This document shows positions 1 to 64,000 of a stretch of 64,000 nt of DNA, piece by piece (positions within the stretch are counted from its first letter, which is position 1; every line of letters begins with the position of its first letter). Under the pieces are notes generated by a model. That model was not told the origin of the DNA. It searched no databases and saw only the letters and a program-made list of their open reading frames with translations. A program made the translations under genes and the position numbers. Source of the DNA: Quisquiliibacterium transsilvanicum. Lineage in GTDB: Bacteria > Pseudomonadota > Gammaproteobacteria > Burkholderiales > Burkholderiaceae_E. The stretch is from NCBI RefSeq assembly GCF_014202215.1, contig NZ_JACHGB010000001.1:124001-188000 (forward strand). Reading direction: 5' to 3'.

Positions 1-816
1 CATGCGGGTGATCGGGGTCAGGCGCGTGCCGAACAGGAAGCTCTGGGTGCGCCGCTCGGCGCCGGTCAGCGCATGCAGGAAGTGCAGGAACATCCGGGCG
101 TAGCTGCTCATCGAGCCCGAGATGTCGACCAGCGCGACCAGCGGCGCGGTCTCCTCACGCGGCTGGCGCCAGCGCAGTTCCGCGATCTCGCCGCCGCGGC
201 GCGCACTGCGCGCAGCGAGGCGGCGCCAGTCGAGCCGGCGCCCGCCCGGGGAGGGCTCGAAGCGCCGGGTGAGCAGGGCGGGGAGTTCGTGGCGCCACTG
301 CGCGATCAGCTTCTTCGCCGCCAGCCACTCCTGCGCGCTCATCGTCTCGAAGTCGGCCTTGCGCAGGATCTCCCGGCCCGAGAACGAAAGCGTGGCCTCG
401 ATCTCGAGCCGGCGCTTCGCGTCGTCCGGCGGCGCGTATCCAGGGCTTTCTGGGAACAGGGCGTCCGCGAGCCGCCGGTTCTCGCGCGGCTGCCGGGCGT
501 GGGCCTGCGGTCCCTCGATTTTCGGCAGCATCATCGCCATCATGCGGCCCAGGATGTCCGGGTCGCGCCAGAAGATCTCGAATGCCTGGTCGAACAGGTC
601 CAGGTGCTCGGCGCGGTCGACGAGGCAGGCGGCGAGCACCGCGCGGAAGTCGCGACGGCTCTCCAGCCCGGCGAGCTCCAGCGCGCGCAGCGCCAGCAGG
701 ATGCGGTCGGTGCCCACCGGGACGCCCGCGGCGCGCAGCACGCGGCCGAAGTGCATGACGTTCTCGGCGAGCCGGCCGCTGCGGGCCGGCGGCGTCTGCT
801 CGCGCGGCGCGGCCAT
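1..816 (-). CDS. coxE: CoxE-like VWA-domain protein (3' end outside window)
   Basis: The gene reads leftward from an ATG at 816 and is still open at base 1, giving 272 visible residues. A von Willebrand factor A fold begins near residue 225, with the MIDAS metal-site start DISGS at residues 231-235. The N-terminal part is charged and helical, as in the CoxE family. CoxE with the MoxR-type ATPase CoxD is known in Oligotropha to help insert the sulfur/copper site of CO dehydrogenase and is often found beside related hydroxylases. Here it directly follows the MoxR gene. The frame stays open upstream of 816 but offers no ATG, GTG or TTG before overlapping the MoxR stop, so 816 is the best start. 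The role in cofactor maturation is inferred from context. Confidence 0.85.
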   Translation of the reverse strand, partial: MAAPREQTPPARSGRLAENVMHFGRVLRAAGVPVGTDRILLALRALELAGLESRRDFRAVLAACLVDRAEHLDLFDQAFEIFWRDPDILGRMMAMMLPKIEGPQAHARQPRENRRLADALFPESPGYAPPDDAKRRLEIEATLSFSGREILRKADFETMSAQEWLAAKKLIAQWRHELPALLTRRFEPSPGGRRLDWRRLAARSARRGGEIAELRWRQPREETAPLVALVDISGSMSSYARMFLHFLHALTGAERRTQSFLFGTRLTPITRM

Positions 817-910
817 CAGCTGCCTGCGGCGCGGGCGCCCGCGGGGGGTGTGCCGGCCGCGGGCGCCGCCGGCGGCACGGAGGGCGCGCAGCGCATCCCG
901 GTCATCCGAG

Positions 911-1828
911 TCAGCCCGTCGTCATCGCCGAGCGCACCTCGGCCAGCAGCCGCGCCGCCTCGGAGCCCTGCATCCGGGCGATGTCGTCCTGGTACTTGAG
1001 GATCACGCCCAGCGTGTTGTTCAGCGTCTCGGGGTCGAGGACGATGGCGTCGAGTTCGAGCAGGGCGCGCGTCCATTCGATCGACTCGGCCACCCCGGGG
1101 AGCTTGAACAGGTCCTCGCCGCGCAGCCGCTGCACGAAGGCGACCACCTGGCGCGCAAGCTCCTCGCTGACGCCGGGCACGCGGCGGCGGACGATGTCGA
1201 GCTCGCGGCGCGCATCCGGGAAGCCCACCCAGTGGTAGATGCAGCGCCGCTTGACCGCGTCATGGATCTCGCGGGTGCGGTTCGAGGTGAGGATGACGAT
1301 CGGCGCCTGCTGCGCGCGCACCGTTCCCAGTTCGGGGATGGTGACCTGGAAGTCGGACAGCACCTCGAGCAGAAAGGCTTCGAAGGGCTCGTCGGCGCGG
1401 TCGAGTTCGTCGATCAGCAGCACCGGCGGTCCGGCCTCGGAGGGCTCCAGCGCGCGCAGCAGCGGCCGGCGGATCAGGAAGCGCTCGGCGAACAGGTCAC
1501 GCGCGAGCGACTCCCGGTCCGCCTGCTCGCCCGCCGACGCTTCGGCAAGCCGGATCTCGAGCAGCTGGCGCGCGTAGTTCCACTCGTAGGCCGCGCTGGC
1601 GAGGTCCAGGCCCTCGTAGCATTGCAGCCGGATCAGCTCGCGGCCGAGCGCGGTGGCGAGCGCCTTGGCGACCTCGGTCTTGCCGGTGCCGGGCTCGCCC
1701 TCCAGCAGCAGCGGGCGCCCCAGCCGGAGCGCCAGGAAGATCGCCGTCGCCAGCTGCCGGTCGGGCAGGTAGTTGGCCTGGTCGAGGAGGGTGGCGGTGT
1801 CCTCGATGTTTCCCGGAAGCTCGCGCAC
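911..1828 (-). CDS. coxD: MoxR-family AAA+ ATPase (CoxD-like)
   Basis: This 305-residue AAA+ ATPase has Walker A GEPGTGKT at residues 44-51 and a Walker B LLIDE at 137-141, followed by the LDRADEPFEAFLLEVL helix typical of MoxR proteins. MoxR ATPases act as chaperones for metalloenzyme maturation, often with a VWA partner; here the CoxE-like gene follows. It starts with GTG at 1828, six bases after the stop of the FAD-subunit gene, so it is almost certainly co-transcribed with the hydroxylase. The pairing with CoxE fits the CoxD role of maturing the active site, but whether this enzyme carries a Cu-S-Mo centre at all is doubtful given its large-subunit motif. Confidence 0.88.
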   Translation of the reverse strand: MRELPGNIEDTATLLDQANYLPDRQLATAIFLALRLGRPLLLEGEPGTGKTEVAKALATALGRELIRLQCYEGLDLASAAYEWNYARQLLEIRLAEASAGEQADRESLARDLFAERFLIRRPLLRALEPSEAGPPVLLIDELDRADEPFEAFLLEVLSDFQVTIPELGTVRAQQAPIVILTSNRTREIHDAVKRRCIYHWVGFPDARRELDIVRRRVPGVSEELARQVVAFVQRLRGEDLFKLPGVAESIEWTRALLELDAIVLDPETLNNTLGVILKYQDDIARMQGSEAARLLAEVRSAMTTG

Positions 1829-1834
1829 CGGCGC

Positions 1835-2629
1835 TCAGCCCGCCTGCGTGACAGCGCGTCCGGCGAGCACCGGGATCAGGTGGGCCCGGTAGTCGGCGCT
1901 GGCGTGGAGGTCCGAATTCAGGCCCTCGGCCGGCACGCTGACCCCGGCGCAGGCCGCGGCCGACCAGTTGGCCGACAGCGCCTGCTCCAGCGCAGTCACC
2001 CGGAACACGCTGGGGCCGGCGCCGGTGACCGCAACCCGGACCCCGGCAGGGCCCTGGCTGACGAACACGCCCACCAGCGCGAAGCGCGACGCCGGCTGGC
2101 GGAATTTCACGTAGGCGGCCTTGGCCGGCAGGGGGAAGCTGATCGCGGTGACGATCTCGTTGGGCTCGAGGGCGGTCTCGTAGAGCCCCTTGAAGAAGTC
2201 GTCGGCGGCGATGGTGCGCTTCTCGGTGTGCACCGTGGCTCCGAGGCCGAGCACCGCTGCCGGATAGCAGGCGGCGGGGTCGTTGTTGGCGAGGCTGCCG
2301 CCGATGGTGCCCAGGGTGCGCACCGCGCGGTCGCCGATGCCGGCAGCCAGCGCGGCCAGCGCGGGGAGGGCGCGCTGCACTTCGGTGGAGGCGGCCACGG
2401 CGGCATGGCTGGTCATCGCGCCGATGCGGACGCTGCCGCCCTCGACGCGGATGCCCTTGAGCTCGCCCACCTGCGACAGGTCGACCAGGTCGCTCGGCGC
2501 GGCCAGGCCGAGCTTCATCGACGCGAGCAGCGACTGGCCCCCGCCCAGCAGCTTGCCGTCGGGCGCGCCCGAGATCAGCCTGGCAGCGTCGGCGACCGTG
2601 GCGGGGCGGTGAAAGTCGAAGTTGTTCAT
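1835..2629 (-). CDS. coxM: FAD-binding medium subunit of xanthine dehydrogenase-family hydroxylase
   Basis: The 264-residue product is a full-length CoxM/NdhF-type FAD subunit. The two FAD-contacting motifs are visible: GGGQS at residues 29-33 and TIGGSLANNDP at 108-118. In this family it takes electrons from the iron-sulfur subunit and passes them to an acceptor such as quinone or NAD. It lies between the large subunit (19-base gap) and the MoxR ATPase (gap of a few bases). The order small-large-medium matches the form II arrangement rather than the medium-small-large order of true CO dehydrogenase. Confidence 0.93.
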   Translation of the reverse strand: MNNFDFHRPATVADAARLISGAPDGKLLGGGQSLLASMKLGLAAPSDLVDLSQVGELKGIRVEGGSVRIGAMTSHAAVAASTEVQRALPALAALAAGIGDRAVRTLGTIGGSLANNDPAACYPAAVLGLGATVHTEKRTIAADDFFKGLYETALEPNEIVTAISFPLPAKAAYVKFRQPASRFALVGVFVSQGPAGVRVAVTGAGPSVFRVTALEQALSANWSAAACAGVSVPAEGLNSDLHASADYRAHLIPVLAGRAVTQAG

Positions 2630-2648
2630 TCCGAAGGTCTCCAGGATC

Positions 2649-5015
<2,367 letters not shown>

Positions 5016-5058
5016 GTGCGTGTCCCTTCGAGATTCGCGTTGACCTGGCGGCGGGCGC

Positions 5059-5532
5059 TCAGAGGCCCATGTCCTGCGCGCCCTTCTGGACGGCGCGCAC
5101 GATGTTCTGGTAGCCGGTGCAGCGGCAGAAGTTGCCGTCGAGCAGCTCGCGCACCTCGCGCTCGCTGCCGTGCGGATGGTTCTGCACCAGGTCGACCGAC
5201 GTCATCACCATTCCGGGAGTGCAGAAGCCGCACTGCAGGCCATGGCACTCCTTGAAGGCGGCCTGCATCGGATGCATGGTGCCGTCCGGCGCGGCCAGGC
5301 CTTCGATGGTGGTGACCTCGGCACCGTGCAGCTGTGCGACCAGCACGTTGCAGGCCTTGGTGGCGCGCCCCCCGACCAGCACGGTGCAGGCGCCGCACTG
5401 CGCGGTGTCGCAGCCGACGTGGGTGCCGGTCAGGCGCAGGTGCTCGCGGATGAACTCGACGAGCAGGGTTTCGGGCGGGACGTCCGCGGTGACGGCCTTG
5501 CCGTTCACGCGCAGCGAAACGGGAATTCCCAT
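5059..5532 (-). CDS. coxS: [2Fe-2S] small subunit of molybdenum hydroxylase
   Basis: The 157-residue protein has both expected clusters: the plant-ferredoxin-type set Cys41, Cys46, Cys49 and Cys61, and the C-terminal helical set Cys101, Cys104, Cys136 and Cys138 (CGFC and CRC). It carries electrons from the molybdenum centre of the large subunit to the FAD subunit. It is the first gene of the leftward cluster, and the 190-base gap to the divergent xdhC gene should hold the promoter. It differs from the second small subunit (12149-12637) by a longer loop between the clusters. Confidence 0.93.
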
Positions 5533-5560
5533 GAGGTCTCCTTTGGGGGTGCGTGCTTAC

Positions 5561-5600
5561 GCCTGTATCGGCCTGTACCGGCCTTTATCGGTCCGTACCG
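5561..5600. repeat. Four 10-bp imperfect tandem repeats between coxS and xdhC
   Basis: Four consecutive decamers read gcctgtatcg, gcctgtaccg, gcctttatcg and gtccgtaccg. They begin 28 bases upstream of the coxS start codon, inside the divergent coxS/xdhC intergenic region. A spacing of one helical turn places each copy on the same DNA face, as expected for cooperative operator sites. Binding by a regulator is inference only. Confidence 0.7.
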
Positions 5601-5722
5601 CGGCGCTGGCCGTATGCGATGGCCCTGCCGTCGTTTTCGGATGAAAATACCCGCCATCCCGGGCTTCCGCAAGCAAGGGGAAGCCCCGCCAGCGGAAGCC
5701 TCAACGACACATTGGACCAGGC

Positions 5723-6733
5723 ATGGACAACATCGACATCCAGGTGCTGAAGGCGGCAGTGGACTGGGCCGCGCAGGGGCACCGTGCGGTGCTGGGCACC
5801 ATCGTGCGCACCTGGGGCTCGGCGCCGCGCCCGGTGGGCTCCAACGTCGTGATCCGCGACGACGGCCTGGTGATGGGGTCGGTCTCCGGCGGCTGCATCG
5901 AAGACGACCTGATCGCGCGGGTGCGCCAGAAGGGCGTTGCCGCCGATGCGCCGGAGCTGCTCCGCTACGGGGTGTCGGCCGAGGAGGCCACCCGCTTCGG
6001 GCTGCCCTGCGGCGGCACCATCGAGCTGCTGCTCGAACCGGTGGCCGCGCATTCGCGCCTGCCGGAGCTGCTGGCGCGGCTGGAGGCCGGCCGCGCCACG
6101 CGGCGCATCGTCGCCCGCGCCAGTGGCGAGGTCACGCTGGAGGACGCCTCGGGCGCCGACGAACTGCAACTCGACGAGGAGCGGCTGGTTGCGGTGTTCG
6201 GCCCCAGCTGGCGGATGCTGCTGATCGGCGCGGGGCAGCTCAGCCAGTACCTGGCCGGCATGGCCGGCTCGCTGGGTTATGTGGTGACGGTCTGCGATCC
6301 GCGCGAGGAGTACGCGGACACCTGGCAGGCGGAGCTGGGGACGCTGGTGCGGACCATGCCGGACGACACTGTGCTGGAGTTCCGCCCGGATCGCCACACC
6401 GCGATCATCGCGCTCACGCACGACCCCAAGCTCGACGACATGGCGCTGCTCGAGGCGCTGCGCTCGCAGGCCTTCTACGTGGGCGCCATCGGCTCGTACG
6501 CGAACCAGCGCAAGCGCCGCGAGCGGCTGATCGAGCACTTCGAGATGACCACCGAGGAGCTGGACCGGCTGCACGGTCCGGTGGGCATCAAGAACGGCGC
6601 CCGCACGCCGCCCGAGATCGCGGTGTCGATCCTGGCGGAGCTCACCGCGGTGCGCTACGGCTACTGGATCCCGGCTCCGGTGAAGATGGACGGGGCGCAG
6701 CCGGCCGCGGCGGCGGCGGGTTGCGTGGCCTGA
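5723..6733 (+). CDS. xdhC: XdhC/CoxI-family molybdenum-hydroxylase maturation protein
   Basis: The 336-residue protein has the XdhC_CoxI N-terminal domain with SGGCIED (Cys58) and GLPCGGTIELLLEP (Cys96), then a C-terminal Rossmann domain with GAGQLS at 169-174. XdhC proteins bind molybdopterin cofactor, help insert the terminal sulfido ligand, and hand the cofactor to the hydroxylase apoenzyme. It is divergent from the five-gene cox-like cluster, so it probably serves that enzyme and perhaps the second one at 9.8-12.6 kb as well, since no other xdhC is in the window. It converges tail to tail with the methyltransferase gene. Confidence 0.92.
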   Translation: MDNIDIQVLKAAVDWAAQGHRAVLGTIVRTWGSAPRPVGSNVVIRDDGLVMGSVSGGCIEDDLIARVRQKGVAADAPELLRYGVSAEEATRFGLPCGGTIELLLEPVAAHSRLPELLARLEAGRATRRIVARASGEVTLEDASGADELQLDEERLVAVFGPSWRMLLIGAGQLSQYLAGMAGSLGYVVTVCDPREEYADTWQAELGTLVRTMPDDTVLEFRPDRHTAIIALTHDPKLDDMALLEALRSQAFYVGAIGSYANQRKRRERLIEHFEMTTEELDRLHGPVGIKNGARTPPEIAVSILAELTAVRYGYWIPAPVKMDGAQPAAAAAGCVA

Positions 6734-6760
6734 AAGCCCGCCGGCTGCGCGGCGGATCCG

Positions 6761-7612
6761 TCAGCGTCGCGCGATCACGATCTCCAGGTATTCGCCAGGC
6801 ACCACCATCGTGTGGTCGCCCGAGCGGTTGAACTTCCCGGCGAGCTCGACGAGGTCTTTCCCGAGCGCCTCCTGCGCCGGCCCGTCGAGCGCGGCGAAGG
6901 CCTTGAGGACCGGTCCGTACCAGGTCCGGAAATAGTCGACCCAGTGCTGCGGCGACGGATATCGGAAGACGAACTGGCGCGGCGCCGCCTGGATCGAGCT
7001 GGCCTGCGCCTCGAACATCTCGGCAATGCGCGCAGGGGTGCCCCACAAGGCTGGCGAACGCGCCCCCGCCGCAGGCGGCACATGCCTGCCGATGGTCTTG
7101 AAGAGCTGGCCGATGAAGCCGTCGGGGGTCCAGTTCGCAAGCCCGATCCGGCCCCCTGGGCGGCAGACGCGCAGCATTTCGGCTGCGGCCCGGTCCTGGT
7201 CGGGGGTGAACATCACGCCGAAGGTGGAGACGACGACGTCGAAACGGGCGTCGGCGAAGGGCAGCGCTTCGGCGTCGGCTTCCTGGAACGAGAGCTCGAG
7301 TCCGTCCGCGGCGGCGCGCGCGCGGGCGCGTTCCAGCAGGGCGGGCACGTAGTCGGTGGCGACGACGTCGCACCAGCGTCGCGCGGCCGCGAGTGAGGCG
7401 TTGCCGTTGCCGGCAGCGACGTCGAGCACCTTCTCTCCCGGGCGCAGGTCGAGCGCCTCGCAGAGACTCTCGCCGACGATCTGCAGGGTGGTTCCGATCC
7501 GCGCATAATCGCCCGAGGACCATGCCAGTTGCTGACGGGCCTTGATCGCGGCCAGGTCGGGCTGGGCGGCTGCGGGTCGATCCTGGGTGCTGCTGGTGAT
7601 GACGGTATCCAT
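6761..7612 (-). CDS. Class I SAM-dependent methyltransferase (UbiE/COQ5-like fold)
   Basis: The 283-residue protein has motif I VLDVAAGNG at residues 62-70, an acidic second strand, and CRPGGRIGLANWTPDGFIG in the middle, as in class I small-molecule methyltransferases of the Methyltransf_11/25 group. The C-terminal half, with aromatic-rich HWVDYFRTWYGPVLKAF, resembles putative methyltransferases found beside regulators in many proteobacteria. The substrate cannot be read from sequence. The ATG at 7612 is chosen because the protein family begins shortly before the helix DLAAIKARQQLAW; the same frame stays open further upstream but that part overlaps the divergent regulator gene. It is divergent from the SARP-like gene, which probably regulates it. 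Confidence 0.85.
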   Translation of the reverse strand: MDTVITSSTQDRPAAAQPDLAAIKARQQLAWSSGDYARIGTTLQIVGESLCEALDLRPGEKVLDVAAGNGNASLAAARRWCDVVATDYVPALLERARARAAADGLELSFQEADAEALPFADARFDVVVSTFGVMFTPDQDRAAAEMLRVCRPGGRIGLANWTPDGFIGQLFKTIGRHVPPAAGARSPALWGTPARIAEMFEAQASSIQAAPRQFVFRYPSPQHWVDYFRTWYGPVLKAFAALDGPAQEALGKDLVELAGKFNRSGDHTMVVPGEYLEIVIARR

Positions 7613-7642
7613 GGCGTTGGCTCCGTTGGGTCCTGGGGGTTG

Positions 7643-7705
7643 CCGCTCCGCTTGCCTGGGAGCGGTCACTTCGAGGTCCAGTCCTTTGAACGGATCGCGA
7701 CCTCG
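7643..7705. promoter_or_regulatory. Two inverted repeats in the methyltransferase/regulator divergent region
   Basis: Two inverted repeats lie in the 115-base gap between the methyltransferase start and the regulator start. One has arms CCGCTCC (7643-7649) and GGAGCGG (7659-7665). The other has arms CGAGGTC (7672-7678) and GACCTCG (7699-7705), about two helical turns apart. They may be operators for the adjacent transcription factor; no clear -35/-10 pair was found. Confidence 0.4.
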
Positions 7706-7727
7706 GTGTTCAACGTAAGCCCCGAAC

Positions 7728-9800
7728 GTGGAGGCGAGCGTGGTAAGCGGCGTGGAATCGAAGGCGGTCTGCGCAGCGGCTGACCCTGCGGGCGCAAGCG
7801 CCGTCGGCATCCGCCTGCGGATGCTCGGCCCGCTGGAAGTGTGGCGCGACGCCAGGCGTGTCACGCTGCCAGCGTCTCGCAAGGTCCGCGCGCTCCTGTG
7901 CTGGCTCGCGCTCTCCCCGCGGCCGGTCGCGCGCGGCCAGTTGTGCGAGCTGTTCTGGGAAGGGCCCAGCGATCCGCGGGGCGAGCTTCGCTGGTGTCTG
8001 AGCAAGATCCGGAGCGTCGTCGACACCCCGGGACGGTCCCGTGTCCAGGGCCTGGACGACGCGGTCGCTCTCGACCTGGCTGACTGCTTCGTCGACGCGA
8101 TCGACGTCGCGCGAGAACTCGAGCACGGCGTCGCTGCGATCGACCGCGTGCGGCAGCGGGAGCTCCTGGCGCTCTTCCAGGGCGAGTTCCTCGAGGGACT
8201 CGAACTCGGTCGGAATCCGGGCTTCGATGCGTGGCTGACCGCACAGCGGCGTCGGTTCCGTTCCCTCCAGGCCGCCCTGCTGGATCGGATCGTCGGGCAG
8301 GCCGGCGACGACGAGGTGTTCGGGTACCTGGAGCAGTGGCTCAGGCTGTGTCCCTTCGAGGCGCGGGCGCATCGCATTCTTCTGGACACGCTCGCGCGGC
8401 TTGGGCGGGTGCGTGAAGGCGACGAGCACATGGCGGTGAGCGCGCGGCTGTTCGAGGCCGAAGGGATGGACTTCGGCCCCGTGCGCGACGCCTGGCGCTC
8501 GGCAAGGGGATCTTGCATCGAAGCTGGCATGGAATCCGGCCTGGAACCGGCCCCTGCACCGGTCCCCTGGCGGGAATCGGCCGACAGCATCGACGAAGGC
8601 GTGGCGCTCGCAACGCGTCGCGCGTCACTGGCGGTGATGCCGTTTCACGACGGCTCCGCTGTCGCCGGCGCCTTTCGCGGCGTCGGCGACGCGCTGGTCC
8701 ACGACACGATCACCCGGCTCGCCAAGCTGCGCAGCCTGTTCGTGATTGCCGACGGTACTGTGTTCGCCCTGCATGAGCGAGGCGTCGCCGCACATGAGGC
8801 GGCGCGATTGCTGGACGTCGATTATTTCGTCGGCGGATCGGTCGGCTGGGCGGGCGATCGCCTGCGGGTTTCGGTGGAACTGGTCGAGACCGGAAGCGCC
8901 CGCATCGTCTGGTCGGAAACCTTCGTCCGGCGGGCGCAGGACGCCTTTTCGGTGCTGGACGAGATCAGCGACATGATCGTCTCCTCGGTGGCCGGCGAGA
9001 TCGAGACCCTGGAGCGCAATCGCGCAATCCTTCTGCCGCCGGATTCCCTGGACGCATGGGAGGCGCACCACCGCGGCCTCTGGCACATGTACCGCTTCAC
9101 GAAGGACGACAACGCCCTTGCCCGCCACTTCTTCGAGGTGGCGCTGCGGCTGGACCCGAGCTTTTCGCGTGCCTGGGCGGGACTGTCCTTCACGCATTTC
9201 CAGGACGCGTTCCAGGGCTGGTCGTCACGCGCGCCGGGAACGACGCGAGCGCTCGAGGCTGCCGCCCAGGGACTGCTGGCCGACGACCACGATCCGGCGG
9301 CGCACTGGGCGATGGGGCGCGCGCTCTGGCTGCGCGGCGAGCACGCGCCGTCGGTGCTCGAACTCGAGCGGGCGGTCGACCTGAGCCCCAACTTCGCGCT
9401 CGGCCACTACACCCTGGCCTTCGTTCACTCGCAGGCGGGCGACCCGCTCGCTGCGATCGCCAGCGCGGACCTGTCGCGGCACCTGAGCCCGTTCGACCCG
9501 CTGCTGTTCGGGATGCTCGGCGCGCGCGCAATGGCGCACGTGCGGCTTGGTCAGTTCGAGGAGGCGGCACGCTGGGCGGTCAAGGCGGCCGCCCGCCCCA
9601 ACGCGCATCCGCACATCCTCGCGATCGCGGCGTTCAGCCTGGCGCTGGCGGGCACGCTCGGCGACGCCCGCGCGCAGGCCGCCGCGATCCGCCGCGCGCT
9701 GCCCCGTTACTCCTTCGCCGACTTCGAGGAGGCATTCCGCTTCGACGAGCCGGGCGCTGAGCTGTTCCGGGAAGGCGCCCGACGGATCGGGATGGCCTGA
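7728..9800 (+). CDS. SARP/BTAD-type transcriptional regulator with TolB-like and TPR regions
   Basis: The 690-residue protein starts with a winged-helix DNA-binding domain of the OmpR/SARP type (about residues 27-105: LGPLEVWRD, then LLCWLALSP and ELRWCLSKIRSVVD). A bacterial transcriptional activation (BTAD) helical domain follows at about 125-265. Residues 295-420 resemble the TolB N-terminal-like region of adenylate-cyclase and CadC-type regulators (LAVMPFHDG, then VDYFVGGSV). The C-terminal third is TPR-like helical repeats. There is no transmembrane segment, so it is a cytoplasmic one-component regulator. The start is uncertain: GTG at 7728 is used, but other GTG codons follow closely. 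It is divergent from the methyltransferase, its likely target. Confidence 0.8.
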   Translation: MEASVVSGVESKAVCAAADPAGASAVGIRLRMLGPLEVWRDARRVTLPASRKVRALLCWLALSPRPVARGQLCELFWEGPSDPRGELRWCLSKIRSVVDTPGRSRVQGLDDAVALDLADCFVDAIDVARELEHGVAAIDRVRQRELLALFQGEFLEGLELGRNPGFDAWLTAQRRRFRSLQAALLDRIVGQAGDDEVFGYLEQWLRLCPFEARAHRILLDTLARLGRVREGDEHMAVSARLFEAEGMDFGPVRDAWRSARGSCIEAGMESGLEPAPAPVPWRESADSIDEGVALATRRASLAVMPFHDGSAVAGAFRGVGDALVHDTITRLAKLRSLFVIADGTVFALHERGVAAHEAARLLDVDYFVGGSVGWAGDRLRVSVELVETGSARIVWSETFVRRAQDAFSVLDEISDMIVSSVAGEIETLERNRAILLPPDSLDAWEAHHRGLWHMYRFTKDDNALARHFFEVALRLDPSFSRAWAGLSFTHFQDAFQGWSSRAPGTTRALEAAAQGLLADDHDPAAHWAMGRALWLRGEHAPSVLELERAVDLSPNFALGHYTLAFVHSQAGDPLAAIASADLSRHLSPFDPLLFGMLGARAMAHVRLGQFEEAARWAVKAAARPNAHPHILAIAAFSLALAGTLGDARAQAAAIRRALPRYSFADFEEAFRFDEPGAELFREGARRIGMA

Positions 9801-9801
9801 C

Positions 9802-12129
9802 TCAGGCGCCGCTCAGCGCGCGCCAGACCTTCTCGGGCGTAAGCGGCATCTGCATCGCATAGGCCCGCTCGCCGGCGCCGGCGCGGGCCACCGCGTCGAT
9901 CACCGCGTTGACCACCGCCGGCGTGGCGCCGATGGTGCCCAGCTCGCCCACGCCCTTGACGCCCAGCGGGTTGGTCAGGCAGGGCGTGGACTGGTCGAGT
10001 TCGGTGCGGAAGCCCTTGACCATGTCGGCGCGCGGCATCGCGTAATCGAGGAAGCTCGCGTTCAGCGGCTGGCCGCTCTCACGGTCGTAGACCAGGTGCT
10101 CGCAGAGCGCCTGGCCCAGGCCCTGGACCGCGCCGCCGTCGAGCTGGCCGCGCACGATCATCGGGTTGACCACGCGACCCACGTCGTTGACTGACGCGTA
10201 GGACGCGACCTCGACGACGCCGGTGTCGGGGTCGATCTCGACTTCGCAGACGTGGCAGCCGTTGGGCCAGCTGGGGCCTTCGACGCTGCTGGTCGAGTCG
10301 ATGAAGACCTGCCGGTCGGGCTGGCGTTTCGCGAGCTCGAACAGCTCGATCGAGCGGTCGGTGCCGGCGATGCGGAACACGCCTGCCTCGTATTCGATGT
10401 CGCCGGGCGCGGCTTCGAGCGCGTCCGCGGCCAGGTCGGTCGCCTTGTCGACGGTCTTGCGCGAGGCCACCTGCACCGCCGAGCCGCCGGTGAACAGCGA
10501 GCGCGAACCGGCGCTGCCGAAGCCGGTGCCGCGGTCGGTGTCGCCCTGGACGATGCGGATCCTGTCGATGGAAACTCCGAAGACGTCGACTGCCAGCTGG
10601 GCGTAGCTGGTGGCGATGCCCTGGCCCATCGCCTGGGTGGCGGAGAAGATCTCGATGTAGCCGTCGCCCGAGACCTGGACGGTGACCCGCTCCTCGAATG
10701 CGTTGCCGCCGGTCCATTCGAGGAAGGTGGCCAGGCCCAGCCCGCGCAGCCGGCCGCGGGCGCGCGACTGCGCTTCGCGGGCGGCGAAGCCCGTCCATTC
10801 GGCCAGCGCCAGGCCCTGGTCCATCACCGACTCGAAGCTGCCGCTGTCGTAGGTCTGGCCCATCGCGTTCTTGTAGGGCATCTGCGCGGGCCGGATCATG
10901 TTGCGCCGGCGGATCTCGGTGCGGTCGATGCCGGTCTTGGCGGCGGCCGCGTCCATCAGCCGCTCGACGATGTAGATGTTCTCGGGCCGGCCGGCGCCGC
11001 GGTAGGCGCCGGTGGGCGCGCAGTTGGTGAGCACCGCGCGCAGGTCGAAGTCGATCACCGGGATGTCGTAGATGCTGGTGGCCACCCAGGGGCCGATCAG
11101 CAGCTGGATCGCCACGCCGGTGGCGGTGGCGTAGGCGCCGACGTTGGCCAGCGACTTCACGCGCATCGCCAGCACGCGGCCGTTGGCATCGAGCGCAAGC
11201 TCGGCGGTGCTGAGCACGTCGCGGCCATGGACCGCCGCGAGGAAATCGTCGCTGCGCTCGGCGATCCACTTGACCGGTCGCTGCAGCGAGCGCGCGGCCC
11301 AGGCGACCACCGCATCCTCGGGGTAGACGCCGGTCTTCATGCCGAAGCCGCCGCCGACGTCGCCGACGGTGACGCGGATCCTCTCCTTCGGGATGCCGAG
11401 CACATCGTCGGCCAGCGTGTTGCGCACCGCGGTGGGCATCTGGCTGCTCAGGCGGATGTCGATCCGCTCGGTGGCCGGGTCGAAGCTCGCCAGCACGCCG
11501 CGGGTCTCCATCGGGGAGGGGGCGAGCCGCTGGTTCTCGAGCTCGAGCGACACCCGGTGCGCGGCGGAAGCGAAGGCGGCTTCGGCCTTGGCCGCGTCGC
11601 CATGGCGCATGCCGGCGGCGAAGTTGTCCGGGATCTCGGGCCAGATCAGAGGAGCGCCCTCTGCGGTGGCGTCGCGCAGGTCGACCACGGCCGGCAGGTC
11701 CTCGTAATCGACGAACACCGCGTCGCGCGCGTCGCGGGCCTGGTCGCGCGTCTCGGCCACGATTGCCGCGACCGCCTCGCCGGCGAAGCGCGCGATCTCG
11801 TGCGCGAGCACGTGGCGCGGCGGCGAGGCGCCCGGCGAGCCGTCGGGACGCGGGAAGCCGGCCGACACCGGCAGCGGGCGCACACCGGCGGCGACCAGGT
11901 CGGCGCCGGTGATCACGGCGAGCACGCCCGGCATCGCGAGCGCTGCGGAGACGTCGATCGAGGCGATCCTGGCGTGCGCGTAGGGAGAACGCAGGAAGAT
12001 GAGGTGGGTCTGGCCGTCGAGGCTCACGTCGTCGGCGAAGCGGCCTGCGCCGCTGACGAGCGCGGGATCTTCGATGCGGCGGACGGCATGGCCGCTGCCG
12101 AAGCGGCCGTAGTTGGCGTCTTTGCTCAC
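9802..12129 (-). CDS. Second molybdopterin-binding hydroxylase large subunit (form II type)
   Basis: The 775-residue protein is again of the xanthine dehydrogenase/CoxL family, with GGGFGMK near 259-265, AYRGAGR at 375-381 and the catalytic Glu near 729 in GVGELGTIG. It is clearly divergent from the large subunit at 2649-5015, so it is not a recent duplicate. GTG at 12129 is preceded by a good GGAGA ribosome site 19 bases after the small-subunit stop. Only the small subunit accompanies it; no FAD subunit gene is adjacent. Its stop lies 1 base from that of the regulator gene. Substrate unknown. Confidence 0.9.
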   Translation of the reverse strand: MSKDANYGRFGSGHAVRRIEDPALVSGAGRFADDVSLDGQTHLIFLRSPYAHARIASIDVSAALAMPGVLAVITGADLVAAGVRPLPVSAGFPRPDGSPGASPPRHVLAHEIARFAGEAVAAIVAETRDQARDARDAVFVDYEDLPAVVDLRDATAEGAPLIWPEIPDNFAAGMRHGDAAKAEAAFASAAHRVSLELENQRLAPSPMETRGVLASFDPATERIDIRLSSQMPTAVRNTLADDVLGIPKERIRVTVGDVGGGFGMKTGVYPEDAVVAWAARSLQRPVKWIAERSDDFLAAVHGRDVLSTAELALDANGRVLAMRVKSLANVGAYATATGVAIQLLIGPWVATSIYDIPVIDFDLRAVLTNCAPTGAYRGAGRPENIYIVERLMDAAAAKTGIDRTEIRRRNMIRPAQMPYKNAMGQTYDSGSFESVMDQGLALAEWTGFAAREAQSRARGRLRGLGLATFLEWTGGNAFEERVTVQVSGDGYIEIFSATQAMGQGIATSYAQLAVDVFGVSIDRIRIVQGDTDRGTGFGSAGSRSLFTGGSAVQVASRKTVDKATDLAADALEAAPGDIEYEAGVFRIAGTDRSIELFELAKRQPDRQVFIDSTSSVEGPSWPNGCHVCEVEIDPDTGVVEVASYASVNDVGRVVNPMIVRGQLDGGAVQGLGQALCEHLVYDRESGQPLNASFLDYAMPRADMVKGFRTELDQSTPCLTNPLGVKGVGELGTIGATPAVVNAVIDAVARAGAGERAYAMQMPLTPEKVWRALSGA

Positions 12130-12148
12130 GCGATGTCTCCGGGCGGGG

Positions 12149-12637
12149 TCAGCGGGGGCGGGCGACGGACTTGCCGGCCATCGTGGCCGACGCCTGGCGC
12201 ACCGCCTCGACGATGTTGGTGTAGCCGGTGCAGCGGCACAGGTTGCCGTCGAGGGCTTCGCGGATCGTGTCGTCGTCCGGCTCGGGCGTCTCGGCGAGCA
12301 GCGCCGCGGTGGTCATGATCATTCCGGGCGTGCAGAACCCGCATTGCAGGCCGTGGCAGTCGACGAAGGCCTGCTGGATCGGATGCAGCGCCTGCATGCT
12401 GCCCAGGCCCTCGATCGTGGTGACCGAGCAGCCTTCGGCCTGCACCGCAAGCATGGTGCAGCTCTTGACGGCGCGGCCGTCGACCAGGACGGTGCAGCAG
12501 CCGCACTGGCTGGTGTCGCAGCCCTGGTGGGTTCCGGTGAGTCCCAGGCCGTCGCGCAGGACCTCGACGAGCAGCTGGCGGTTCTCGACATCGCGGGTGA
12601 CGGCCTGGCCGTTCACTGTCATCTTGACTGTGGTCAT
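12149..12637 (-). CDS. Second [2Fe-2S] small subunit of molybdenum hydroxylase
   Basis: The 162-residue product carries Cys40, Cys45, Cys48 and Cys60 for the N-terminal cluster and Cys99, Cys102, Cys134 and Cys136 for the C-terminal one. An additional Cys47 sits beside the third ligand (CGCC). It is first in a two-gene leftward unit with the large subunit 19 bases downstream. The ATG at 12637 begins the ferredoxin fold directly ([10 protein letters not shown]); longer reading upstream to 12811 would add 58 residues that look like non-coding sequence. It probably delivers electrons to a shared or unusual partner because no FAD subunit is encoded alongside. Confidence 0.9.
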
Positions 12638-12832
12638 GGCGGATCGCTGGAACGAAGGGTGGACGATGTTAACCCGGAAGGAGCGGGCGCCCGCATGCCC
12701 GCGGGGCGCCCCGTGGAATGCGCCCCGCCTCGGTTCCGTCGCAATCGCACGGCAGAATGGCGGCTTGCGGCGGGCGCCGGCGACCAGGGCCAACGCCGGC
12801 GGGCCCGGCAATCATCGAGGACGATCGAAGGC

Positions 12833-13933
12833 ATGACATATCAGGCGAGGCGGATCGGGGTGCTGACCGGCGGGGGCGACTGCCCCGGGCTCAACGGGGT
12901 GATCCGCGCGGTGACCAAGACCGCACAGAACGACTACGGCGCGACCGTCATCGGCATCGAGGACGGCTTCGAGGGCCTGGTGGAGGGCCGGATGCGCGAG
13001 CTCACCCACCAGGAGGTGTCGGGAATCCTCGGTCACGGCGGCACCATCCTCGGTTCGTCCAACAAGGGCGATCCCTGGCACTACCCTGTCGAGGTGTCCG
13101 AGGGGCGCATCGAAGTGCAGGATCTCTCCTACCGCGCGCTGCGCAACGTCGAGCGCTGGGGGCTGGACGCGCTGGTGGCGATCGGCGGCGACGGCACGAT
13201 GCACATCGCCAGCCGGATGATGGACGCCGGGGTCAACATGGTCGGGGTGCCCAAGACGATCGACAACGACGTGCCCGGCACCGACGTCACCTTCGGTTTC
13301 GACACCGCGGTCACGGTGGTCTGCGAGGCGATCGACCGGCTTGCCACCACCGCCTCCTCGCACCACCGCGTGATGGTCGTCGAGGTAATGGGGCGCTACG
13401 CCGGCTGGATCGCGCTGATGGGCGGCGTGGCCGGCGGCGCCGACGTGATCCTGCTGCCGGAGATTCCGTTCTCCTGGGAGCCGGTGTTCGGCAAGGTGCA
13501 CGAGCGGCAGAGCCTGCACAAGCGCTTCACGATCGTCTGCGTGGCCGAGGGCGCGCGCCTCCCCGATGGCGACGAGGTGGTCGCCGAGATGGACAAGAAG
13601 CGCACCGACCCCAAGCGGCTGGGCGGGATCGGCGCGATGGTGGCGCGCGCGATCGAGGAGGGCACCGGGCACGAGACCCGGGCCACGGTGCTGGGACACC
13701 TGCAGCGCGGCGGCGCGCCTACGGTGGCCGACCGGGTGCTCGCCACCGGCTTCGGCGCGGCCGCTGCGCACTGCGCGGCACGCGGCGAGTTCGGCGTGAT
13801 GGTGGCTTCCCGCAACGGGATCATCCTGCCGGTGCCGATCGCGGAGGCCGTCGCCGGCCAGCGCCGCGTGCCGCCGGACCACCACCTGGTCGCAGCCGCG
13901 CGCTCGGTGGGCACCTGCTTCGGGGACCGTTAG
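12833..13933 (+). CDS. pfkA: 6-phosphofructokinase
   Basis: The 366-residue protein is a PFK-A family enzyme that phosphorylates fructose 6-phosphate. The nucleotide loop GGDGT is at residues 118-122 and the catalytic motif PKTIDND at 140-146; [10 protein letters not shown] and the C-terminal HLQRGG binding segments are also present. The residue equal to E. coli Gly104 is Gly121, typical of ATP use, while the Gly124 position is Lys141, as in PPi enzymes and in the Gly/Lys ATP-using group known from actinobacteria. ATP use is therefore favoured but not certain. The ATG at 12833 fits the conserved start [14 protein letters not shown]; sequence upstream is intergenic. Confidence 0.93.
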
Positions 13934-13992
13934 GGCCGCGGATCGCGTATCGTCCCGGTGTTGGCGGCGCCTCGCCGCCCTTCGAATGAGGA

Positions 13993-15210
13993 ATGCACTT
14001 GGCAGCGAACCGGGACGACACGCAGAACATGGCCGTGTTCTGCGACTTCGAGAACGTGGCCCTCGGCGTCAAGGACGCCCGCTACAGCCAGTTCGACATC
14101 AGCAAGGTGCTCGAACGCCTGCTGCTCAAGGGCAGCATCGTGGTGAAGAAGGCCTATTGCGACTGGGAGCGCTACCGCGAGTTCAAGGCAGCGATGCACC
14201 AGGCATCCTTCGAACTGATCGAGATCCCGCACCTGCGGATGTCCGGCAAGAACTCCGCTGACATCCGCATGGTCGTGGACGCGCTGGACCTCTGCTACAC
14301 GAAGTCGCACGTCGACACCTTCGTGATCATCAGCGGCGACTCCGACTTCTCGCCGCTGGTCAGCAAGCTGAGGGAGAACGCGAAGACCGTGATCGGGGTG
14401 GGCGTGAAGAACTCCACCTCGGACCTGCTGATCGCCAACTGCGACGAGTTCATCTACTACGACGACCTGGTGCGCGGCCAGCCGTCCGCCAGCCGCACGC
14501 GTGCGGCCGCCCGAGGCGCAGCGGTGCGGGCCCGTCCCGAGGCAGCGAAGGCCGTGGCCGGCAAGCCGGAAGCGGCCAGGGGCGATGCTCAGAAGGGTGA
14601 TGCTGCCAAGGGCGATTCCGTCAAGGGCGATGCCGTGAAGGCCGACGCCCCCCGGCGTCGCGGCGCCAAGGGCACAGCCAGCAAGGCATCAGCGCGCAAC
14701 GGAGCCGCAGCCGATCAGCCCGAGATCGAGAACGAACCCGAGGCCGCCGCCACGGTGCCGGCCTGGTATCCGACCATCGTGGAGGAGTCGCCAGACGCCG
14801 AAGCGCAGGGCGCCGAGGGCATGGCGGCCGGTGCCGAGTCCGGTACCGCATCCGGGACCGCATCCGGGACCGCATCCGGGACCGAGCCCGGGATCGAGCC
14901 CGGGACCGAGTCCGGGACCGAGTCCGAGCCCGGCGCATCGCATGAGTCCTCGCCCGAAGAGCGCGCGCAGCAGGCGCTCGACCTGGTGGTCGACACCATC
15001 GAGGCGCTCGCCGAGGAACGCGGCGAGGACGAGAAGATCTGGGGATCGATGGTCAAGCAGACCCTCAAGCGCAGGCGGCCCGGCTTCAACGAGACCTACT
15101 ACGGCTACCGCTCCTTCAACCGTCTGCTCGAGGAGGCGCGCGAGCGCGGGCTGATCGAGCTGGAGCGCGACGAGAAGTCCGGCGGCTACACGGTGCGAAG
15201 CCTCGCCTGA
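13993..15210 (+). CDS. NYN-domain putative RNase with C-terminal OST-HTH (LOTUS) domain
   Basis: The 405-residue protein has an N-terminal NYN (PIN-like) nuclease domain, residues 12-160, with acidic residues at Asp18 (CDFENV) and in SGDSDFSPL (Asp116, Asp118), and C-terminal OST-HTH/LOTUS sequence from about 320 to 402. These domains are known to cleave and bind RNA respectively; the target is unknown. Between them is a 150-residue disordered linker with two internal tandem repeats, GDxxK pentapeptides and SGTA/SGTE tetrapeptides. ATG 13993 is used, but TTG at 13999 sits better behind the GAGG at 13987. It follows pfkA by 59 bases. Confidence 0.88.
   Translation: MHLAANRDDTQNMAVFCDFENVALGVKDARYSQFDISKVLERLLLKGSIVVKKAYCDWERYREFKAAMHQASFELIEIPHLRMSGKNSADIRMVVDALDLCYTKSHVDTFVIISGDSDFSPLVSKLRENAKTVIGVGVKNSTSDLLIANCDEFIYYDDLVRGQPSASRTRAAARGAAVRARPEAAKAVAGKPEAARGDAQKGDAAKGDSVKGDAVKADAPRRRGAKGTASKASARNGAAADQPEIENEPEAAATVPAWYPTIVEESPDAEAQGAEGMAAGAESGTASGTASGTASGTEPGIEPGTESGTESEPGASHESSPEERAQQALDLVVDTIEALAEERGEDEKIWGSMVKQTLKRRRPGFNETYYGYRSFNRLLEEARERGLIELERDEKSGGYTVRSLA
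14581..14640 (+). repeat. Four 15-bp in-frame repeats in the NYN-protein linker
   Basis: Four adjacent 15-base units encode GDAQK, GDAAK, GDSVK and GDAVK. The units differ mainly in the third to fifth codons and look like a decayed minisatellite. They add a basic, flexible stretch to the linker. Confidence 0.85.
14839..14922 (+). repeat. Seven 12-bp in-frame repeats in the NYN-protein linker
   Basis: Seven tandem 12-base units of the form tccgggaccgca or tccgggaccgag encode SGTA, SGTA, SGTA, SGTE, PGIE, PGTE and SGTE. Several neighbouring copies are identical, indicating recent expansion, and the unit length keeps the frame, so length change would not break the protein. Confidence 0.9.
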
Positions 15211-15287
15211 ACGGGCCGCGGCGCAGGCCGCGGCAATTCGAGACAGGGAGGCGCAGCCGGCAGGAGGCGCCCCGGGCCGTTGCCGGC

Positions 15288-15308
15288 GAGTGCGTTAGCA
15301 TCGCACTC
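15288..15308. promoter_or_regulatory. Perfect 7-bp palindrome upstream of the acyl-CoA dehydrogenase pair
   Basis: GAGTGCG (15288-15294) and CGCACTC (15302-15308) are perfect inverted arms separated by TTAGCAT. The site ends 26 bases before the start codon at 15335 and covers the most AT-rich hexamer of the gap, so it could be an operator over the -10 region. The regulator is not identifiable; TetR-type repressors commonly bind such sites near acyl-CoA genes. Confidence 0.5.
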
Positions 15309-15334
15309 CTGTCCACTGCAAGAAGCTTCCAGCC

Positions 15335-16486
15335 ATGCTGCCTGCACTCGAGATCGAGCGCATCCCCGACGAGGACGAGGCGCTGCGGCCCGCCATCCGG
15401 GCCTTCCTCGACGCGGAACTGCCCGGGACGTCCGCCGCCCAGCGCTCGCGTTCCTGGATGGGATACGACGAGGAATTCAGCCGCAAGCTCGCCCGCGCGG
15501 GCTTTGTCGGGATGATGCTGCCGCGCGAATACGGCGGCGCAGCGCGCTCGCCCTTCGCGCGCTTCGTGGTCGTGGAGGAACTGCTCGCACGCGGCGCTCC
15601 TGTCGCGGCGCACTGGATCGCCGACCGCCAGAGCGGTCCACTGATCAACCGCTTCGGCACCGAGTCCCAGCGCCAGTTCTACCTGCCGCGGATCTGCCGT
15701 GGCGAGGCCTTCTTCTGCATCGGCATGAGCGAGCCCGACTCCGGCTCCGACCTGGCCAGCGTGCGCACGCGCGCGGTGCCCGTGGACGGCGGCTGGAAGC
15801 TGAACGGCAGCAAGATATGGACGACCATCGCCCACCATGCGCATTACATGATCGCGCTGGTGCGCACCTCGGGCACGCCGGAGGACCGGCAGAAGGGGCT
15901 GTCGCAGCTGGTCATCGACCTGAAGGCGCCCGGTGTGAAGGTGCGGCCGATCTGCGACCTGGCCGGCGACGAGCACTTCAACGAGGTGCACTTCGAGGAC
16001 GTGATGCTGCCGGCCGACGCGCTTGTGGGCGCTGAGGGTGCCGGCTGGGCCCAGGTAAACGCCGAGCTCGCGTTCGAGCGCAGCGGTCCCGAGCGGCTGC
16101 AGTCGAGCATCGTGCTGTTCGACGAGCTGATCGCATGGCAGCGCGCTCGCGGCGCGATCGACGCCGTGGCGGCGGCCGAGATCGGCGCCATCCAGGCGCG
16201 CCTGGTGGCATTGCGGGCGATGTGCCTGGCGGTCAACGGCAAGGTTGCGCGTGGCGAGCAGCCGCTGCTCGAAGCGGCAGTGGTGAAGGACCTGGGGACC
16301 GAAGTGGAACAGGCGATCGGCACGATTGCCGCGCGCCTGTGCGGCGCCGATCCGACCGATCCGCCGCCCGCATCGCTGATGGCGGCGCTGGCCTACGTGC
16401 TGCAACTGGCGCCCACCTTCTCGCTGCGCGGCGGCACTCGTGAAATTCTGCGCGGGATGATCGCCCGCGGGCTGGGGCTGCGATGA
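15335..16486 (+). CDS. Acyl-CoA dehydrogenase, first of an overlapping pair
   Basis: The 383-residue protein has the acyl-CoA dehydrogenase fold: N-terminal helical domain, FAD/substrate segment MSEPDSGSD at 131-139, beta domain with GSKIWTT, and C-terminal helices ending TREILRGMIARGLGLR. It oxidises an acyl-CoA to the 2,3-enoyl-CoA using FAD and electron-transferring flavoprotein. Its last four bases overlap the start of a second dehydrogenase gene. Such adjacent pairs are known to form heteromeric enzymes (for example FadE28-FadE29 in sterol side-chain degradation). The actual acyl substrate is unknown. Confidence 0.9.
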   Translation: MLPALEIERIPDEDEALRPAIRAFLDAELPGTSAAQRSRSWMGYDEEFSRKLARAGFVGMMLPREYGGAARSPFARFVVVEELLARGAPVAAHWIADRQSGPLINRFGTESQRQFYLPRICRGEAFFCIGMSEPDSGSDLASVRTRAVPVDGGWKLNGSKIWTTIAHHAHYMIALVRTSGTPEDRQKGLSQLVIDLKAPGVKVRPICDLAGDEHFNEVHFEDVMLPADALVGAEGAGWAQVNAELAFERSGPERLQSSIVLFDELIAWQRARGAIDAVAAAEIGAIQARLVALRAMCLAVNGKVARGEQPLLEAAVVKDLGTEVEQAIGTIAARLCGADPTDPPPASLMAALAYVLQLAPTFSLRGGTREILRGMIARGLGLR

Positions 16487-17586
16487 ACCAACTGAACTCT
16501 CGACCGGACGACGAAACCCGGGACATGCTCGCCGGCTCGGCCGAGCGCCTCCTGACCGATCTCTGCACGCCTGCGCTGCTGCGCGCGGTCGACGCCGGCA
16601 GCGATCCAGAGCATCGGCGGCAGGCGTCGGCCGCGGGCCTGGGCGCCGCCGCACCGCTGTGGAACGCGATCGTCGACGCGGGCCTGCACCTTGCCACTGC
16701 GCCGGAAGCGGCCGGCGGGACGGAGCTGGGCTGGCGCGACGTGGAGCCGCTGGTGCGGCTGGCAGGACGCTTCGGCGCGCCGGTGCCGCTGGCGGAGATG
16801 CTTGCCGCGCATGCGCTTGCACGACTGGCGGGCGTGGAGTTGCCGGAGGGCATCGCCACGCTGGGCGTGGTGCAGGGCAAGGGCACGGCGTCGGGGGCGA
16901 TCGTTGCCAACGGAGTTGCGTTCGCCGGCGCCGCCCGGACGGTGCTGGTTTCGGTGCCCGTTGGGGCCTCCGGAGCCCACAGGCTTCTCGTGCTCGAGCG
17001 CACTGCCGCTGCGGTGGAGCAGGGTCTGAACGTCGCCGGGGAGGAGCGTTCGCGACTGAGCTGGGAGCGCCCGGAGCCGCTGGCGTCCGGCCTGTTGCCC
17101 GAGGGCGTCACGGTGCTGCTGGCCGGAGCCGCGATCCGCGCGGCTCAACTCGCTGGCGCCTGCGAGCAGGTACTGCTGATGTCGACCCGCTACGCCAACG
17201 ACCGCATCCAGTTCGGCCGTCCGATCGGGAAGTTCCAGGCGATCCAGCAGCAGCTGGCGTTTGCGGGTTCGTGGACCGGGCTGGCGGCGATCGCTTCGCA
17301 GCTTGCGCTAGCAGACCGATCGGTGAGCCTGGACGCGACCAGGGTGGCCAGCGCCAAGCATGTTGCGGCCAGCGCGGCAGAGTTGTGCGCAGGCATCGCC
17401 CATGCGGTGCACGGCGCGATCGGCGTCACCTCGGAATACGACCTGCAGCTGCATTCGCGTCGTCTTTACAGCTGGGCAGGCGAGCACGGCTCGGCGCTCT
17501 ACTGGAGCCGCGTGCTGGGCGAGGCGACGCTTGCTGGCGACGCTGAGCGCAGCTGGGACGGGATCGTCGCCGCCACCACGGTCTAG
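16483..17586 (+). CDS. Acyl-CoA dehydrogenase, second of an overlapping pair
   Basis: The 367-residue protein is a divergent acyl-CoA dehydrogenase. Its N-terminal half is poorly conserved and lacks the usual SEPxxGSD segment, while the C-terminal half keeps YANDRIQFGRPIGKFQAIQ and a HGAIGVTSEYDLQLHSRR segment with Glu318 at the usual catalytic-base position. The gene starts with the ATGA overlap on the preceding dehydrogenase, which implies translational coupling and equal output. The most economical reading is one heteromeric enzyme, with FAD contacts split between the two chains. It converges on the response-regulator gene at 17611. Confidence 0.85.
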   Translation: MNQLNSRPDDETRDMLAGSAERLLTDLCTPALLRAVDAGSDPEHRRQASAAGLGAAAPLWNAIVDAGLHLATAPEAAGGTELGWRDVEPLVRLAGRFGAPVPLAEMLAAHALARLAGVELPEGIATLGVVQGKGTASGAIVANGVAFAGAARTVLVSVPVGASGAHRLLVLERTAAAVEQGLNVAGEERSRLSWERPEPLASGLLPEGVTVLLAGAAIRAAQLAGACEQVLLMSTRYANDRIQFGRPIGKFQAIQQQLAFAGSWTGLAAIASQLALADRSVSLDATRVASAKHVAASAAELCAGIAHAVHGAIGVTSEYDLQLHSRRLYSWAGEHGSALYWSRVLGEATLAGDAERSWDGIVAATTV

Positions 17587-17610
17587 GGCCGGGCGGCGGC
17601 GCGGCCCGCG

Positions 17611-18276
17611 TCAGTCGGAGAACTGCAGGCCGATTCGGCTTGCGGCGATGACCGCCTGGGTGCGGTTGCTCACGCCCAGCGCGCGCAGCACCGCGCTCAC
17701 GTGGACCTTGACCGTGCCTTCAGCAAGGGCGAGCTGCCGGCAGATCAGCTTGTTGGGCAGCCCGCGCAGGATGAGGCGCAGCACGTCGACCTGACGCTCG
17801 GTGAGGCCCAGCCGGCGGGGATCGGCGCTGCGCATTGCCGCGTTGTGGTCGCCACGCAGGCGCAGCGGCTGCTCGCCGGCGAGGATCTGGGGCGGAACGT
17901 AGGCGCAGCCCGATGCCACCAGCCGCAGCGCGCTGCGCATCTCCGGGTCCGGCAGGATCTTGGGGATGTAGCCGGCGGCGCCGAGGTCCAGGCAGCGCAC
18001 GATCATCGGGGCATCGGATTCGGCCGAGACGACCACGACGCGCGAATCGGGGTGCTGGCGGCGCAGCGACACCAGGCCTTCCACCCCCGCGGTGTCCGGC
18101 AGGCGGAGATCGAGCAGGATGAGATCGACCTTCTGCTCGCCGCGCAGCAGCCGAAGCGCGTCGTCGAGGCGGCTGGCCGACAGCACCTGGCAGCCGGGAT
18201 CGAACTCGGCGAGATCCTGCGCGATGGCGCGGTGGATGATGGGATGGTCGTCGACGATCAGGAACTTCCTGGGCAT
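17611..18276 (-). CDS. Orphan NarL/LuxR-family response regulator
   Basis: The 221-residue protein has an N-terminal receiver domain with Asp9, Asp10 and phospho-acceptor Asp56 in LILLDLRLPD, and a C-terminal LuxR-type helix-turn-helix (LTERQVDVLRLILRGLPNK then AEGTVKVHVSAVLRALG). It is thus a phosphorylation-controlled DNA-binding protein. ATG 18276 is chosen because GGGGAGA lies at normal distance upstream and the receiver fold begins at once; a longer frame to 18381 exists but adds no domain. No histidine kinase is nearby, so its partner is unknown. It is divergent from dusA. Confidence 0.9.
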   Translation of the reverse strand: MPRKFLIVDDHPIIHRAIAQDLAEFDPGCQVLSASRLDDALRLLRGEQKVDLILLDLRLPDTAGVEGLVSLRRQHPDSRVVVVSAESDAPMIVRCLDLGAAGYIPKILPDPEMRSALRLVASGCAYVPPQILAGEQPLRLRGDHNAAMRSADPRRLGLTERQVDVLRLILRGLPNKLICRQLALAEGTVKVHVSAVLRALGVSNRTQAVIAASRIGLQFSD

Positions 18277-18367
18277 GAGTGTTTCTCCCCGAGTGGTCCG
18301 GCCATGCCGGTGATTGTGTTTGTCCATGAAAATTATTCCCGCCCACCAACGAAGTAAAGTCTGCCGA

Positions 18368-19384
18368 ATGGATGACCCCAAGCCGCTCGACCCCGCGCAG
18401 GACGGTGCGCACCGCTTCAGCGTTGCGCCGATGCTCGACTGGACCGATCGGCACTGCCGCTTCTTTCACCGGCAGCTGACCGGGCGCGCGCTGCTCTACA
18501 CCGAGATGGTGACCACCGGCGCGCTGCTCCATGGCGACCAGCCGCGGCACCTCGATTTCGACGCTGCCGAGCATCCGGTGGCGCTGCAGCTCGGCGGCAG
18601 CGAGCCCGCGGACCTGGCGCGCTGCGCGCGCCTCGGCGAGCAATGGGGCTACGACGAAATCAACCTGAACTGCGGCTGCCCGAGCGAGCGCGTGCAGCGG
18701 GGCGCTTTCGGGGCCTGCCTGATGGCGGAGCCGGCGCTGGTGCGCGACTGCGTGCGGGCGATGTGCGACGCCGTGGCGATCCCGGTGAGCGTCAAGCACC
18801 GGATCGGCATCGACCGGGTGGAGGACTACGGTTTCGTGCGCGACTTCGTCGGCACCGTGGCCGAGGGCGGGGCGCGCACCTTCATCGTGCATGCCCGCAA
18901 TGCCTGGCTTGCCGGACTGAGCCCGAAGGAGAACCGGGAGATTCCGCCGCTGCGCTACGAATTCGCGACCGCGCTCAAGCGCGACTTTCCCCACCTGTGC
19001 ATCGTGCTCAACGGCGGGCTGCACACGCCCGGCGAGGCGCTCGCGCACCTGGGGCAATTGGACGGGGTGATGCTCGGTCGCGCCGCCTACCACGAGCCCT
19101 GGCTGCTGGCCGGGGTGGATCCGCTCTTCTTCGGGGCCCCGGCGCCTGCGACGGACCGCTTCGACGTCATCGACCCGATGATCGCTTACGCGCGTCGCCA
19201 CGTAGCATCGGGCGGACGGCTGCGCGAAGTCACCCGCCATCTGCTGGGCCTGTTCAACGGCCTGCCGGGCGCCCGGCGCTGGCGGCAGCTGCTGTCAGAC
19301 GCGCGCCGGCTTGCTGCCGACGATCCGGCGCTGATCGCAGAGGCGGCCGACTGCGTGGCGTCGCCGCGCCTGGCGACGTCGTAG
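18368..19384 (+). CDS. dusA: tRNA-dihydrouridine synthase A
   Basis: The 338-residue FMN-dependent enzyme reduces uridine in the tRNA D-loop, mainly positions 20 and 20a in the DusA family. VAPMLDWTDRHCRFF marks the FMN site and NCGCPSERVQRGAFGACLM holds the catalytic Cys104; the RVQ-G-FGACLM form is that of DusA rather than DusB or DusC. Also present are KHRIGID and VMLGRAAYHEPWLL. The ATG at 18368 is taken because the family starts near it; an in-frame ATG at 18314 would add 18 atypical residues lying in the divergent promoter region. Confidence 0.95.
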   Translation: MDDPKPLDPAQDGAHRFSVAPMLDWTDRHCRFFHRQLTGRALLYTEMVTTGALLHGDQPRHLDFDAAEHPVALQLGGSEPADLARCARLGEQWGYDEINLNCGCPSERVQRGAFGACLMAEPALVRDCVRAMCDAVAIPVSVKHRIGIDRVEDYGFVRDFVGTVAEGGARTFIVHARNAWLAGLSPKENREIPPLRYEFATALKRDFPHLCIVLNGGLHTPGEALAHLGQLDGVMLGRAAYHEPWLLAGVDPLFFGAPAPATDRFDVIDPMIAYARRHVASGGRLREVTRHLLGLFNGLPGARRWRQLLSDARRLAADDPALIAEAADCVASPRLATS

Positions 19385-19454
19385 CGGGGCTCCCTGGCGG
19401 GCGCTCCGGGCAGCCAGTCGCGGCAGGCGACCGCGTCAGGCGCGCCGAGCGCCG

Positions 19455-21218
19455 CTAGTCCCGGGGCAGTGCCGCGTGGGAAGGCACGGGGATGGCCGCC
19501 ATCCGCAAGGCCCGCTGCTGGTCGAGGAGGACCTGGACCGCCTCGCGCGGGATGCCGCAGTGCTCGGTGACCGCGCCGGCCAGCTGCAGGCCGGCTTCGA
19601 GGGTCTCGGGAATCACGGTGGTCGCGCCGGCTTCGATCAGCGCCCCGGCGTGCGCTTCATCGCGGGCGCGGGCCAGGATGGGCAGGTCCGGCGCCGCCGC
19701 GCGGATCGCCCGTACCGCGCGCAACGCGGCCGGCGCATCGTCCATCGTGAGCACAGCTGCGCTGGCCGACTGCACGCGGAGCGCCTTGAGGAGCTCGGCG
19801 CGACCGGCATCGCCGACGAAGACCGGCAGACCGCGGCGGTGATGTTCGCCGGCAGCCGCGGCGTCGTTGTCGAGCGCAGCCCAGGGGATCTGGCGCTGCT
19901 CGAGGATTTCGGCCACCAGGCGCCCGACGCGGCCGAAGCCGGCGATCACGACGTGGTCCTGCAGGCTGGGCAGGTCCGGCATGGCGTCGGCGACGGCGGC
20001 CTGTCCGCGCGCGCTGAGGCGGCCCGCCAGCGTCCGGCCCAGGCTCGCCGCGAGCGGGGTGATCATCATCGAGAGTCCGACGACCAGCATCATGAAACGC
20101 GCAGTGGGGTCGGGCAGCAGGCCGCTCGCCAGCGCCACGCCGATCACGATGAACGCGAACTCGCCGCCCTGGCCGAGCATCAGCCCGGCCTCGAGCGCGG
20201 TGGCCCGCGGCAGCCCGTGCAGGACCAGCACGCCGGCAGTCAGCAGCGCCTTGATCGCGAACAGCCCGAGCACCGAGAGCGGCAGCCAGACCGGATCGCG
20301 GACGATCGCCATCAGATCGATGTTCATGCCGACCGACAGGAAGAAGAGCCCCATCAGCAGCTGCCGGAAGGGCTCGATCATCACCTCGATCTCGTGCCGG
20401 TACTCGGTCTCGGCGAGCACCAGGCCGGCGAGCAGCGCGCCCAGCGCCATCGACAGGCCGGCGAGCTGCGTCAGGCTGGCGATGCCGAGGGCGCACAGCA
20501 CGGTGAGCGCCATCAGCACGTCGGGCTGGCGGCCGGATGCCATCTGCCGGAACACCGGCCGAACCACCCGGCTGCCCACGCCGTAGATGATCACGATCGC
20601 CGCGACTGCCTTCAGCAGCGACAGGCCCAGCGCCGGCAGCAGCGCGTCGGTTCCCTTGCCCAGCGCCTGGGCGAGAATCATCACCGGCACCACGGCCAGG
20701 TCCTGGAACAGCAGCACGGAGAAGGTCGCCCTGCCGAGCTGGGTGCCGAGCTGGCGCTGGCTGGCCAGCAGCTGGATCACGATCGCAGTCGACGAGAACG
20801 AGAGCACGAGGCCGAGCATCACCGCGGTCTGCGGCGGATTGCCGAACAGCCAGGCGACGAGGCCGACGGCGAGGCTGCACACCACGACCTGGGCGGTGCC
20901 GGCGCCGAACACCCAGCGGCGCATCGCCCACATTCGCCCCACCGACAGGTCGAGGCCGATCGCGAACATCAGGAACAGGACGCCGACCTCGGCGAGCGCC
21001 AGTGCGCCTTCCTCCCGCGGGATGGTGAACCAGCCGATCCAGGGGGCCTGCTGCGCGAAGGCGCCGAGTCCGAAGGGTCCGAGCGCCGCGCCGACCACCA
21101 GGAAGCCGAGCACCGCATGGACGCGCAGGCGCTGCAGCAGCGGGATGAGCAGCCCCGCCAGTGCCAGGAAGACGAGGGTTTCGCGCAGGTGGGGGAGGGT
21201 GGTGGCGTGCTCGGTCAT
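19455..21218 (-). CDS. KefB-type monovalent cation:proton antiporter (CPA2) with RCK domain
   Basis: The 587-residue inner-membrane protein has about twelve hydrophobic segments in residues 10-400, including GVLFLMFAIGLDLS, FSSTAIVIQLL and FQDLAVVPVMIL typical of CPA2 exchangers. A TrkA-N (RCK) domain follows, with nucleotide-binding GFGRVG at 427-432. It lacks an obvious C-terminal TrkA-C domain. KefB-type proteins exchange K+ or Na+ for protons and can be controlled by ligands bound at the RCK domain. The start ATG at 21218 overlaps the upstream DUF2069 stop by four bases, so the two are coupled. Confidence 0.9.
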   Translation of the reverse strand: MTEHATTLPHLRETLVFLALAGLLIPLLQRLRVHAVLGFLVVGAALGPFGLGAFAQQAPWIGWFTIPREEGALALAEVGVLFLMFAIGLDLSVGRMWAMRRWVFGAGTAQVVVCSLAVGLVAWLFGNPPQTAVMLGLVLSFSSTAIVIQLLASQRQLGTQLGRATFSVLLFQDLAVVPVMILAQALGKGTDALLPALGLSLLKAVAAIVIIYGVGSRVVRPVFRQMASGRQPDVLMALTVLCALGIASLTQLAGLSMALGALLAGLVLAETEYRHEIEVMIEPFRQLLMGLFFLSVGMNIDLMAIVRDPVWLPLSVLGLFAIKALLTAGVLVLHGLPRATALEAGLMLGQGGEFAFIVIGVALASGLLPDPTARFMMLVVGLSMMITPLAASLGRTLAGRLSARGQAAVADAMPDLPSLQDHVVIAGFGRVGRLVAEILEQRQIPWAALDNDAAAAGEHHRRGLPVFVGDAGRAELLKALRVQSASAAVLTMDDAPAALRAVRAIRAAAPDLPILARARDEAHAGALIEAGATTVIPETLEAGLQLAGAVTEHCGIPREAVQVLLDQQRALRMAAIPVPSHAALPRD

Positions 21219-21580
21219 CGCGGCGGCGTGGCCTGCGTGCCGGAGGCCGCCGCCCGCGCGGCCCGCACGAAGGCGAGGATGGCGCCGAAGGCCAGGCAGG
21301 ACAGCGCGATCTCGCCGCCGGCCAGCAGCGCGCTTGCGCCGCCGTCGCTGGTGGCGCGCACCAGGCCCTCGGCGAGGTAGGCAAGGATGGCCATCGACCA
21401 CCACTGATAGGCCCGGACCCGGCCGCGCGCGATGGCCGGGAGCGCGAGCAGCAGCGGCAGCACCTTGAGCGCGAGCATCGATCCGCCGGGGCGCAGCGGC
21501 GCCAGCCAGAGCTCCCATGCGAGGCCAAGCGCGACGAGCCCAGCGAAGGCGGCAACGGTGAGACGGCGGGCGGATTCCAT
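21215..21580 (-). CDS. DUF2069-family small membrane protein
   Basis: The 121-residue protein has four predicted membrane helices (about residues 8-26, 37-51, 60-74 and 85-105), with the central motif YQWWSMAILAYLAEGLVRA characteristic of DUF2069. Its function is not established. It overlaps the antiporter gene (ATGA), suggesting the two are translated together. A 27-base gap separates it from the divergent YihY-family gene. Confidence 0.82.
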   Translation of the reverse strand: MESARRLTVAAFAGLVALGLAWELWLAPLRPGGSMLALKVLPLLLALPAIARGRVRAYQWWSMAILAYLAEGLVRATSDGGASALLAGGEIALSCLAFGAILAFVRAARAAASGTQATPPR

Positions 21581-21607
21581 TGAGTGGCGAGGCTATCATA
21601 GGCGCGC

Positions 21608-22843
21608 ATGTCCCCTGCGCCCGCCACCTTTGTCCGTCGAGCGCGCGTCCTGGCGCTCGCCCTGGCGCGCCAGGGCGCCCGGCTGCAACTGCCCGAGACC
21701 GCCGCCAGCCTGGTGCTGCTCACGCTGCTCGCCCTGGTTCCGGTGATCACGATCGCGGTGTCGCTGCTCGGGGCGCTGCCGCTGTTCTCACCCTTCAGGG
21801 ATGCGGTGCTCCGCTTCCTCGCAGCCAACTTTCTGCTGCCTTCGTTCAGCGACACGCTGGTGCGGCTGCTCGACCAGTTCTCGGCGAAGGCGAGCGAGCT
21901 TTCGGCGGTGGGCGCCGTGGTGTTCTTCGCCACCGCCTTCACTGCGCTGCTCACGCTGGACCGCACGATGAACAGGATCTGGGCGACGCCGCATCCGAAG
22001 TCGTTCTCGCGCCGCCTCAGCGTCTACTGGACCTTCCTCACCCTGGGCCCCTTGCTGCTGGCCGCCAGCATCGCGGTCAACGGGATGATCGTGAGCGAGC
22101 TGCTGGTGCCGGCCGGGATGCCCGGCGCCGAGCGCGCCTGGCTGCACGTGCTGCCCTGGCTGACCACCCTGGTGGGACTGACGCTGCTGTACCGGCTGGT
22201 GCCGAACGCGCCGGTGCGCTGGGGCGAGGCCTTTGCCGGGGCGCTGGCCGCGGCGATCGTGCTGGAGCTGCTCAAGCGCGGGCTCGCGTTCCAGGTGGCG
22301 CGGCTGCCGACCTACACGGTGGTCTACGGAACCTTCGCGGCGCTGCCGCTGTTCCTGATCTGGCTCTACCTGCTGTGGCTGACCATCCTCGCCGGGGCGC
22401 TGCTCGCGGCCAGCATCCCCTACTGGGGCGCCGGCATGACGGTGCACCTGGCGTCGAGCGTGGCCGACCGGTTCCAGATGGCCGAGGGCGCGCTCGATGC
22501 GCTGGCGCGGGCCGCGCGCGAAGGGCGTCCGTCGGTCTCGGTGGGCGAACTGCGCGAGCTGTTCGATGGCGATCCGGCGCGGGCCGTGGAGACGGCGCGG
22601 ATGCTCGCCCGGCTGGGCTACATCGACCGCTACTGGCGGCTTGTCGAGACCTCCGGCGATGCCGAACGCGCCATCTGGGAGGAGCGCTGGGCGCTGGCGC
22701 CCGGGGCTGGCCAGCGCACCCTCAGGCCATTGTTCGAGTGGCTGTGGCGGGGGGAGCCCTCGGGCCGGGCCTCGCTTGCGGTGGAGGACTTCGACCTGGC
22801 GCGCATCGATCTGCCGCTGGCCGAGACGGCGAAGCCCGGCTGA
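21608..22843 (+). CDS. YihY/BrkB-family inner membrane protein
   Basis: The 411-residue protein has a YihY domain of six hydrophobic segments (about residues 30-285), including LLTLLALVPVITIAVSLLG, FFATAFTALLTLDRTMNRIW and PLFLIWLYLLWLTILAGALLAA. A roughly 120-residue cytoplasmic tail with a winged-helix-like pattern (VSVGELRELFDGDPARAVETARMLARLGYI) follows. Members were once called ribonuclease BN by mistake; no enzymatic role is proven. It stands alone, divergent from the DUF2069-antiporter unit. Confidence 0.88.
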   Translation: MSPAPATFVRRARVLALALARQGARLQLPETAASLVLLTLLALVPVITIAVSLLGALPLFSPFRDAVLRFLAANFLLPSFSDTLVRLLDQFSAKASELSAVGAVVFFATAFTALLTLDRTMNRIWATPHPKSFSRRLSVYWTFLTLGPLLLAASIAVNGMIVSELLVPAGMPGAERAWLHVLPWLTTLVGLTLLYRLVPNAPVRWGEAFAGALAAAIVLELLKRGLAFQVARLPTYTVVYGTFAALPLFLIWLYLLWLTILAGALLAASIPYWGAGMTVHLASSVADRFQMAEGALDALARAAREGRPSVSVGELRELFDGDPARAVETARMLARLGYIDRYWRLVETSGDAERAIWEERWALAPGAGQRTLRPLFEWLWRGEPSGRASLAVEDFDLARIDLPLAETAKPG

Positions 22844-22876
22844 CCGGCGCTGGAGCCAGACGAACGGCGCTGGAGC

Positions 22877-23698
22877 TCAGGCCCCGACGGGCGCGGGCCG
22901 CTCCATCCCGGCGAGGAAGCCGCGCAGCGCGGCCAGCACTGCGTCGGGTCGCTCGTCTGTCATCGCGTGGCCGCAGCCCGGGATCTCGACGATGCTGGCG
23001 TCGGGCATCGCGTCGATCAGGCTGCGCGCTCCGCGCAGCGGCGTCATCATGTCGCGCGCGCCGAGCACGAACAGCGCGGGGCAGCTCATCGCCCCGGCGC
23101 GCTCCAGGCCGCCTTCGTAGGCGTTGCAGGCGTTGAAGTCGTTGAACAGCACGCCCGGCTTCTGGCGCTCCATCAGCCGCCGCCCCTGGTTCAGCACCGA
23201 GAAGCCGGGACCTGGAGACCCCGGCCGGTGCGTGATGCCGGTTCTCGACCACATGTTGATCATGTCGAATGCGCTGGCCTCGTCCTCGCGCGCCGCGGCG
23301 AGCAGCGCGTCGGACACCTTCATCGGGAAGGCGGTGCCCACCAGGGCGACGCGATCGACGCGCGAGGGCTCGCTGCCCGCGGCCTCGATCGCGATCAGCG
23401 AGCCCATGCTGTGGCCGACGATGGCCGCGCGCCGGACGCCGGCGGCGTCGAGCAGCCGCAGCACCCAGTCGCTCATCGCTTCGATGGTGGTCAGCAGGGG
23501 TCCTTCGCTGCGCCCGTGGCCGGGCAGGTCGACGGCCAGCACCGAATACCCGTGATGGGCGAGGTAGCGCGTCTGCAGGATCCAGATGCTGTGGTCCTGC
23601 TGTCCGCCGTGGACGAAGACGACGGTGGGTAGGGCAGGGTCGAAGATCCTGCCGCCCGTATAGGCATAGGCCTTGCGGCCCGCGACGTCGAGGAGCAT
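22877..23698 (-). CDS. Alpha/beta-fold hydrolase
   Basis: The 273-residue protein has the complete alpha/beta hydrolase triad: nucleophile Ser97 in GHSMG, Asp216 in GARDMMTP and His244 in GCGHAM, with an oxyanion HGG at 30-32. There is no signal peptide, so it is cytoplasmic. The substrate cannot be told; similar proteins include lactonases and esterases. It lies 57 bases after the O-acetylhomoserine sulfhydrylase on the same strand and may be co-transcribed with it, which would fit a homoserine-ester hydrolase but does not prove it. Confidence 0.85.
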   Translation of the reverse strand: MLLDVAGRKAYAYTGGRIFDPALPTVVFVHGGQQDHSIWILQTRYLAHHGYSVLAVDLPGHGRSEGPLLTTIEAMSDWVLRLLDAAGVRRAAIVGHSMGSLIAIEAAGSEPSRVDRVALVGTAFPMKVSDALLAAAREDEASAFDMINMWSRTGITHRPGSPGPGFSVLNQGRRLMERQKPGVLFNDFNACNAYEGGLERAGAMSCPALFVLGARDMMTPLRGARSLIDAMPDASIVEIPGCGHAMTDERPDAVLAALRGFLAGMERPAPVGA

Positions 23699-23755
23699 CG
23701 GTTCAGTCTCCGGTGGCAGCGCCGGGAGGAGAGGGGGCGCGCGGCGCGCTCGCAG

Positions 23756-25051
23756 TCATCGCTTACCCGCCGCCTTGAAGGCCCGCTTGAGGTCGTCGAC
23801 CAGGTCGTCCGGATCTTCCAGGCCGACCGACAGGCGCAGCGTGCCTTCGCCGATGCCGGCTGCGGCCAGCGCCGCCGCGTCCATCCTGAAGTGGGTGGTC
23901 GAAGCCGGATGGATCACCAGGGAGCGCGCGTCGCCGACATTGGCCAGGTGCGAAAAGATCTGCAGCGACTCGACGAAGCGCCTGCCGGCCGCTCGGTCGC
24001 CCGCGAGGTCGAAGCTGAAGACGGCCCCCGCGCCGCGCGGCAGCAAGCGCTTCGCGAGCGCATGGTCCGGGTGGGACTCGAGCATCGGGTGGGACACTTT
24101 CGAGACCATCGGATGGCCGGCGAGGAACTCGGCCAGGCGCATCGCGTTATCGACGTGGCGCGCCATCCGCAGCGGCAGCGTCTCGATCCCCTGCAGGATC
24201 TGGAAGGCGTTCATCGGACTGAGGCAGGCGCCGAAGTCGCGCAGGCCCTCGCGGCGGGCACGCAGCAGGAAGGGCGCGACCGTCGATTCCTCGGCGAACA
24301 CCATGCCGTGGAAGCCCTCGTAGGGTTCGGTTAGCTCGGGGAACTTGCCCGACGCCAGCCAGTCGAACTGGCCGGAGTCCACCAGCAGGCCGCCGACCAC
24401 CGTGCCGTGGCCGCAGAGGAACTTGGTGGCCGAGTGATAGACGAGGTCGGCGCCGTGATCGAAAGGGCGGATCAGCCACGGGGTGGTGAAGGTGGAATCG
24501 ACCAGCAGCGGCACGCCGTGCCCGTGGGCGATTTCGGCCACGCGCGCGATGTCGAGAACGTCGAGCCCGGGGTTGCCCAGCGTCTCGCCGAACAGCAGCC
24601 GGGTTTCGGGTCGCAGCGCGGCGCGCCAGGCGTCGACATCGCGCGGGTCGACGAAGGTGGTGTCGATGCCGAAGCGGCGCAGCGTGTAGTCGAGCAGGTT
24701 GTGCGAGCCGCCGTACAGCGCCCTGGAGGCGACGATGTGCGAACCGGCGCCGGCCAGCGTCGCGATCGCCAGGTGCAGCGCCGCCTGTCCGCTGGCCGTT
24801 GCGATCGCGCCGACGCCCCGCTCCAGCGCCGAGATGCGCTCTTCGAGCACCGCCACCGTCGGGTTCGTGATCCGGGAGTAGACGTGGCCGGACTGTTCCA
24901 TGTTGAACAGTGCGGCCGCCTGGTCCGAATCCTTGAAGACGAAGGCGGTGGACAGGTATATGGGGGTGGCGCGGGCGCCGTGGTCGGAGTCGGGCAGGGC
25001 GCCGGCATGCAGCGCGAGCGTGTCGAAACCGTGGTAATCGCGTTGGCTCAT
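23756..25051 (-). CDS. metY: O-acetylhomoserine sulfhydrylase/aminocarboxypropyltransferase
   Basis: The 431-residue PLP enzyme belongs to the Cys/Met metabolism fold-type I family. Lys210 in YHSATKF binds PLP, and YSRITNPTVAVLEERI and ASGQAALHLAI are cofactor and interface motifs. The length and the long segment after the PLP lysine (FDWLASGKFPELTEPYEGFH) are those of MetY-type enzymes rather than the shorter MetB, MetC or MetZ. It makes homocysteine from O-acetylhomoserine and sulfide in methionine synthesis. AGGA lies 8 bases before the ATG. No SAM riboswitch is evident upstream. Confidence 0.92.
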   Translation of the reverse strand: MSQRDYHGFDTLALHAGALPDSDHGARATPIYLSTAFVFKDSDQAAALFNMEQSGHVYSRITNPTVAVLEERISALERGVGAIATASGQAALHLAIATLAGAGSHIVASRALYGGSHNLLDYTLRRFGIDTTFVDPRDVDAWRAALRPETRLLFGETLGNPGLDVLDIARVAEIAHGHGVPLLVDSTFTTPWLIRPFDHGADLVYHSATKFLCGHGTVVGGLLVDSGQFDWLASGKFPELTEPYEGFHGMVFAEESTVAPFLLRARREGLRDFGACLSPMNAFQILQGIETLPLRMARHVDNAMRLAEFLAGHPMVSKVSHPMLESHPDHALAKRLLPRGAGAVFSFDLAGDRAAGRRFVESLQIFSHLANVGDARSLVIHPASTTHFRMDAAALAAAGIGEGTLRLSVGLEDPDDLVDDLKRAFKAAGKR

Positions 25052-25296
25052 GCGGCGATCCTAGCATGGGGGGGGCGGGGTCCGAGGGGTCTGAGCCCCG
25101 GTCAGTGGCTCGGCTGGTGTGCCTCCGTCGGGGGGGCTGGCCGGCGCCGATCGTCGGGCGCGCACCGCCCCGATTGGCCAAACGCGACGGGAAGCCTTAC
25201 CCTCCCCGGCCGACGCTGGGACAATACGGTCAGGTTGCGCGCAGTGCGTTCGCGTCGCCGCCGCCAGCCGCCCAAGCGAAGCAGGAGCGTAGGAAG

Positions 25297-26952
25297 ATGA
25301 GCGAGAAACCGGTGTACAGGGTGGGGGCCGCGGGCCTCGATCCCCGCGACTGGCGGCTGATCGAGATCGTGTTCCGGCATAGCCAGTACAACCGGTTCGA
25401 GTTTCGGCTGGCCGCGCGGATCGATGCCGAGACGATCGACGTGCTGATCGCGAATCCCGCCGACCCGGATGGGGTGGAGGCCCTGGCCTGCATTGGCGAG
25501 GCGTCGCGGCGGATTCCCTTCGTCGAGGCGGTGCCGCGCGGCGCGTCGGCCTCGTCGCCGCACGCGATCTCGATCGAGCGCCTCACCCTCCAACTGCTGC
25601 CGGTTTTGAACCGGGTGGTCGAACTCGAACTGCAGGGTGCGGTGGCGGGTGCATCCGTGGATGCGGTGTCGACGGATGTCGGCGCGGTACCGGAGTCGGT
25701 CGCAAAGGCCGGGGTTCCAGCCGACGCCGGGGCCCTTGCCGGGACGGTTGCCGACCGCGGGACGGTCGCCGATTCCGGGACGGTCGCCGATTCCGGGACG
25801 GTCGCCGATGCCGGGACGGTCGCCCATGCCGGGACGGTCGCCGATGCCGGGACGGTCGCCGATGCCGGGACGGTCGCCCATGCCGGGACGGTCGCCGATG
25901 CCGGGACGGTCGCCGATGCCGGGGGCGACGCAGCCGCGGCATCGGAGCCGTTGCCGGAGCCCGCTGGGCCGTGGACCCCGGGCCGTCTGGAAGGCTCCCT
26001 TGCCGCGCCGCTGCTGCAGCGGTCCGCGAATCCGCTGGCGCCGCACGGATCGCTGCCACTGCGCGGTGAGGCGCCAGCCCCCTCCGAGCCCAACGTCGCC
26101 CGGCAAACCGCCACTGGCGAGCCCGCCCATCCGGCGCGGGACGCTGCGGTTCGCGCAGGAATGCACGCTTCCCGGCCGGCGCCTGCGGTCGCAACGGCCT
26201 CGGCAGCGCCCGCTGTGCCCTCGGCCGTGGCACCGCCGCCGGGCCGGCTCGCCGAGCAGCCGGCGCAGTCCCTCAACCCGCTTGCGCCGCGCCCCGATCA
26301 GCTCATGCCGGACACCGCAGCCCGTCCGCCCGCCGGGAGCTCGCCGGCTCCCCGGCAGCCGGTCCAGCGGCCGCAGCCCTCCAGGGGGGATGCCGCGGCG
26401 GCCGCGGCGCGCTCCAACCTGGTGAGCTTCCCGCGCCAGGGCGCCGGCGAGCGCGGCGCCACGACGCGGCTGCGCGTGCTGGTGGTCGACGACAGTCCGA
26501 CAGTGCGCCGCCAGCTCGGGCTCGCCTTCGATCGTCTGGGGCTCGAGTGCGAAGCAGCGTCCAGCGCCGCGGAGGCTCTGCGCAGCCTGGACGAAGGCCA
26601 TTTCGACCTGATCCTGGTCGACGTGGTAATGCCCGACATGGACGGCTACCGGCTCACGCGGGAGATCAAGCGCAACCGGCGGCTTCGCGGCCTGCCTGTG
26701 ATCATCCTGACCAGCCGCTCCTCGCCTTTCGATCTTGCCCGCGGCGCCCTGGCCGGCTGCGACACCTACCTGACCAAACCGGTGCCGTTCCGGGCGCTGG
26801 AAAAGGCGGTGCTCAGGCAGTTGCGACGCTCGCTTGCGATCGACGATCTCGGCGCCTTGGTGCGCAGCGCCGCCGAGCCGGCTGCGCCGGAGCCCCCGGC
26901 GTCGACGGCAGCGCAGACGCTGGGGCGCGTCGCGCGCCTGTTCGGCCGCTGA
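25297..26952 (+). CDS. pilG: PilG-like response regulator with long N-terminal extension
   Basis: The 551-residue protein ends in a full receiver domain (about 392-515): Asp398/Asp399, phospho-acceptor Asp442 in LVDVVMPDMDG, and the LTKP lysine. P. aeruginosa PilG is only about 135 residues. Residues 1-115 resemble a degenerate receiver: VLIANPADPDG stands where a phosphorylation site would be, and ISIERLTLQLLPVLNRV resembles the last helix. Residues 149-208 are ten GTVADx repeats, then a Pro/Ala-rich linker. As first gene of the pilGHIJ-chpA operon it should relay phosphate from ChpA to the pilus extension machinery. AGGA precedes ATG 25297. Confidence 0.85.
   Translation: MSEKPVYRVGAAGLDPRDWRLIEIVFRHSQYNRFEFRLAARIDAETIDVLIANPADPDGVEALACIGEASRRIPFVEAVPRGASASSPHAISIERLTLQLLPVLNRVVELELQGAVAGASVDAVSTDVGAVPESVAKAGVPADAGALAGTVADRGTVADSGTVADSGTVADAGTVAHAGTVADAGTVADAGTVAHAGTVADAGTVADAGGDAAAASEPLPEPAGPWTPGRLEGSLAAPLLQRSANPLAPHGSLPLRGEAPAPSEPNVARQTATGEPAHPARDAAVRAGMHASRPAPAVATASAAPAVPSAVAPPPGRLAEQPAQSLNPLAPRPDQLMPDTAARPPAGSSPAPRQPVQRPQPSRGDAAAAAARSNLVSFPRQGAGERGATTRLRVLVVDDSPTVRRQLGLAFDRLGLECEAASSAAEALRSLDEGHFDLILVDVVMPDMDGYRLTREIKRNRRLRGLPVIILTSRSSPFDLARGALAGCDTYLTKPVPFRALEKAVLRQLRRSLAIDDLGALVRSAAEPAAPEPPASTAAQTLGRVARLFGR
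25741..25920 (+). repeat. Ten 18-bp in-frame tandem repeats (GTVADx) in pilG
   Basis: Ten uninterrupted copies of an 18-base unit close to gggacggtcgccgatgcc encode GTVADR, GTVADS twice, then GTVADA and GTVAHA variants. Copies 4-10 are almost identical and show a higher-order period of three units (ADA, AHA, ADA). The frame is kept whatever the copy number. There are no spacers, so this is a minisatellite and not a CRISPR array. Confidence 0.95.
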
Positions 26953-26971
26953 TGCCGCACTGCGGAGCGGC

Positions 26972-27343
26972 ATGGTGACGCAGGCCCGGCTGGCGCTGGT
27001 AGTCGACGATTTCGCGCCCGAGCGCGAGCGGATCGGCGGAATTCTTGCCGGTGCCGGCTGGCGGGTGAGCGTGGCGGCGAGCGGCGAGGACGCGCTCGCG
27101 CGGGCTCGCCGGGAGCGGCCCGAGATCATCTTCATGGACATCGTGATGCCCGGCATGGACGGCTTCGAAGCCTGTCGGCGGCTTGCCGACGACCCCCACA
27201 CCCGCGCGATCCCGGTCGTGTTCGTCTCCACCAAGTGCCAGCGTGCCGATCAGGTCTGGGCGCGAATGCAGGGCGGCAGGGAACTGATCGGCAAGCCGTA
27301 TTCACCGTCGCAACTGGTCGGGGCGCTCCGGCATGCCGGCTGA
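26972..27343 (+). CDS. pilH: PilH-like single-domain response regulator
   Basis: The 123-residue protein is a lone receiver domain with Asp12/Asp13, phospho-acceptor Asp56 in IFMDIVMPGMDGFEACRRL, the Ser/Thr switch in VVFVSTK and the lysine in LIGKPYSP. PilH is thought to act as a phosphate sink or retraction output opposing PilG. The ATG at 26972 lies 19 bases after the pilG stop; a GTG one codon later is possible. The end overlaps pilI by 11 bases. Confidence 0.88.
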   Translation: MVTQARLALVVDDFAPERERIGGILAGAGWRVSVAASGEDALARARRERPEIIFMDIVMPGMDGFEACRRLADDPHTRAIPVVFVSTKCQRADQVWARMQGGRELIGKPYSPSQLVGALRHAG

Positions 27344-27794
27344 GCGGCAGGCTGCGGCAGGCGCGCAGGCGCCCGAGCGCTTCGGCGTGCTGGTCGCCGG
27401 CGTTCCCCTGCTGCTGCCCGCGGTGGCGCTGGAGCACGTCGCGGCGGCCACGGTGTTCCCGCTGCCCGGCGCGGGCGAGCATGTCCTCGGGCTCATGCAG
27501 TTGCGCGGCCATCCGGTGGTGGTCCTGGACGCGGGGCCGGCTGCCGAGCAGCGCAGGGCGCCCGCGCACCGTGCGTCCCTGCTGGTGATCGGCACGCCGC
27601 CCGAGGCGGGCGCGCTGGTGGTCGACGGGGCGCCACGGGCGGTGCGCGTCGCAGCGGGCTGTCCGCAGGCGGGCCGGCCGCAGGCGTCCTTTGCCGACGC
27701 GCTCGGCGAGGCGCTTCAGGATGCGGACGACGGATCGACGCTCTGGTGGCATTTCGATCCCAGGAAGCTGTTCGAACTCCTGGCGGGGCGCTGA
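27333..27794 (+). CDS. pilI: PilI-like CheW-domain coupling protein
   Basis: The 153-residue protein is a CheW-like coupling domain, weakly conserved in sequence but with the usual pattern: FGVLVAGVPLLLPAVALEHV at the start, GLMQLRGHPVVVLDAG in the middle and a C-terminal DPRKLFELL. It should bridge the receptor PilJ and the kinase ChpA at the inner membrane. It overlaps pilH by 11 bases and abuts pilJ with no gap, so identification rests partly on position. Confidence 0.82.
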   Translation: MPAERQAAAGAQAPERFGVLVAGVPLLLPAVALEHVAAATVFPLPGAGEHVLGLMQLRGHPVVVLDAGPAAEQRRAPAHRASLLVIGTPPEAGALVVDGAPRAVRVAAGCPQAGRPQASFADALGEALQDADDGSTLWWHFDPRKLFELLAGR

Positions 27795-29183
27795 ATGGGG
27801 CGGCCGCAGGCTCGAATCCGGACGGGGCCGATCGCGCTGCGGCTGGGCCTGCTCGTGCTCGGGGCGGCGCTCGCTCCGGTACTGCTGATGGCGGCCGTGC
27901 TGGCTGCCTCCGGCGCGGCGGCAGGGGGCGCGCTCTGGGTCGCCGTCGCCGCGGCGGCGCTGGCCGGCGCGGGTCTTGCGCTGGCGGTGGCGGGCTGGTT
28001 TTCGCGGCGCGTCGGCGCGCGGCTGGCGCGGGTGGGCGACGTTCTGCATGAGCTCTCCGCCGGTGTTTCCTCGGCGCGCACCGGGCTGGCCGACGATGAC
28101 GAGGTCGGCGCGGTCGGCCAGGCCCTCGACCGGCTGTTCGACCGGCGCATCGAGGCCTTGCAGCGGGCGGCGCGCGACAGCGAGGAGCTCAACGATTCGG
28201 TGATCGAGATCATGCAGGCGGTCGGCACCATCGCGAGCCGCAAGGACCTGACGATCCGCGTGCCGGTGACCGAGAACGTGACGGGGGCGATCGCCGACGC
28301 GCTGAATCTGCTCACCGATGAGACGCGGCGGCTGCTGCTGAGCGTGCGCTCGGTGTCGCAGGACGTTGCGCGGGCGACCGTGGCGGTGAAATCGCAGTCC
28401 GACACGGCGGCTCGCGCGGCAGCGCGCGAGCAGCGCGAGGTGGAGTTCGCCGCCCGCGAACTGGCGGCAGCGGCCCAGGCGCTCGACGCGATCGCGGCGC
28501 GTGCGCGCGCCTGCAACGATGCGGCCGGCCGCGCGGTCGAAGCCGCAGGGGAGGCGATGCGGACGGTGGAAGGAACGGTTCAGGGGATCGCGCACTCCCG
28601 TTCGCTGATCCGTGAGACCGAGAAGCGCATCAAGCGCCTGGGCGAGCGCTCGCAGGAGGTGGGGCAGGTGGTGGGAATCATCCGGGACATCGCGGAGCGG
28701 ACCGGCATCCTGGCGCTGAACGCGTCGATGCAGGCGGCAGCGGCAGGGCCGGCGGGGCGCAGCTTCGCGGTGGTGGCGGACGAGGTCAAGCGGCTGTCGG
28801 AGTCCGCGCGGTCGGCCACCGTCGAGATCGGCGACCTGGTCGGCGCGATCCAGTCCGAGACGGGCGAAACCACGGTGGCGATGAACCAGGCGATCTCGCG
28901 GATCGTCCAGGTGAGCAGGCTGGCCGAGGAAGCCGGCGCCGGGATGCTGCGCACCCGCGAGCAGACCGACGCGCTGGCGGCGACCGTGCGCGACATCGCC
29001 CGAACCTCGTCGGAGCAGGCCAAGGTGGGGGCTGCGCTCCAGGAGCGGGCGCGCATCATCCAGGAGGCCAGCAACGAGACCGCGCGGCAGCTTTCCCTGC
29101 AGGCGGCGGAAACCCTGCGGCTGGTCGAAAGCGCGAAGGCGCTGATGCGCGAGGTCAGCGTGTTCCGGTTGAGCGAGCGATGA
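27795..29183 (+). CDS. pilJ: PilJ-like methyl-accepting chemotaxis protein with minimal periplasmic loop
   Basis: The 462-residue receptor has two hydrophobic helices (about residues 13-38 and 45-67) joined by only a few residues, then a HAMP-like segment and a long coiled-coil signalling domain whose tip reads AERTGILALNASMQAAAAGPAGRSFAVVADEVKRLSE. P. aeruginosa PilJ is about 680 residues with a large periplasmic sensor region; here that region is missing. The cytoplasmic tip required for CheW and kinase contact is intact. Its last four bases overlap chpA. Confidence 0.88.
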   Translation: MGRPQARIRTGPIALRLGLLVLGAALAPVLLMAAVLAASGAAAGGALWVAVAAAALAGAGLALAVAGWFSRRVGARLARVGDVLHELSAGVSSARTGLADDDEVGAVGQALDRLFDRRIEALQRAARDSEELNDSVIEIMQAVGTIASRKDLTIRVPVTENVTGAIADALNLLTDETRRLLLSVRSVSQDVARATVAVKSQSDTAARAAAREQREVEFAARELAAAAQALDAIAARARACNDAAGRAVEAAGEAMRTVEGTVQGIAHSRSLIRETEKRIKRLGERSQEVGQVVGIIRDIAERTGILALNASMQAAAAGPAGRSFAVVADEVKRLSESARSATVEIGDLVGAIQSETGETTVAMNQAISRIVQVSRLAEEAGAGMLRTREQTDALAATVRDIARTSSEQAKVGAALQERARIIQEASNETARQLSLQAAETLRLVESAKALMREVSVFRLSER

Positions 29184-32100
29184 GCGCCGGATCGATGCGC
29201 CCGGACGACGCAGCCGCCATTCCCTTCGAGCGCCTGAACGAGGCCTCGGTGGCGCTGCTCGACCCCTTGTTCGAGCCGCTTGCCGAGGCCGAGCCGCAGC
29301 GCACCGCTGCGCGTCTGGGCGACGCGATCATGCATTGCGCGCAGGTGGCCGATTCGCTGGGGCTGCGCAGCCTGAACTACCTCGCGACGCTGATGGTTCC
29401 CTACCTGCAGCGCGAGGCCGGCGGAGACGGGTGGCCAGGGACCCGGGATCGGATCGAAGGCTGGATCGGCCGGATCATCGCCTTCTGCGCCGGGCATGCG
29501 TCGCCGGAGGAGGCCACCCTGCTGGTCAACGACCTGCACTCCTGGCCGTCCTTTCCGGAGGTGCCCGAGCAGTTCGTGAACCTGATCGCAGCGCGGCTGC
29601 GCCAGGACTGCGCGCTGGTGGCGGAGCTGGTGGCGGAGCTGGCCAGTGCGCCTCCGATGGCCTCGGTGGCGCGCGACGAGCTCGAAATGCTGCTGGAGGC
29701 GGTCGAGGGCCTGGAGGCCGAGGTGATCGGGCCGCTGGCGGGCATCGGGCTGCCGCCGCCGCCGGCTGCGCTCGGCGCAGTGTCCGATCTCGTCGACCTC
29801 TGCCGCGAGCGGCTCGGCAATCTTGCCGGCGCGATGCGCTACGTCGGCCTGGCGCCTGCGGCGGACCTGCTTGAGCCGTGCCGGGAGAGCCTGGCGGCCT
29901 GGCGCGATGCCCCGGCCTCCGCCAGCCCCGAGGCCCCGGAGCTGCTGCACGGGCTGACCCAGGCCCTGGCGGCCTTCCTGCGCGATCCCGCCGGGCCTGC
30001 GCTCATGGCCCTCGAGGGCGCGTGCACCGACGCGCGCTGGCCGGTGCGCGGCGAGGGGGTCGGCGCGCAAGCACGGGCGGCGCTGCTCGGCCTGGAGGTG
30101 GTCGGGTCGCGCAGGATCGAGGCGCCATCCGGACAGCTCGACGCCGACGACGTTTCACTGGAGCTTGCGCCGGATGCCGACGCTTCGGTCCTGGGCCACC
30201 TTCTGCCCGAGCTGGCGGCGCTTTCGGCAGGGTTCTCCGAACAGATCGACCGGCTCGTTGCTGCGGCAGCGTCCGCGCAGGGCCGGTCCTGGCCTTCGGC
30301 CGAAAAGGTGGGCGAGGATGCGTGCGAAGAGGTGCCCGAAGAGGTGCCCGAAGAGGTGGCCGAGCCGCTGGCCGAAGCCCGGCGGATCGCGCACACGCTG
30401 AAGGGCGCTGCGAACACCGTCGGCATCCGCGGAATCGCGTTGCTGACCCACCGGCTCGAGGACCTGCTGCAGCTGCTCGGTGAGCGCAGCGGCACGCCGG
30501 ATGCCGCCACCCGGAACGCGCTGACGGAGGCGGCCGACTGCCTCGCCGAGATGGCCGACGCAGTCGCTGGACTGGGCGAGGGCCCGGCGGATGCCCTCGG
30601 AGTGTGCCGCTCCCTCGGGGCGCACATCGACGCGCTGCTGTCTGCGGGGGCGCCACCAGACCGGCCAGAGGAGGCGCAGCCGCTGCCCGGCTTGCAGTCG
30701 GAGTCGTCCGGGCCGTCGCAGCAGGCGGGGCCCTCGTCTTCGCTCGAACCGCCGTCGACGCTGCCCGATGCCTGGGAGAGCGAGCCTTCCGCACCGTCGC
30801 CGGAGAGCGCGGCCTCTGCGCCGGCTCCCGCGCCGGCTCCCGCGCCGGCGCAGGTCGGCGAGCTGCTGCGCGTGCCGGCTTCGCTGCTGGACCGGATCCT
30901 CGATCTCGCCGGGGAGGCGGGCATCCTGCTCGCACGGGTCCAGGAGCAGGTCGATCAGCTGGGCGAAGTGCGCCAGGCCTTCCGCACCGACAGCGACCGC
31001 CTGCGGGTCCTGGCAGGGGAACTCGAGGGGCTGGTCGACATCCGCGGCGTGAGCCTGTCCGGCCGGCGCCCGGGCAGCGATTTCGACCCGCTCGAGCTCG
31101 ACGACTTCAACGAACTCCACACCGTGTCCCGGCGCATCGCCGAAGCGGGCGCCGACGCCCGTGTGCTGGACCATCAGCTCGACCGGCAGGGGGCGGATCT
31201 TGCCGAGGCAGTGGGCCAGCTGGAGCGGGTGCAGACGGACCTGCGCGAGGCGGTGATGCAGTCTAGGCTGGTGCCGGTGCGGTCGGTTTTGCCGCGCCTG
31301 CAGCGGGTGGCCAGGCAGGCCGCGCGAATGGCCGGCAAGACGGTGGAGCTGACTGTTGCCGGCGAGGACACCGCAGTCGACGCGCGGCTGCTCCAGGGGC
31401 TCCTCGAGCCGATCGGCCACCTGCTGCGCAACGCGATCGACCACGGCATCGAGCCCGCGGCGGAACGCGAGCGCGCCGGCAAGGCGGCCGCCGGGCGCGT
31501 TTCGCTGCGCTTTGGACGCGACGGGCGCCGCCTGATCGTGCATTGCACCGACGACGGGCGCGGGCTCGATCTCGATGCGATCCGGGCGCGGGCGCAGGAG
31601 GCCGGGCTGATCGATCCCGCTGCGGCCCCGGGGCCGGAGGCGCTCGCCCGGCTGGTGCTGGAGCCCGGCTTCTCCACGCGCCGTCAGGCAACCCAGCTCT
31701 CGGGGCGCGGCATCGGGCTGGACGTGGTGCAGCGCGCGGTGCGGGCGCTGCGCGGCGAGATCGAACTAGCTGCGGCCGACGGCGCAGGCCTGGAAGTCCG
31801 GATCGAGGTTCCCGAAGGCATGGTTGCGATCCCGGTCGTGCTGGTGCGCACGCCCAGCCACGTGCTGGCGCTGTCGATCAGGGGCGTTGAGCGGATCCTC
31901 CCGGCAGACGGTGCGGTGCGCGACGACGCCGGCGCACTGCGCTTTGTCGGCGCCCACGGACTGGTGCCCGCGGTGCGGCTCGACGAGCTGCTCGGCCTTC
32001 CCGAAGGGTTCTTCGCGCGCGAGGCCGAGGCGGCGCGGCTGTCGGGGCGGCAGCACGCGGCGGCTGCGCCCGATCCGGGCGCGGGCGAGGTGGCGATGCT

Positions 32101-32710
32101 GGTGCGGGGCCTGGATGGGAGCAGGGTGGCGGTGCTCTCTCCGCCGCCCGGCCAGACCCGCAACGTGGTGGTGCGGCCGCTGCCGCCGTGGCTGCCGTCG
32201 ACCTCCGCGGTCGAGGGCGCGACGGTGCTGGGCGATGGCGCGGTGGCGACGGTGCTCGACCTGCCGGCACTGGTGGCGCCCGGGGCTTCGCTGGCCGCCT
32301 CGCGTTTTCCGGAGCAGCAGATCCAGCGCCTGCCGGTGTGCCTCGTGGCGGACGATTCGGTCAGCGTGCGGCGCTCGCTGCAGCTGTTCCTCGAGGATCT
32401 CGGTTTCGAGGTGGATTCGGCGGCCGATGGCGTCGATGCGCTCGCGCTGGCCGCGCGCAGGGTGCCGGCGCTGGCGATCGTGGACCTGGAGATGCCGAGG
32501 ATGAACGGGGTGGAGCTGTGCCGGGCGCTGCGCGCGGATCCGCGCACCCGCGAGGTGCCGGTGCTGATGATCACCTCGCGCAGCTCGGAGCGTCACCGGG
32601 CGCTGGCGCGGGAGGCCGGAGTCGACGTCTTCCTGACCAAGCCCTACGGCGAGGACGAACTGGCATCGGAGATCCGCCGCTGCCTTGTGGGCCGCACTGC
32701 ACTGGGCTAG
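29180..32710 (+). CDS. chpA: ChpA/PilL-like hybrid chemotaxis histidine kinase
   Basis: The 1176-residue protein has N-terminal Hpt-like helical modules without a clear histidine. A canonical Hpt at about 385-450 has His405 in RIAHTLKGAANTVG. A long Pro/Ser-rich linker is followed by the HATPase domain with N-box LLRNAIDHGIE and G-boxes DDGRGLDL and SGRGIGLDVV, a CheW-like regulatory region, and a C-terminal receiver with Asp1102 in VDLEMPRMNG. It phosphorylates PilG and PilH. P. aeruginosa ChpA has about 2470 residues and eight phosphotransfer domains, so this is a much reduced version. It starts in a four-base overlap with pilJ. Confidence 0.9.
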   Translation: MSAGSMRPDDAAAIPFERLNEASVALLDPLFEPLAEAEPQRTAARLGDAIMHCAQVADSLGLRSLNYLATLMVPYLQREAGGDGWPGTRDRIEGWIGRIIAFCAGHASPEEATLLVNDLHSWPSFPEVPEQFVNLIAARLRQDCALVAELVAELASAPPMASVARDELEMLLEAVEGLEAEVIGPLAGIGLPPPPAALGAVSDLVDLCRERLGNLAGAMRYVGLAPAADLLEPCRESLAAWRDAPASASPEAPELLHGLTQALAAFLRDPAGPALMALEGACTDARWPVRGEGVGAQARAALLGLEVVGSRRIEAPSGQLDADDVSLELAPDADASVLGHLLPELAALSAGFSEQIDRLVAAAASAQGRSWPSAEKVGEDACEEVPEEVPEEVAEPLAEARRIAHTLKGAANTVGIRGIALLTHRLEDLLQLLGERSGTPDAATRNALTEAADCLAEMADAVAGLGEGPADALGVCRSLGAHIDALLSAGAPPDRPEEAQPLPGLQSESSGPSQQAGPSSSLEPPSTLPDAWESEPSAPSPESAASAPAPAPAPAPAQVGELLRVPASLLDRILDLAGEAGILLARVQEQVDQLGEVRQAFRTDSDRLRVLAGELEGLVDIRGVSLSGRRPGSDFDPLELDDFNELHTVSRRIAEAGADARVLDHQLDRQGADLAEAVGQLERVQTDLREAVMQSRLVPVRSVLPRLQRVARQAARMAGKTVELTVAGEDTAVDARLLQGLLEPIGHLLRNAIDHGIEPAAERERAGKAAAGRVSLRFGRDGRRLIVHCTDDGRGLDLDAIRARAQEAGLIDPAAAPGPEALARLVLEPGFSTRRQATQLSGRGIGLDVVQRAVRALRGEIELAAADGAGLEVRIEVPEGMVAIPVVLVRTPSHVLALSIRGVERILPADGAVRDDAGALRFVGAHGLVPAVRLDELLGLPEGFFAREAEAARLSGRQHAAAAPDPGAGEVAMLVRGLDGSRVAVLSPPPGQTRNVVVRPLPPWLPSTSAVEGATVLGDGAVATVLDLPALVAPGASLAASRFPEQQIQRLPVCLVADDSVSVRRSLQLFLEDLGFEVDSAADGVDALALAARRVPALAIVDLEMPRMNGVELCRALRADPRTREVPVLMITSRSSERHRALAREAGVDVFLTKPYGEDELASEIRRCLVGRTALG
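30326..30361 (+). repeat. Three 12-bp in-frame repeats in chpA
   Basis: Three units, gaagaggtgccc twice and a variant gaagaggtggcc, encode EEVPEEVPEEVAE, an acidic stretch just upstream of the Hpt histidine. A second simple stretch at about 30820-30852 encodes alternating Ala-Pro in the linker before the kinase core. Confidence 0.8.
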
Positions 32711-32745
32711 CATGGTCCGACGAGGCGCGTCGCGGGGAGGCGATC

Positions 32746-33210
32746 ATGCAGGTCAGCGAGATTCTTCGGGTCAAGGGCAGCAAGCTGTTCACCGTGTCTC
32801 CGGACACCGCGCTGTCGGAATGCGTGGTCACCATGGCCGACCACGACATCGGCTCGCTCGTGGTGATGGAGCAGGGCAAGCTTGCCGGGATGCTCACCTT
32901 CCGCGAGGTGCTTCGGGTGCTTGCGGCGCGCCAGCGCGAGCAGCGCGCGGGGCCCACGCCGCCGGTGGCCGAGATCGTCGTGCGCAGCGTGATGAACCCG
33001 CAGCCGATGGTCGCAACCCCGCAGATGGAGGTCAACGAGCTGCGCCGGGCCATGCTGGAGACCCGCCAGCGATATCTTCCGGTGATGGACGGAACGACGC
33101 TGCTCGGCGTGATCTCCTTCCACGACGTCGCCCGGGCGATGCTCGAGGAGCAGGGCTTCGAGAACCGCATGCTGAAAGCCTACATCCGCGACTGGCCCGC
33201 GGAAGCCTGA
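32746..33210 (+). CDS. CBS-domain pair protein
   Basis: The 154-residue protein consists of two CBS domains (about residues 8-63 and 83-140) with motifs VSPDTALSECVVTMADHDIGSLVV and YLPVMDGTTLLGVISFHDVARAML. Tandem CBS pairs usually bind adenine nucleotides and regulate partners; no partner domain is fused here. GGGGAGG lies upstream of ATG 32746. It follows chpA by 35 bases but is probably not part of the pilus system. A perfect hairpin follows it. Confidence 0.88.
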   Translation: MQVSEILRVKGSKLFTVSPDTALSECVVTMADHDIGSLVVMEQGKLAGMLTFREVLRVLAARQREQRAGPTPPVAEIVVRSVMNPQPMVATPQMEVNELRRAMLETRQRYLPVMDGTTLLGVISFHDVARAMLEEQGFENRMLKAYIRDWPAEA

Positions 33211-33216
33211 GCCGGA

Positions 33217-33246
33217 CAGCCTTCCGTGCCTGCGCACGGAAGGCTG
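33217..33246 (+). terminator. 13-bp perfect hairpin after the CBS gene
   Basis: CAGCCTTCCGTGC (33217-33229) pairs fully with 33234-33246 around the loop CTGC. It starts 7 bases after the CBS stop codon. No T-run follows on either strand, so it is either a weak or factor-assisted terminator or an mRNA-end stabilising structure. Confidence 0.65.
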
Positions 33247-33334
33247 CCTGCGAAGGGGCGAGCGCCTGCAGGCGCGAGCGCGGGCTGCAAGCCTGAAGCC
33301 CTGCGGCGCGGCGGGTCGGGCGGCCGGGATTCGT

Positions 33335-33340
33335 TAGAAT
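33335..33340 (+). promoter_or_regulatory. Candidate -10 element (TAGAAT) at surE
   Basis: TAGAAT ends six bases before the surE ATG, which would put transcription start at or within a base or two of the start codon. No -35 hexamer is recognisable. A TAGAAT hexamer is also found upstream of ndk and of the tRNA-Leu gene in this window. Confidence 0.4.
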
Positions 33341-33346
33341 CCGGGC

Positions 33347-34090
33347 ATGAGAATCCTGGTCAGCAACGACGACGGCTATTTTTCACCGGGCATCGAGGCG
33401 CTCGTGCGGCGGCTCGAGGCTTTCGCTGACGTGACGGTGGTGGCTCCAGAGCGGGATCGCAGTGCCGCGTCCAACTCGCTGACCCTCGATCGGCCGCTGT
33501 CGGTGCGCCGTGCGGCAAACGGTTTCCACTACGTCAACGGCACGCCCACCGACTGCGTCCACGTGGCGATCACCGGGTTGCTCGAGAAGCGTCCCGACCT
33601 GGTCGTGTCCGGCATCAACGATGGCGCCAACATGGGCGACGATACTCTGTACTCCGGGACCGTCGCCGCGGCCACCGAGGGCTTCCTGCTCGGCGTTCCG
33701 GCGATCGCCTTCTCGCTGGCAGAGCGGGGCTATGCGCATCTTGACGCTGCCGCCGCGGCTGCGGGCGAGCTCGTCCGCAGGCTCGCAGGGCGGCTCGTCG
33801 AGCAGCCGATGCTGCTGAACGTGAACCTGCCGAGCCGGCCCGCTTCGGCGATGGGCGGGATCGAGGTCACGCGGCTGGGCCGCAGGCACGTTGCGGAACC
33901 GGTCATCCGCGGCCTGAATCCGCGCGGCGAGACCGTCTACTGGATCGGTCCCGCCGGCGCTGCGCGTGAAGCCGGGCCGGGAACAGATTTCCATGCGGTC
34001 GCGGAGGGCCGGGTCTCGGTGACCCCGCTCGACGTCGACCTCACCGGCGGGCGCTGGATCGAACCGGTCCGCGCATGGCTGGCCGATTGA
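33347..34090 (+). CDS. surE: 5'-nucleotidase SurE
   Basis: The 247-residue protein is a metal-dependent nucleotidase and exopolyphosphatase of the SurE family. The metal site [10 protein letters not shown] (Asp8, Asp9) opens the protein, with [15 protein letters not shown], the glycine-rich [22 protein letters not shown] and NVNLPS following. It removes phosphate from nucleoside monophosphates under stress. It begins a surE-pcm-nlpD-exonuclease-rlmD-cinA run with very short spacings. Confidence 0.96.
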
Positions 34091-34133
34091 AGTGGCGGGG
34101 CAGCCCGCCTTTCCCCATCCCGAACGCGCGCCC

Positions 34134-34865
34134 ATGAACATCCGACGTACCGGCCCAACTCCTGCCTCGCCCGCCCGGCCGGCCGAGCTGCCCCCGGTGC
34201 CGGCCGGCGTCGGCCTGGCCTCCGACCGGGCGCGCAAGCGTATGGTCGACGCGCTTCGCGCCGCGGGCATCAGGGACGAGGGGGTGCTCGCAGCGATGGA
34301 CCGGGTGCCGAGGCACCAGTTCATCGAGCCCGGGCTCGCCAGCCGCGCCTATGAGGACGTGGCGCTGCCCATCGGACACGGCCAGACGATCTCCAAGCCG
34401 AGCACGGTGGCGCGGATGATCGAGATCCTGGCCGCGCCGATTCTGCCGGCGCAGCGGCGGCAGGCGCGGGTGCTCGAGGTGGGGACCGGCTGCGGCTACC
34501 AGGCCGCAGTGCTGGCGGCAGTGTTCGGCGAGGTGGTCTCGATCGAGCGGGTGCGTGGCCTTCACGAGGCGGCCCGGACCAACCTGCGCACGATGCGTCT
34601 GCCCAACCTGCGCCTGGTGTTCGGCGACGGCAGGCTCGGTGCGCCGACCGCGGCGCCCTTCGACGCGATCATCGTCGCCGCTGCCGGCGACGCCATTCCC
34701 GACGAGCTGCTGACGCAGATGAGGGCGCCTTCCCGCCTGCTGGCGCCGATCGAGGAGGGTGGACGCCAGGCGCTGCACCTCGTCGAGCGCACCGGCCGCG
34801 ACGTCTGGCAGCTGACCATCCTCGATTCGGTGCGCTTCGTTCCGCTGCGCACCGGCACGACCTGA
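34134..34865 (+). CDS. pcm: Protein-L-isoaspartate O-methyltransferase
   Basis: The 243-residue enzyme methylates L-isoaspartyl residues in damaged proteins using [33 protein letters not shown] is the substrate region and [16 protein letters not shown] the SAM motif [15 protein letters not shown] follows. ATG 34134 is used; an in-frame GTG at 34092 right after the surE stop would add 14 residues. Neither has a good ribosome site, so coupling to surE translation is likely. The surE-pcm-nlpD order is classical in beta- and gammaproteobacteria. Confidence 0.94.
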
Positions 34866-34882
34866 AGGAGCGACCCCACACG

Positions 34883-35677
34883 ATGCCGATGTTCGATCGA
34901 CGTCTCGCCGCGTTCGTCACCGCCGCGCTGCTCGCCGGCTGTGCAGCGCCCGGACCTGCCCCGGTCGAGAGCCGCACGCGTCCGCCAGCCGTTGCAGCGC
35001 GATCGGCTCAGCCGAAGCCCGTGGCGCCAGTTTCCGCTGCCCCCGCGGCCCAGGCGGTGGCGGTCGAAGTCGAGTCCGCGCCGGTCCGGTCGTCCGGGCT
35101 GCAGGTGCGCCCGCTGGACCCGGCGCCGACGGGCCCCGCGCCGCGTGGCGGCCCGGCGGGCGTCAAGCGGCCGTACGCGGACACGGCAATGGCCGAGCCG
35201 AGCAGTCCGCCGGCGGAGCAGGCGCCTGCGCCGGCTCCTGCCGCGCCCGATGCCGCACCGCCGTCCGCGGCGGATCCCGCACCGAAGCCGGCCGAGCCGG
35301 CTGCGGTGTCGTCCTCCGGATTCGCATGGCCGGCGCGGGGGCGGGTGGTCCAGGGCTTCTCCGCGCCGCGCAGCATGGGCATCTCAATCGCTGGCTCGCC
35401 GGGCGATCCGGTGAGCGCAGCGGCAGACGGCAGGGTCATTTTCAGCGGACCCGGGCCGCGCGGCTACGGCAACCTCGTGATCGTCAAGCATGACGGCGAG
35501 ACGCTCTCGGTCTATGCGCACAACCGCGCGCTGTCGGTGAAGGAAGGACAGAGCGTCAAGCGCGGCCAGAAGGTGGCGGAGCTCGGCTCCTCGGGAACCG
35601 ATGCGCCGAAGCTTCACTTCGAGATCCGCAAGTCGGGCAAGCCCGTGGATCCGCAAAAGATTCTGCCGCCCCGCTGA
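34883..35677 (+). CDS. nlpD: NlpD-like LytM-domain lipoprotein, degenerate metal site, no LysM
   Basis: The 264-residue protein has a lipoprotein signal with lipobox LLAGC (Cys20), a 120-residue Pro/Ala-rich linker, and a C-terminal LytM/M23 domain from about 148. Zinc ligands of active M23 peptidases are missing: SMGISIAGSPGDPV replaces the first histidine motif and SSGTDAPKLHFEIR lacks the usual first histidine of the HxH pair. NlpD and EnvC with such degenerate sites activate murein amidases during cell separation. The LysM domain of E. coli NlpD is not visible. Its last base overlaps the next gene. Confidence 0.85.
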   Translation: MPMFDRRLAAFVTAALLAGCAAPGPAPVESRTRPPAVAARSAQPKPVAPVSAAPAAQAVAVEVESAPVRSSGLQVRPLDPAPTGPAPRGGPAGVKRPYADTAMAEPSSPPAEQAPAPAPAAPDAAPPSAADPAPKPAEPAAVSSSGFAWPARGRVVQGFSAPRSMGISIAGSPGDPVSAAADGRVIFSGPGPRGYGNLVIVKHDGETLSVYAHNRALSVKEGQSVKRGQKVAELGSSGTDAPKLHFEIRKSGKPVDPQKILPPR

Positions 35678-36468
35678 TGGCGCCGATCCTCGTCTTCGAC
35701 CTCGAGACCGCCCCGGATGTCGCCGGGATCCGGCGATTGCACGACCTGCCGGCCGAAATGCCTGACACTGAGGTCGCCGAGCTTGCGTTCGCGAAGCGCC
35801 GCGAGAAGACCGGCAGCGATTTCCTGCCGCTGCATCTGCACCGGGTGATTGCGATTGGCTGCCTGTTCCGCGACGCTGACGGCGTCCGGGTGCGCTGCCT
35901 TGGGCAGCCGGACGAGCCGAATGAGGCGCGCCTGATCCAGGACTTCTTTCGCGTGGTGGACCGGCACACGCCGCAGCTGGTTTCCTGGAACGGCAGCGGA
36001 TTCGACCTGCAGGTGCTGCACTACCGCGGACTGATCCACGGCGTGCAGGCGCCGCGCTACTGGGAGCAGGGCGAGGACGACCGCGAGTTCCGCTACAACA
36101 ATTACATCAGCCGCTACCACGCGCGCCACACCGACCTGATGGACCTGCTCGCGCTGTACAACGGCAGGGCCAACGCGCCGCTCGACGAGCTCGCCAGGCT
36201 GTGCGGTTTCCCCGGCAAGCTGGGGATGGACGGATCGCAGGTCTGGCCCGCCTTCCAGGCGGGGCGCCTGCGCGAGATCCGCGACTACTGCGAAACCGAC
36301 GTCGCCAACACCTGGCTCGTCTACTGCCGGTTCCAGAAGATGCGCGGCGCCTGGACCGACGAACACTACCGGACCGAGCTCGGGCTGCTGCGCGCCGCCC
36401 TCTCGGCGCTGCCCGGCGAACACTGGAGGCAATTCCTCGATGCGTGGCAGGACGACCCCGCAGCCTGA
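35677..36468 (+). CDS. DnaQ-fold 3'-5' exonuclease (PolB-exonuclease-2 type)
   Basis: The 263-residue protein has an RNase H-like exonuclease fold: FDLETAPD with Asp8 and Glu10, [12 protein letters not shown] in the second motif, and [17 protein letters not shown] in the third. These acids coordinate the two metal ions. It matches the family of predicted 3'-5' exonucleases related to the B-family polymerase exonuclease but without a polymerase. The exact substrate is unknown. It starts within the nlpD stop codon and ends 29 bases inside rlmD. Confidence 0.87.
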
Positions 36469-37909
36469 AGTCGTTCTCGACATCGAATCGCTCGATCTCG
36501 AGGCCAACGGCATTGCGCGGCTCGACGGCAAAGTCGTGTTCGTGCGCGACGCGCTGCCCGGCGAGCGGGTGCGCGCCGCCGTGGTGCGGCGCAAGCCCAA
36601 GTACGACGTTGCCCAGACCCTTGAGGTGCTGCGGCCCAGCAGCATGCGCGCAGTGCCGCGCTGTCCGCATTTCGGCGTCTGCGGCGGCTGCTCGATGCAG
36701 CACCTGGACGCGCGCACCCAGCTCGCGATCAAGCAGCGCGCACTGGAGGATCAGCTCTGGCACATCGGCAGGGTCCGGGCCGGCACCATGCTGCGTCCGA
36801 TCGCAGGCCCTGCCTGGGGCTACCGCTACCGCGCGCGCCTTTCGGTGCGGCACGTGCCCAAGAAGGGCGGGGTGCTGGTGGGCTTCCACGAGCGTGGTTC
36901 GAGCTACGTCGCCGACATGCGCGAGTGCCATGTTCTGGATCCGCGCGCAGCGGCGCTGCTGCTCCCGCTGCGCGACCTCATCGGCGGGCTGGACATGCGC
37001 GACCGCATGCCGCAGATCGAGGTCGCCTCCAGCGCTGACGCGCTCGCGCTGGTGTTCCGCGTGCTCGATACGCCGACGCCCGGCGACCGCGACCGGCTGG
37101 TGGCCTTCGCTCGCGAACATCGGTTCGAGCTCTGGTTCCAGTCGAAGGGGCCGGAAACCATCGAGCTGATCCACGCGCCGGATTCGCCTCCGGATGCGCC
37201 GGTCTCGCGGCTGGCCTACGCGCTTCCCGAGTTCTCGGTGGTCATGCCCTTCCGGCCAACCGATTTCACCCAGGTCAATCATCGGATCAATGAGGTGCTG
37301 GTGTCGCGGGCGGTTCGCCTGCTCGACCCGCAGGCCGACGATCGTGTCGCCGATCTGTTCTGCGGGCTCGGAAATTTCTCGCTGCCGCTGGCGCGCCGCG
37401 CGCGGGAGGTGATGGGCATCGAGGGCAGCACGACGCTGGTCGCGCGAGCGCGAGAGGCTGCCGAGGCCAATGGCATCGGCGAGGATCGCACCCGCTTCGA
37501 GGCGGCGAACCTGTTCGAGCTCACGCCGGAGAACTGGCAGGCCCTGGGGCCCTTCGACCGGGTGCTGATCGATCCGCCCCGCGAGGGCGCGCTGGAGGTC
37601 TGCAAGGCGCTGGCGGCCGATCCCCGCAAGCCTGCAAGGATCGTCTACGTCTCCTGCAATCCGGCGACGCTGGCGCGCGATGCCGGGGTGCTGGTGAACA
37701 CCGGCGGGTTCCGGCTGGTGGCTGCCGGGGCGGTGAACATGTTTCCGCACACCTCCCACGTGGAGTCGATGGCGGTGTTCGAGCCCGATCCGGATGCGCC
37801 GCTGGGCGACGCAATGGCCTCCGAGGCAACGGCGGCTGACGCAACGGCGGCTGACGCAACGGCGGCTGACGAGGCGTCGGCAGACGCAGGAAGGACTGAC
37901 GATGAATGA
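36440..37909 (+). CDS. rlmD: 23S rRNA (uracil(1939)-C(5))-methyltransferase
   Basis: The 489-residue enzyme has an N-terminal TRAM domain, a [4Fe-4S] site formed by Cys75, Cys81, Cys84 and Cys163, and a C-terminal SAM methyltransferase domain with [22 protein letters not shown] and catalytic Cys406 in [13 protein letters not shown]. It methylates U1939 of 23S rRNA. The C-terminus is unusual: after the normal end it carries an acidic, Ala/Asp-rich tail with three ATAAD repeats. The start overlaps the exonuclease by 29 bases; the end overlaps cinA by 8. Confidence 0.94.
37825..37869 (+). repeat. Three perfect 15-bp in-frame repeats at the rlmD 3' end
   Basis: The unit gcaacggcggctgac occurs three times in tandem with no mismatch and encodes ATAAD. 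It is in the C-terminal tail, outside the methyltransferase domain. Confidence 0.9.
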
Positions 37910-38414
37910 CGCAGCAGGCGATTTCCGCGAACTGCTGCCGCTGGCGCGGCAGCTTGGCGAGACCCTCAGGGCCCGCGGTGAGACGGTGGCGGTCGGCGAG
38001 TCCTCCGCAGGCGGGCTGATCTCCGCCGCGCTGCTCTCGGTGCCGGGGGCGTCGGCCTATTTCCTGGGCGGAGGGGTGGTCTACACCCGGCGCGCGCGCA
38101 GCCGCATCGCCGGCATCGCCCGCGAGGAAGTCGAGGGGATGCGCTCGTCGAGCGAGCCCTATGCGGCCCTGCTGGCGCGCCGCTCGCGCGAGCGGCTGTC
38201 GGCCACCTGGGGTCTTTCGGAGACCGGGGCAGCAGGGCCCGAGGGAAATTCCTACGGAGACCCGGCGGGCCACAGCTGCATTGCGGTTGCGGGCCCGTCC
38301 GAGCGGGTGATCACGCTGCGCACCGGCAGCGCCGACCGCGTCGCCAACATGCACGCGTTCGCGCGGCGCTCGCTGGAACTGCTGGCCGAGGCCATCGCGT
38401 CGGCGCCGCGCTGA
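37902..38414 (+). CDS. pncC: CinA C-terminal-domain protein (nicotinamide-nucleotide amidase type)
   Basis: The 170-residue protein corresponds to the stand-alone CinA C-terminal domain, which in E. coli PncC deamidates nicotinamide mononucleotide. [31 protein letters not shown] near the start and [10 protein letters not shown] in the second half are family motifs. It starts within the end of rlmD, so it is the last gene of the surE-cinA run. The downstream 183-base gap holds short repeats and a terminator for the facing gene. Confidence 0.87.
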
Positions 38415-38465
38415 CTACGCCGCGCTGCGCCGCGCTGAACGCGGCAGCTGCGGCGGCGCAAGACG

Positions 38466-38496
38466 GACGCAAACAAGACGCAAACAAGACGCAAAA
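38466..38496. repeat. Nearly three copies of an 11-bp tandem repeat in the cinA/BI-1 gap
   Basis: gacgcaaacaa occurs at 38466-38476 and 38477-38487, with a third partial copy running into the A-tract at 38493-38498. It is non-coding and lies between two convergent genes. Confidence 0.7.
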
Positions 38497-38521
38497 AAGA
38501 AGGGCCGCCCGAAGGCGGCCC
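38490..38521 (-). terminator. Intrinsic terminator for the Bax-inhibitor-like gene
   Basis: On the minus strand an 8-bp stem (38514-38521 with 38502-38509, tetraloop TTCG) is followed at once by TTCTTTTTTGCG. This is a standard Rho-independent terminator 77 bases beyond the stop of the leftward gene. On the plus strand the A-run precedes the stem, so it would work poorly for cinA. Confidence 0.85.
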
Positions 38522-38597
38522 GACGCTGCGTGCTGCGGGCTCGCGCCCGCCTGCTGCGGCCAGGGCGGCCCGTGGGCCGCCAGCCGCATCTCCCGAT

Positions 38598-39308
38598 CTA
38601 CTCGCGATCGCCGCCGAAGATTCCCAGCAGCATCAGCAGGTTGCTGAACACGTTGTAGACGCTCAGGTAGATCCCCAGCGTGGCGGTCACGTAGTTGGTT
38701 TCGCCGCCGTTGACCACCCGCTGCAGGTCCACCAGGATGAAGGCGGAGAAGATCAGGATGGCCAGAGCGGAGATCGTCAGCATCAGCGCCGGCATCTGCA
38801 GCCAGATGTTGGCGATGGCTGCGACAAAGATCACCATGAAGCCGATGAACAGCCAGCGGCCCATGCCGGAGAAGTCCCGCTTGGAGACGCTGGCCACGGT
38901 TGCCATCACCGCGAAGATGGTGGCGGTGCCGCCGAAGGCCATCATGATCAGCTGAGCGCCGTTGCCGAAGCCCAGCACGTGCCCTACGAGCCGCGAGAGC
39001 ATCAGGCCCATGAAGAAGGTGAAGCCCAGCAGCAGCGCGACGCCGACGGCGCTGTTCTTGAACTTCTCGATCGCGAAGAAGAAGCCGAAGGCGATTGCGA
39101 GGAACGCGATCAGCCCCATGAACGGGCTGCCGGCGAAGAACGAGAAGCCGGTGCTGACGCCGACCCACGCCCCGATCACGGTGGGGACCATCGAGAGGGC
39201 CAGCAGCCAGTAGGTGTTGCGCAGCACGCGATTGCGCTGCGCGGCGCTGACCAGGCCTCCGAAAGCGCCGGGGGGGCGGGGCGCCAGCCGATCTTGTCCG
39301 AATGCCAT
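38598..39308 (-). CDS. Bax inhibitor-1/YccA-family membrane protein
   Basis: The 236-residue protein has seven hydrophobic helices in residues 28-230, including STGFSFFAGSPFMGLIAFL, GTATIFAVMATVASVSKRDFSGMGRWLF and the C-terminal YVTATLGIYLSVYNVFSNLLMLLGIFGG with its conserved acidic end. E. coli YccA binds FtsH and limits its proteolysis; YbhL-type members are calcium channels. Which applies here is unclear. ATG 39308 has AGGAGA at ideal spacing upstream. Note that HflK and HflC, other FtsH regulators, are encoded about 11 kb away. Confidence 0.9.
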   Translation of the reverse strand: MAFGQDRLAPRPPGAFGGLVSAAQRNRVLRNTYWLLALSMVPTVIGAWVGVSTGFSFFAGSPFMGLIAFLAIAFGFFFAIEKFKNSAVGVALLLGFTFFMGLMLSRLVGHVLGFGNGAQLIMMAFGGTATIFAVMATVASVSKRDFSGMGRWLFIGFMVIFVAAIANIWLQMPALMLTISALAILIFSAFILVDLQRVVNGGETNYVTATLGIYLSVYNVFSNLLMLLGIFGGDRE

Positions 39309-39466
39309 CTGTATTTCTCCTGAAACGGTAAACAATGGGTTGCGCAAGGGGACAGAGCGCCGGTGACCTGACCCTGCAGCGTGGGGCCCGGGCCGTACCA
39401 CCCGCACAGTCGGCGCTGCGCGCTCAACCTTTCATCCGCGGGGACGGAGCCGGAATCAGACGGCTA

Positions 39467-39475
39467 TGTTAGAAT
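39467..39475 (+). promoter_or_regulatory. Extended -10 element upstream of ndk
   Basis: TGTTAGAAT (TGn followed by TAGAAT) is the best promoter-like sequence in the 307-base gap between the BI-1-like gene and ndk. No matching -35 hexamer is seen. The start would be about 130 bases before the ndk ATG, leaving an AT-rich leader (39480-39545) that stands out sharply from the GC-rich genome. The rest of the gap shows no gene. Confidence 0.5.
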
Positions 39476-39615
39476 CACCTGTTCAGAAAATCGCTGAATT
39501 ACTCTTCTAAGCTTTTCTTTTTACACGACTTTTTCACCGAAGCCAATTCCTTCCGCCCGGGCCCTGCCCGGGGGCGGCCGGGCGGCGGTGAAACCGATCC
39601 AAGGATTCCGCCGCC

Positions 39616-40041
39616 ATGGCCATCGAACGTACCCTGTCCATCATCAAGCCCGACGCAGTCGCCAAGAACGTCATCGGCCAGATCTATTCGCGCTTCGAGG
39701 GCGCCGGCCTGAAGGTCATCGCCGCGCGAATGATGCATCTGTCGCGCAACGACGCCGAGGCTTTCTATGGCGTGCACCGCGAGCGCCCGTTCTTCAAGGA
39801 CCTCGTCGAGTTCATGATCTCGGGTCCGGTGATGGTCCAGGCCCTCGAGGGCGAGGGCGCAATCCTGAAGAACCGCGACCTGATGGGCGCCACCGATCCC
39901 AAGAAGGCGGCGGCCGGCACCATCCGCGCCGACTTCGCCGACAGCATCGACGCGAACGCGGTGCACGGCTCGGACGCGCCCGAGACCGCGGCAGTCGAGA
40001 TCGCGTTCTTCTTTCCCGGCATGAGCATCCACTCCCGCTGA
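39616..40041 (+). CDS. ndk: Nucleoside diphosphate kinase
   Basis: The 141-residue protein is a normal-length Ndk. It equalises nucleoside triphosphate pools by a ping-pong transfer through His117 in [22 protein letters not shown] opens the fold and [17 protein letters not shown] is the Kpn-loop region. AGGA precedes the ATG. It is followed after 15 bases by rlmN, the usual order in betaproteobacteria. Confidence 0.97.
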
Positions 40042-40056
40042 GGGAGTCTCGCCCCG

Positions 40057-41175
40057 GTGCAGGAACGATCTACAGCGCTGGTCAACCTCCTCGGTCTCGA
40101 TGCCGAGGGCTTGGCGCGGCTGTGCGCCGACTGGGGTGAGAAGCCGTTTCGCGCCCGGCAGTTGATGCGCTGGGTGCACCAGCGCGGCGTGGCCGACTTC
40201 GCGGAGATGACCGATCTCGCGAAGGACTTCCGCGCCAGGTTGCCCGGCCGCGCCGAGGTGCGTGCGCCGGCGGTCGTAGCAGACCATGTCTCCGCCGACG
40301 GCACCCGCAAGTGGCTGTTGGACGTCGGACAGGGCAATGCGGTGGAGTCGGTGTTCATCCCCGAGGCCAACCGCGGCACGCTGTGCATTTCCACGCAGGC
40401 CGGATGCGCGGTCAATTGTCTGTTCTGCTCCACCGGCAAGCAGGGTTTCAGCCGCAACCTCGATGCCGCCGAGATCGTCGGGCAGCTCTGGTGGGCCAAC
40501 CGGGCGCTCGGCGCCTCGCCCGAGGGTGAGCGCATCATCGGCAACGTGGTGTTCATGGGCATGGGCGAGCCCCTGCAGAACTACGCGGCCACGCTGACCG
40601 CGCTGCGCATCCTGCTCGACGACAACGCCTATGGGCTGTCGCGGCGGCGCGTCACGGTCTCCACGTCGGGCGTGGTCCCGATGATGGATCGGCTGCGCGA
40701 CGATTGCCCGGTGGCGCTGGCGGTGTCGCTTCATGCGCCCAACGACGCGTTGCGCGACGAGCTGGTGCCGCTGAACCGGAAGTACCCGCTCAGCGAACTG
40801 ATGCAGGCCTGCCGGCGCTATCTCGAGCGGGCGCCGCGCGATTTCATCACCTTCGAGTACGTGATGCTGGACGGCGTCAACGACTCGGACGCCCACGTCA
40901 GGGAACTGATCGCGCTGGTGCGCGACGTGCCCTGCAAGTTCAACCTGATCCCGTTCAATCCCTTCCCCGATGCAGGGCTGCGCCGCTCGCCCGACGAGCG
41001 GATCCGCCGCTTCGGGCAGATCCTGGTCGACGCGGGCATCGTGACCACGGTCAGGCGCACCCGCGGCGACGACATCGATGCGGCCTGCGGGCAGCTGGCC
41101 GGAGAGGTGCAGGACCGCACGCGCCTGCAGGAGCGCAGCAGCCGGATTCCCAAGCTGGTGGAGCTGCGCCGATGA
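40057..41175 (+). CDS. rlmN: Dual-specificity 23S rRNA/tRNA adenine C2-methyltransferase
   Basis: The 372-residue radical-SAM enzyme has the cluster motif Cys117, Cys121 and Cys124 (CAVNCLFC) and the second catalytic cysteine near residue 344 in the C-terminal AACGQL segment. It methylates A2503 of 23S rRNA and A37 of some tRNAs. [12 protein letters not shown] and [18 protein letters not shown] are typical. The start is GTG at 40057. It overlaps pilW by four bases. Confidence 0.96.
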
Positions 41176-42008
41176 CGCCCGAGCGCGCCGGTTTCCCCGG
41201 CGGCCGCTGGGCGGTCCGCGCGGGCATGATGCTGGCCGCCGCCTTGCTGTGGGGGTGCGCTGCGCCCACCGGCGGCACGACGGATTACGGCGCGGCCACG
41301 AACTCGGCGCTGCCCGAGAGCTCCCAGGAGTCGGACATCCGCCGCCGGGCGCGGATCCGTCTGGAGCTCGCTGCCGGTTACTACCAGCAGGGCAACTACA
41401 ACGTCGCGATCGACGAGCTCCGCCAGTCGCTGACCATCGACCCCGAGTTCGCTGCGGCCCACGGCATGCTCGGGCTGGTGTACATGGACCTGGGCGACCG
41501 CGTGCGCGCCGAGGAGAGCTTCCGCAAGGCGCTGCGCCTGGCGCCGGACGATTCCGAGCTTCACAACAACTTCGGCTGGTTCCTCTGCCAGACCGGGCGC
41601 GAACAGGCGTCGCTCGAGCATTTCCAGCTTGCCCTGCGCAATCCGCTGTATCCGACGCCGGCCAGGCCGATGCACAACGCCGGCATCTGCTCGCTGCGGG
41701 CGGGCGACGCCGCCGGCGCGGAGGCCTGGTTCCAGCGCTCGTTCCAGGTCGACCCGCGCAACCCGGTGGCCATGTATCACCTGGCCGACATCTACCTGAA
41801 GCGGCGCGACGCCGAGCGGGCGCGCTTCTACAGCCAGCGCCTGCTGGCCGGTTTCGAGCCCAGCGCCGAGGTCCTCTGGCTGGCGCTGCGCATCGAGCGC
41901 CTCGCGGGAGATCGCGACTCCGAGGCGAGTCTCGGGTCGCAGCTGCGCCGCCGTTTCCCCGCATCGCCACAGGCCGCGCTGCTGGCGGCTGGCAAGTACG
42001 GAGACTGA
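41172..42008 (+). CDS. pilW: Type IV pilus biogenesis/stability lipoprotein PilW (PilF)
   Basis: The 278-residue protein has a lipoprotein signal ending in LLWGC (Cys29) and about five tetratricopeptide repeats (residues 58-240), such as [40 protein letters not shown]. PilW/PilF is the outer-membrane pilotin that assembles the PilQ secretin for type IV pili. Its place between rlmN and rodZ is conserved in beta- and gammaproteobacteria. Together with the Pil-Chp operon it indicates twitching motility. Confidence 0.92.
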
Positions 42009-42010
42009 TC

Positions 42011-42991
42011 TTGTCCGAACGCATCGCCACCGTCGAGGACCTGGTCGCCGCCCGCGAGGCGCGCGGACTGGGCGCCGACGACGTCATGCGTCAGCTCAAG
42101 CTGGCGCCGAGGCAGTTGCAGGCGCTCGAGCACGGCGACTGGGGCGCGCTGCCCGGCCACGCGTTCGTGCGCGGGATGCTGCGCGCCTATGGCCGCATGC
42201 TCGAAGTCGACGTGGAGCCGCTCGTCGAGGCGATGTCGTCGACGGTGCGCGCGGCCGACCTGAGGCCTGCGGCGTCGCTGGACGAGCCGCTGCCCAGCCG
42301 CAGCATGATGGGTTTCGGCAGCGGCGGGTCCGGCAGCCGTGTCGCCTGGACCGTTCTGCTGGCGGTCGGCGTGCTGGCCCTGGCCCTGTTCTTCGGCGGC
42401 GCGAACTTGGGCAGCGTGGGCTCCTGGCTGGCCCGCGACGCCGCTCAGGGAACCGATTCCGCCACCGGCCAGGACGCACCTGCCGATGCCGGTCCGGCCG
42501 GGACGACCACTGAAACCGTTCCGCTCGGACCGCTGACGCCGGCGCCGACCGACTCCGCGCCCGCCGAAGGTGCGCCGCCGGCCGCGCCCGTGTCGCCCTC
42601 CAGCGGGGCGCCCGGGTCCGGGTCGGCCGCGAATCTGGCGGCGGCTGCTGCTCCGACGGGGACGCTGGCCTCCATGTCGATGGTGGCCCAGCCCGCGGCC
42701 GGGCAGGGCGCAGCTCCGGACGGAACAGCCTCGGCCGATGCTGGCGCCAGCGCATCGCCGCCGACGCTGCGTCTCGTCTTCGAGCGTGACGCCTGGATCG
42801 AAGCCAGGCGTGATGGCAAGGTCATCCTCTCGGGCACCCAGGCTGCAGGCTCCGCCAGAGAAGTGCCGATCGACGGCCGGACCGCGCTCGTGATCGGCAA
42901 TGCCGCCAGTGTCCGCGCGGAGTTCGCCGGCAAGCCGCTGGACCTGGCGACCCATACGCGCGGCAGCATCGCCCGGCTGTCGCTGCCCTGA
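42011..42991 (+). CDS. rodZ: RodZ-like cell-shape protein (helix-turn-helix, TM, DUF4115)
   Basis: The 326-residue protein has a cytoplasmic helix-turn-helix ([21 protein letters not shown] and the LEHGDW motif), one transmembrane helix near residues 112-132, a long Ala/Pro/Thr-rich periplasmic linker and the C-terminal DUF4115 beta domain ([23 protein letters not shown]). RodZ links MreB to the wall-synthesis complex. The frame offers no ATG before the helix-turn-helix, so TTG at 42011, two bases after the pilW stop, is the likely start. The next gene, ispG, keeps the conserved rodZ-ispG order. Confidence 0.9.
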
Positions 42992-43007
42992 TCCGGAGCC
43001 TTTTGAG

Positions 43008-44333
43008 ATGAGTTCGAATTCGATCGGCATGGCTGTCGTCGACCCGTTGCGCCCGGACGCAGCACTGGCGCTGCCGTGCCGCGCCGGGCCCCTGGGCCGC
43101 CGCGCCACGCGCGGCGTCGCGGTGCGCGCAGGCGAACGGACGGTGACCATCGGCGCTTCGGCCCCGGTGGTGGTGCAGTCGATGACGAACACCGACACGG
43201 CCGATGCCATTGGCACGGCGATCCAGGTGAAGGCGCTGGCCCAGGCCGGCTCGGAACTCGTGCGGATCACCGTGAATTCACCGGAAGCCGCCGCCGCAGT
43301 GCCTGCGATCCGCGAGCAGCTGGACCGGATGGGCGTCGACGTCCCGCTGGTGGGCGACTTCCACTACAACGGCCACAAGCTGCTGAGCCAGCATCCCGAG
43401 TGCGCGCAGGCGCTGGCCAAGTACCGGATCAACCCCGGCAACGTCGGCAGCGGCAAGCGGCGCGACGACAATTTCGCGCAGATGATCGAGGTGGCATGCC
43501 GCTGGGGCAAGCCGGTGCGCATCGGCGTCAACTGGGGCAGTCTCGACCAGGAAGTGCTGGCGCGGATGATGGATGCCAACGCGGCCCGTGCGCGGCCCTG
43601 GGAGGCCGCCGAGGTGATGCGCGAGGCGCTGGTGGTTTCCGCGATCGAGAGCGCGCAGCGCGCCGAGGAACTCGGCCTGCCGGGCAATGCGATCGTGCTG
43701 TCGGCGAAGGTCTCCAACGTCCAGGACCTGGTCGCCGTCTATCGCGATCTTTCCGCCCGCTGCGACTACCCGCTGCACCTCGGGCTCACCGAGGCCGGGA
43801 TGGGCAGCAAGGGCATCGTCGCCTCGACGGCCGCGCTCGCGGTGCTGCTGCAGGAGGGCATCGGCGACACCATCCGGATTTCGCTGACCCCTGAACCCAA
43901 CGGCGACCGCACCCGCGAGGTGGTGGTGGGCCAGGAGATCCTGCAGACGATGGGCCTGCGCGCCTTCACGCCGCAGGTCATCGCCTGCCCGGGCTGCGGG
44001 CGCACCAGCAGCACCTACTTCCAGGAACTCGCCGACCGCATCCAGCGCCACTTGCGCGAGCGGATGCCGGCATGGCGCGAGCGCTATCCCGGCGTCGAGT
44101 CGATGCAGGTGGCGGTGATGGGCTGCGTGGTCAACGGGCCCGGCGAAAGCCGGCACGCGGACATCGGCATCTCGCTGCCGGGATCGGGCGAGGCGCCGGT
44201 GGCGCCGGTGTTCGTCGACGGCGAGCGCAGCGTCACGCTGAAGGGCGATCGCATCGCGGAGGAGTTCCAGGCGATCGTCGACGACTACGTGGTCCGCCGC
44301 TACGGCGCGGCCGGACAGACAGGCCCCAGATGA
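43008..44333 (+). CDS. ispG: 4-hydroxy-3-methylbut-2-enyl-diphosphate synthase
   Basis: The 441-residue [4Fe-4S] enzyme makes HMBPP from MEcPP in the methylerythritol phosphate pathway. It has the TIM-barrel half ([34 protein letters not shown]) and cluster cysteines in [11 protein letters not shown] and [10 protein letters not shown]. Length and a short insert after the barrel are as in the proteobacterial single-barrel type. ATG 43008 follows rodZ by 16 bases; its end overlaps hisS by four bases. Confidence 0.96.
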
Positions 44334-45619
44334 GCAAGACCGACAAGATCCAGGGCGTGCGCGGCATGAACGACGTGCTGCCCGCCGACGAAGCCTACTG
44401 GCGCCGCCTGGAAGACGTGGTCGCCGACTCGATGCGCGGCTACGGCTACCAGCGCATCCGCACCCCGATCGTCGAGCAGACGCGGCTGTTCGTGCGCGGC
44501 ATCGGCGAGGTCACCGACATCGTCGAGAAGGAGATGTATTCCTTCACCGACGCGCTCAATGGCGAGCAGCTCACGCTGCGCCCGGAGTGCACTGCGGGCG
44601 TGGTGCGCGCGGCGATCGAGCACAACCTGACCTACGACGGTCCCAGGCGCCTCTGGTACAGCGGCCCGATGTTCCGCCACGAGCGGCCGCAGAAGGGCCG
44701 GTACCGGCAGTTCCACCAGGTGGGCGCCGAGGCGATGGGCTTCACAGGGCCGGACGCGGATGCCGAGGTGATCCTGCTGTGCCAGCGGCTGTGGGACGAC
44801 CTGGGGCTGGTCGGCGTGCAGCTCGAGATCAACTCGCTGGGCCAGGCGCATGAGCGGCGCGCGCATCGCGACGCGCTGATCGCCTATCTCGAGGCCAATG
44901 CCGGCCAGCTCGACGAGGATGCGCGCCGGCGGCTGCACAGCAATCCGCTGCGCATCCTGGACACCAAGAACCCGGCGATGCAGGCGCTGGTCGAGGGCGC
45001 GCCGAAGCTGATCGGCTTCCTCGGCGAGGAATCGCTGGCGCACTTCGACGGCCTGCAGGCGCTGCTGCGCGCGCAGAACCTTCCGTACCGGATCAACCCG
45101 CGGCTGGTGCGCGGGCTCGACTACTACAACCTGAGCGTGTTCGAGTGGGTGGTCGACGGGCTGACGATCTGCGGCGGCGGCCGCTATGATCCGCTGGTGG
45201 AGATGCTGGGCGGCAAGCCGACGCCGGCCTGCGGCTTCGCGCTCGGCGTGGAGCGCGTGATCGAGCTGATGCGGCGCGCCGAGCCGGAGCTCGCCGAGTC
45301 GCTGTGCGACGTTTATGTGGTGCACCAGGGCGCGCAGGCTGGCGTGGCGGCGCTGCAAGCGGCCGAGCGCCTGCGCGACAGCGGGCTGGACGTGGTGATG
45401 CATTGCGGGGGCGGCAGCTTCAAGTCCCAGTTCCGCAAGGCGGATGCCAGCGGGGCGTTCGCGGCAGTGGTGCTGGGCGACGACGAAGTCGCCGCCGGCG
45501 AGGCCACCGTGAAGTGGCTGCGCGCGGACGACGGCGCGGCAGGGAGCGGTCAGCAGCAGCGCGTGCCGCTCGAGCGGGTCGCCGAAGTCATCATCGGGTT
45601 CGTCCAGGACGAGGGCTGA
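44330..45619 (+). CDS. hisS: Histidyl-tRNA synthetase
   Basis: The 429-residue class II synthetase has motif 1 to 3 landmarks: [49 protein letters not shown] and the histidine-site [13 protein letters not shown], followed by a C-terminal anticodon-binding domain. It overlaps ispG by an ATGA. A second, truncated paralogue (hisZ) lies at 53258. A 10-bp hairpin follows the stop. Confidence 0.97.
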
Positions 45620-45621
45620 GC

Positions 45622-45645
45622 CCCGGCGCGGGAATCCGCGCCGGG
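45622..45645 (+). terminator. 10-bp GC hairpin between hisS and yfgM
   Basis: CCCGGCGCGG (45622-45631) pairs perfectly with 45636-45645 around GAAT. It begins two bases after the hisS stop. No T-tract follows, and the downstream yfgM start is only 45 bases away, so partial termination or transcript-end stabilisation is more likely than a full stop. Confidence 0.5.
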
Positions 45646-45689
45646 CGGCTTGCCGGACGCGCAGTCAAACAACAGGGGAGCGTTGGGCA

Positions 45690-46325
45690 ATGGCCTACGA
45701 CTTGCAGGAACAGGAACAGATCGACGAGCTGAAGGCCTTCTGGAACCGCTACGGGAACTTCATCCTGACGGTGCTGACGGTGGTCCTTCTCGCAATCGCG
45801 GGCTACCGCGGCTGGGGCTGGTACGAGGCGCGCCAGGCGGCCGCGGCGTCGGCGCTCTACGACGAGCTGCGCGTCGCTGCGGCAGCGAAAGATCCGGCCA
45901 AGGTCGGCCAGGCGGCCGGCACCCTCTTCGAGGACTACAGCCGCACGGTCTACGCCCGGATGGGCGCGCTGGTCGCCGCGCGCGCGCACGTCGAGGCGGG
46001 CGACCTGAAGGCCGCCAAGGCGCCCTTGCAGTGGGCGATCGACAAGGGCGGCGACGAATTCGCGCAGATGGCACGCGTCCGGCTGGCCGGCATCCTCCTC
46101 GATGAGAAGGCCTACGACGAGGGCCTGAAGCTGCTGCCGATGGAGTCGGCTGGCGCGTACGCAGGCGCCTACGCCGACCGCCGCGGCGACCTGCTGCTGG
46201 CGCAGGGCAAGGCCGACGAGGCGCGCGCTTCCTGGCGCCAGGCGCTCGAGAAGCTGCCGCAGCGCAGCCCGCTGCGGCCGCTGGTCGAGGTCAAGCTCGA
46301 CTCGCTGGGCGGAGCCGGCGCATGA
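45690..46325 (+). CDS. yfgM: YfgM-like periplasmic TPR chaperone anchored in the inner membrane
   Basis: The 211-residue protein has a short cytoplasmic N-terminus (LQEQEQIDELKAFWNRYGNF), one membrane helix at about residues 24-44, and a periplasmic TPR region. YfgM of E. coli associates with PpiD and the Sec translocon, and helps outer-membrane protein maturation. The conserved acidic EQEQIDELKAFW start is a good family marker. It overlaps bamB by four bases. Confidence 0.92.
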   Translation: MAYDLQEQEQIDELKAFWNRYGNFILTVLTVVLLAIAGYRGWGWYEARQAAAASALYDELRVAAAAKDPAKVGQAAGTLFEDYSRTVYARMGALVAARAHVEAGDLKAAKAPLQWAIDKGGDEFAQMARVRLAGILLDEKAYDEGLKLLPMESAGAYAGAYADRRGDLLLAQGKADEARASWRQALEKLPQRSPLRPLVEVKLDSLGGAGA

Positions 46326-47512
46326 ACGCCCGCCGCCTTGCAGGCGCATGGCAACCCGGGCCGGTCGCGCGCCGCGCGCGCCGCCTGCTCGTCCTGGCCG
46401 GCCTGGCCGGCCTGGCGGGATGCGGCAGCTTCAGCTTCAGCATCTGGCCCTGGTCCGGCGGTTCGGCGAAGATCCCCGATCCGCCCGCGGTCACCGCGCC
46501 GGTCGCGGCGAGCCAGGCATGGATCCAGCGGCTCGGACCTGCCGGGCCGGGCTTCGCGCCGGTGTTCGCGGCCGGCAGTGTCTTCGCCGCCTCGTCCAAC
46601 GGCACGGTGGCGCGCGTCGATGCGGCCAGCGGCCGGATCGTCTGGCGCGTCGAGGCCGGCAAGCGGCTCAGCAGCGGCGTGGGCAGCGATGGCGACACCA
46701 CGGTGGTCGCCGCCCGCGACGGCAACCTGCTCGCCTTCGACGCCCAGGGCCGCCAGCGCTGGAGCGCCCAGCTGGGCGGCGAAGCGGTCACGGTGCCCGC
46801 GGTCGGCATGGGCCTGGTGGTGGTCCGTTCCAGCGACAACCGGGTCAGCGCCTTCGAGAGCGACACCGGCAAGCGGCGCTGGTCCTTCCAGCGGCAGAAC
46901 CCCACGCTGGTGCTGCGGCAGACCGCCGGCATCGCGATTGCGCCGGATGCGGTCTATGTGGGGATGCCCGGCGGACGCCTGGTGTCGCTCGGAATCGAGT
47001 CCGGAGCCCTGCGCTGGGAGGGCAGCATCTCCCAGCCGCGTGGCGCCACCGAGATCGAACGCATCGCCGACGTGGTCGGCACGCCCCTGCTGAGCGGGCG
47101 CGACGTGTGCGCGGCCACCTTCCAGGGACGGGTCGGCTGCTTCGATGCGCCTTCGGGGCGCCCGGGCTGGTCGCGCGACGTTTCCTCGTCGGCGGGCATC
47201 GACCTCGACGCGAGCCTGCTCGCAGTGGTCGACGACCGCGATCGCATCCACGCCTTTTCCCGCAGCGGCGCCAGTCTCTGGCGCCAGGAAGGGCTGTCGC
47301 GGCGCGGCCTGGCGGCGCCGCTGTCGCTCGGCCCGGTGCTGGTCGTCGGCGATTCGCTCGGCCTGGTGCACCTGGTGTCGCGCTCCGACGGCGCGATCGC
47401 CGGCCGCTTCCCCACCGACGGCAGCGCGATCGTCTCGCCTGCGGTCGCAGCCGGCCGGATCGCGGCGCTCCAGACCAGCGCTGGTGCGCTGGTCGGCATC
47501 TCCATCGACTAG
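46322..47512 (+). CDS. bamB: Outer membrane assembly factor lipoprotein BamB
   Basis: The 396-residue lipoprotein has lipobox LAGC (Cys34) and an eight-bladed beta-propeller built of PQQ-like repeats, with repeated patterns such as GSVFAASSNGTVARVDAASGRIVWRVE. BamB binds BamA in the barrel-assembly complex. The unusually long pre-lipobox N-terminus is rich in arginine. It overlaps yfgM (ATGA) and is followed by der after a hairpin. Confidence 0.95.
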   Translation: MNARRLAGAWQPGPVARRARRLLVLAGLAGLAGCGSFSFSIWPWSGGSAKIPDPPAVTAPVAASQAWIQRLGPAGPGFAPVFAAGSVFAASSNGTVARVDAASGRIVWRVEAGKRLSSGVGSDGDTTVVAARDGNLLAFDAQGRQRWSAQLGGEAVTVPAVGMGLVVVRSSDNRVSAFESDTGKRRWSFQRQNPTLVLRQTAGIAIAPDAVYVGMPGGRLVSLGIESGALRWEGSISQPRGATEIERIADVVGTPLLSGRDVCAATFQGRVGCFDAPSGRPGWSRDVSSSAGIDLDASLLAVVDDRDRIHAFSRSGASLWRQEGLSRRGLAAPLSLGPVLVVGDSLGLVHLVSRSDGAIAGRFPTDGSAIVSPAVAAGRIAALQTSAGALVGISID

Positions 47513-47513
47513 C

Positions 47514-47539
47514 GCGCTGCCCGGCCTGGCCGGGCGCGC
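47514..47539 (+). terminator. GC hairpin between bamB and der
   Basis: GCCCGGC (47519-47525) pairs with GCCGGGC (47529-47535) around CTG. The stem extends past a one-base bulge by GCGC (47514-47517 with 47536-47539). It starts right after the bamB stop and has no T-tract. Confidence 0.5.
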
Positions 47540-47574
47540 ACTCCTGAACCCATCATCATCGAAGCCGTCCAACC

Positions 47575-49098
47575 GTGAGCAGCCTGCCAGTTGTAGCCCT
47601 CGTGGGCCGCCCCAACGTCGGCAAATCGACGCTGTTCAATCGCCTCACCCGAAGCCGCGCGGCGCTGGTCGCCGACCGGCCCGGGCTGACGCGCGACCGG
47701 CACTACGGTCGCGGCCGGACGGGGGAGATTCCCTACATCGTCATCGACACCGGCGGTTTCGAGCCGGTCGCCAAGCAGGGCATCGAGGTCGAGATGGCGC
47801 GGCAGGCCCGCCAGGCGGTCCTCGAGGCCGACGTGGTCCTGTTCATCGTCGACGGCCGCCAGGGCCTCACCGCGCACGATCGCGAGATCGCCGTCGAGCT
47901 CAGGCGCAATGCGCGCCGGATCATCCTCGCGGTGAACAAGGCCGAGGGCATGCAGCGCGAGGCGGTCGCGGCCGAGTTCCACGAGCTGGGCCTTGGCGAC
48001 CCGCTGGCCATTTCCGCGGCGCATGGCGACGGGGTGCGCGAGCTGGCCGAACTGGCGCTGGCGCCGTATGCCGAGGAGTTCGAGCGCGAAGCGCAGCGGG
48101 CCCGGACGGAGGCCGAAGTCGAAGCCGAGCTGGCCGAGGCGGCGCGTGCGGTCCAGCAGGCGAGGGCGGCCGGGCTGACGAAGGGCGCGGGGACCGGCGC
48201 GGCGAAGGCGCCGGCAGGCAAGGCGGGCACGCCCGATGGCGGCGCACCGGATGACGCGGCCGTCCCGGAAGCCGAACCCGCCGATCCGCGCGGCCCGCGC
48301 CGTGTGAAGGTGGCGGTGGTCGGGCGCCCCAACGCCGGCAAGTCCACGCTGATCAACGCGCTGCTGGGCGAGGAGCGGCTGATCGCCTTCGACCAGCCGG
48401 GAACGACCCGCGATTCGGTCGCGATCGACTTCGAGCGCGGCCGCAAGCCATACACGCTGATAGACACCGCCGGCGTTCGCCGCCGCGGCAAGGTCACCGA
48501 CATGATCGAGAAGTTCTCGGTGGTCAAGACGCTGCAGGCGATCGAGGACTGCAACGTCTGCGTCCTGATGCTCGACGCGCGCGAGGGCGTCGCCGACCAG
48601 GACGCCAACATCGCCGGCTACATCCTGGAGGCAGGGCGCGCGCTGGTGGTGGTGGTCAACAAGTGGGACGCGATCGACGAGTCCGAGCGCGAGCGCCTTA
48701 AGTCCGAGCTCGACCGCCGGCTGCACTTCCTGAGCTTCGCGCGGACTCACTACATCTCCGCGCTGAAGGGCAAGGGCCTGGGCGCGGTGATGCGCTCGGT
48801 CGACGACGCCTTCTCGGCGGCCACGCGCAAGCTGTCCACGCCCAAGCTCACCCGCGCGCTGCAGGAGGCGGTGGAGCGCCAGCAGCCGCCGCGCAAGGGG
48901 CCGCTGCGGCCCAAGCTGCGCTACGCGCACCAGGGCGGGCAGAACCCGCCGATCGTGATCATCCACGGCACGTCGCTGGACTCCGTTCCCGAGACCTATC
49001 GGCGCTACCTGGAGTCCTGGTTCCGCGATCAGTTCAAGCTCGAGGGCACGCCGCTGCGCATCGAATTCCGCACCGGGGCGAATCCCTACGCCCCCTGA
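47575..49098 (+). CDS. der: Ribosome biogenesis GTPase Der (EngA)
   Basis: The 507-residue protein has two GTPase domains, with P-loops GRPNVGKS at residues 11-18 and GRPNAGKS at 250-257, and a C-terminal KH-like domain. Der acts in 50S subunit assembly. The linker between the GTPase domains (about residues 170-243) is roughly twice the E. coli length, with an acidic helix [20 protein letters not shown] and an Ala/Gly/Pro stretch. The start is GTG at 47575. Confidence 0.96.
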
Positions 49099-49173
49099 AC
49101 CCGGCCGGGAATCCTGATTTCCGCGCCTGCGCGCGAGCCCTCCGGAGCCTCGCCGCCGGCGCGCGATTGCGCG

Positions 49174-49179
49174 TATATT
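49174..49179 (+). promoter_or_regulatory. Candidate -10 element upstream of hfq
   Basis: TATATT is the only AT-rich hexamer in the 159-base der-hfq gap. It would give an hfq leader of about 70 bases. No -35 box matches, so it is a weak candidate. Confidence 0.35.
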
Positions 49180-49257
49180 GGGCCGCGCAGGGGCCCGCTG
49201 GCCCTTGTGAATCCCGGCATCGCCCCAACAACACCTACATCGATCACCGGAGCTGAA

Positions 49258-49494
49258 ATGAGCAACAAAGGGCAGCAGCTACAAGACCCATTCCTGAACC
49301 TGCTTCGCAAGGAGCACGTCCCCGTTTCCGTCTACCTGGTCAACGGCATCAAGCTGCAAGGCCAGATCGAATCCTTCGACCAATACGTTGTACTGCTGCG
49401 CAACACGGTCACGCAGATGGTCTACAAGCACGCCATCTCCACCGTGGTGCCGGCTCGTCCGGTCAACTTCCAGCAAGAAAGTCCCGAAAGCTGA
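49258..49494 (+). CDS. hfq: RNA chaperone Hfq
   Basis: The 78-residue protein is a typical betaproteobacterial Hfq: [27 protein letters not shown] forms Sm1 and [13 protein letters not shown] Sm2, with Gln8, Asp9, Tyr and Lys-His residues for the proximal and distal RNA faces. The C-terminal tail is short. ATG 49258 is preceded by GGAG. Its stop codon TGA overlaps the probable CTG start of hflX. Confidence 0.98.
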
Positions 49495-50738
49495 GCGACA
49501 CTCCTACCATCTTCCGCGCCCTCATCGTCGGCGTCACCTTCGGGTCGGCGCCGGCCAGCGAGCAGGCGCTCGACGAGGCCTGCGCACTTGCGGCATCGGC
49601 GGGGTACCTGCCCGTCGACCGTGTCGCGGTGCGCCGTCCCCGGCCCGATGCAGCGCTCTCCATGGGCAGCGGCAAGGCCGAAGAGATCAAGGCGCGGATC
49701 GAGGCCGAGGACATCGGCTTCGTCATCTTCGACAATCCGCTGTCCCCGGTGCAGCAGCGCAACCTGAATCGCCTATGGGGCGTTCCGGTGCTCGACCGCA
49801 CCGAGCTCATCCTCGACATCTTCGCCCAGCGCGCGCGCAGCAACGAGGGCAAGCTGCAGGTCGAGCTCGCGCGCATCGAGCACCAGCTCACCCGCCTGGT
49901 GCGGGGCTGGACTCACCTCGAACGTCAGCGCGGCGGCATCGGCCAGCGCGGCGGTCCGGGGGAGAAGCAGATCGAACTTGACCGCCGGATGCTGGATGGC
50001 AAGGCGCGGCGGCTTCGCGAGCGGCTGCATCGCCTCGCGCGCCAGCGGCGCACCCGGCGCAGGGCGCGCGGGCGCAACGATGCCTACATGGTCTCGCTGG
50101 TCGGCTACACCAATGCCGGCAAGTCGACGCTGTTCAACGCGCTGACCGGGGCGGGCACCTACGAAGCCGACCAGCTCTTCGCCACCCTCGACACCCTGAC
50201 GCGCCGCCTGCGGCTGCCCAACGGCGAGATGGTGGTGCTGTCAGACACGGTGGGCTTCGTGCGCGACCTGCCGCACCAGCTCGTCGAGGCGTTCCGCGCG
50301 ACGCTCGAGGAAACCGCCCAGGCCGACCTGCTGCTGCACGTGGTCGACGTCTCCGCGGCGGATCGCGACGAGCAGGTCGAGCAGGTCGAGCGGGTGCTTG
50401 CCGAGATCGGCGCAGCCGAGGTCCCGACGATTGTCGTTTTCAACAAGATCGACGCCGCTGGCCTCACGCCGGAAGTGGGGCGCGACCCCTGTGGTAGCAT
50501 CGACCGCTTGTGGGTAAGCTCCCGCACCGGCGAAGGGCTCGACCGGTTGCGCGCGGTCCTTGCGGAGCGGGCGGCGGCGAGCCGGACTGTCGGGCAGGCT
50601 GATGCCGGGCAGGCCGACGCCGGGTCGCAATCGCAGTTGCAGCACATCGACGGCGGCGCTCCAGAAGCCGAGCCCGCCGATCATCAACCCGTCGTGGTTC
50701 CCATGGCCGCAAGCGGCCCCTCCGGGGCTCGCGCCTGA
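49491..50738 (+). CDS. hflX: GTPase HflX, probably starting at CTG
   Basis: The 415-residue ribosome-associated GTPase has the HflX N-terminal domain ([36 protein letters not shown]), the glycine-rich [15 protein letters not shown] loop and a GTPase domain with [12 protein letters not shown] and [11 protein letters not shown]. The conserved N-terminus RALIVGV begins only seven codons into the frame, before the first GTG (49629), and the frame contains no ATG, GTG or TTG upstream of it. CTG at 49491, overlapping the hfq stop as CTGA, is the best start. The tail has short GQADA repeats. The hfq-hflX-hflK-hflC order is conserved. Confidence 0.92.
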
Positions 50739-50761
50739 CCTGACCCCTCGTGGTTTCCGAC

Positions 50762-52069
50762 ATGTGGCATTCAATTCGCAGGATGTTCTCGCTGAACGAC
50801 CCCGGCTGGGGGCGTGGCCAAGGGTCGGGCGGCGGCAACGACGACGACCGCCGGCCGCGTCCGAAATCCGGTGACGGCCCTCCCGATCTCGACGAGCTCT
50901 GGCGCGACTTCAATCGCCGCCTGAACGGCATGTTCGGCGGCCGCCGGGGCGGCGGGCCTTCGCCCTCCGGTTCCTCCGGCGGAGGCTCCTCTTCCGAGGG
51001 CGGGCCTTCGTTTAAGGGCGCAGGCAAGGGGGCGGGCGTGCTGGCGGTGGTCGCCGTCCTGCTCTGGCTGGCCAGCGGCTTCTACATCGTGCCAGAGGGC
51101 CAGGCGGCGGCCGTCCTGCGCTTCGGCGAGTTCAAGTACGTCAACGATCGCGCCGGCTTCACCTGGCGGGTGCCGTATCCGGTCGAAACGCACGAGCTGG
51201 TCAACGTCCAGCAGCTGCGCCAGATCGAGGTCGGTTACCGCGGCAACGTGCGCAACAAGTCGCTGCGCGAGGCGCTGATGCTGACGCAGGACCAGAGCAT
51301 CGTCGACATGCAGTACGCCGTGCAGTACCGGCTCGCCGATCCGGTCGCCTGGCTGTTCAACAACAATCCCGGTCCGGCGCCCGAGGAAATGGTCCGCCAG
51401 GCCGCCGAGACCGCGATGCGCGAAATCGTCGGACGGCGGGGCATCGACCAGGTCCTGTACGAGCAGAAGGAAGCGGTCGCCACGGACGCGCGGGACCTGA
51501 TGCAGGCCAACCTGGATCGCTACAAGCCGGGCGTCACCATCGTCGACGTCACCATCCAGCAGGCGCAGCCGCCAGAGGAAGTGCAGGCGGCCTTCGAGGA
51601 TGCGAACAAGGCGGCGCAGGATCGCGAGCGGCTGATCAATGAAGGCCGTGCCTATGCCAACGACGTCATTCCCCGCGCAAGCGGTACTGCGGCCCGCCTG
51701 ATGCAGGAGTCCGAGGGCTATCGCGAGCGCGTCGTCGCCACCGCCGAGGGCGATGCGTCGCGCTTCAGCCAGATCCTGGTCGAGTACAGCAAGGCGCCTA
51801 AGGTCACCCGCGACCGGATGTACCTCGAGACGATGCAGCAGGTGTTCTCGAACACCAGCAAGGTCTACGTGGACTCCCGCTCGGGCAGCAACCTGCTCTA
51901 CCTGCCGCTCGACAAGCTGATGCAGCAGGGGGCCGCGGGCGCTTCAGACGCGTCCCGCAGTGCCGCACCCGCTGCGCAGACCCCGGCGCCTGCCGCCGCG
52001 CCTGCCGCAGCCGCCGATGCATCGCGCGCCCAGGAAATGCGCTCGCGCGACCGCGACGCGGCGCGCTGA
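50762..52069 (+). CDS. hflK: HflK, FtsH-protease modulator
   Basis: The 435-residue protein has a Gly-rich N-terminus, one membrane helix at about residues 92-110, then the SPFH/band-7 domain (YIVPEGQAAAVLRFGEF, TQDQSIVDMQYAVQY) and a C-terminal coiled coil. With HflC it forms a cage in the inner membrane around FtsH and restrains its activity. GTG 50750 is an alternative start four codons earlier, and ATG 50783 (MFSLNDPGWG) also fits. It follows hflX by 23 bases and precedes hflC by 12. Confidence 0.94.
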   Translation: MWHSIRRMFSLNDPGWGRGQGSGGGNDDDRRPRPKSGDGPPDLDELWRDFNRRLNGMFGGRRGGGPSPSGSSGGGSSSEGGPSFKGAGKGAGVLAVVAVLLWLASGFYIVPEGQAAAVLRFGEFKYVNDRAGFTWRVPYPVETHELVNVQQLRQIEVGYRGNVRNKSLREALMLTQDQSIVDMQYAVQYRLADPVAWLFNNNPGPAPEEMVRQAAETAMREIVGRRGIDQVLYEQKEAVATDARDLMQANLDRYKPGVTIVDVTIQQAQPPEEVQAAFEDANKAAQDRERLINEGRAYANDVIPRASGTAARLMQESEGYRERVVATAEGDASRFSQILVEYSKAPKVTRDRMYLETMQQVFSNTSKVYVDSRSGSNLLYLPLDKLMQQGAAGASDASRSAAPAAQTPAPAAAPAAAADASRAQEMRSRDRDAAR

Positions 52070-52081
52070 GGAGACTGACCC

Positions 52082-52960
52082 ATGCAGAAACTCGCACCCA
52101 TCCTCCTGTTGGTGGTCGTGGCGCTCGCGCTGCTCTCCGGCACCATTTTCGTGGTCGACCAGCGGCAGTACGCAGTCGTCTATGCGCTCGGCGAGATCCG
52201 CCAGGTCATCGACAAGCCCGGCCTGCACTTCAAGCTGCCGCCGCCGTTCCAGAACGTCCAGTACTTCGACCGCCGCATCCTGACGATCGACACCGCTGAC
52301 ATCGACCGGTTCATCACCTCGGAGAAGCTGAACATCCAGGTGGACACCTTCGTGAAGTGGCGGATCTCCGATCCCCGATCCTTCGTGCGTTCCGTCCAGG
52401 GCAGCGAGCTGATCGCCGCCGACCGGATCACGCGCAGCCTGCGCGACGCGCTGAACAACGAGATCGCCAAGCGCACCGTGGCGGACGTGATCTCGGGCGA
52501 GCGCGCGCAGCTGATCGAGGGCGTGCGTGCCAAGGTCAGCGAGGACGCGCGCACGATCGGCGCCGAGGTGATCGACGTGCAGATGAAGCGCGTCGATTTC
52601 GCGCCCGAGGTCGCCGAGCGCGTGTACGACCGGATGCAGTCGGAGCGCAAGCAGGTGGCCAACGAGCGCCGCGCGATGGGCTCGGCCGAGTCGGAGAAGA
52701 TCCGCGCCGACGCCGACCGCCAGCGTGAGGTGATCCTCGCCAACGCCTACCGCGATGCGCAGAAGGTCAAGGGCGATGGGGATGCCCGCGCGGCGGCGAC
52801 CTACGCGTCGGCCTTCGGCCAGAACCCGGAGTTCGCCGAGTTCTACCGCAGCCTCGAGGCCTACCGCGCAAGCTTCCGCAGCCGCACCGACGTGCTCGTC
52901 GTCGATCCGTCGGCCGAGTTCTTCCGATACTTCAAGGGGTCGTCGGCGCAGGGCAAGTGA
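52082..52960 (+). CDS. hflC: HflC, FtsH-protease modulator
   Basis: The 292-residue protein has an N-terminal membrane anchor (about residues 4-24) and a band-7 domain (VVDQRQYAVVYALGEIRQVIDKPGLHFKLP, VDTFVKWRISDP), followed by a helical region ending FFRYFKGSSAQ. It is the partner of HflK. GAGGAGA precedes the ATG at 52082. Confidence 0.96.
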   Translation: MQKLAPILLLVVVALALLSGTIFVVDQRQYAVVYALGEIRQVIDKPGLHFKLPPPFQNVQYFDRRILTIDTADIDRFITSEKLNIQVDTFVKWRISDPRSFVRSVQGSELIAADRITRSLRDALNNEIAKRTVADVISGERAQLIEGVRAKVSEDARTIGAEVIDVQMKRVDFAPEVAERVYDRMQSERKQVANERRAMGSAESEKIRADADRQREVILANAYRDAQKVKGDGDARAAATYASAFGQNPEFAEFYRSLEAYRASFRSRTDVLVVDPSAEFFRYFKGSSAQGK

Positions 52961-52969
52961 GCGGGTCCG

Positions 52970-53146
52970 ATGGGGTCGGTGCTGCTGGCCATCGGCCTGG
53001 TGCTGCTCATCGAGGGGCTGTTGCCCTTCCTGGCGCCCAGGCAGTGGCGCAGCGCGATGCTGCGCATCGCCGAGCTGCGCGACGGTCAGCTGCGCTTCCT
53101 CGGGCTGGCCTCGATCGCCATCGGGCTCTTGCTGATCGTCCTCTGA
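52970..53146 (+). CDS. DUF2065 (YjeT-like) small membrane protein
   Basis: The 58-residue protein has two hydrophobic helices (about residues 2-21 and 41-58) joined by a basic loop, APRQWRSAMLRIAELRDGQLR, the pattern of the DUF2065/YjeT family. This family typically sits right after hflC, as here: the ATG at 52970 is nine bases after the hflC stop. Function unknown; it may associate with HflKC. Confidence 0.85.
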   Translation: MGSVLLAIGLVLLIEGLLPFLAPRQWRSAMLRIAELRDGQLRFLGLASIAIGLLLIVL

Positions 53147-53167
53147 TTGGCCGAAAATAGCGGGTTT

Positions 53168-53188
53168 GCGCGCCGCAGTGCGGCGCGC
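53168..53188 (+). terminator. 9-bp GC hairpin between the DUF2065 gene and hisZ
   Basis: GCGCGCCGC (53168-53176) pairs with 53180-53188 around AGT. It is 22 bases after the DUF2065 stop. No T-tract is present. Confidence 0.45.
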
Positions 53189-53257
53189 GCACGCGCGTTG
53201 CACCCGCCGACGCGGGCCCCGCCCTCGACCACCGAACAAACGAACCAGGAACGCGAC

Positions 53258-54427
53258 ATGCCGCGCTGGCTTCTTCCCGAGAACATCGCCGATGCCCTGC
53301 CTTCCGAGGCCCGGGCGATCGAGGAACTGCGCCGGCGGCTGCTCGATCTGTACCGCTCCTATGGCTACGAGCTGGTGATGCCGCCGATGCTCGAGCACAT
53401 CGAGTCGCTGCTGATCGGTTCCGGCCGCGATCTGGGCCTGAGGACCTTCCAGCTGGTCGACCAGCTCTCCGGGCGCACCCTCGGGCTGCGCGCCGACATG
53501 ACGCCGCAGGTGGCGAGGATCGACGCCCACCTGTTGAACCGCACGGGCGTGGCGCGCCTCTGTTACGCCGGATCCGTGCTGCATGCGCGGGCCGCGGGCC
53601 TGTTCGCGACCCGCGAGCCGTTGCAGGTGGGCGCCGAGATCTACGGCCACGCCGGGATGGAGGCCGACGTCGAGGTGATCGAACTGATGCTCGCCTCGCT
53701 GGCCGCTGCCGGCGTCGAGCGCGTGCGTCTGGACCTGTGCCACGTCGGCATCGTTCCGGCGCTGCTGGCGATGGACCCTTCGATCGAGGAAGCGGAGGTC
53801 TACGCGGGCCTGCAGAAAAAGGATCGCCCCGGGCTCGAGGAAGTGCTGGTCGGCGTGGAGCCGAAGGCGCGCGACGCGCTGCTGGCGCTGGTGGACCTGT
53901 ATGGCGCGGCGCGCGGACCCGCCTCAGTGATCGCTCGTGCGCGCGCGGTGCTGCCGGCGGTGTCGCCGATCACCGCGGCGCTGGAGGCGCTGGAGCGCCT
54001 GGTGGCATCGCCGATGTGGGCGCGGTTCCCCCAGGTGGAACTTTCGGTGGACCTCGCCGACCTGAGGGGGTACCGCTACCACACCGGAGTGACCTTCGCC
54101 GCCTATGTCGACGCGATTCCCAATGCGGTCGGCAGGGGCGGGCGCTACGATGACATCGGCCAGGCCTTCGGCCGGGCGCGACCGGCCACCGGCTTCTCGC
54201 TCGAACTGCGCGAGCTCGCCTCGCTGGCGGAGCCGGAACAGCCCGGGCGCGCCATCTGCGCACCCTGGTCTGACGACCCGGCGCTGGCCCGTCGTGTGGC
54301 GGAGCTGCGTGCCGCCGGCGAGATCGTCGTCCGGGCGCTGCCGGGACATGAACACGAGCAGCAGGAGTACGCCTGCGACCGCGAACTTGCGGCCGACGGG
54401 CAGGACTGGAACCTGCGGCCGATCTGA
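53258..54427 (+). CDS. hisZ: ATP phosphoribosyltransferase regulatory subunit HisZ
   Basis: The 389-residue protein is a HisS paralogue without the anticodon-binding domain. [22 protein letters not shown] is the family start, and the class II core is kept ([41 protein letters not shown]). It forms the hetero-octameric first enzyme of histidine biosynthesis with short-form HisG and senses histidine. The location in front of purA is conserved in betaproteobacteria. Upstream frame to 53147 lies in the hairpin region and is not coding. Confidence 0.95.
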
Positions 54428-54430
54428 GCT

Positions 54431-55836
<1,406 letters not shown>

Positions 55837-55846
55837 ACTGGCGCCG

Positions 55847-56353
55847 ATGGGCGACCTGCGCGTCTCCTGGGACGAATACCACCGGCTCGTCGAGCGGCTC
55901 GCCGTGCGCATCGACGAGTCGGGCTGGTCCTTCGATGCCATCGTCTGCCTGGCGCGCGGCGGGCTGCGGGTGGGAGACGTGCTGTCGCGGGTGTTCCAGC
56001 GGCCGCTGGGCGTGCTGTTCGCCAGCTCCTACCGGGAGGACGGCGGCACGCGTCAGAGCACGCTGCAGATCTCGGATTGCCTGTCGAGTGCCCGGCCGCT
56101 GCCGGGCAGCCGCTGGCTGCTGGCCGACGATCTCGCGGACTCCGGCGAGACGCTGCTGCAGGTTCCGCCGCTGCTGCGAGCGCGCAATCCGCAGATCGCC
56201 GAACTGCGCACCGCAGTGATCTGGCGCAAGGGCTGTTCGGCCGCCGTGCCGGACTACTGGGTGGAGTCGCTGCCGACGAACCCCTGGATCTACCAGCCCT
56301 TCGAGGAATACGAGCAGCTGCGTCCGGCGGATCTCAGGGCGCGTCTTGGATGA
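55847..56353 (+). CDS. Purine-type phosphoribosyltransferase
   Basis: The 168-residue protein has the PRTase fold: FDAIVCLARGGLRVGDVLSRVF near the start and the PRPP-binding loop LLADDLADSGETL at about 92-104. A C-terminal WVESLPTNPWIYQPFEEYEQ hood resembles xanthine/hypoxanthine phosphoribosyltransferases. It sits right after purA, which supports a role in purine salvage or regulation. The precise base is unknown. Confidence 0.88.
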   Translation: MGDLRVSWDEYHRLVERLAVRIDESGWSFDAIVCLARGGLRVGDVLSRVFQRPLGVLFASSYREDGGTRQSTLQISDCLSSARPLPGSRWLLADDLADSGETLLQVPPLLRARNPQIAELRTAVIWRKGCSAAVPDYWVESLPTNPWIYQPFEEYEQLRPADLRARLG

Positions 56354-56435
56354 GGAAGCCGGCGAAGCACGCGGGTGCTTCGCCTGCCTGCGTCGATTGC
56401 GCTGCTTGACGGCCGGGAACCCGGCCTGGAAACGA

Positions 56436-56461
56436 AGAAGGCCTGCTTTCGCAGGCCTTCT
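56436..56461 (-). terminator. Intrinsic terminator of the tRNA-Leu gene
   Basis: An 11-bp perfect stem (56436-56446 with 56451-56461, loop of four) lies 5 bases beyond the encoded CCA of the tRNA on the minus strand and is followed by TTCGTTTCC. It is a moderate Rho-independent terminator for the tRNA. In the plus direction there is no U-tract for the upstream gene. Confidence 0.75.
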
Positions 56462-56466
56462 AAACT

Positions 56467-56553
56467 TGGTGCCCAGAAGAGGACTCGAACCTCCACAGTG
56501 TTGCCACCGCCAGGACCTGAACCTGGTGCGTCTACCAATTCCGCCATCTGGGC
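56467..56553 (-). tRNA. tRNA-Leu (anticodon CAG)
   Basis: Read on the minus strand, the 87-nt sequence starts GCCCAGATGGCGGAATTGG and ends TCTGGGCACCA, with CCA encoded. The acceptor stem pairs GCCCAGA with TCTGGGC. The anticodon stem CCAGG/CCTGG holds loop TTCAGGT, giving anticodon CAG. A class II variable arm (GCGGTGGCAACACTGT region) and the T-loop GTTCGAGTC follow. The gene is antisense to the surrounding purA-PRTase-rnr genes and has its own promoter and terminator. Confidence 0.97.
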
Positions 56554-56592
56554 TGCGGTCTGCGCGAATAAGCGTGCAGTGCAGAAGCGCGA

Positions 56593-56620
56593 ATTCTAGT
56601 GAACCGGTAGGATTTGTCAA
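56593..56620 (-). promoter_or_regulatory. Sigma-70 promoter of tRNA-Leu
   Basis: On the minus strand there is a perfect TTGACA (56615-56620), a 16-base spacer and TAGAAT (56593-56598), a five-of-six match to TATAAT. Transcription would start near 56586, about 33 bases before the tRNA. This is the strongest promoter seen in the window. Confidence 0.85.
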
Positions 56621-56713
56621 ATCGGCTTGTTGCACAATTCGCATCGTGCTGCTCCGGCCCGCGCGTCGAAGCCCCTGCAGGCCCCTGAACTCAAACCAAG
56701 TGGATCCCCATAC

Positions 56714-59140
56714 GTGACCCAAAAAACCTGGGTGCTCCCCACCCGAGAGGAAATTCTCGGGGCCCTGCGCGAAGCGGATGGACCGTTGACGCCGCAGGAA
56801 CTCGCGCTGCTGCTCGAAGTGCCGGCGGATCAGTTCGACATCCTGGGCAAGCGGCTCGGCGCGATGGAACGCGACGGACAGCTGATGCCCAACCGCAAGG
56901 GGGTGCTGCTGCTGGCGAGCAAGCTCGACTTCGTGGCTGGCCGCATCCAGGGCCATCGCGACGGCTTCGGCTTCCTCATCCCGGACGCGGGTGGCGCCGA
57001 CATGTTCCTGCCGCCTCGCGAGATGCAGAAGGCGATGCATGGCGATCGCGTGCTGGTCAAGCGCGTGGGCTTCGATTCGCGCGGCCGGCCCGAGGGCAAG
57101 ATCGTCGAGGTCACCGAGCGCGCGCACCCGAAGCTGGTGGGGCGCTTCCTCTCGGAGCGCGGCGTCACCATCGTGGTGCCCGAGGACCAGAGGATCAAGC
57201 ACGACATCCTGATCCCGCCCGGCGAGTCGCGCCACGCGCAGCCAGGGCAGGTGGTCACCGTGGAGATCACCGATCCGCCGTCGCGTCACGCGGCGCCGAT
57301 CGGCCGCGTGGTCGAAGTGCTCGGCGCGATCGACGACCCCGGCATGGAGATCGAGATCGCGGTGCGCAAGTTCGCCGTGCCGCACGAGTTCGGCGAGGCG
57401 GCGCTGGAAGTCGCGGAGAAGCTGCCTGCGACGGTGCGTCCGGCGGACCTGAAGGGCAGAGTGGACTTGCGCGACGTGCCGCTGGTCACCATCGACGGTG
57501 AGGATGCGCGCGACTTCGACGACGCGGTCTACTGCGAGCCTTTCGGCGAAGGGCGCGGTGCGGGCTTCCGGCTGATCGTCGCGATCGCCGATGTGTCGCA
57601 CTACGTGCGCCCGCGCGATCCGATCGACCGCGAGGCCACGCTGCGCTCCACCTCCGTCTACTTTCCGCGCCGCGTCATTCCGATGCTGCCGGAGAAGCTC
57701 TCCAACGGGCTGTGTTCGCTGAACCCGCATGTCGACCGCCTGGTGCTCGTCTGCGACCTGATCATCAACGGACGCGGCCAGATCAAGGCCTACCAGTTCT
57801 ACGAGGCGGTGATGCACTCCGCCGCGCGTCTCACCTACGAGGAGGTCTGGGGCATTCTGTCCGGCCGCGATGCGCTCGCCATCCGCAACCGGGCAGCGCT
57901 GGTGCCGCAGCTGCAGCACCTGCACGACGCCTACCGGGTGCTGGCGAAGGCGCGCGAAGGCCGGGGCGCGATGGACTTCGACACCGTCGAGACGAAGATC
58001 GTCTGCGACGCCGCGGGCCGCATCGAGCGCATCGAGCCGCGCACCCGCAACGAGGCGCACCGGCTGATCGAGGAGTGCATGCTGGCGGCGAACGTCTGCG
58101 CCGGCGACTTCATGAAGCGCAGCCGCCACCCCGGCCTGTACCGGGTCCACGAAGGCCCCACGGTCGACCGCTTGCGCAACCTGCGCGAGTTCCTGCGCTC
58201 GGTGGCGCTGTCGCTGGGCGGCGGCGAGGATCCGACCCCGCGCGACTACGCCGTGCTGGCAGCGCAGGTGAAGGGACGCCCGGACGCGCAGCTGCTTCAG
58301 ACCATGATGCTGCGCTCGATGCAGCAGGCGGTGTACTCGCCGCACAACGCGGGCCACTTCGGGCTGGCCTACGAGGTCTACACGCACTTCACCTCGCCGA
58401 TCCGGCGCTACCCGGACCTGCTCACGCATCGCGTCATCAAGGCGCTGCTGCTCGGCGAGCGCTTCCTGGTTCCGCCGGTGCGGCCGCCCGAGGACGATTT
58501 CGACGCGGTGCCGCCGGCGCGCTCGCGGGCGCGCCCTGCGGAGGCGACCGTCGCAGCGGTGCAGGCGTCGATCGAGACCTGGGAGCAGTACGGCATCCTC
58601 TGCTCGGCGAACGAGCGCCGCGCGGACGACGCCTCGCGCGACGTCGAGGCCTGGCTCAAGTGCCAGTTCATGCGCGAGCGGGTCGGCGAGCAGTTCGCTG
58701 GCCGGGTGACCGGGGTTGCGCCGTTCGGCGTGTTCGTCACGCTCGACGATCTGTACGTGGATGGGCTGGTGCACGTCTCCGAGCTTGGCAGCGAGTACTT
58801 CCAGTACAGCGAATCGGCGCACGAGCTGCGCGGCGAGCGCACCGGCCGCCGCTTCCGCCTCACCGACGAGCTCCACGTGCAGGTTTCCAGGGTCGACCTG
58901 GAGGCCAGGCGCATCGAGTTCCGGCCGGTGCAGCGCCTCGGTTACCGCGAGGTGGTCGCGGCCGGCGCCGGCGCCAAGGGCGGTGCGCCGACGCCGCCGC
59001 GGAAGGCGGCAGCGCCGAAGACCGATGAAGCCCGCCGGGCGAGCGAGTCGCGCCACGAGGGCCGCAAGACCAAGCCCGCGCCTGCCGAGGCTCAGAAACG
59101 TGGTGGCGCGGCCAAGCGCAAGCGCCGCCGCCAGGGATGA
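56714..59140 (+). CDS. rnr: Ribonuclease R
   Basis: The 808-residue exoribonuclease has an N-terminal winged helix (REEILGALREADGPLTPQELALLLEV), two cold-shock domains, the RNB catalytic domain (TIDGEDARDFDDAVYCE, MLPEKLSNGLCSLNPHVDRL, HFTSPIRRYPDLLTHR), an S1 domain (GRVTGVAPFGVFVTLDDLYVDGLVHVSEL) and a lysine-rich tail. It degrades structured RNA 3' to 5'. GTG 56714 is preferred (MTQKTWVLPTREE); a TTG at 56627 would add 29 residues overlapping the tRNA promoter region. It is followed by rlmB after 16 bases, the conserved rnr-rlmB pair. Confidence 0.95.
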   Translation: MTQKTWVLPTREEILGALREADGPLTPQELALLLEVPADQFDILGKRLGAMERDGQLMPNRKGVLLLASKLDFVAGRIQGHRDGFGFLIPDAGGADMFLPPREMQKAMHGDRVLVKRVGFDSRGRPEGKIVEVTERAHPKLVGRFLSERGVTIVVPEDQRIKHDILIPPGESRHAQPGQVVTVEITDPPSRHAAPIGRVVEVLGAIDDPGMEIEIAVRKFAVPHEFGEAALEVAEKLPATVRPADLKGRVDLRDVPLVTIDGEDARDFDDAVYCEPFGEGRGAGFRLIVAIADVSHYVRPRDPIDREATLRSTSVYFPRRVIPMLPEKLSNGLCSLNPHVDRLVLVCDLIINGRGQIKAYQFYEAVMHSAARLTYEEVWGILSGRDALAIRNRAALVPQLQHLHDAYRVLAKAREGRGAMDFDTVETKIVCDAAGRIERIEPRTRNEAHRLIEECMLAANVCAGDFMKRSRHPGLYRVHEGPTVDRLRNLREFLRSVALSLGGGEDPTPRDYAVLAAQVKGRPDAQLLQTMMLRSMQQAVYSPHNAGHFGLAYEVYTHFTSPIRRYPDLLTHRVIKALLLGERFLVPPVRPPEDDFDAVPPARSRARPAEATVAAVQASIETWEQYGILCSANERRADDASRDVEAWLKCQFMRERVGEQFAGRVTGVAPFGVFVTLDDLYVDGLVHVSELGSEYFQYSESAHELRGERTGRRFRLTDELHVQVSRVDLEARRIEFRPVQRLGYREVVAAGAGAKGGAPTPPRKAAAPKTDEARRASESRHEGRKTKPAPAEAQKRGGAAKRKRRRQG

Positions 59141-59156
59141 AACGACAAGGACCTCA

Positions 59157-59900
59157 ATGCTGATCCATGGTTTCCACGCCGTAGCCGCGCGCCTGAAGCG
59201 CGGCGCCGAAGGCATCACCGAGCTTTACGTCGCCGTCGGCCGCGATGATCCGCGGCTGCGCGACCTCATCCGGGTGGCCGAGCGCCTGGGCATCCGGCCA
59301 AGCCAGGTCGACATGGCCAGGCTCGAGCGGCTGGCCCCCGGTCGCCGTCACCAGGGCGTCGTGATGTTCGCCGAGGGGTCCGCGCCGGTGGTCGACCTCG
59401 ACGAGCTGCTCGACAGCGTCGACAAGCCGCTGCTGCTGCTGCTCGACGGAGTCACTGATCCCCGCAACCTTGGCGCCTGCCTGCGGGTGGCCGACGGCGC
59501 GGGTGCGCATGCGGTGGTGGCGCCCAAGGACCATTCCTGTCCGCTCACCGAGGTGGCGATCCAGACCTCCTCGGGCGCTGCGGAGAGCATTCCCTACGTG
59601 CTGGTCACCAATCTCGCGCGCACCATCGAGGAGCTGCAGGAACGCGGCGTCTGGGTGATCGGCACCGCCGACGAGGCCACGTCCACGTTGTACGAAGAGC
59701 CGATCCCCGAATCGGTGGCCTGGGTGCTGGGCGCCGAGGGCAAGGGCCTGCGCCGTCTGGTGCGCGAGCGCTGCGACGCGCTGGTGAAGATCCCGATGGC
59801 CGGGCAGGTCAGCAGCCTGAACGTGTCGGTGGCGGCCGGGGTGGTGCTGTACGAGACCGTTCGCCAGACGCGGCTGCAGCGGCCGCAGCCGGCCGGCTAA
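59157..59900 (+). CDS. rlmB: 23S rRNA (guanosine(2251)-2'-O)-methyltransferase
   Basis: The 247-residue SPOUT methyltransferase has an N-terminal L30e-like substrate domain (IHGFHAVAARLK) and a trefoil-knot domain with LDGVTDPRNLGACLRVADGAGA, WVLGAEGKGLRRLVRERCD and IPMAGQVSSLNVSVAAGVVLYE, which are motifs 1 to 3. It methylates G2251 in the P-loop of 23S rRNA. It lies directly downstream of rnr and converges on the nuclease gene with a gap of three bases. Confidence 0.96.
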   Translation: MLIHGFHAVAARLKRGAEGITELYVAVGRDDPRLRDLIRVAERLGIRPSQVDMARLERLAPGRRHQGVVMFAEGSAPVVDLDELLDSVDKPLLLLLDGVTDPRNLGACLRVADGAGAHAVVAPKDHSCPLTEVAIQTSSGAAESIPYVLVTNLARTIEELQERGVWVIGTADEATSTLYEEPIPESVAWVLGAEGKGLRRLVRERCDALVKIPMAGQVSSLNVSVAAGVVLYETVRQTRLQRPQPAG

Positions 59901-59903
59901 GGC

Positions 59904-60602
59904 TTAGCGCTGGCGCTGGCGCCGGCGCTGCTCCCAGGGCGGCAGGGGCTCTTCTTCGCGCCACAGGCCGAGCGCAGCTTCGCGAGCCCTGGCCTCGGCG
60001 CGCGAGTATGCGCGGCGGACCGCGGGTTCCTGCTCGGACTGGTAGCGGCGGAAGAACCAGGCCAGCCCGGCCTGCAGCTGCGCCAGTGCGATGTCCGTGT
60101 CGCCGTCGAGCACCCGCGCGACCCGGCGCCCGTAGCGGTCGATCTTGCGCACCTCGAGCCTGAGGCTGCGCTCGCGCAGCAGGCCGGCGAGATGCCGCCT
60201 GGAGACGTCGGCGAAGGGCTGTCCCTTCTCGGGCGCATCGATGCCTTCGATGCGGATGCGCAGCTTCTGTCCGTCGCCGGTGCGCAGGATGAAGGAGTCG
60301 CCGTCCTGCACGGCGATCGATTCGCCTTCGAGCACGGCTTCGACCCGGGCGACGCGGGAAAGGTCGACGCCCGGCGCTTCGGTGGCGAACGCTTCGATCG
60401 GGATCGGCGCCTCGATGCGGGCGGGGGCGCCGAGGCGGACGGGCGAGTCCGCGAGGGCCGCTGCGAGCGGTGCCAGGGCGCCGGCCAGCGCAATGGCGCC
60501 AGCCAGCAGGATGGGCAGCACCGGCCGCGTGGCGACCGCGGGAAGCGTGTCGATCGCCGACGCGATCCCGTTCACGGCGCGGTTGCGCGCGGGCCGGCGC
60601 AT
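59904..60602 (-). CDS. Membrane-anchored or secreted thermonuclease-like (SNase) protein
   Basis: The 232-residue protein has an N-terminal basic stretch and a hydrophobic helix at about residues 28-50 ending with ALADS, consistent with a signal peptide or anchor. A staphylococcal-nuclease-like domain follows (DGDSFILRTGDGQKLRIRIEGIDAPEKGQPFADVSRRHLAGLL, KIDRYGRRVARV, AQLQAGLAWFFRRY, EARAREAALGLW). The catalytic Arg, Glu and Arg positions are plausibly present in RIRIEGIDAPE and DRYGRRVARV. It should cleave nucleic acid outside the cytoplasm. ATG 60602 shares a base with the dehydrogenase stop, so the two are coupled. Confidence 0.85.
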   Translation of the reverse strand: MRRPARNRAVNGIASAIDTLPAVATRPVLPILLAGAIALAGALAPLAAALADSPVRLGAPARIEAPIPIEAFATEAPGVDLSRVARVEAVLEGESIAVQDGDSFILRTGDGQKLRIRIEGIDAPEKGQPFADVSRRHLAGLLRERSLRLEVRKIDRYGRRVARVLDGDTDIALAQLQAGLAWFFRRYQSEQEPAVRRAYSRAEARAREAALGLWREEEPLPPWEQRRRQRQR

Positions 60603-61594
60603 CAGCCGTGCGAGCAGCGCAGCACTGCGGCGCCCACCTGCCGCCCTGCGCGCAGGTCGTCCAGCGCCTGCCTTGCAGCGGCCAGCGGCACTTCGGTGAG
60701 CTCGGTGCGCAGCTTCGCCTGGCCGGCAATGCGCAGGAACTCCTCGCCGTCGGCGCGCGTGAGGTTCGCCACCGAGCGCACGCAGCGCTCGCCCCAGAGC
60801 AGGGCGTAGGGGAAGGACGGAATGTCGCTCATGTGGATGCCGGCGCACACCACCGTGCCGCCGGGCGCAAGCACGCGCAGCGCGGCGGGCACCAGCGAAC
60901 CGACGGGCGCGAAGATGATCGCTGCGTCCAACGGCTGCGGGCCGGACTCGTCCGAACCTCCGGCCCAGGCGGCGCCGAGCCGGCGCGCGAAGGCCTGGGC
61001 GGCGGTGTCGCCGGGGCGGGTGTAGGCGTACACCTCGCGGCCCTGGCGCCCGGCCACCTGGGCGACCAGGTGGGCCGCTGCGCCGAAGCCATAGATGCCG
61101 AGCCGGCGCGCCTCGCCGGCCATCTTCAGCGCGCGGTAGCCGATCAGTCCGGCGCACAGCAGGGGCGCGGCCTCGAGGTCGTCGTAGAGCGCGGGCAGCA
61201 CGAAGCAGAAGCGCTCGTCGGCCACCGCCTGCTCGGCGTAGCCGCCGTCGAGCTGGTAGCCGGTGAAACGCGCCTGCGGGCAGAGATTCTCGCGGCCCGA
61301 CCGGCACCACGCGCACTCGCCGCAGGTCATCCCCAGCCAGGGCACGCCGACCCGCTGCCCGATCGCGAAGCGCGTGGCGCCCGGGCCGAGCGCCTCGACG
61401 ATTCCGACGATCTCGTGACCGGGAACCACGGGGCGCTTCGGGGACTCGAGCTCGCCGTCGACGACGTGCAAATCGGTGCGGCAGACGCCGCAGGTGCGCA
61501 CTGCAAGGCGCAGCTGGCCGGGCCCGGGGACGGGCGCCGGGAGCTCGCGCGCGGCCAACTCCCCGGGCCGGCCCTCGAAGAGCATCGCTCGCAT
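60602..61594 (-). CDS. Zinc-dependent alcohol dehydrogenase
   Basis: The 330-residue medium-chain dehydrogenase has the catalytic zinc site Cys35 and His60-Glu61, the structural zinc set Cys91, Cys94, Cys97 and Cys105 (CGECAWCRSGRENLC), and a Rossmann segment LGIYGFGAAAHLVAQVA. It is shorter than most ADHs. GIHMSDIPSFPYALLWGERCVRSVANLTRAD is typical of the AdhP-like group with broad alcohol use. GGAGA precedes ATG 61594. It overlaps the nuclease gene by one base. The 208-base gap to the divergent glk holds an ACTATA (61638-61643, TATAGT on the minus strand) that may be its -10. Confidence 0.9.
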   Translation of the reverse strand: MRAMLFEGRPGELAARELPAPVPGPGQLRLAVRTCGVCRTDLHVVDGELESPKRPVVPGHEIVGIVEALGPGATRFAIGQRVGVPWLGMTCGECAWCRSGRENLCPQARFTGYQLDGGYAEQAVADERFCFVLPALYDDLEAAPLLCAGLIGYRALKMAGEARRLGIYGFGAAAHLVAQVAGRQGREVYAYTRPGDTAAQAFARRLGAAWAGGSDESGPQPLDAAIIFAPVGSLVPAALRVLAPGGTVVCAGIHMSDIPSFPYALLWGERCVRSVANLTRADGEEFLRIAGQAKLRTELTEVPLAAARQALDDLRAGRQVGAAVLRCSHG

Positions 61595-61752
61595 CGTCGT
61601 TCTCCAGTGCTGCGCCACCTCGTCCTCGCAGCGGCCGACTATAGCGGATCGGGGGCGCGTGGCCCGCGGCCTAAGGCGTGGGGACGAGGGCGCACGAATC
61701 CAGGCTGTGGCACAGTCCATCGCATCGGGAACCACGGAGCCAAGGAGCGGAA

Positions 61753-61806
61753 ATGCGGGATCGGCATGCGGCGCGTGCTGGCAGCGGGGCGCAGGCGCGC
61801 CGATGA
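61753..61806 (+). CDS. Possible 17-codon leader peptide coupled to glk
   Basis: AAGGAG at 61742-61747 sits at good spacing before an ATG at 61753 that opens the 17-codon frame MRDRHAARAGSGAQARR, whose TGA overlaps the glk ATG as ATGA. The glk start itself has no ribosome site. The arrangement suggests translational coupling or a regulatory leader. The peptide is rich in Arg and Ala and matches no family I know. Confidence 0.45.
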   Translation: MRDRHAARAGSGAQARR

Positions 61807-62939
61807 CCGGCCTGCTGCTGGGCGTGGATCTGGGCGGCACCAAGGGGCTGCTCGCACTGTTCGAGCCGGGCGCATCGCGGCCGCTGCTGCAGCAGCGCTA
61901 CGCATGCGCGGAATTCGACGGTTTCGAGCCGATGCTGGGGCGCTTCCTGGACGAGGCCGCAGCTCAGCTCGGGCCGCTGGCGGCGCGGCCGGCAGCGGCC
62001 TGCATCGGCCTGGCCGGGCCGGTGGCCGGGCGACGGGCGACGCTGACCAACCTGCCTTGGACGCTGGACGCCGAGGGCCTGCGGCGGCGCTTCGCGCTCG
62101 GGCCGGTCCGGCTCGTCAACGACTTCGCCGCTGCCGCTGCCGGCGTCGCCAGCCTCGACGCGGATGGCGTGCGCACTCTGCAGGCTGGCGCGCCGATTGC
62201 CGATGCGCCGCGGGTGATCCTCGGGCCAGGCACCGGCTTGGGCGCAGCGACGATGTTCCCGGTGGGCAGCCGCTGGCGGATCGCCGGCGGCGAGGGCGGG
62301 CACCTGGGGCTCGCCCCGCGCAGCGAGCTCGAGGTAGAGCTGTGGCGCTGGCTGCATGCCCGGCATCGCGGCCGCGTGAGCGCCGAGCGGGTGCTCTGCG
62401 GCCCCGGCCTGGCGGATCTCTACCGATTCCTGGCCGAGCGAAGCGGCAGCGGCGCGCACGACCCGCTGCTGGCCGCGGACGATCCGGCGGCGGCGGTCTC
62501 GACTGCGGCGCTGGCGTCTTCGCCGGGAGCCGAGCCGGGAGCCATGCCGGGAGCCATGCCGGGAGCCATGCCGGGAGCCGCTTCCGCCGCGCGTCCGGTT
62601 GCGCAGCCGAGCGAGGACGCCTGCGCGGACGCCGCCCCCGTGCGCGCCCGCGCGACCCAGGCGTTGGACCTGTTCGCTTCGATGCTCGGCGCCTTCGCGG
62701 GCGACCTGGCGCTGCTGAGCTTGCCGCGGGCCGGTCTCTACCTGGCCGGCGGCGTTGCGCCACGGATCATGGACGCGCGGCGCGGCGCGTGCTTCCTGGC
62801 GGGCTTCGGCGACAAGGGCCGGCACGCGGGGCTGATGGCGGGCGTGCCGGTGCGGCTGGTCACCGATCCCGCGCTCGGAGTGCTGGGCGCGGGCGTACTG
62901 GCTTCCGGGCAGGCGAGGGTGCTGGGCAGCGGGCGCTGA
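61803..62939 (+). CDS. glk: Glucokinase with repeat insertion
   Basis: The 378-residue Glk-family kinase phosphorylates glucose with ATP. GVDLGGTKGLLALFE is the phosphate loop, LVNDFAAAAAGVASLD contains the catalytic aspartate, and GPGTGLGAATMF and GGEGGHLGLAPRS follow. Compared with a usual length of about 320-340, it carries an insertion at about residues 235-275, before TQALDLFASMLGAFAGDLALL, with GAMP repeats. The C-terminal FLAGFGDKGRHAGLMAGVPVRLVTDP is typical. Together with pfkA and glgC it fits sugar entry and glycogen metabolism. Confidence 0.92.
   Translation: MTGLLLGVDLGGTKGLLALFEPGASRPLLQQRYACAEFDGFEPMLGRFLDEAAAQLGPLAARPAAACIGLAGPVAGRRATLTNLPWTLDAEGLRRRFALGPVRLVNDFAAAAAGVASLDADGVRTLQAGAPIADAPRVILGPGTGLGAATMFPVGSRWRIAGGEGGHLGLAPRSELEVELWRWLHARHRGRVSAERVLCGPGLADLYRFLAERSGSGAHDPLLAADDPAAAVSTAALASSPGAEPGAMPGAMPGAMPGAASAARPVAQPSEDACADAAPVRARATQALDLFASMLGAFAGDLALLSLPRAGLYLAGGVAPRIMDARRGACFLAGFGDKGRHAGLMAGVPVRLVTDPALGVLGAGVLASGQARVLGSGR
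62523..62582 (+). repeat. Five 12-bp in-frame repeats in glk
   Basis: Five consecutive units, ccgggagccatg three times flanked by two variants, encode a PGAE/PGAM run within the glk insertion. The middle three are identical. Confidence 0.9.
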
Positions 62940-63073
62940 GCCGCGGCCGCGCGTGCTTTTCTCAACGCTGCCGTCATCCGGATCGGGTACGCTCCGAAAT
63001 GGAGGAGGGCGCGCGAGCTTCCGCGCATCCGGATCGCGGCTGCGCGCCGCTGCACGCTTCGGAGAACCGTCGG

Positions 63074-64000
63074 ATGGACGAAGGCATGCGGGTCAGGCGC
63101 GGCGGACGCGCCGACGAAGGGGTGCGTTTCGCAAGCGAGCTGACGCGCGACGCTTACGCGATGGTGCTGGCCGGGGGACGGGGCAGCCGCCTGCATCAGC
63201 TCACCGACTGGCGGGCGAAGCCGGCCGTGCCCTTCGCCGGCAAGTTCAGGATCATCGACTTCACGCTGTCGAACTGCGTCAACTCCGGCGTGCGGCAGAT
63301 CGGCGTGGCCACCCAGTACAAGGCGCAGAGCCTGATCCGCCACCTGCAGCGCGCCTGGAGCTTCCTCGACGGCCGCTTCGGCGATTTCGTCGACATCATG
63401 CCGGCCCAGCAGCAGGTCGAGCAGAACTGGTACCAGGGCACTGCCGATGCGGTCTACCAGAACCTGGGCGCGATCCGCGAGGCGCGGCCGCGCCGCGTGC
63501 TGGTGCTGTCGGGCGATCACGTCTACAAGATGAACTACGAGAAGCTGCTCGCCTTCCACGACCGCAAGTGCGCGGACATCACGGTGGCCTGCGTCGAGGT
63601 GCCGCTGGCGCAGGCGAGCGCCTTCGGCGTGATGAGCGTCGGCGCCGACTGGCGGATCGACGCGTTCACCGAAAAGCCGGCATCGCCCGCGCCGATGCCC
63701 GGCCGGCCGGACACCGCGCTGGTCAACATGGGTGTGTACGTGTTCAGCGCCGACTTCCTGTACGAGCAGCTCGAGCGCGACGCCGCCGATCCCGGCTCTT
63801 CGCACGACTTCGGCCACGATCTCATCCCGCATGCGGTGCGCCACCATCGCGCCTACGCGCAGCCCTTCTCCGAGAGCTTCGCCGGCGCGCCGGGCTCGCT
63901 TCCCTACTGGCGCGACGTGGGCACCATTGACGCCTTCTGGAGCGCGAACATGGAGCTCACCGGCATCACGCCCGAGTTGAACCTGTACGACGAGGACTGG
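63074..64000 (+). CDS. glgC: Glucose-1-phosphate adenylyltransferase (3' end outside window)
   Basis: The first 309 residues of ADP-glucose pyrophosphorylase are present: AMVLAGGRGSRLHQLTDWRAKPAVPFAGKFRIIDFTLSNC is the nucleotide loop and activator region, WYQGTADAVYQNL the substrate site, and GDHVYKMNYEKLLAFH and EKPASPAPMPGRPD follow as in E. coli GlgC. It makes ADP-glucose for glycogen. ATG 63074 is chosen for the GGAGAAC at 63061; an in-frame ATG at 62999 would add 25 residues. The gene continues beyond 64000. Confidence 0.95.
   Translation, partial: MDEGMRVRRGGRADEGVRFASELTRDAYAMVLAGGRGSRLHQLTDWRAKPAVPFAGKFRIIDFTLSNCVNSGVRQIGVATQYKAQSLIRHLQRAWSFLDGRFGDFVDIMPAQQQVEQNWYQGTADAVYQNLGAIREARPRRVLVLSGDHVYKMNYEKLLAFHDRKCADITVACVEVPLAQASAFGVMSVGADWRIDAFTEKPASPAPMPGRPDTALVNMGVYVFSADFLYEQLERDAADPGSSHDFGHDLIPHAVRHHRAYAQPFSESFAGAPGSLPYWRDVGTIDAFWSANMELTGITPELNLYDEDW

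Follow-up and report, generated by a model that had tools for sequence, protein, structure and literature searches.

What does an array of ten 18-bp units do inside the gene of a putative motility regulator? The array lies in a 64-kb stretch, referred to here as the window, of the genome of Quisquiliibacterium transsilvanicum (Burkholderiaceae). A sequence-only reading of this DNA had proposed that variation in copy number changes the length of a linker without frameshift, and that twitching might be tuned in this way. The analysis presented here points to a simpler answer. The array is probably a recently expanded coding minisatellite, accommodated in a length-tolerant tether, predicted to be disordered, that joins a putative pseudo-receiver to the phospho-receiver in a Pil-Chp regulator of the PilG type.

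The regulator heads a set of genes in the order pilG-pilH-pilI-pilJ-chpA (Table 1), the neighbour order of a Pil-Chp PilG. Its divergent upstream neighbour is an O-acetylhomoserine aminocarboxypropyltransferase gene. The motif AGGAAG is found immediately 5' of the ATG and, in alignment, the orthologs share the start methionine. At the one ortholog locus examined (L062), CheW and chemoreceptor genes are likewise located downstream. The source genome encodes PilB, above the family cut-off, as well as the FimV core. It has no flagellin C-terminal domain, and a flagellar role was therefore ruled out. The presence of PilB and FimV and the absence of the flagellin domain fit a surface-motile, pilus-driven cell. 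The designation of the gene as a motility regulator, already made in the sequence-only reading, is thus a fair one, drawn from the Pil-Chp gene order and from this gene content. In Pseudomonas aeruginosa, PilG reportedly affects both where the extension ATPase PilB is located and how active it is (PMC12632253). By analogy with that protein, the regulator of the window may control pili.

Table 1. Features of the regulator gene and of the downstream Pil-Chp genes, in positions of the window
Feature	Position	Strand	Basis or remark
Response regulator of 551 aa, PilG-like: putative pseudo-receiver, linker predicted to be disordered, receiver and a short tail at the C-terminus	25297..26952	+	Open frame
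N-terminal domain, with a predicted receiver-like fold that lacks both the acidic pair and the phospho-Asp	25297..25650	+	AlphaFold2, structural matches, alignment
Low-complexity linker, predicted disordered, length lineage-variable	25651..26472	+	pLDDT, family census
Ten 18-bp units	25741-25920	+	Code GTVAD(A/S/R) or GTVAHA; all in regulator frame (frame 0)
Linker motif SNLVSFP, just 5' of receiver	26413..26433	+	Conserved among PilG-type linkers
Receiver domain with D398 D399, D442, T472, K494	26476..26811	+	PF00072, E 2.7e-26
pilH-like single receiver	26972..27343	+	PF00072, E 9e-21; start picked by eye
pilI-like CheW protein	27333..27794	+	PF01584, E 3.7e-5, barely above cut-off
pilJ-like chemoreceptor	27795..29183	+	PF00015, E 1.7e-27
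chpA-like kinase: Hpt, HATPase, CheW-like, receiver domains	29180..32710	+	Pfam; short EEVP, AP repeats at 30300-30377, 30818-30849

In Pseudomonas, PilG is a small protein made of one receiver. The receiver of the window regulator has the residues expected of PilG, i.e. the acidic pair, the phospho-Asp, the Thr/Ser and the Lys, all of which are invariant in two alignments. When compared with solved structures, its sequence retrieved general receivers alone, such as PleD, RcsC and CheY. The protein is 551 residues long, with a second domain and a linker, and is therefore PilG-like by position and receiver rather than a canonical single-domain PilG. No Pfam match was obtained for the second domain (residues 1-118). 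It was modelled by AlphaFold2 with a pLDDT of 89.5 (45 sequences) and a receiver-like order of strands and helices. The best Foldseek rows were mostly receivers and the pseudo-receiver of KaiA, with no match at E 0.001 or below. In a second structural comparison (Z 10.2-11.7 over 101-113 residues), the matches listed were nearly all receiver domains. In alignment, no acidic pair follows strand 1 and an Asn stands where the paralog described below has the strand-3 Asp. On the strength of the predicted fold and of the alignment, this domain is read as a putative pseudo-receiver. The two domains are separated by a region that is predicted to be disordered, the pLDDT of the full-length model being mostly 40-55 across residues 120-390, array included. 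The same model has a pTM of 0.41, and no domain arrangement was read from it. The array contributes about 60 of the about 270 linker residues.

In the 64-kb window, Tandem Repeats Finder assigned to the array a score of 318, with 10.4 copies, a period of 18 and 92% matches at 25737-25923, against 116 for the second-best array. Unit boundaries were set at GGGACGGT. The resulting ten copies agree exactly with those of the sequence-only reading and are all in frame; ten is the number as assembled, and short reads can mis-size a 180-bp array. The most diverged copy is unit 1 (GTVADR), four bases off the consensus. Units 2 and 3 are each one base off (GCC to TCC, Ala to Ser), as are units 5 and 8 (GAT to CAT, a G-to-C change, Asp to His). 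The consensus is matched at every base by units 4, 6, 7, 9 and 10. Units 2-10 consequently code for GTVADS, GTVADS, GTVADA, GTVAHA, GTVADA, GTVADA, GTVAHA, GTVADA and GTVADA, and the differences among them are all nonsynonymous, although too few to read. The near-identity of copies 4-10 and their three-unit period had been rightly noticed: the period runs D-H-D, D-H-D, D. The simplest account of the G-to-C change shared by units 5 and 8 is a 54-bp duplication, with units 4-6 and units 7-9 as its two copies. Recent expansion, as previously proposed, is the best reading of units 4-10, as these differ at one base and do so in a three-unit period.

The distribution of the unit agrees with this. 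A unit pair with at most three mismatches was found in 1/74 family genomes, the source genome alone. All 18-bp units with at most one mismatch (9/9) sit inside the array and none elsewhere in the genome, which rules out a dispersed-repeat origin. In a plasmid DNA collection, all matches were weak (60-80% identity or short), whether in adhesins, in a HAMP-domain protein or in DNA without annotation. Codon shuffles of the whole linker (n=1000) reached a score of at least 50 in 105 cases, and their best score was 95 versus the 318 observed. The array is a coding minisatellite in the usual sense, with at least three head-to-tail copies of a 10-100 bp unit that is divisible by three and lies in a gene.

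The linker was then compared across the family, in collections with one genome per species. The N-terminal domain was matched in 57/74 family genomes, and two gene classes share both domains: the PilG-type genes (class A) and an orphan paralog (class B). The paralog of the source genome (L038:7444-8571) has a short linker, keeps the Asp of the N-terminal domain and is located outside any chemotaxis cluster, among what we take, by eye, to be arginine-synthesis genes and the gene of elongation factor P. Linkers were counted in distinct genes with HMMs that had been seeded from the rows of an earlier regex-based census. The PilG-type class comprised 36 rows, reduced to 35 by removal of a near-duplicate (L071 versus L132). 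Seven PilG-type rows (five genes) without a same-frame receiver, apparently at contig ends, were dropped, and three genes were kept despite a partial N-terminal domain (L030), a cut receiver (L148) or a weak receiver (L166).

PilG-type linkers range from 32 to 388 aa with a median of about 125 (n=35), and paralog linkers from 20 to 71 aa with a median of 29 (n=52). When gene pairs at least 90% identical across both domains are considered, the linkers are of unequal length in 7/7 PilG-type pairs versus 0/25 paralog pairs, a comparison in which pairs are not independent and short-linker PilG-type orthologs vary less. The PilG-type pairs were drawn from 34 genes, i.e. 561 pairs, one gene being excluded because its domain was too short. 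In the seven pairs, the median difference is 16 aa and the maximum 34. The paralog linkers of the same genomes are of equal length in the five of these seven pairs that were checkable (29/29 in four, 34/34 in one). The notion of in-frame length change is thus borne out between species, the unit being a multiple of three and linker length changing often between related species.

Arrays with a score of at least 60 were found in 14/35 PilG-type linkers, all 14 with periods divisible by 3, and in 0/52 paralog linkers. Total linker sequence amounts to 14.4 kb in the former versus 5.1 kb in the latter, and part of the array contrast is therefore a matter of length, there being more room. Arrays of this score with at least three copies occur in 9/35 PilG-type linkers, with units that differ between them: STAAA, EPKP, AADE, PTQ, a seven-residue EP-PR repeat and, in the window, GTVADA. 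The GTVADA repeat is present in no other family linker listed. The nearest ortholog (78% domain identity) has a linker of 228 aa, versus 282 aa for the window gene, and is devoid of the GTVADA array; no ortholog at 70-78% domain identity has an array of this type. The nearest congeners show 71-77% identity over longer 5' DNA matches.

One element of the linker is conserved. The motif SNLVxFP is present, immediately N-terminal to the receiver, in 23/35 PilG-type linkers versus 0/52 paralog linkers. Outside PilG-type linkers, 511,174 aa of open frames (a 400-kb genome sample plus the window) gave a single match, SNLLYLP, in another frame. SNLVxFP is kept while other linker sequence turns over, and the linker is therefore not wholly free. 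That the motif serves as a docking site is our guess. A second conserved motif, TRDFLREAxRxSREGD, was observed in 10/35 PilG-type linkers (e.g. L054:4001-5116, L055:4001-5014, L062:4001-5023) and is absent in the window.

In-frame arrays are not peculiar to the regulator. Within the window, others were identified in genes coding for an NYN-domain protein, a glucokinase and ChpA, and in the tail regions of two other genes (37808-37888, 50591-50624). The linker of the NYN-domain protein contains two of them (15 bp and 12 bp, 14575-14926), and the glucokinase gene a 12-bp array (AMPG repeats, 62522-62579) beyond the first Pfam stretch, which runs to residue 349. In the 400-kb genome sample, 59/70 arrays of score at least 50 have a period divisible by three. 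The 18-bp array has the top score among arrays of at least three copies in the sample and window together, an exact two-copy duplication scoring higher. An exact 285-bp two-copy tandem duplication of the same genome (L244:2859-3428) is either recent or an assembly artefact. Collagen-like GPTGPQG repeats were also observed in this genome, in a 722-codon open frame (L231:186-1852). The G+C content of the window is 71%, and the 18-bp array is a strong case of a feature common in its G+C-rich source genome. Its kind is already known: the GTVADA array is a further example of a coding minisatellite in a disordered linker.

These observations bear on the proposal that copy number tunes twitching. Tuning of the contingency type would involve copy-number change at a high rate within populations, linker length setting the output of PilG and hence twitching. 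A period divisible by three, near-identical units and a linker length that is labile between species are what such a system would display, and there is a parallel in Neisseria, where a repeat between two domains of the pilus secretin PilQ is reported to be polymorphic and to affect pilus formation (PMC3441751). However, the unit is private to one genome, the orthologs have other repeats or none, and like arrays are present in unrelated genes. The roughly tenfold range of linker length shows no visible constraint. In the library searched, no paper was found to link variable repeats with both twitching and in-frame change; the titles and abstract openings retrieved report no tandem repeat in PilG. 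The searches on pseudo-receivers found nothing that associates one with PilG, and those on intragenic repeats, linkers and disordered linker length found nothing on a PilG-linker system. Tuning of twitching by copy number is therefore unlikely, and this part of the sequence-only reading went unsupported.

It is also quite improbable that the amino-acid sequence of the units is itself selected, the GTVADA copies being retained because they bind a partner through avidity or form a structured repeat. The regularity of the ten units would agree with such a role, but the region is predicted to be disordered and the unit is found neither in the other linkers listed nor, as a pair, in any of the 74 genomes except one. 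Nor is the copy number likely to be, even partly, the product of a collapsed or expanded assembly, and we regard this as very doubtful: the array does exceed one short read, but the substitutions in units 1-3, 5 and 8 anchor it, and independent assemblies of relatives hold similar repeats. A function of the array as DNA or RNA with an incidental coding frame is extremely improbable, as an antisense gene, for which a 710-aa open frame on the opposite strand could speak, is ruled out by conservation of the forward-frame protein on both sides of the array (antisense open frames being common at 71% G+C), and a regulatory RNA element by the absence of any Rfam match and by a fold no better than that of shuffles (z -0.10).

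The reading favoured here, that of an expanded minisatellite in a length-tolerant tether, implies the following course of events. The 18-bp unit would have been multiplied by slippage or unequal exchange, slippage being the presumed cause, and the 54-bp duplication of three units would have come after unit growth. The frame would have been kept throughout because the unit is 18 bp long. In-frame growth would be tolerated because a tether must flex but need not have a fixed length, so that linker length may be nearly neutral. Each lineage would make its own tether from its own repeats. Instead of near-neutrality, selection on linker length could differ between species.

The regulator can be compared with several known systems. 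Like Pseudomonas aeruginosa PilG, it heads the pilG-pilH-pilI-pilJ-chpA order and has an intact receiver, in a genome with PilB and FimV; unlike that protein, it has a putative pseudo-receiver and a long repeat-bearing linker preceding the receiver. The small basic repeats of Neisseria PilQ are likewise of low complexity and separate two domains of a protein of the type IV pilus; they are reported to be polymorphic and to affect pilus formation (PMC3441751). PilQ is, however, a secretin of the outer membrane and its repeats are basic, whereas the window regulator is cytoplasmic with GTVADA repeats. The linker also resembles the Q-linkers and low-complexity regions of bacterial multidomain regulators, which are described as flexible interdomain linkers rich in few residues (PMC6821194); it differs from these by its near-perfect DNA minisatellite and by the conserved SNLVxFP. 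The N-terminal pseudo-receiver of KaiA, which is among the top Foldseek rows, has the same receiver fold without phospho-acceptor, but the predicted pseudo-receiver of the window is joined to an intact receiver and not to a clock domain.

By itself, the array is an ordinary coding minisatellite. The value of the locus is that of a natural comparison: two paralogs with the same domains are present in the same genomes, and the linker of one is length-labile between close relatives while that of the other is not. This contrast allows it to be asked experimentally whether linker length matters in a chemotaxis-type regulator. The two-domain PilG, with its putative pseudo-receiver and SNLVxFP, also seems worth a study of its own. 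A bolder proposal, to which we give little credence at present, is that the two-domain PilG linker of this Burkholderiales group is a fast-evolving tether whose repeats are replaced in each lineage while the paralog linker is frozen, and that tether length sets the frequency of contact of the pseudo-receiver with the phospho-receiver or with a partner. If this were true, the PilG tether would give surface motility an adjustable gain, driven by the repeats.
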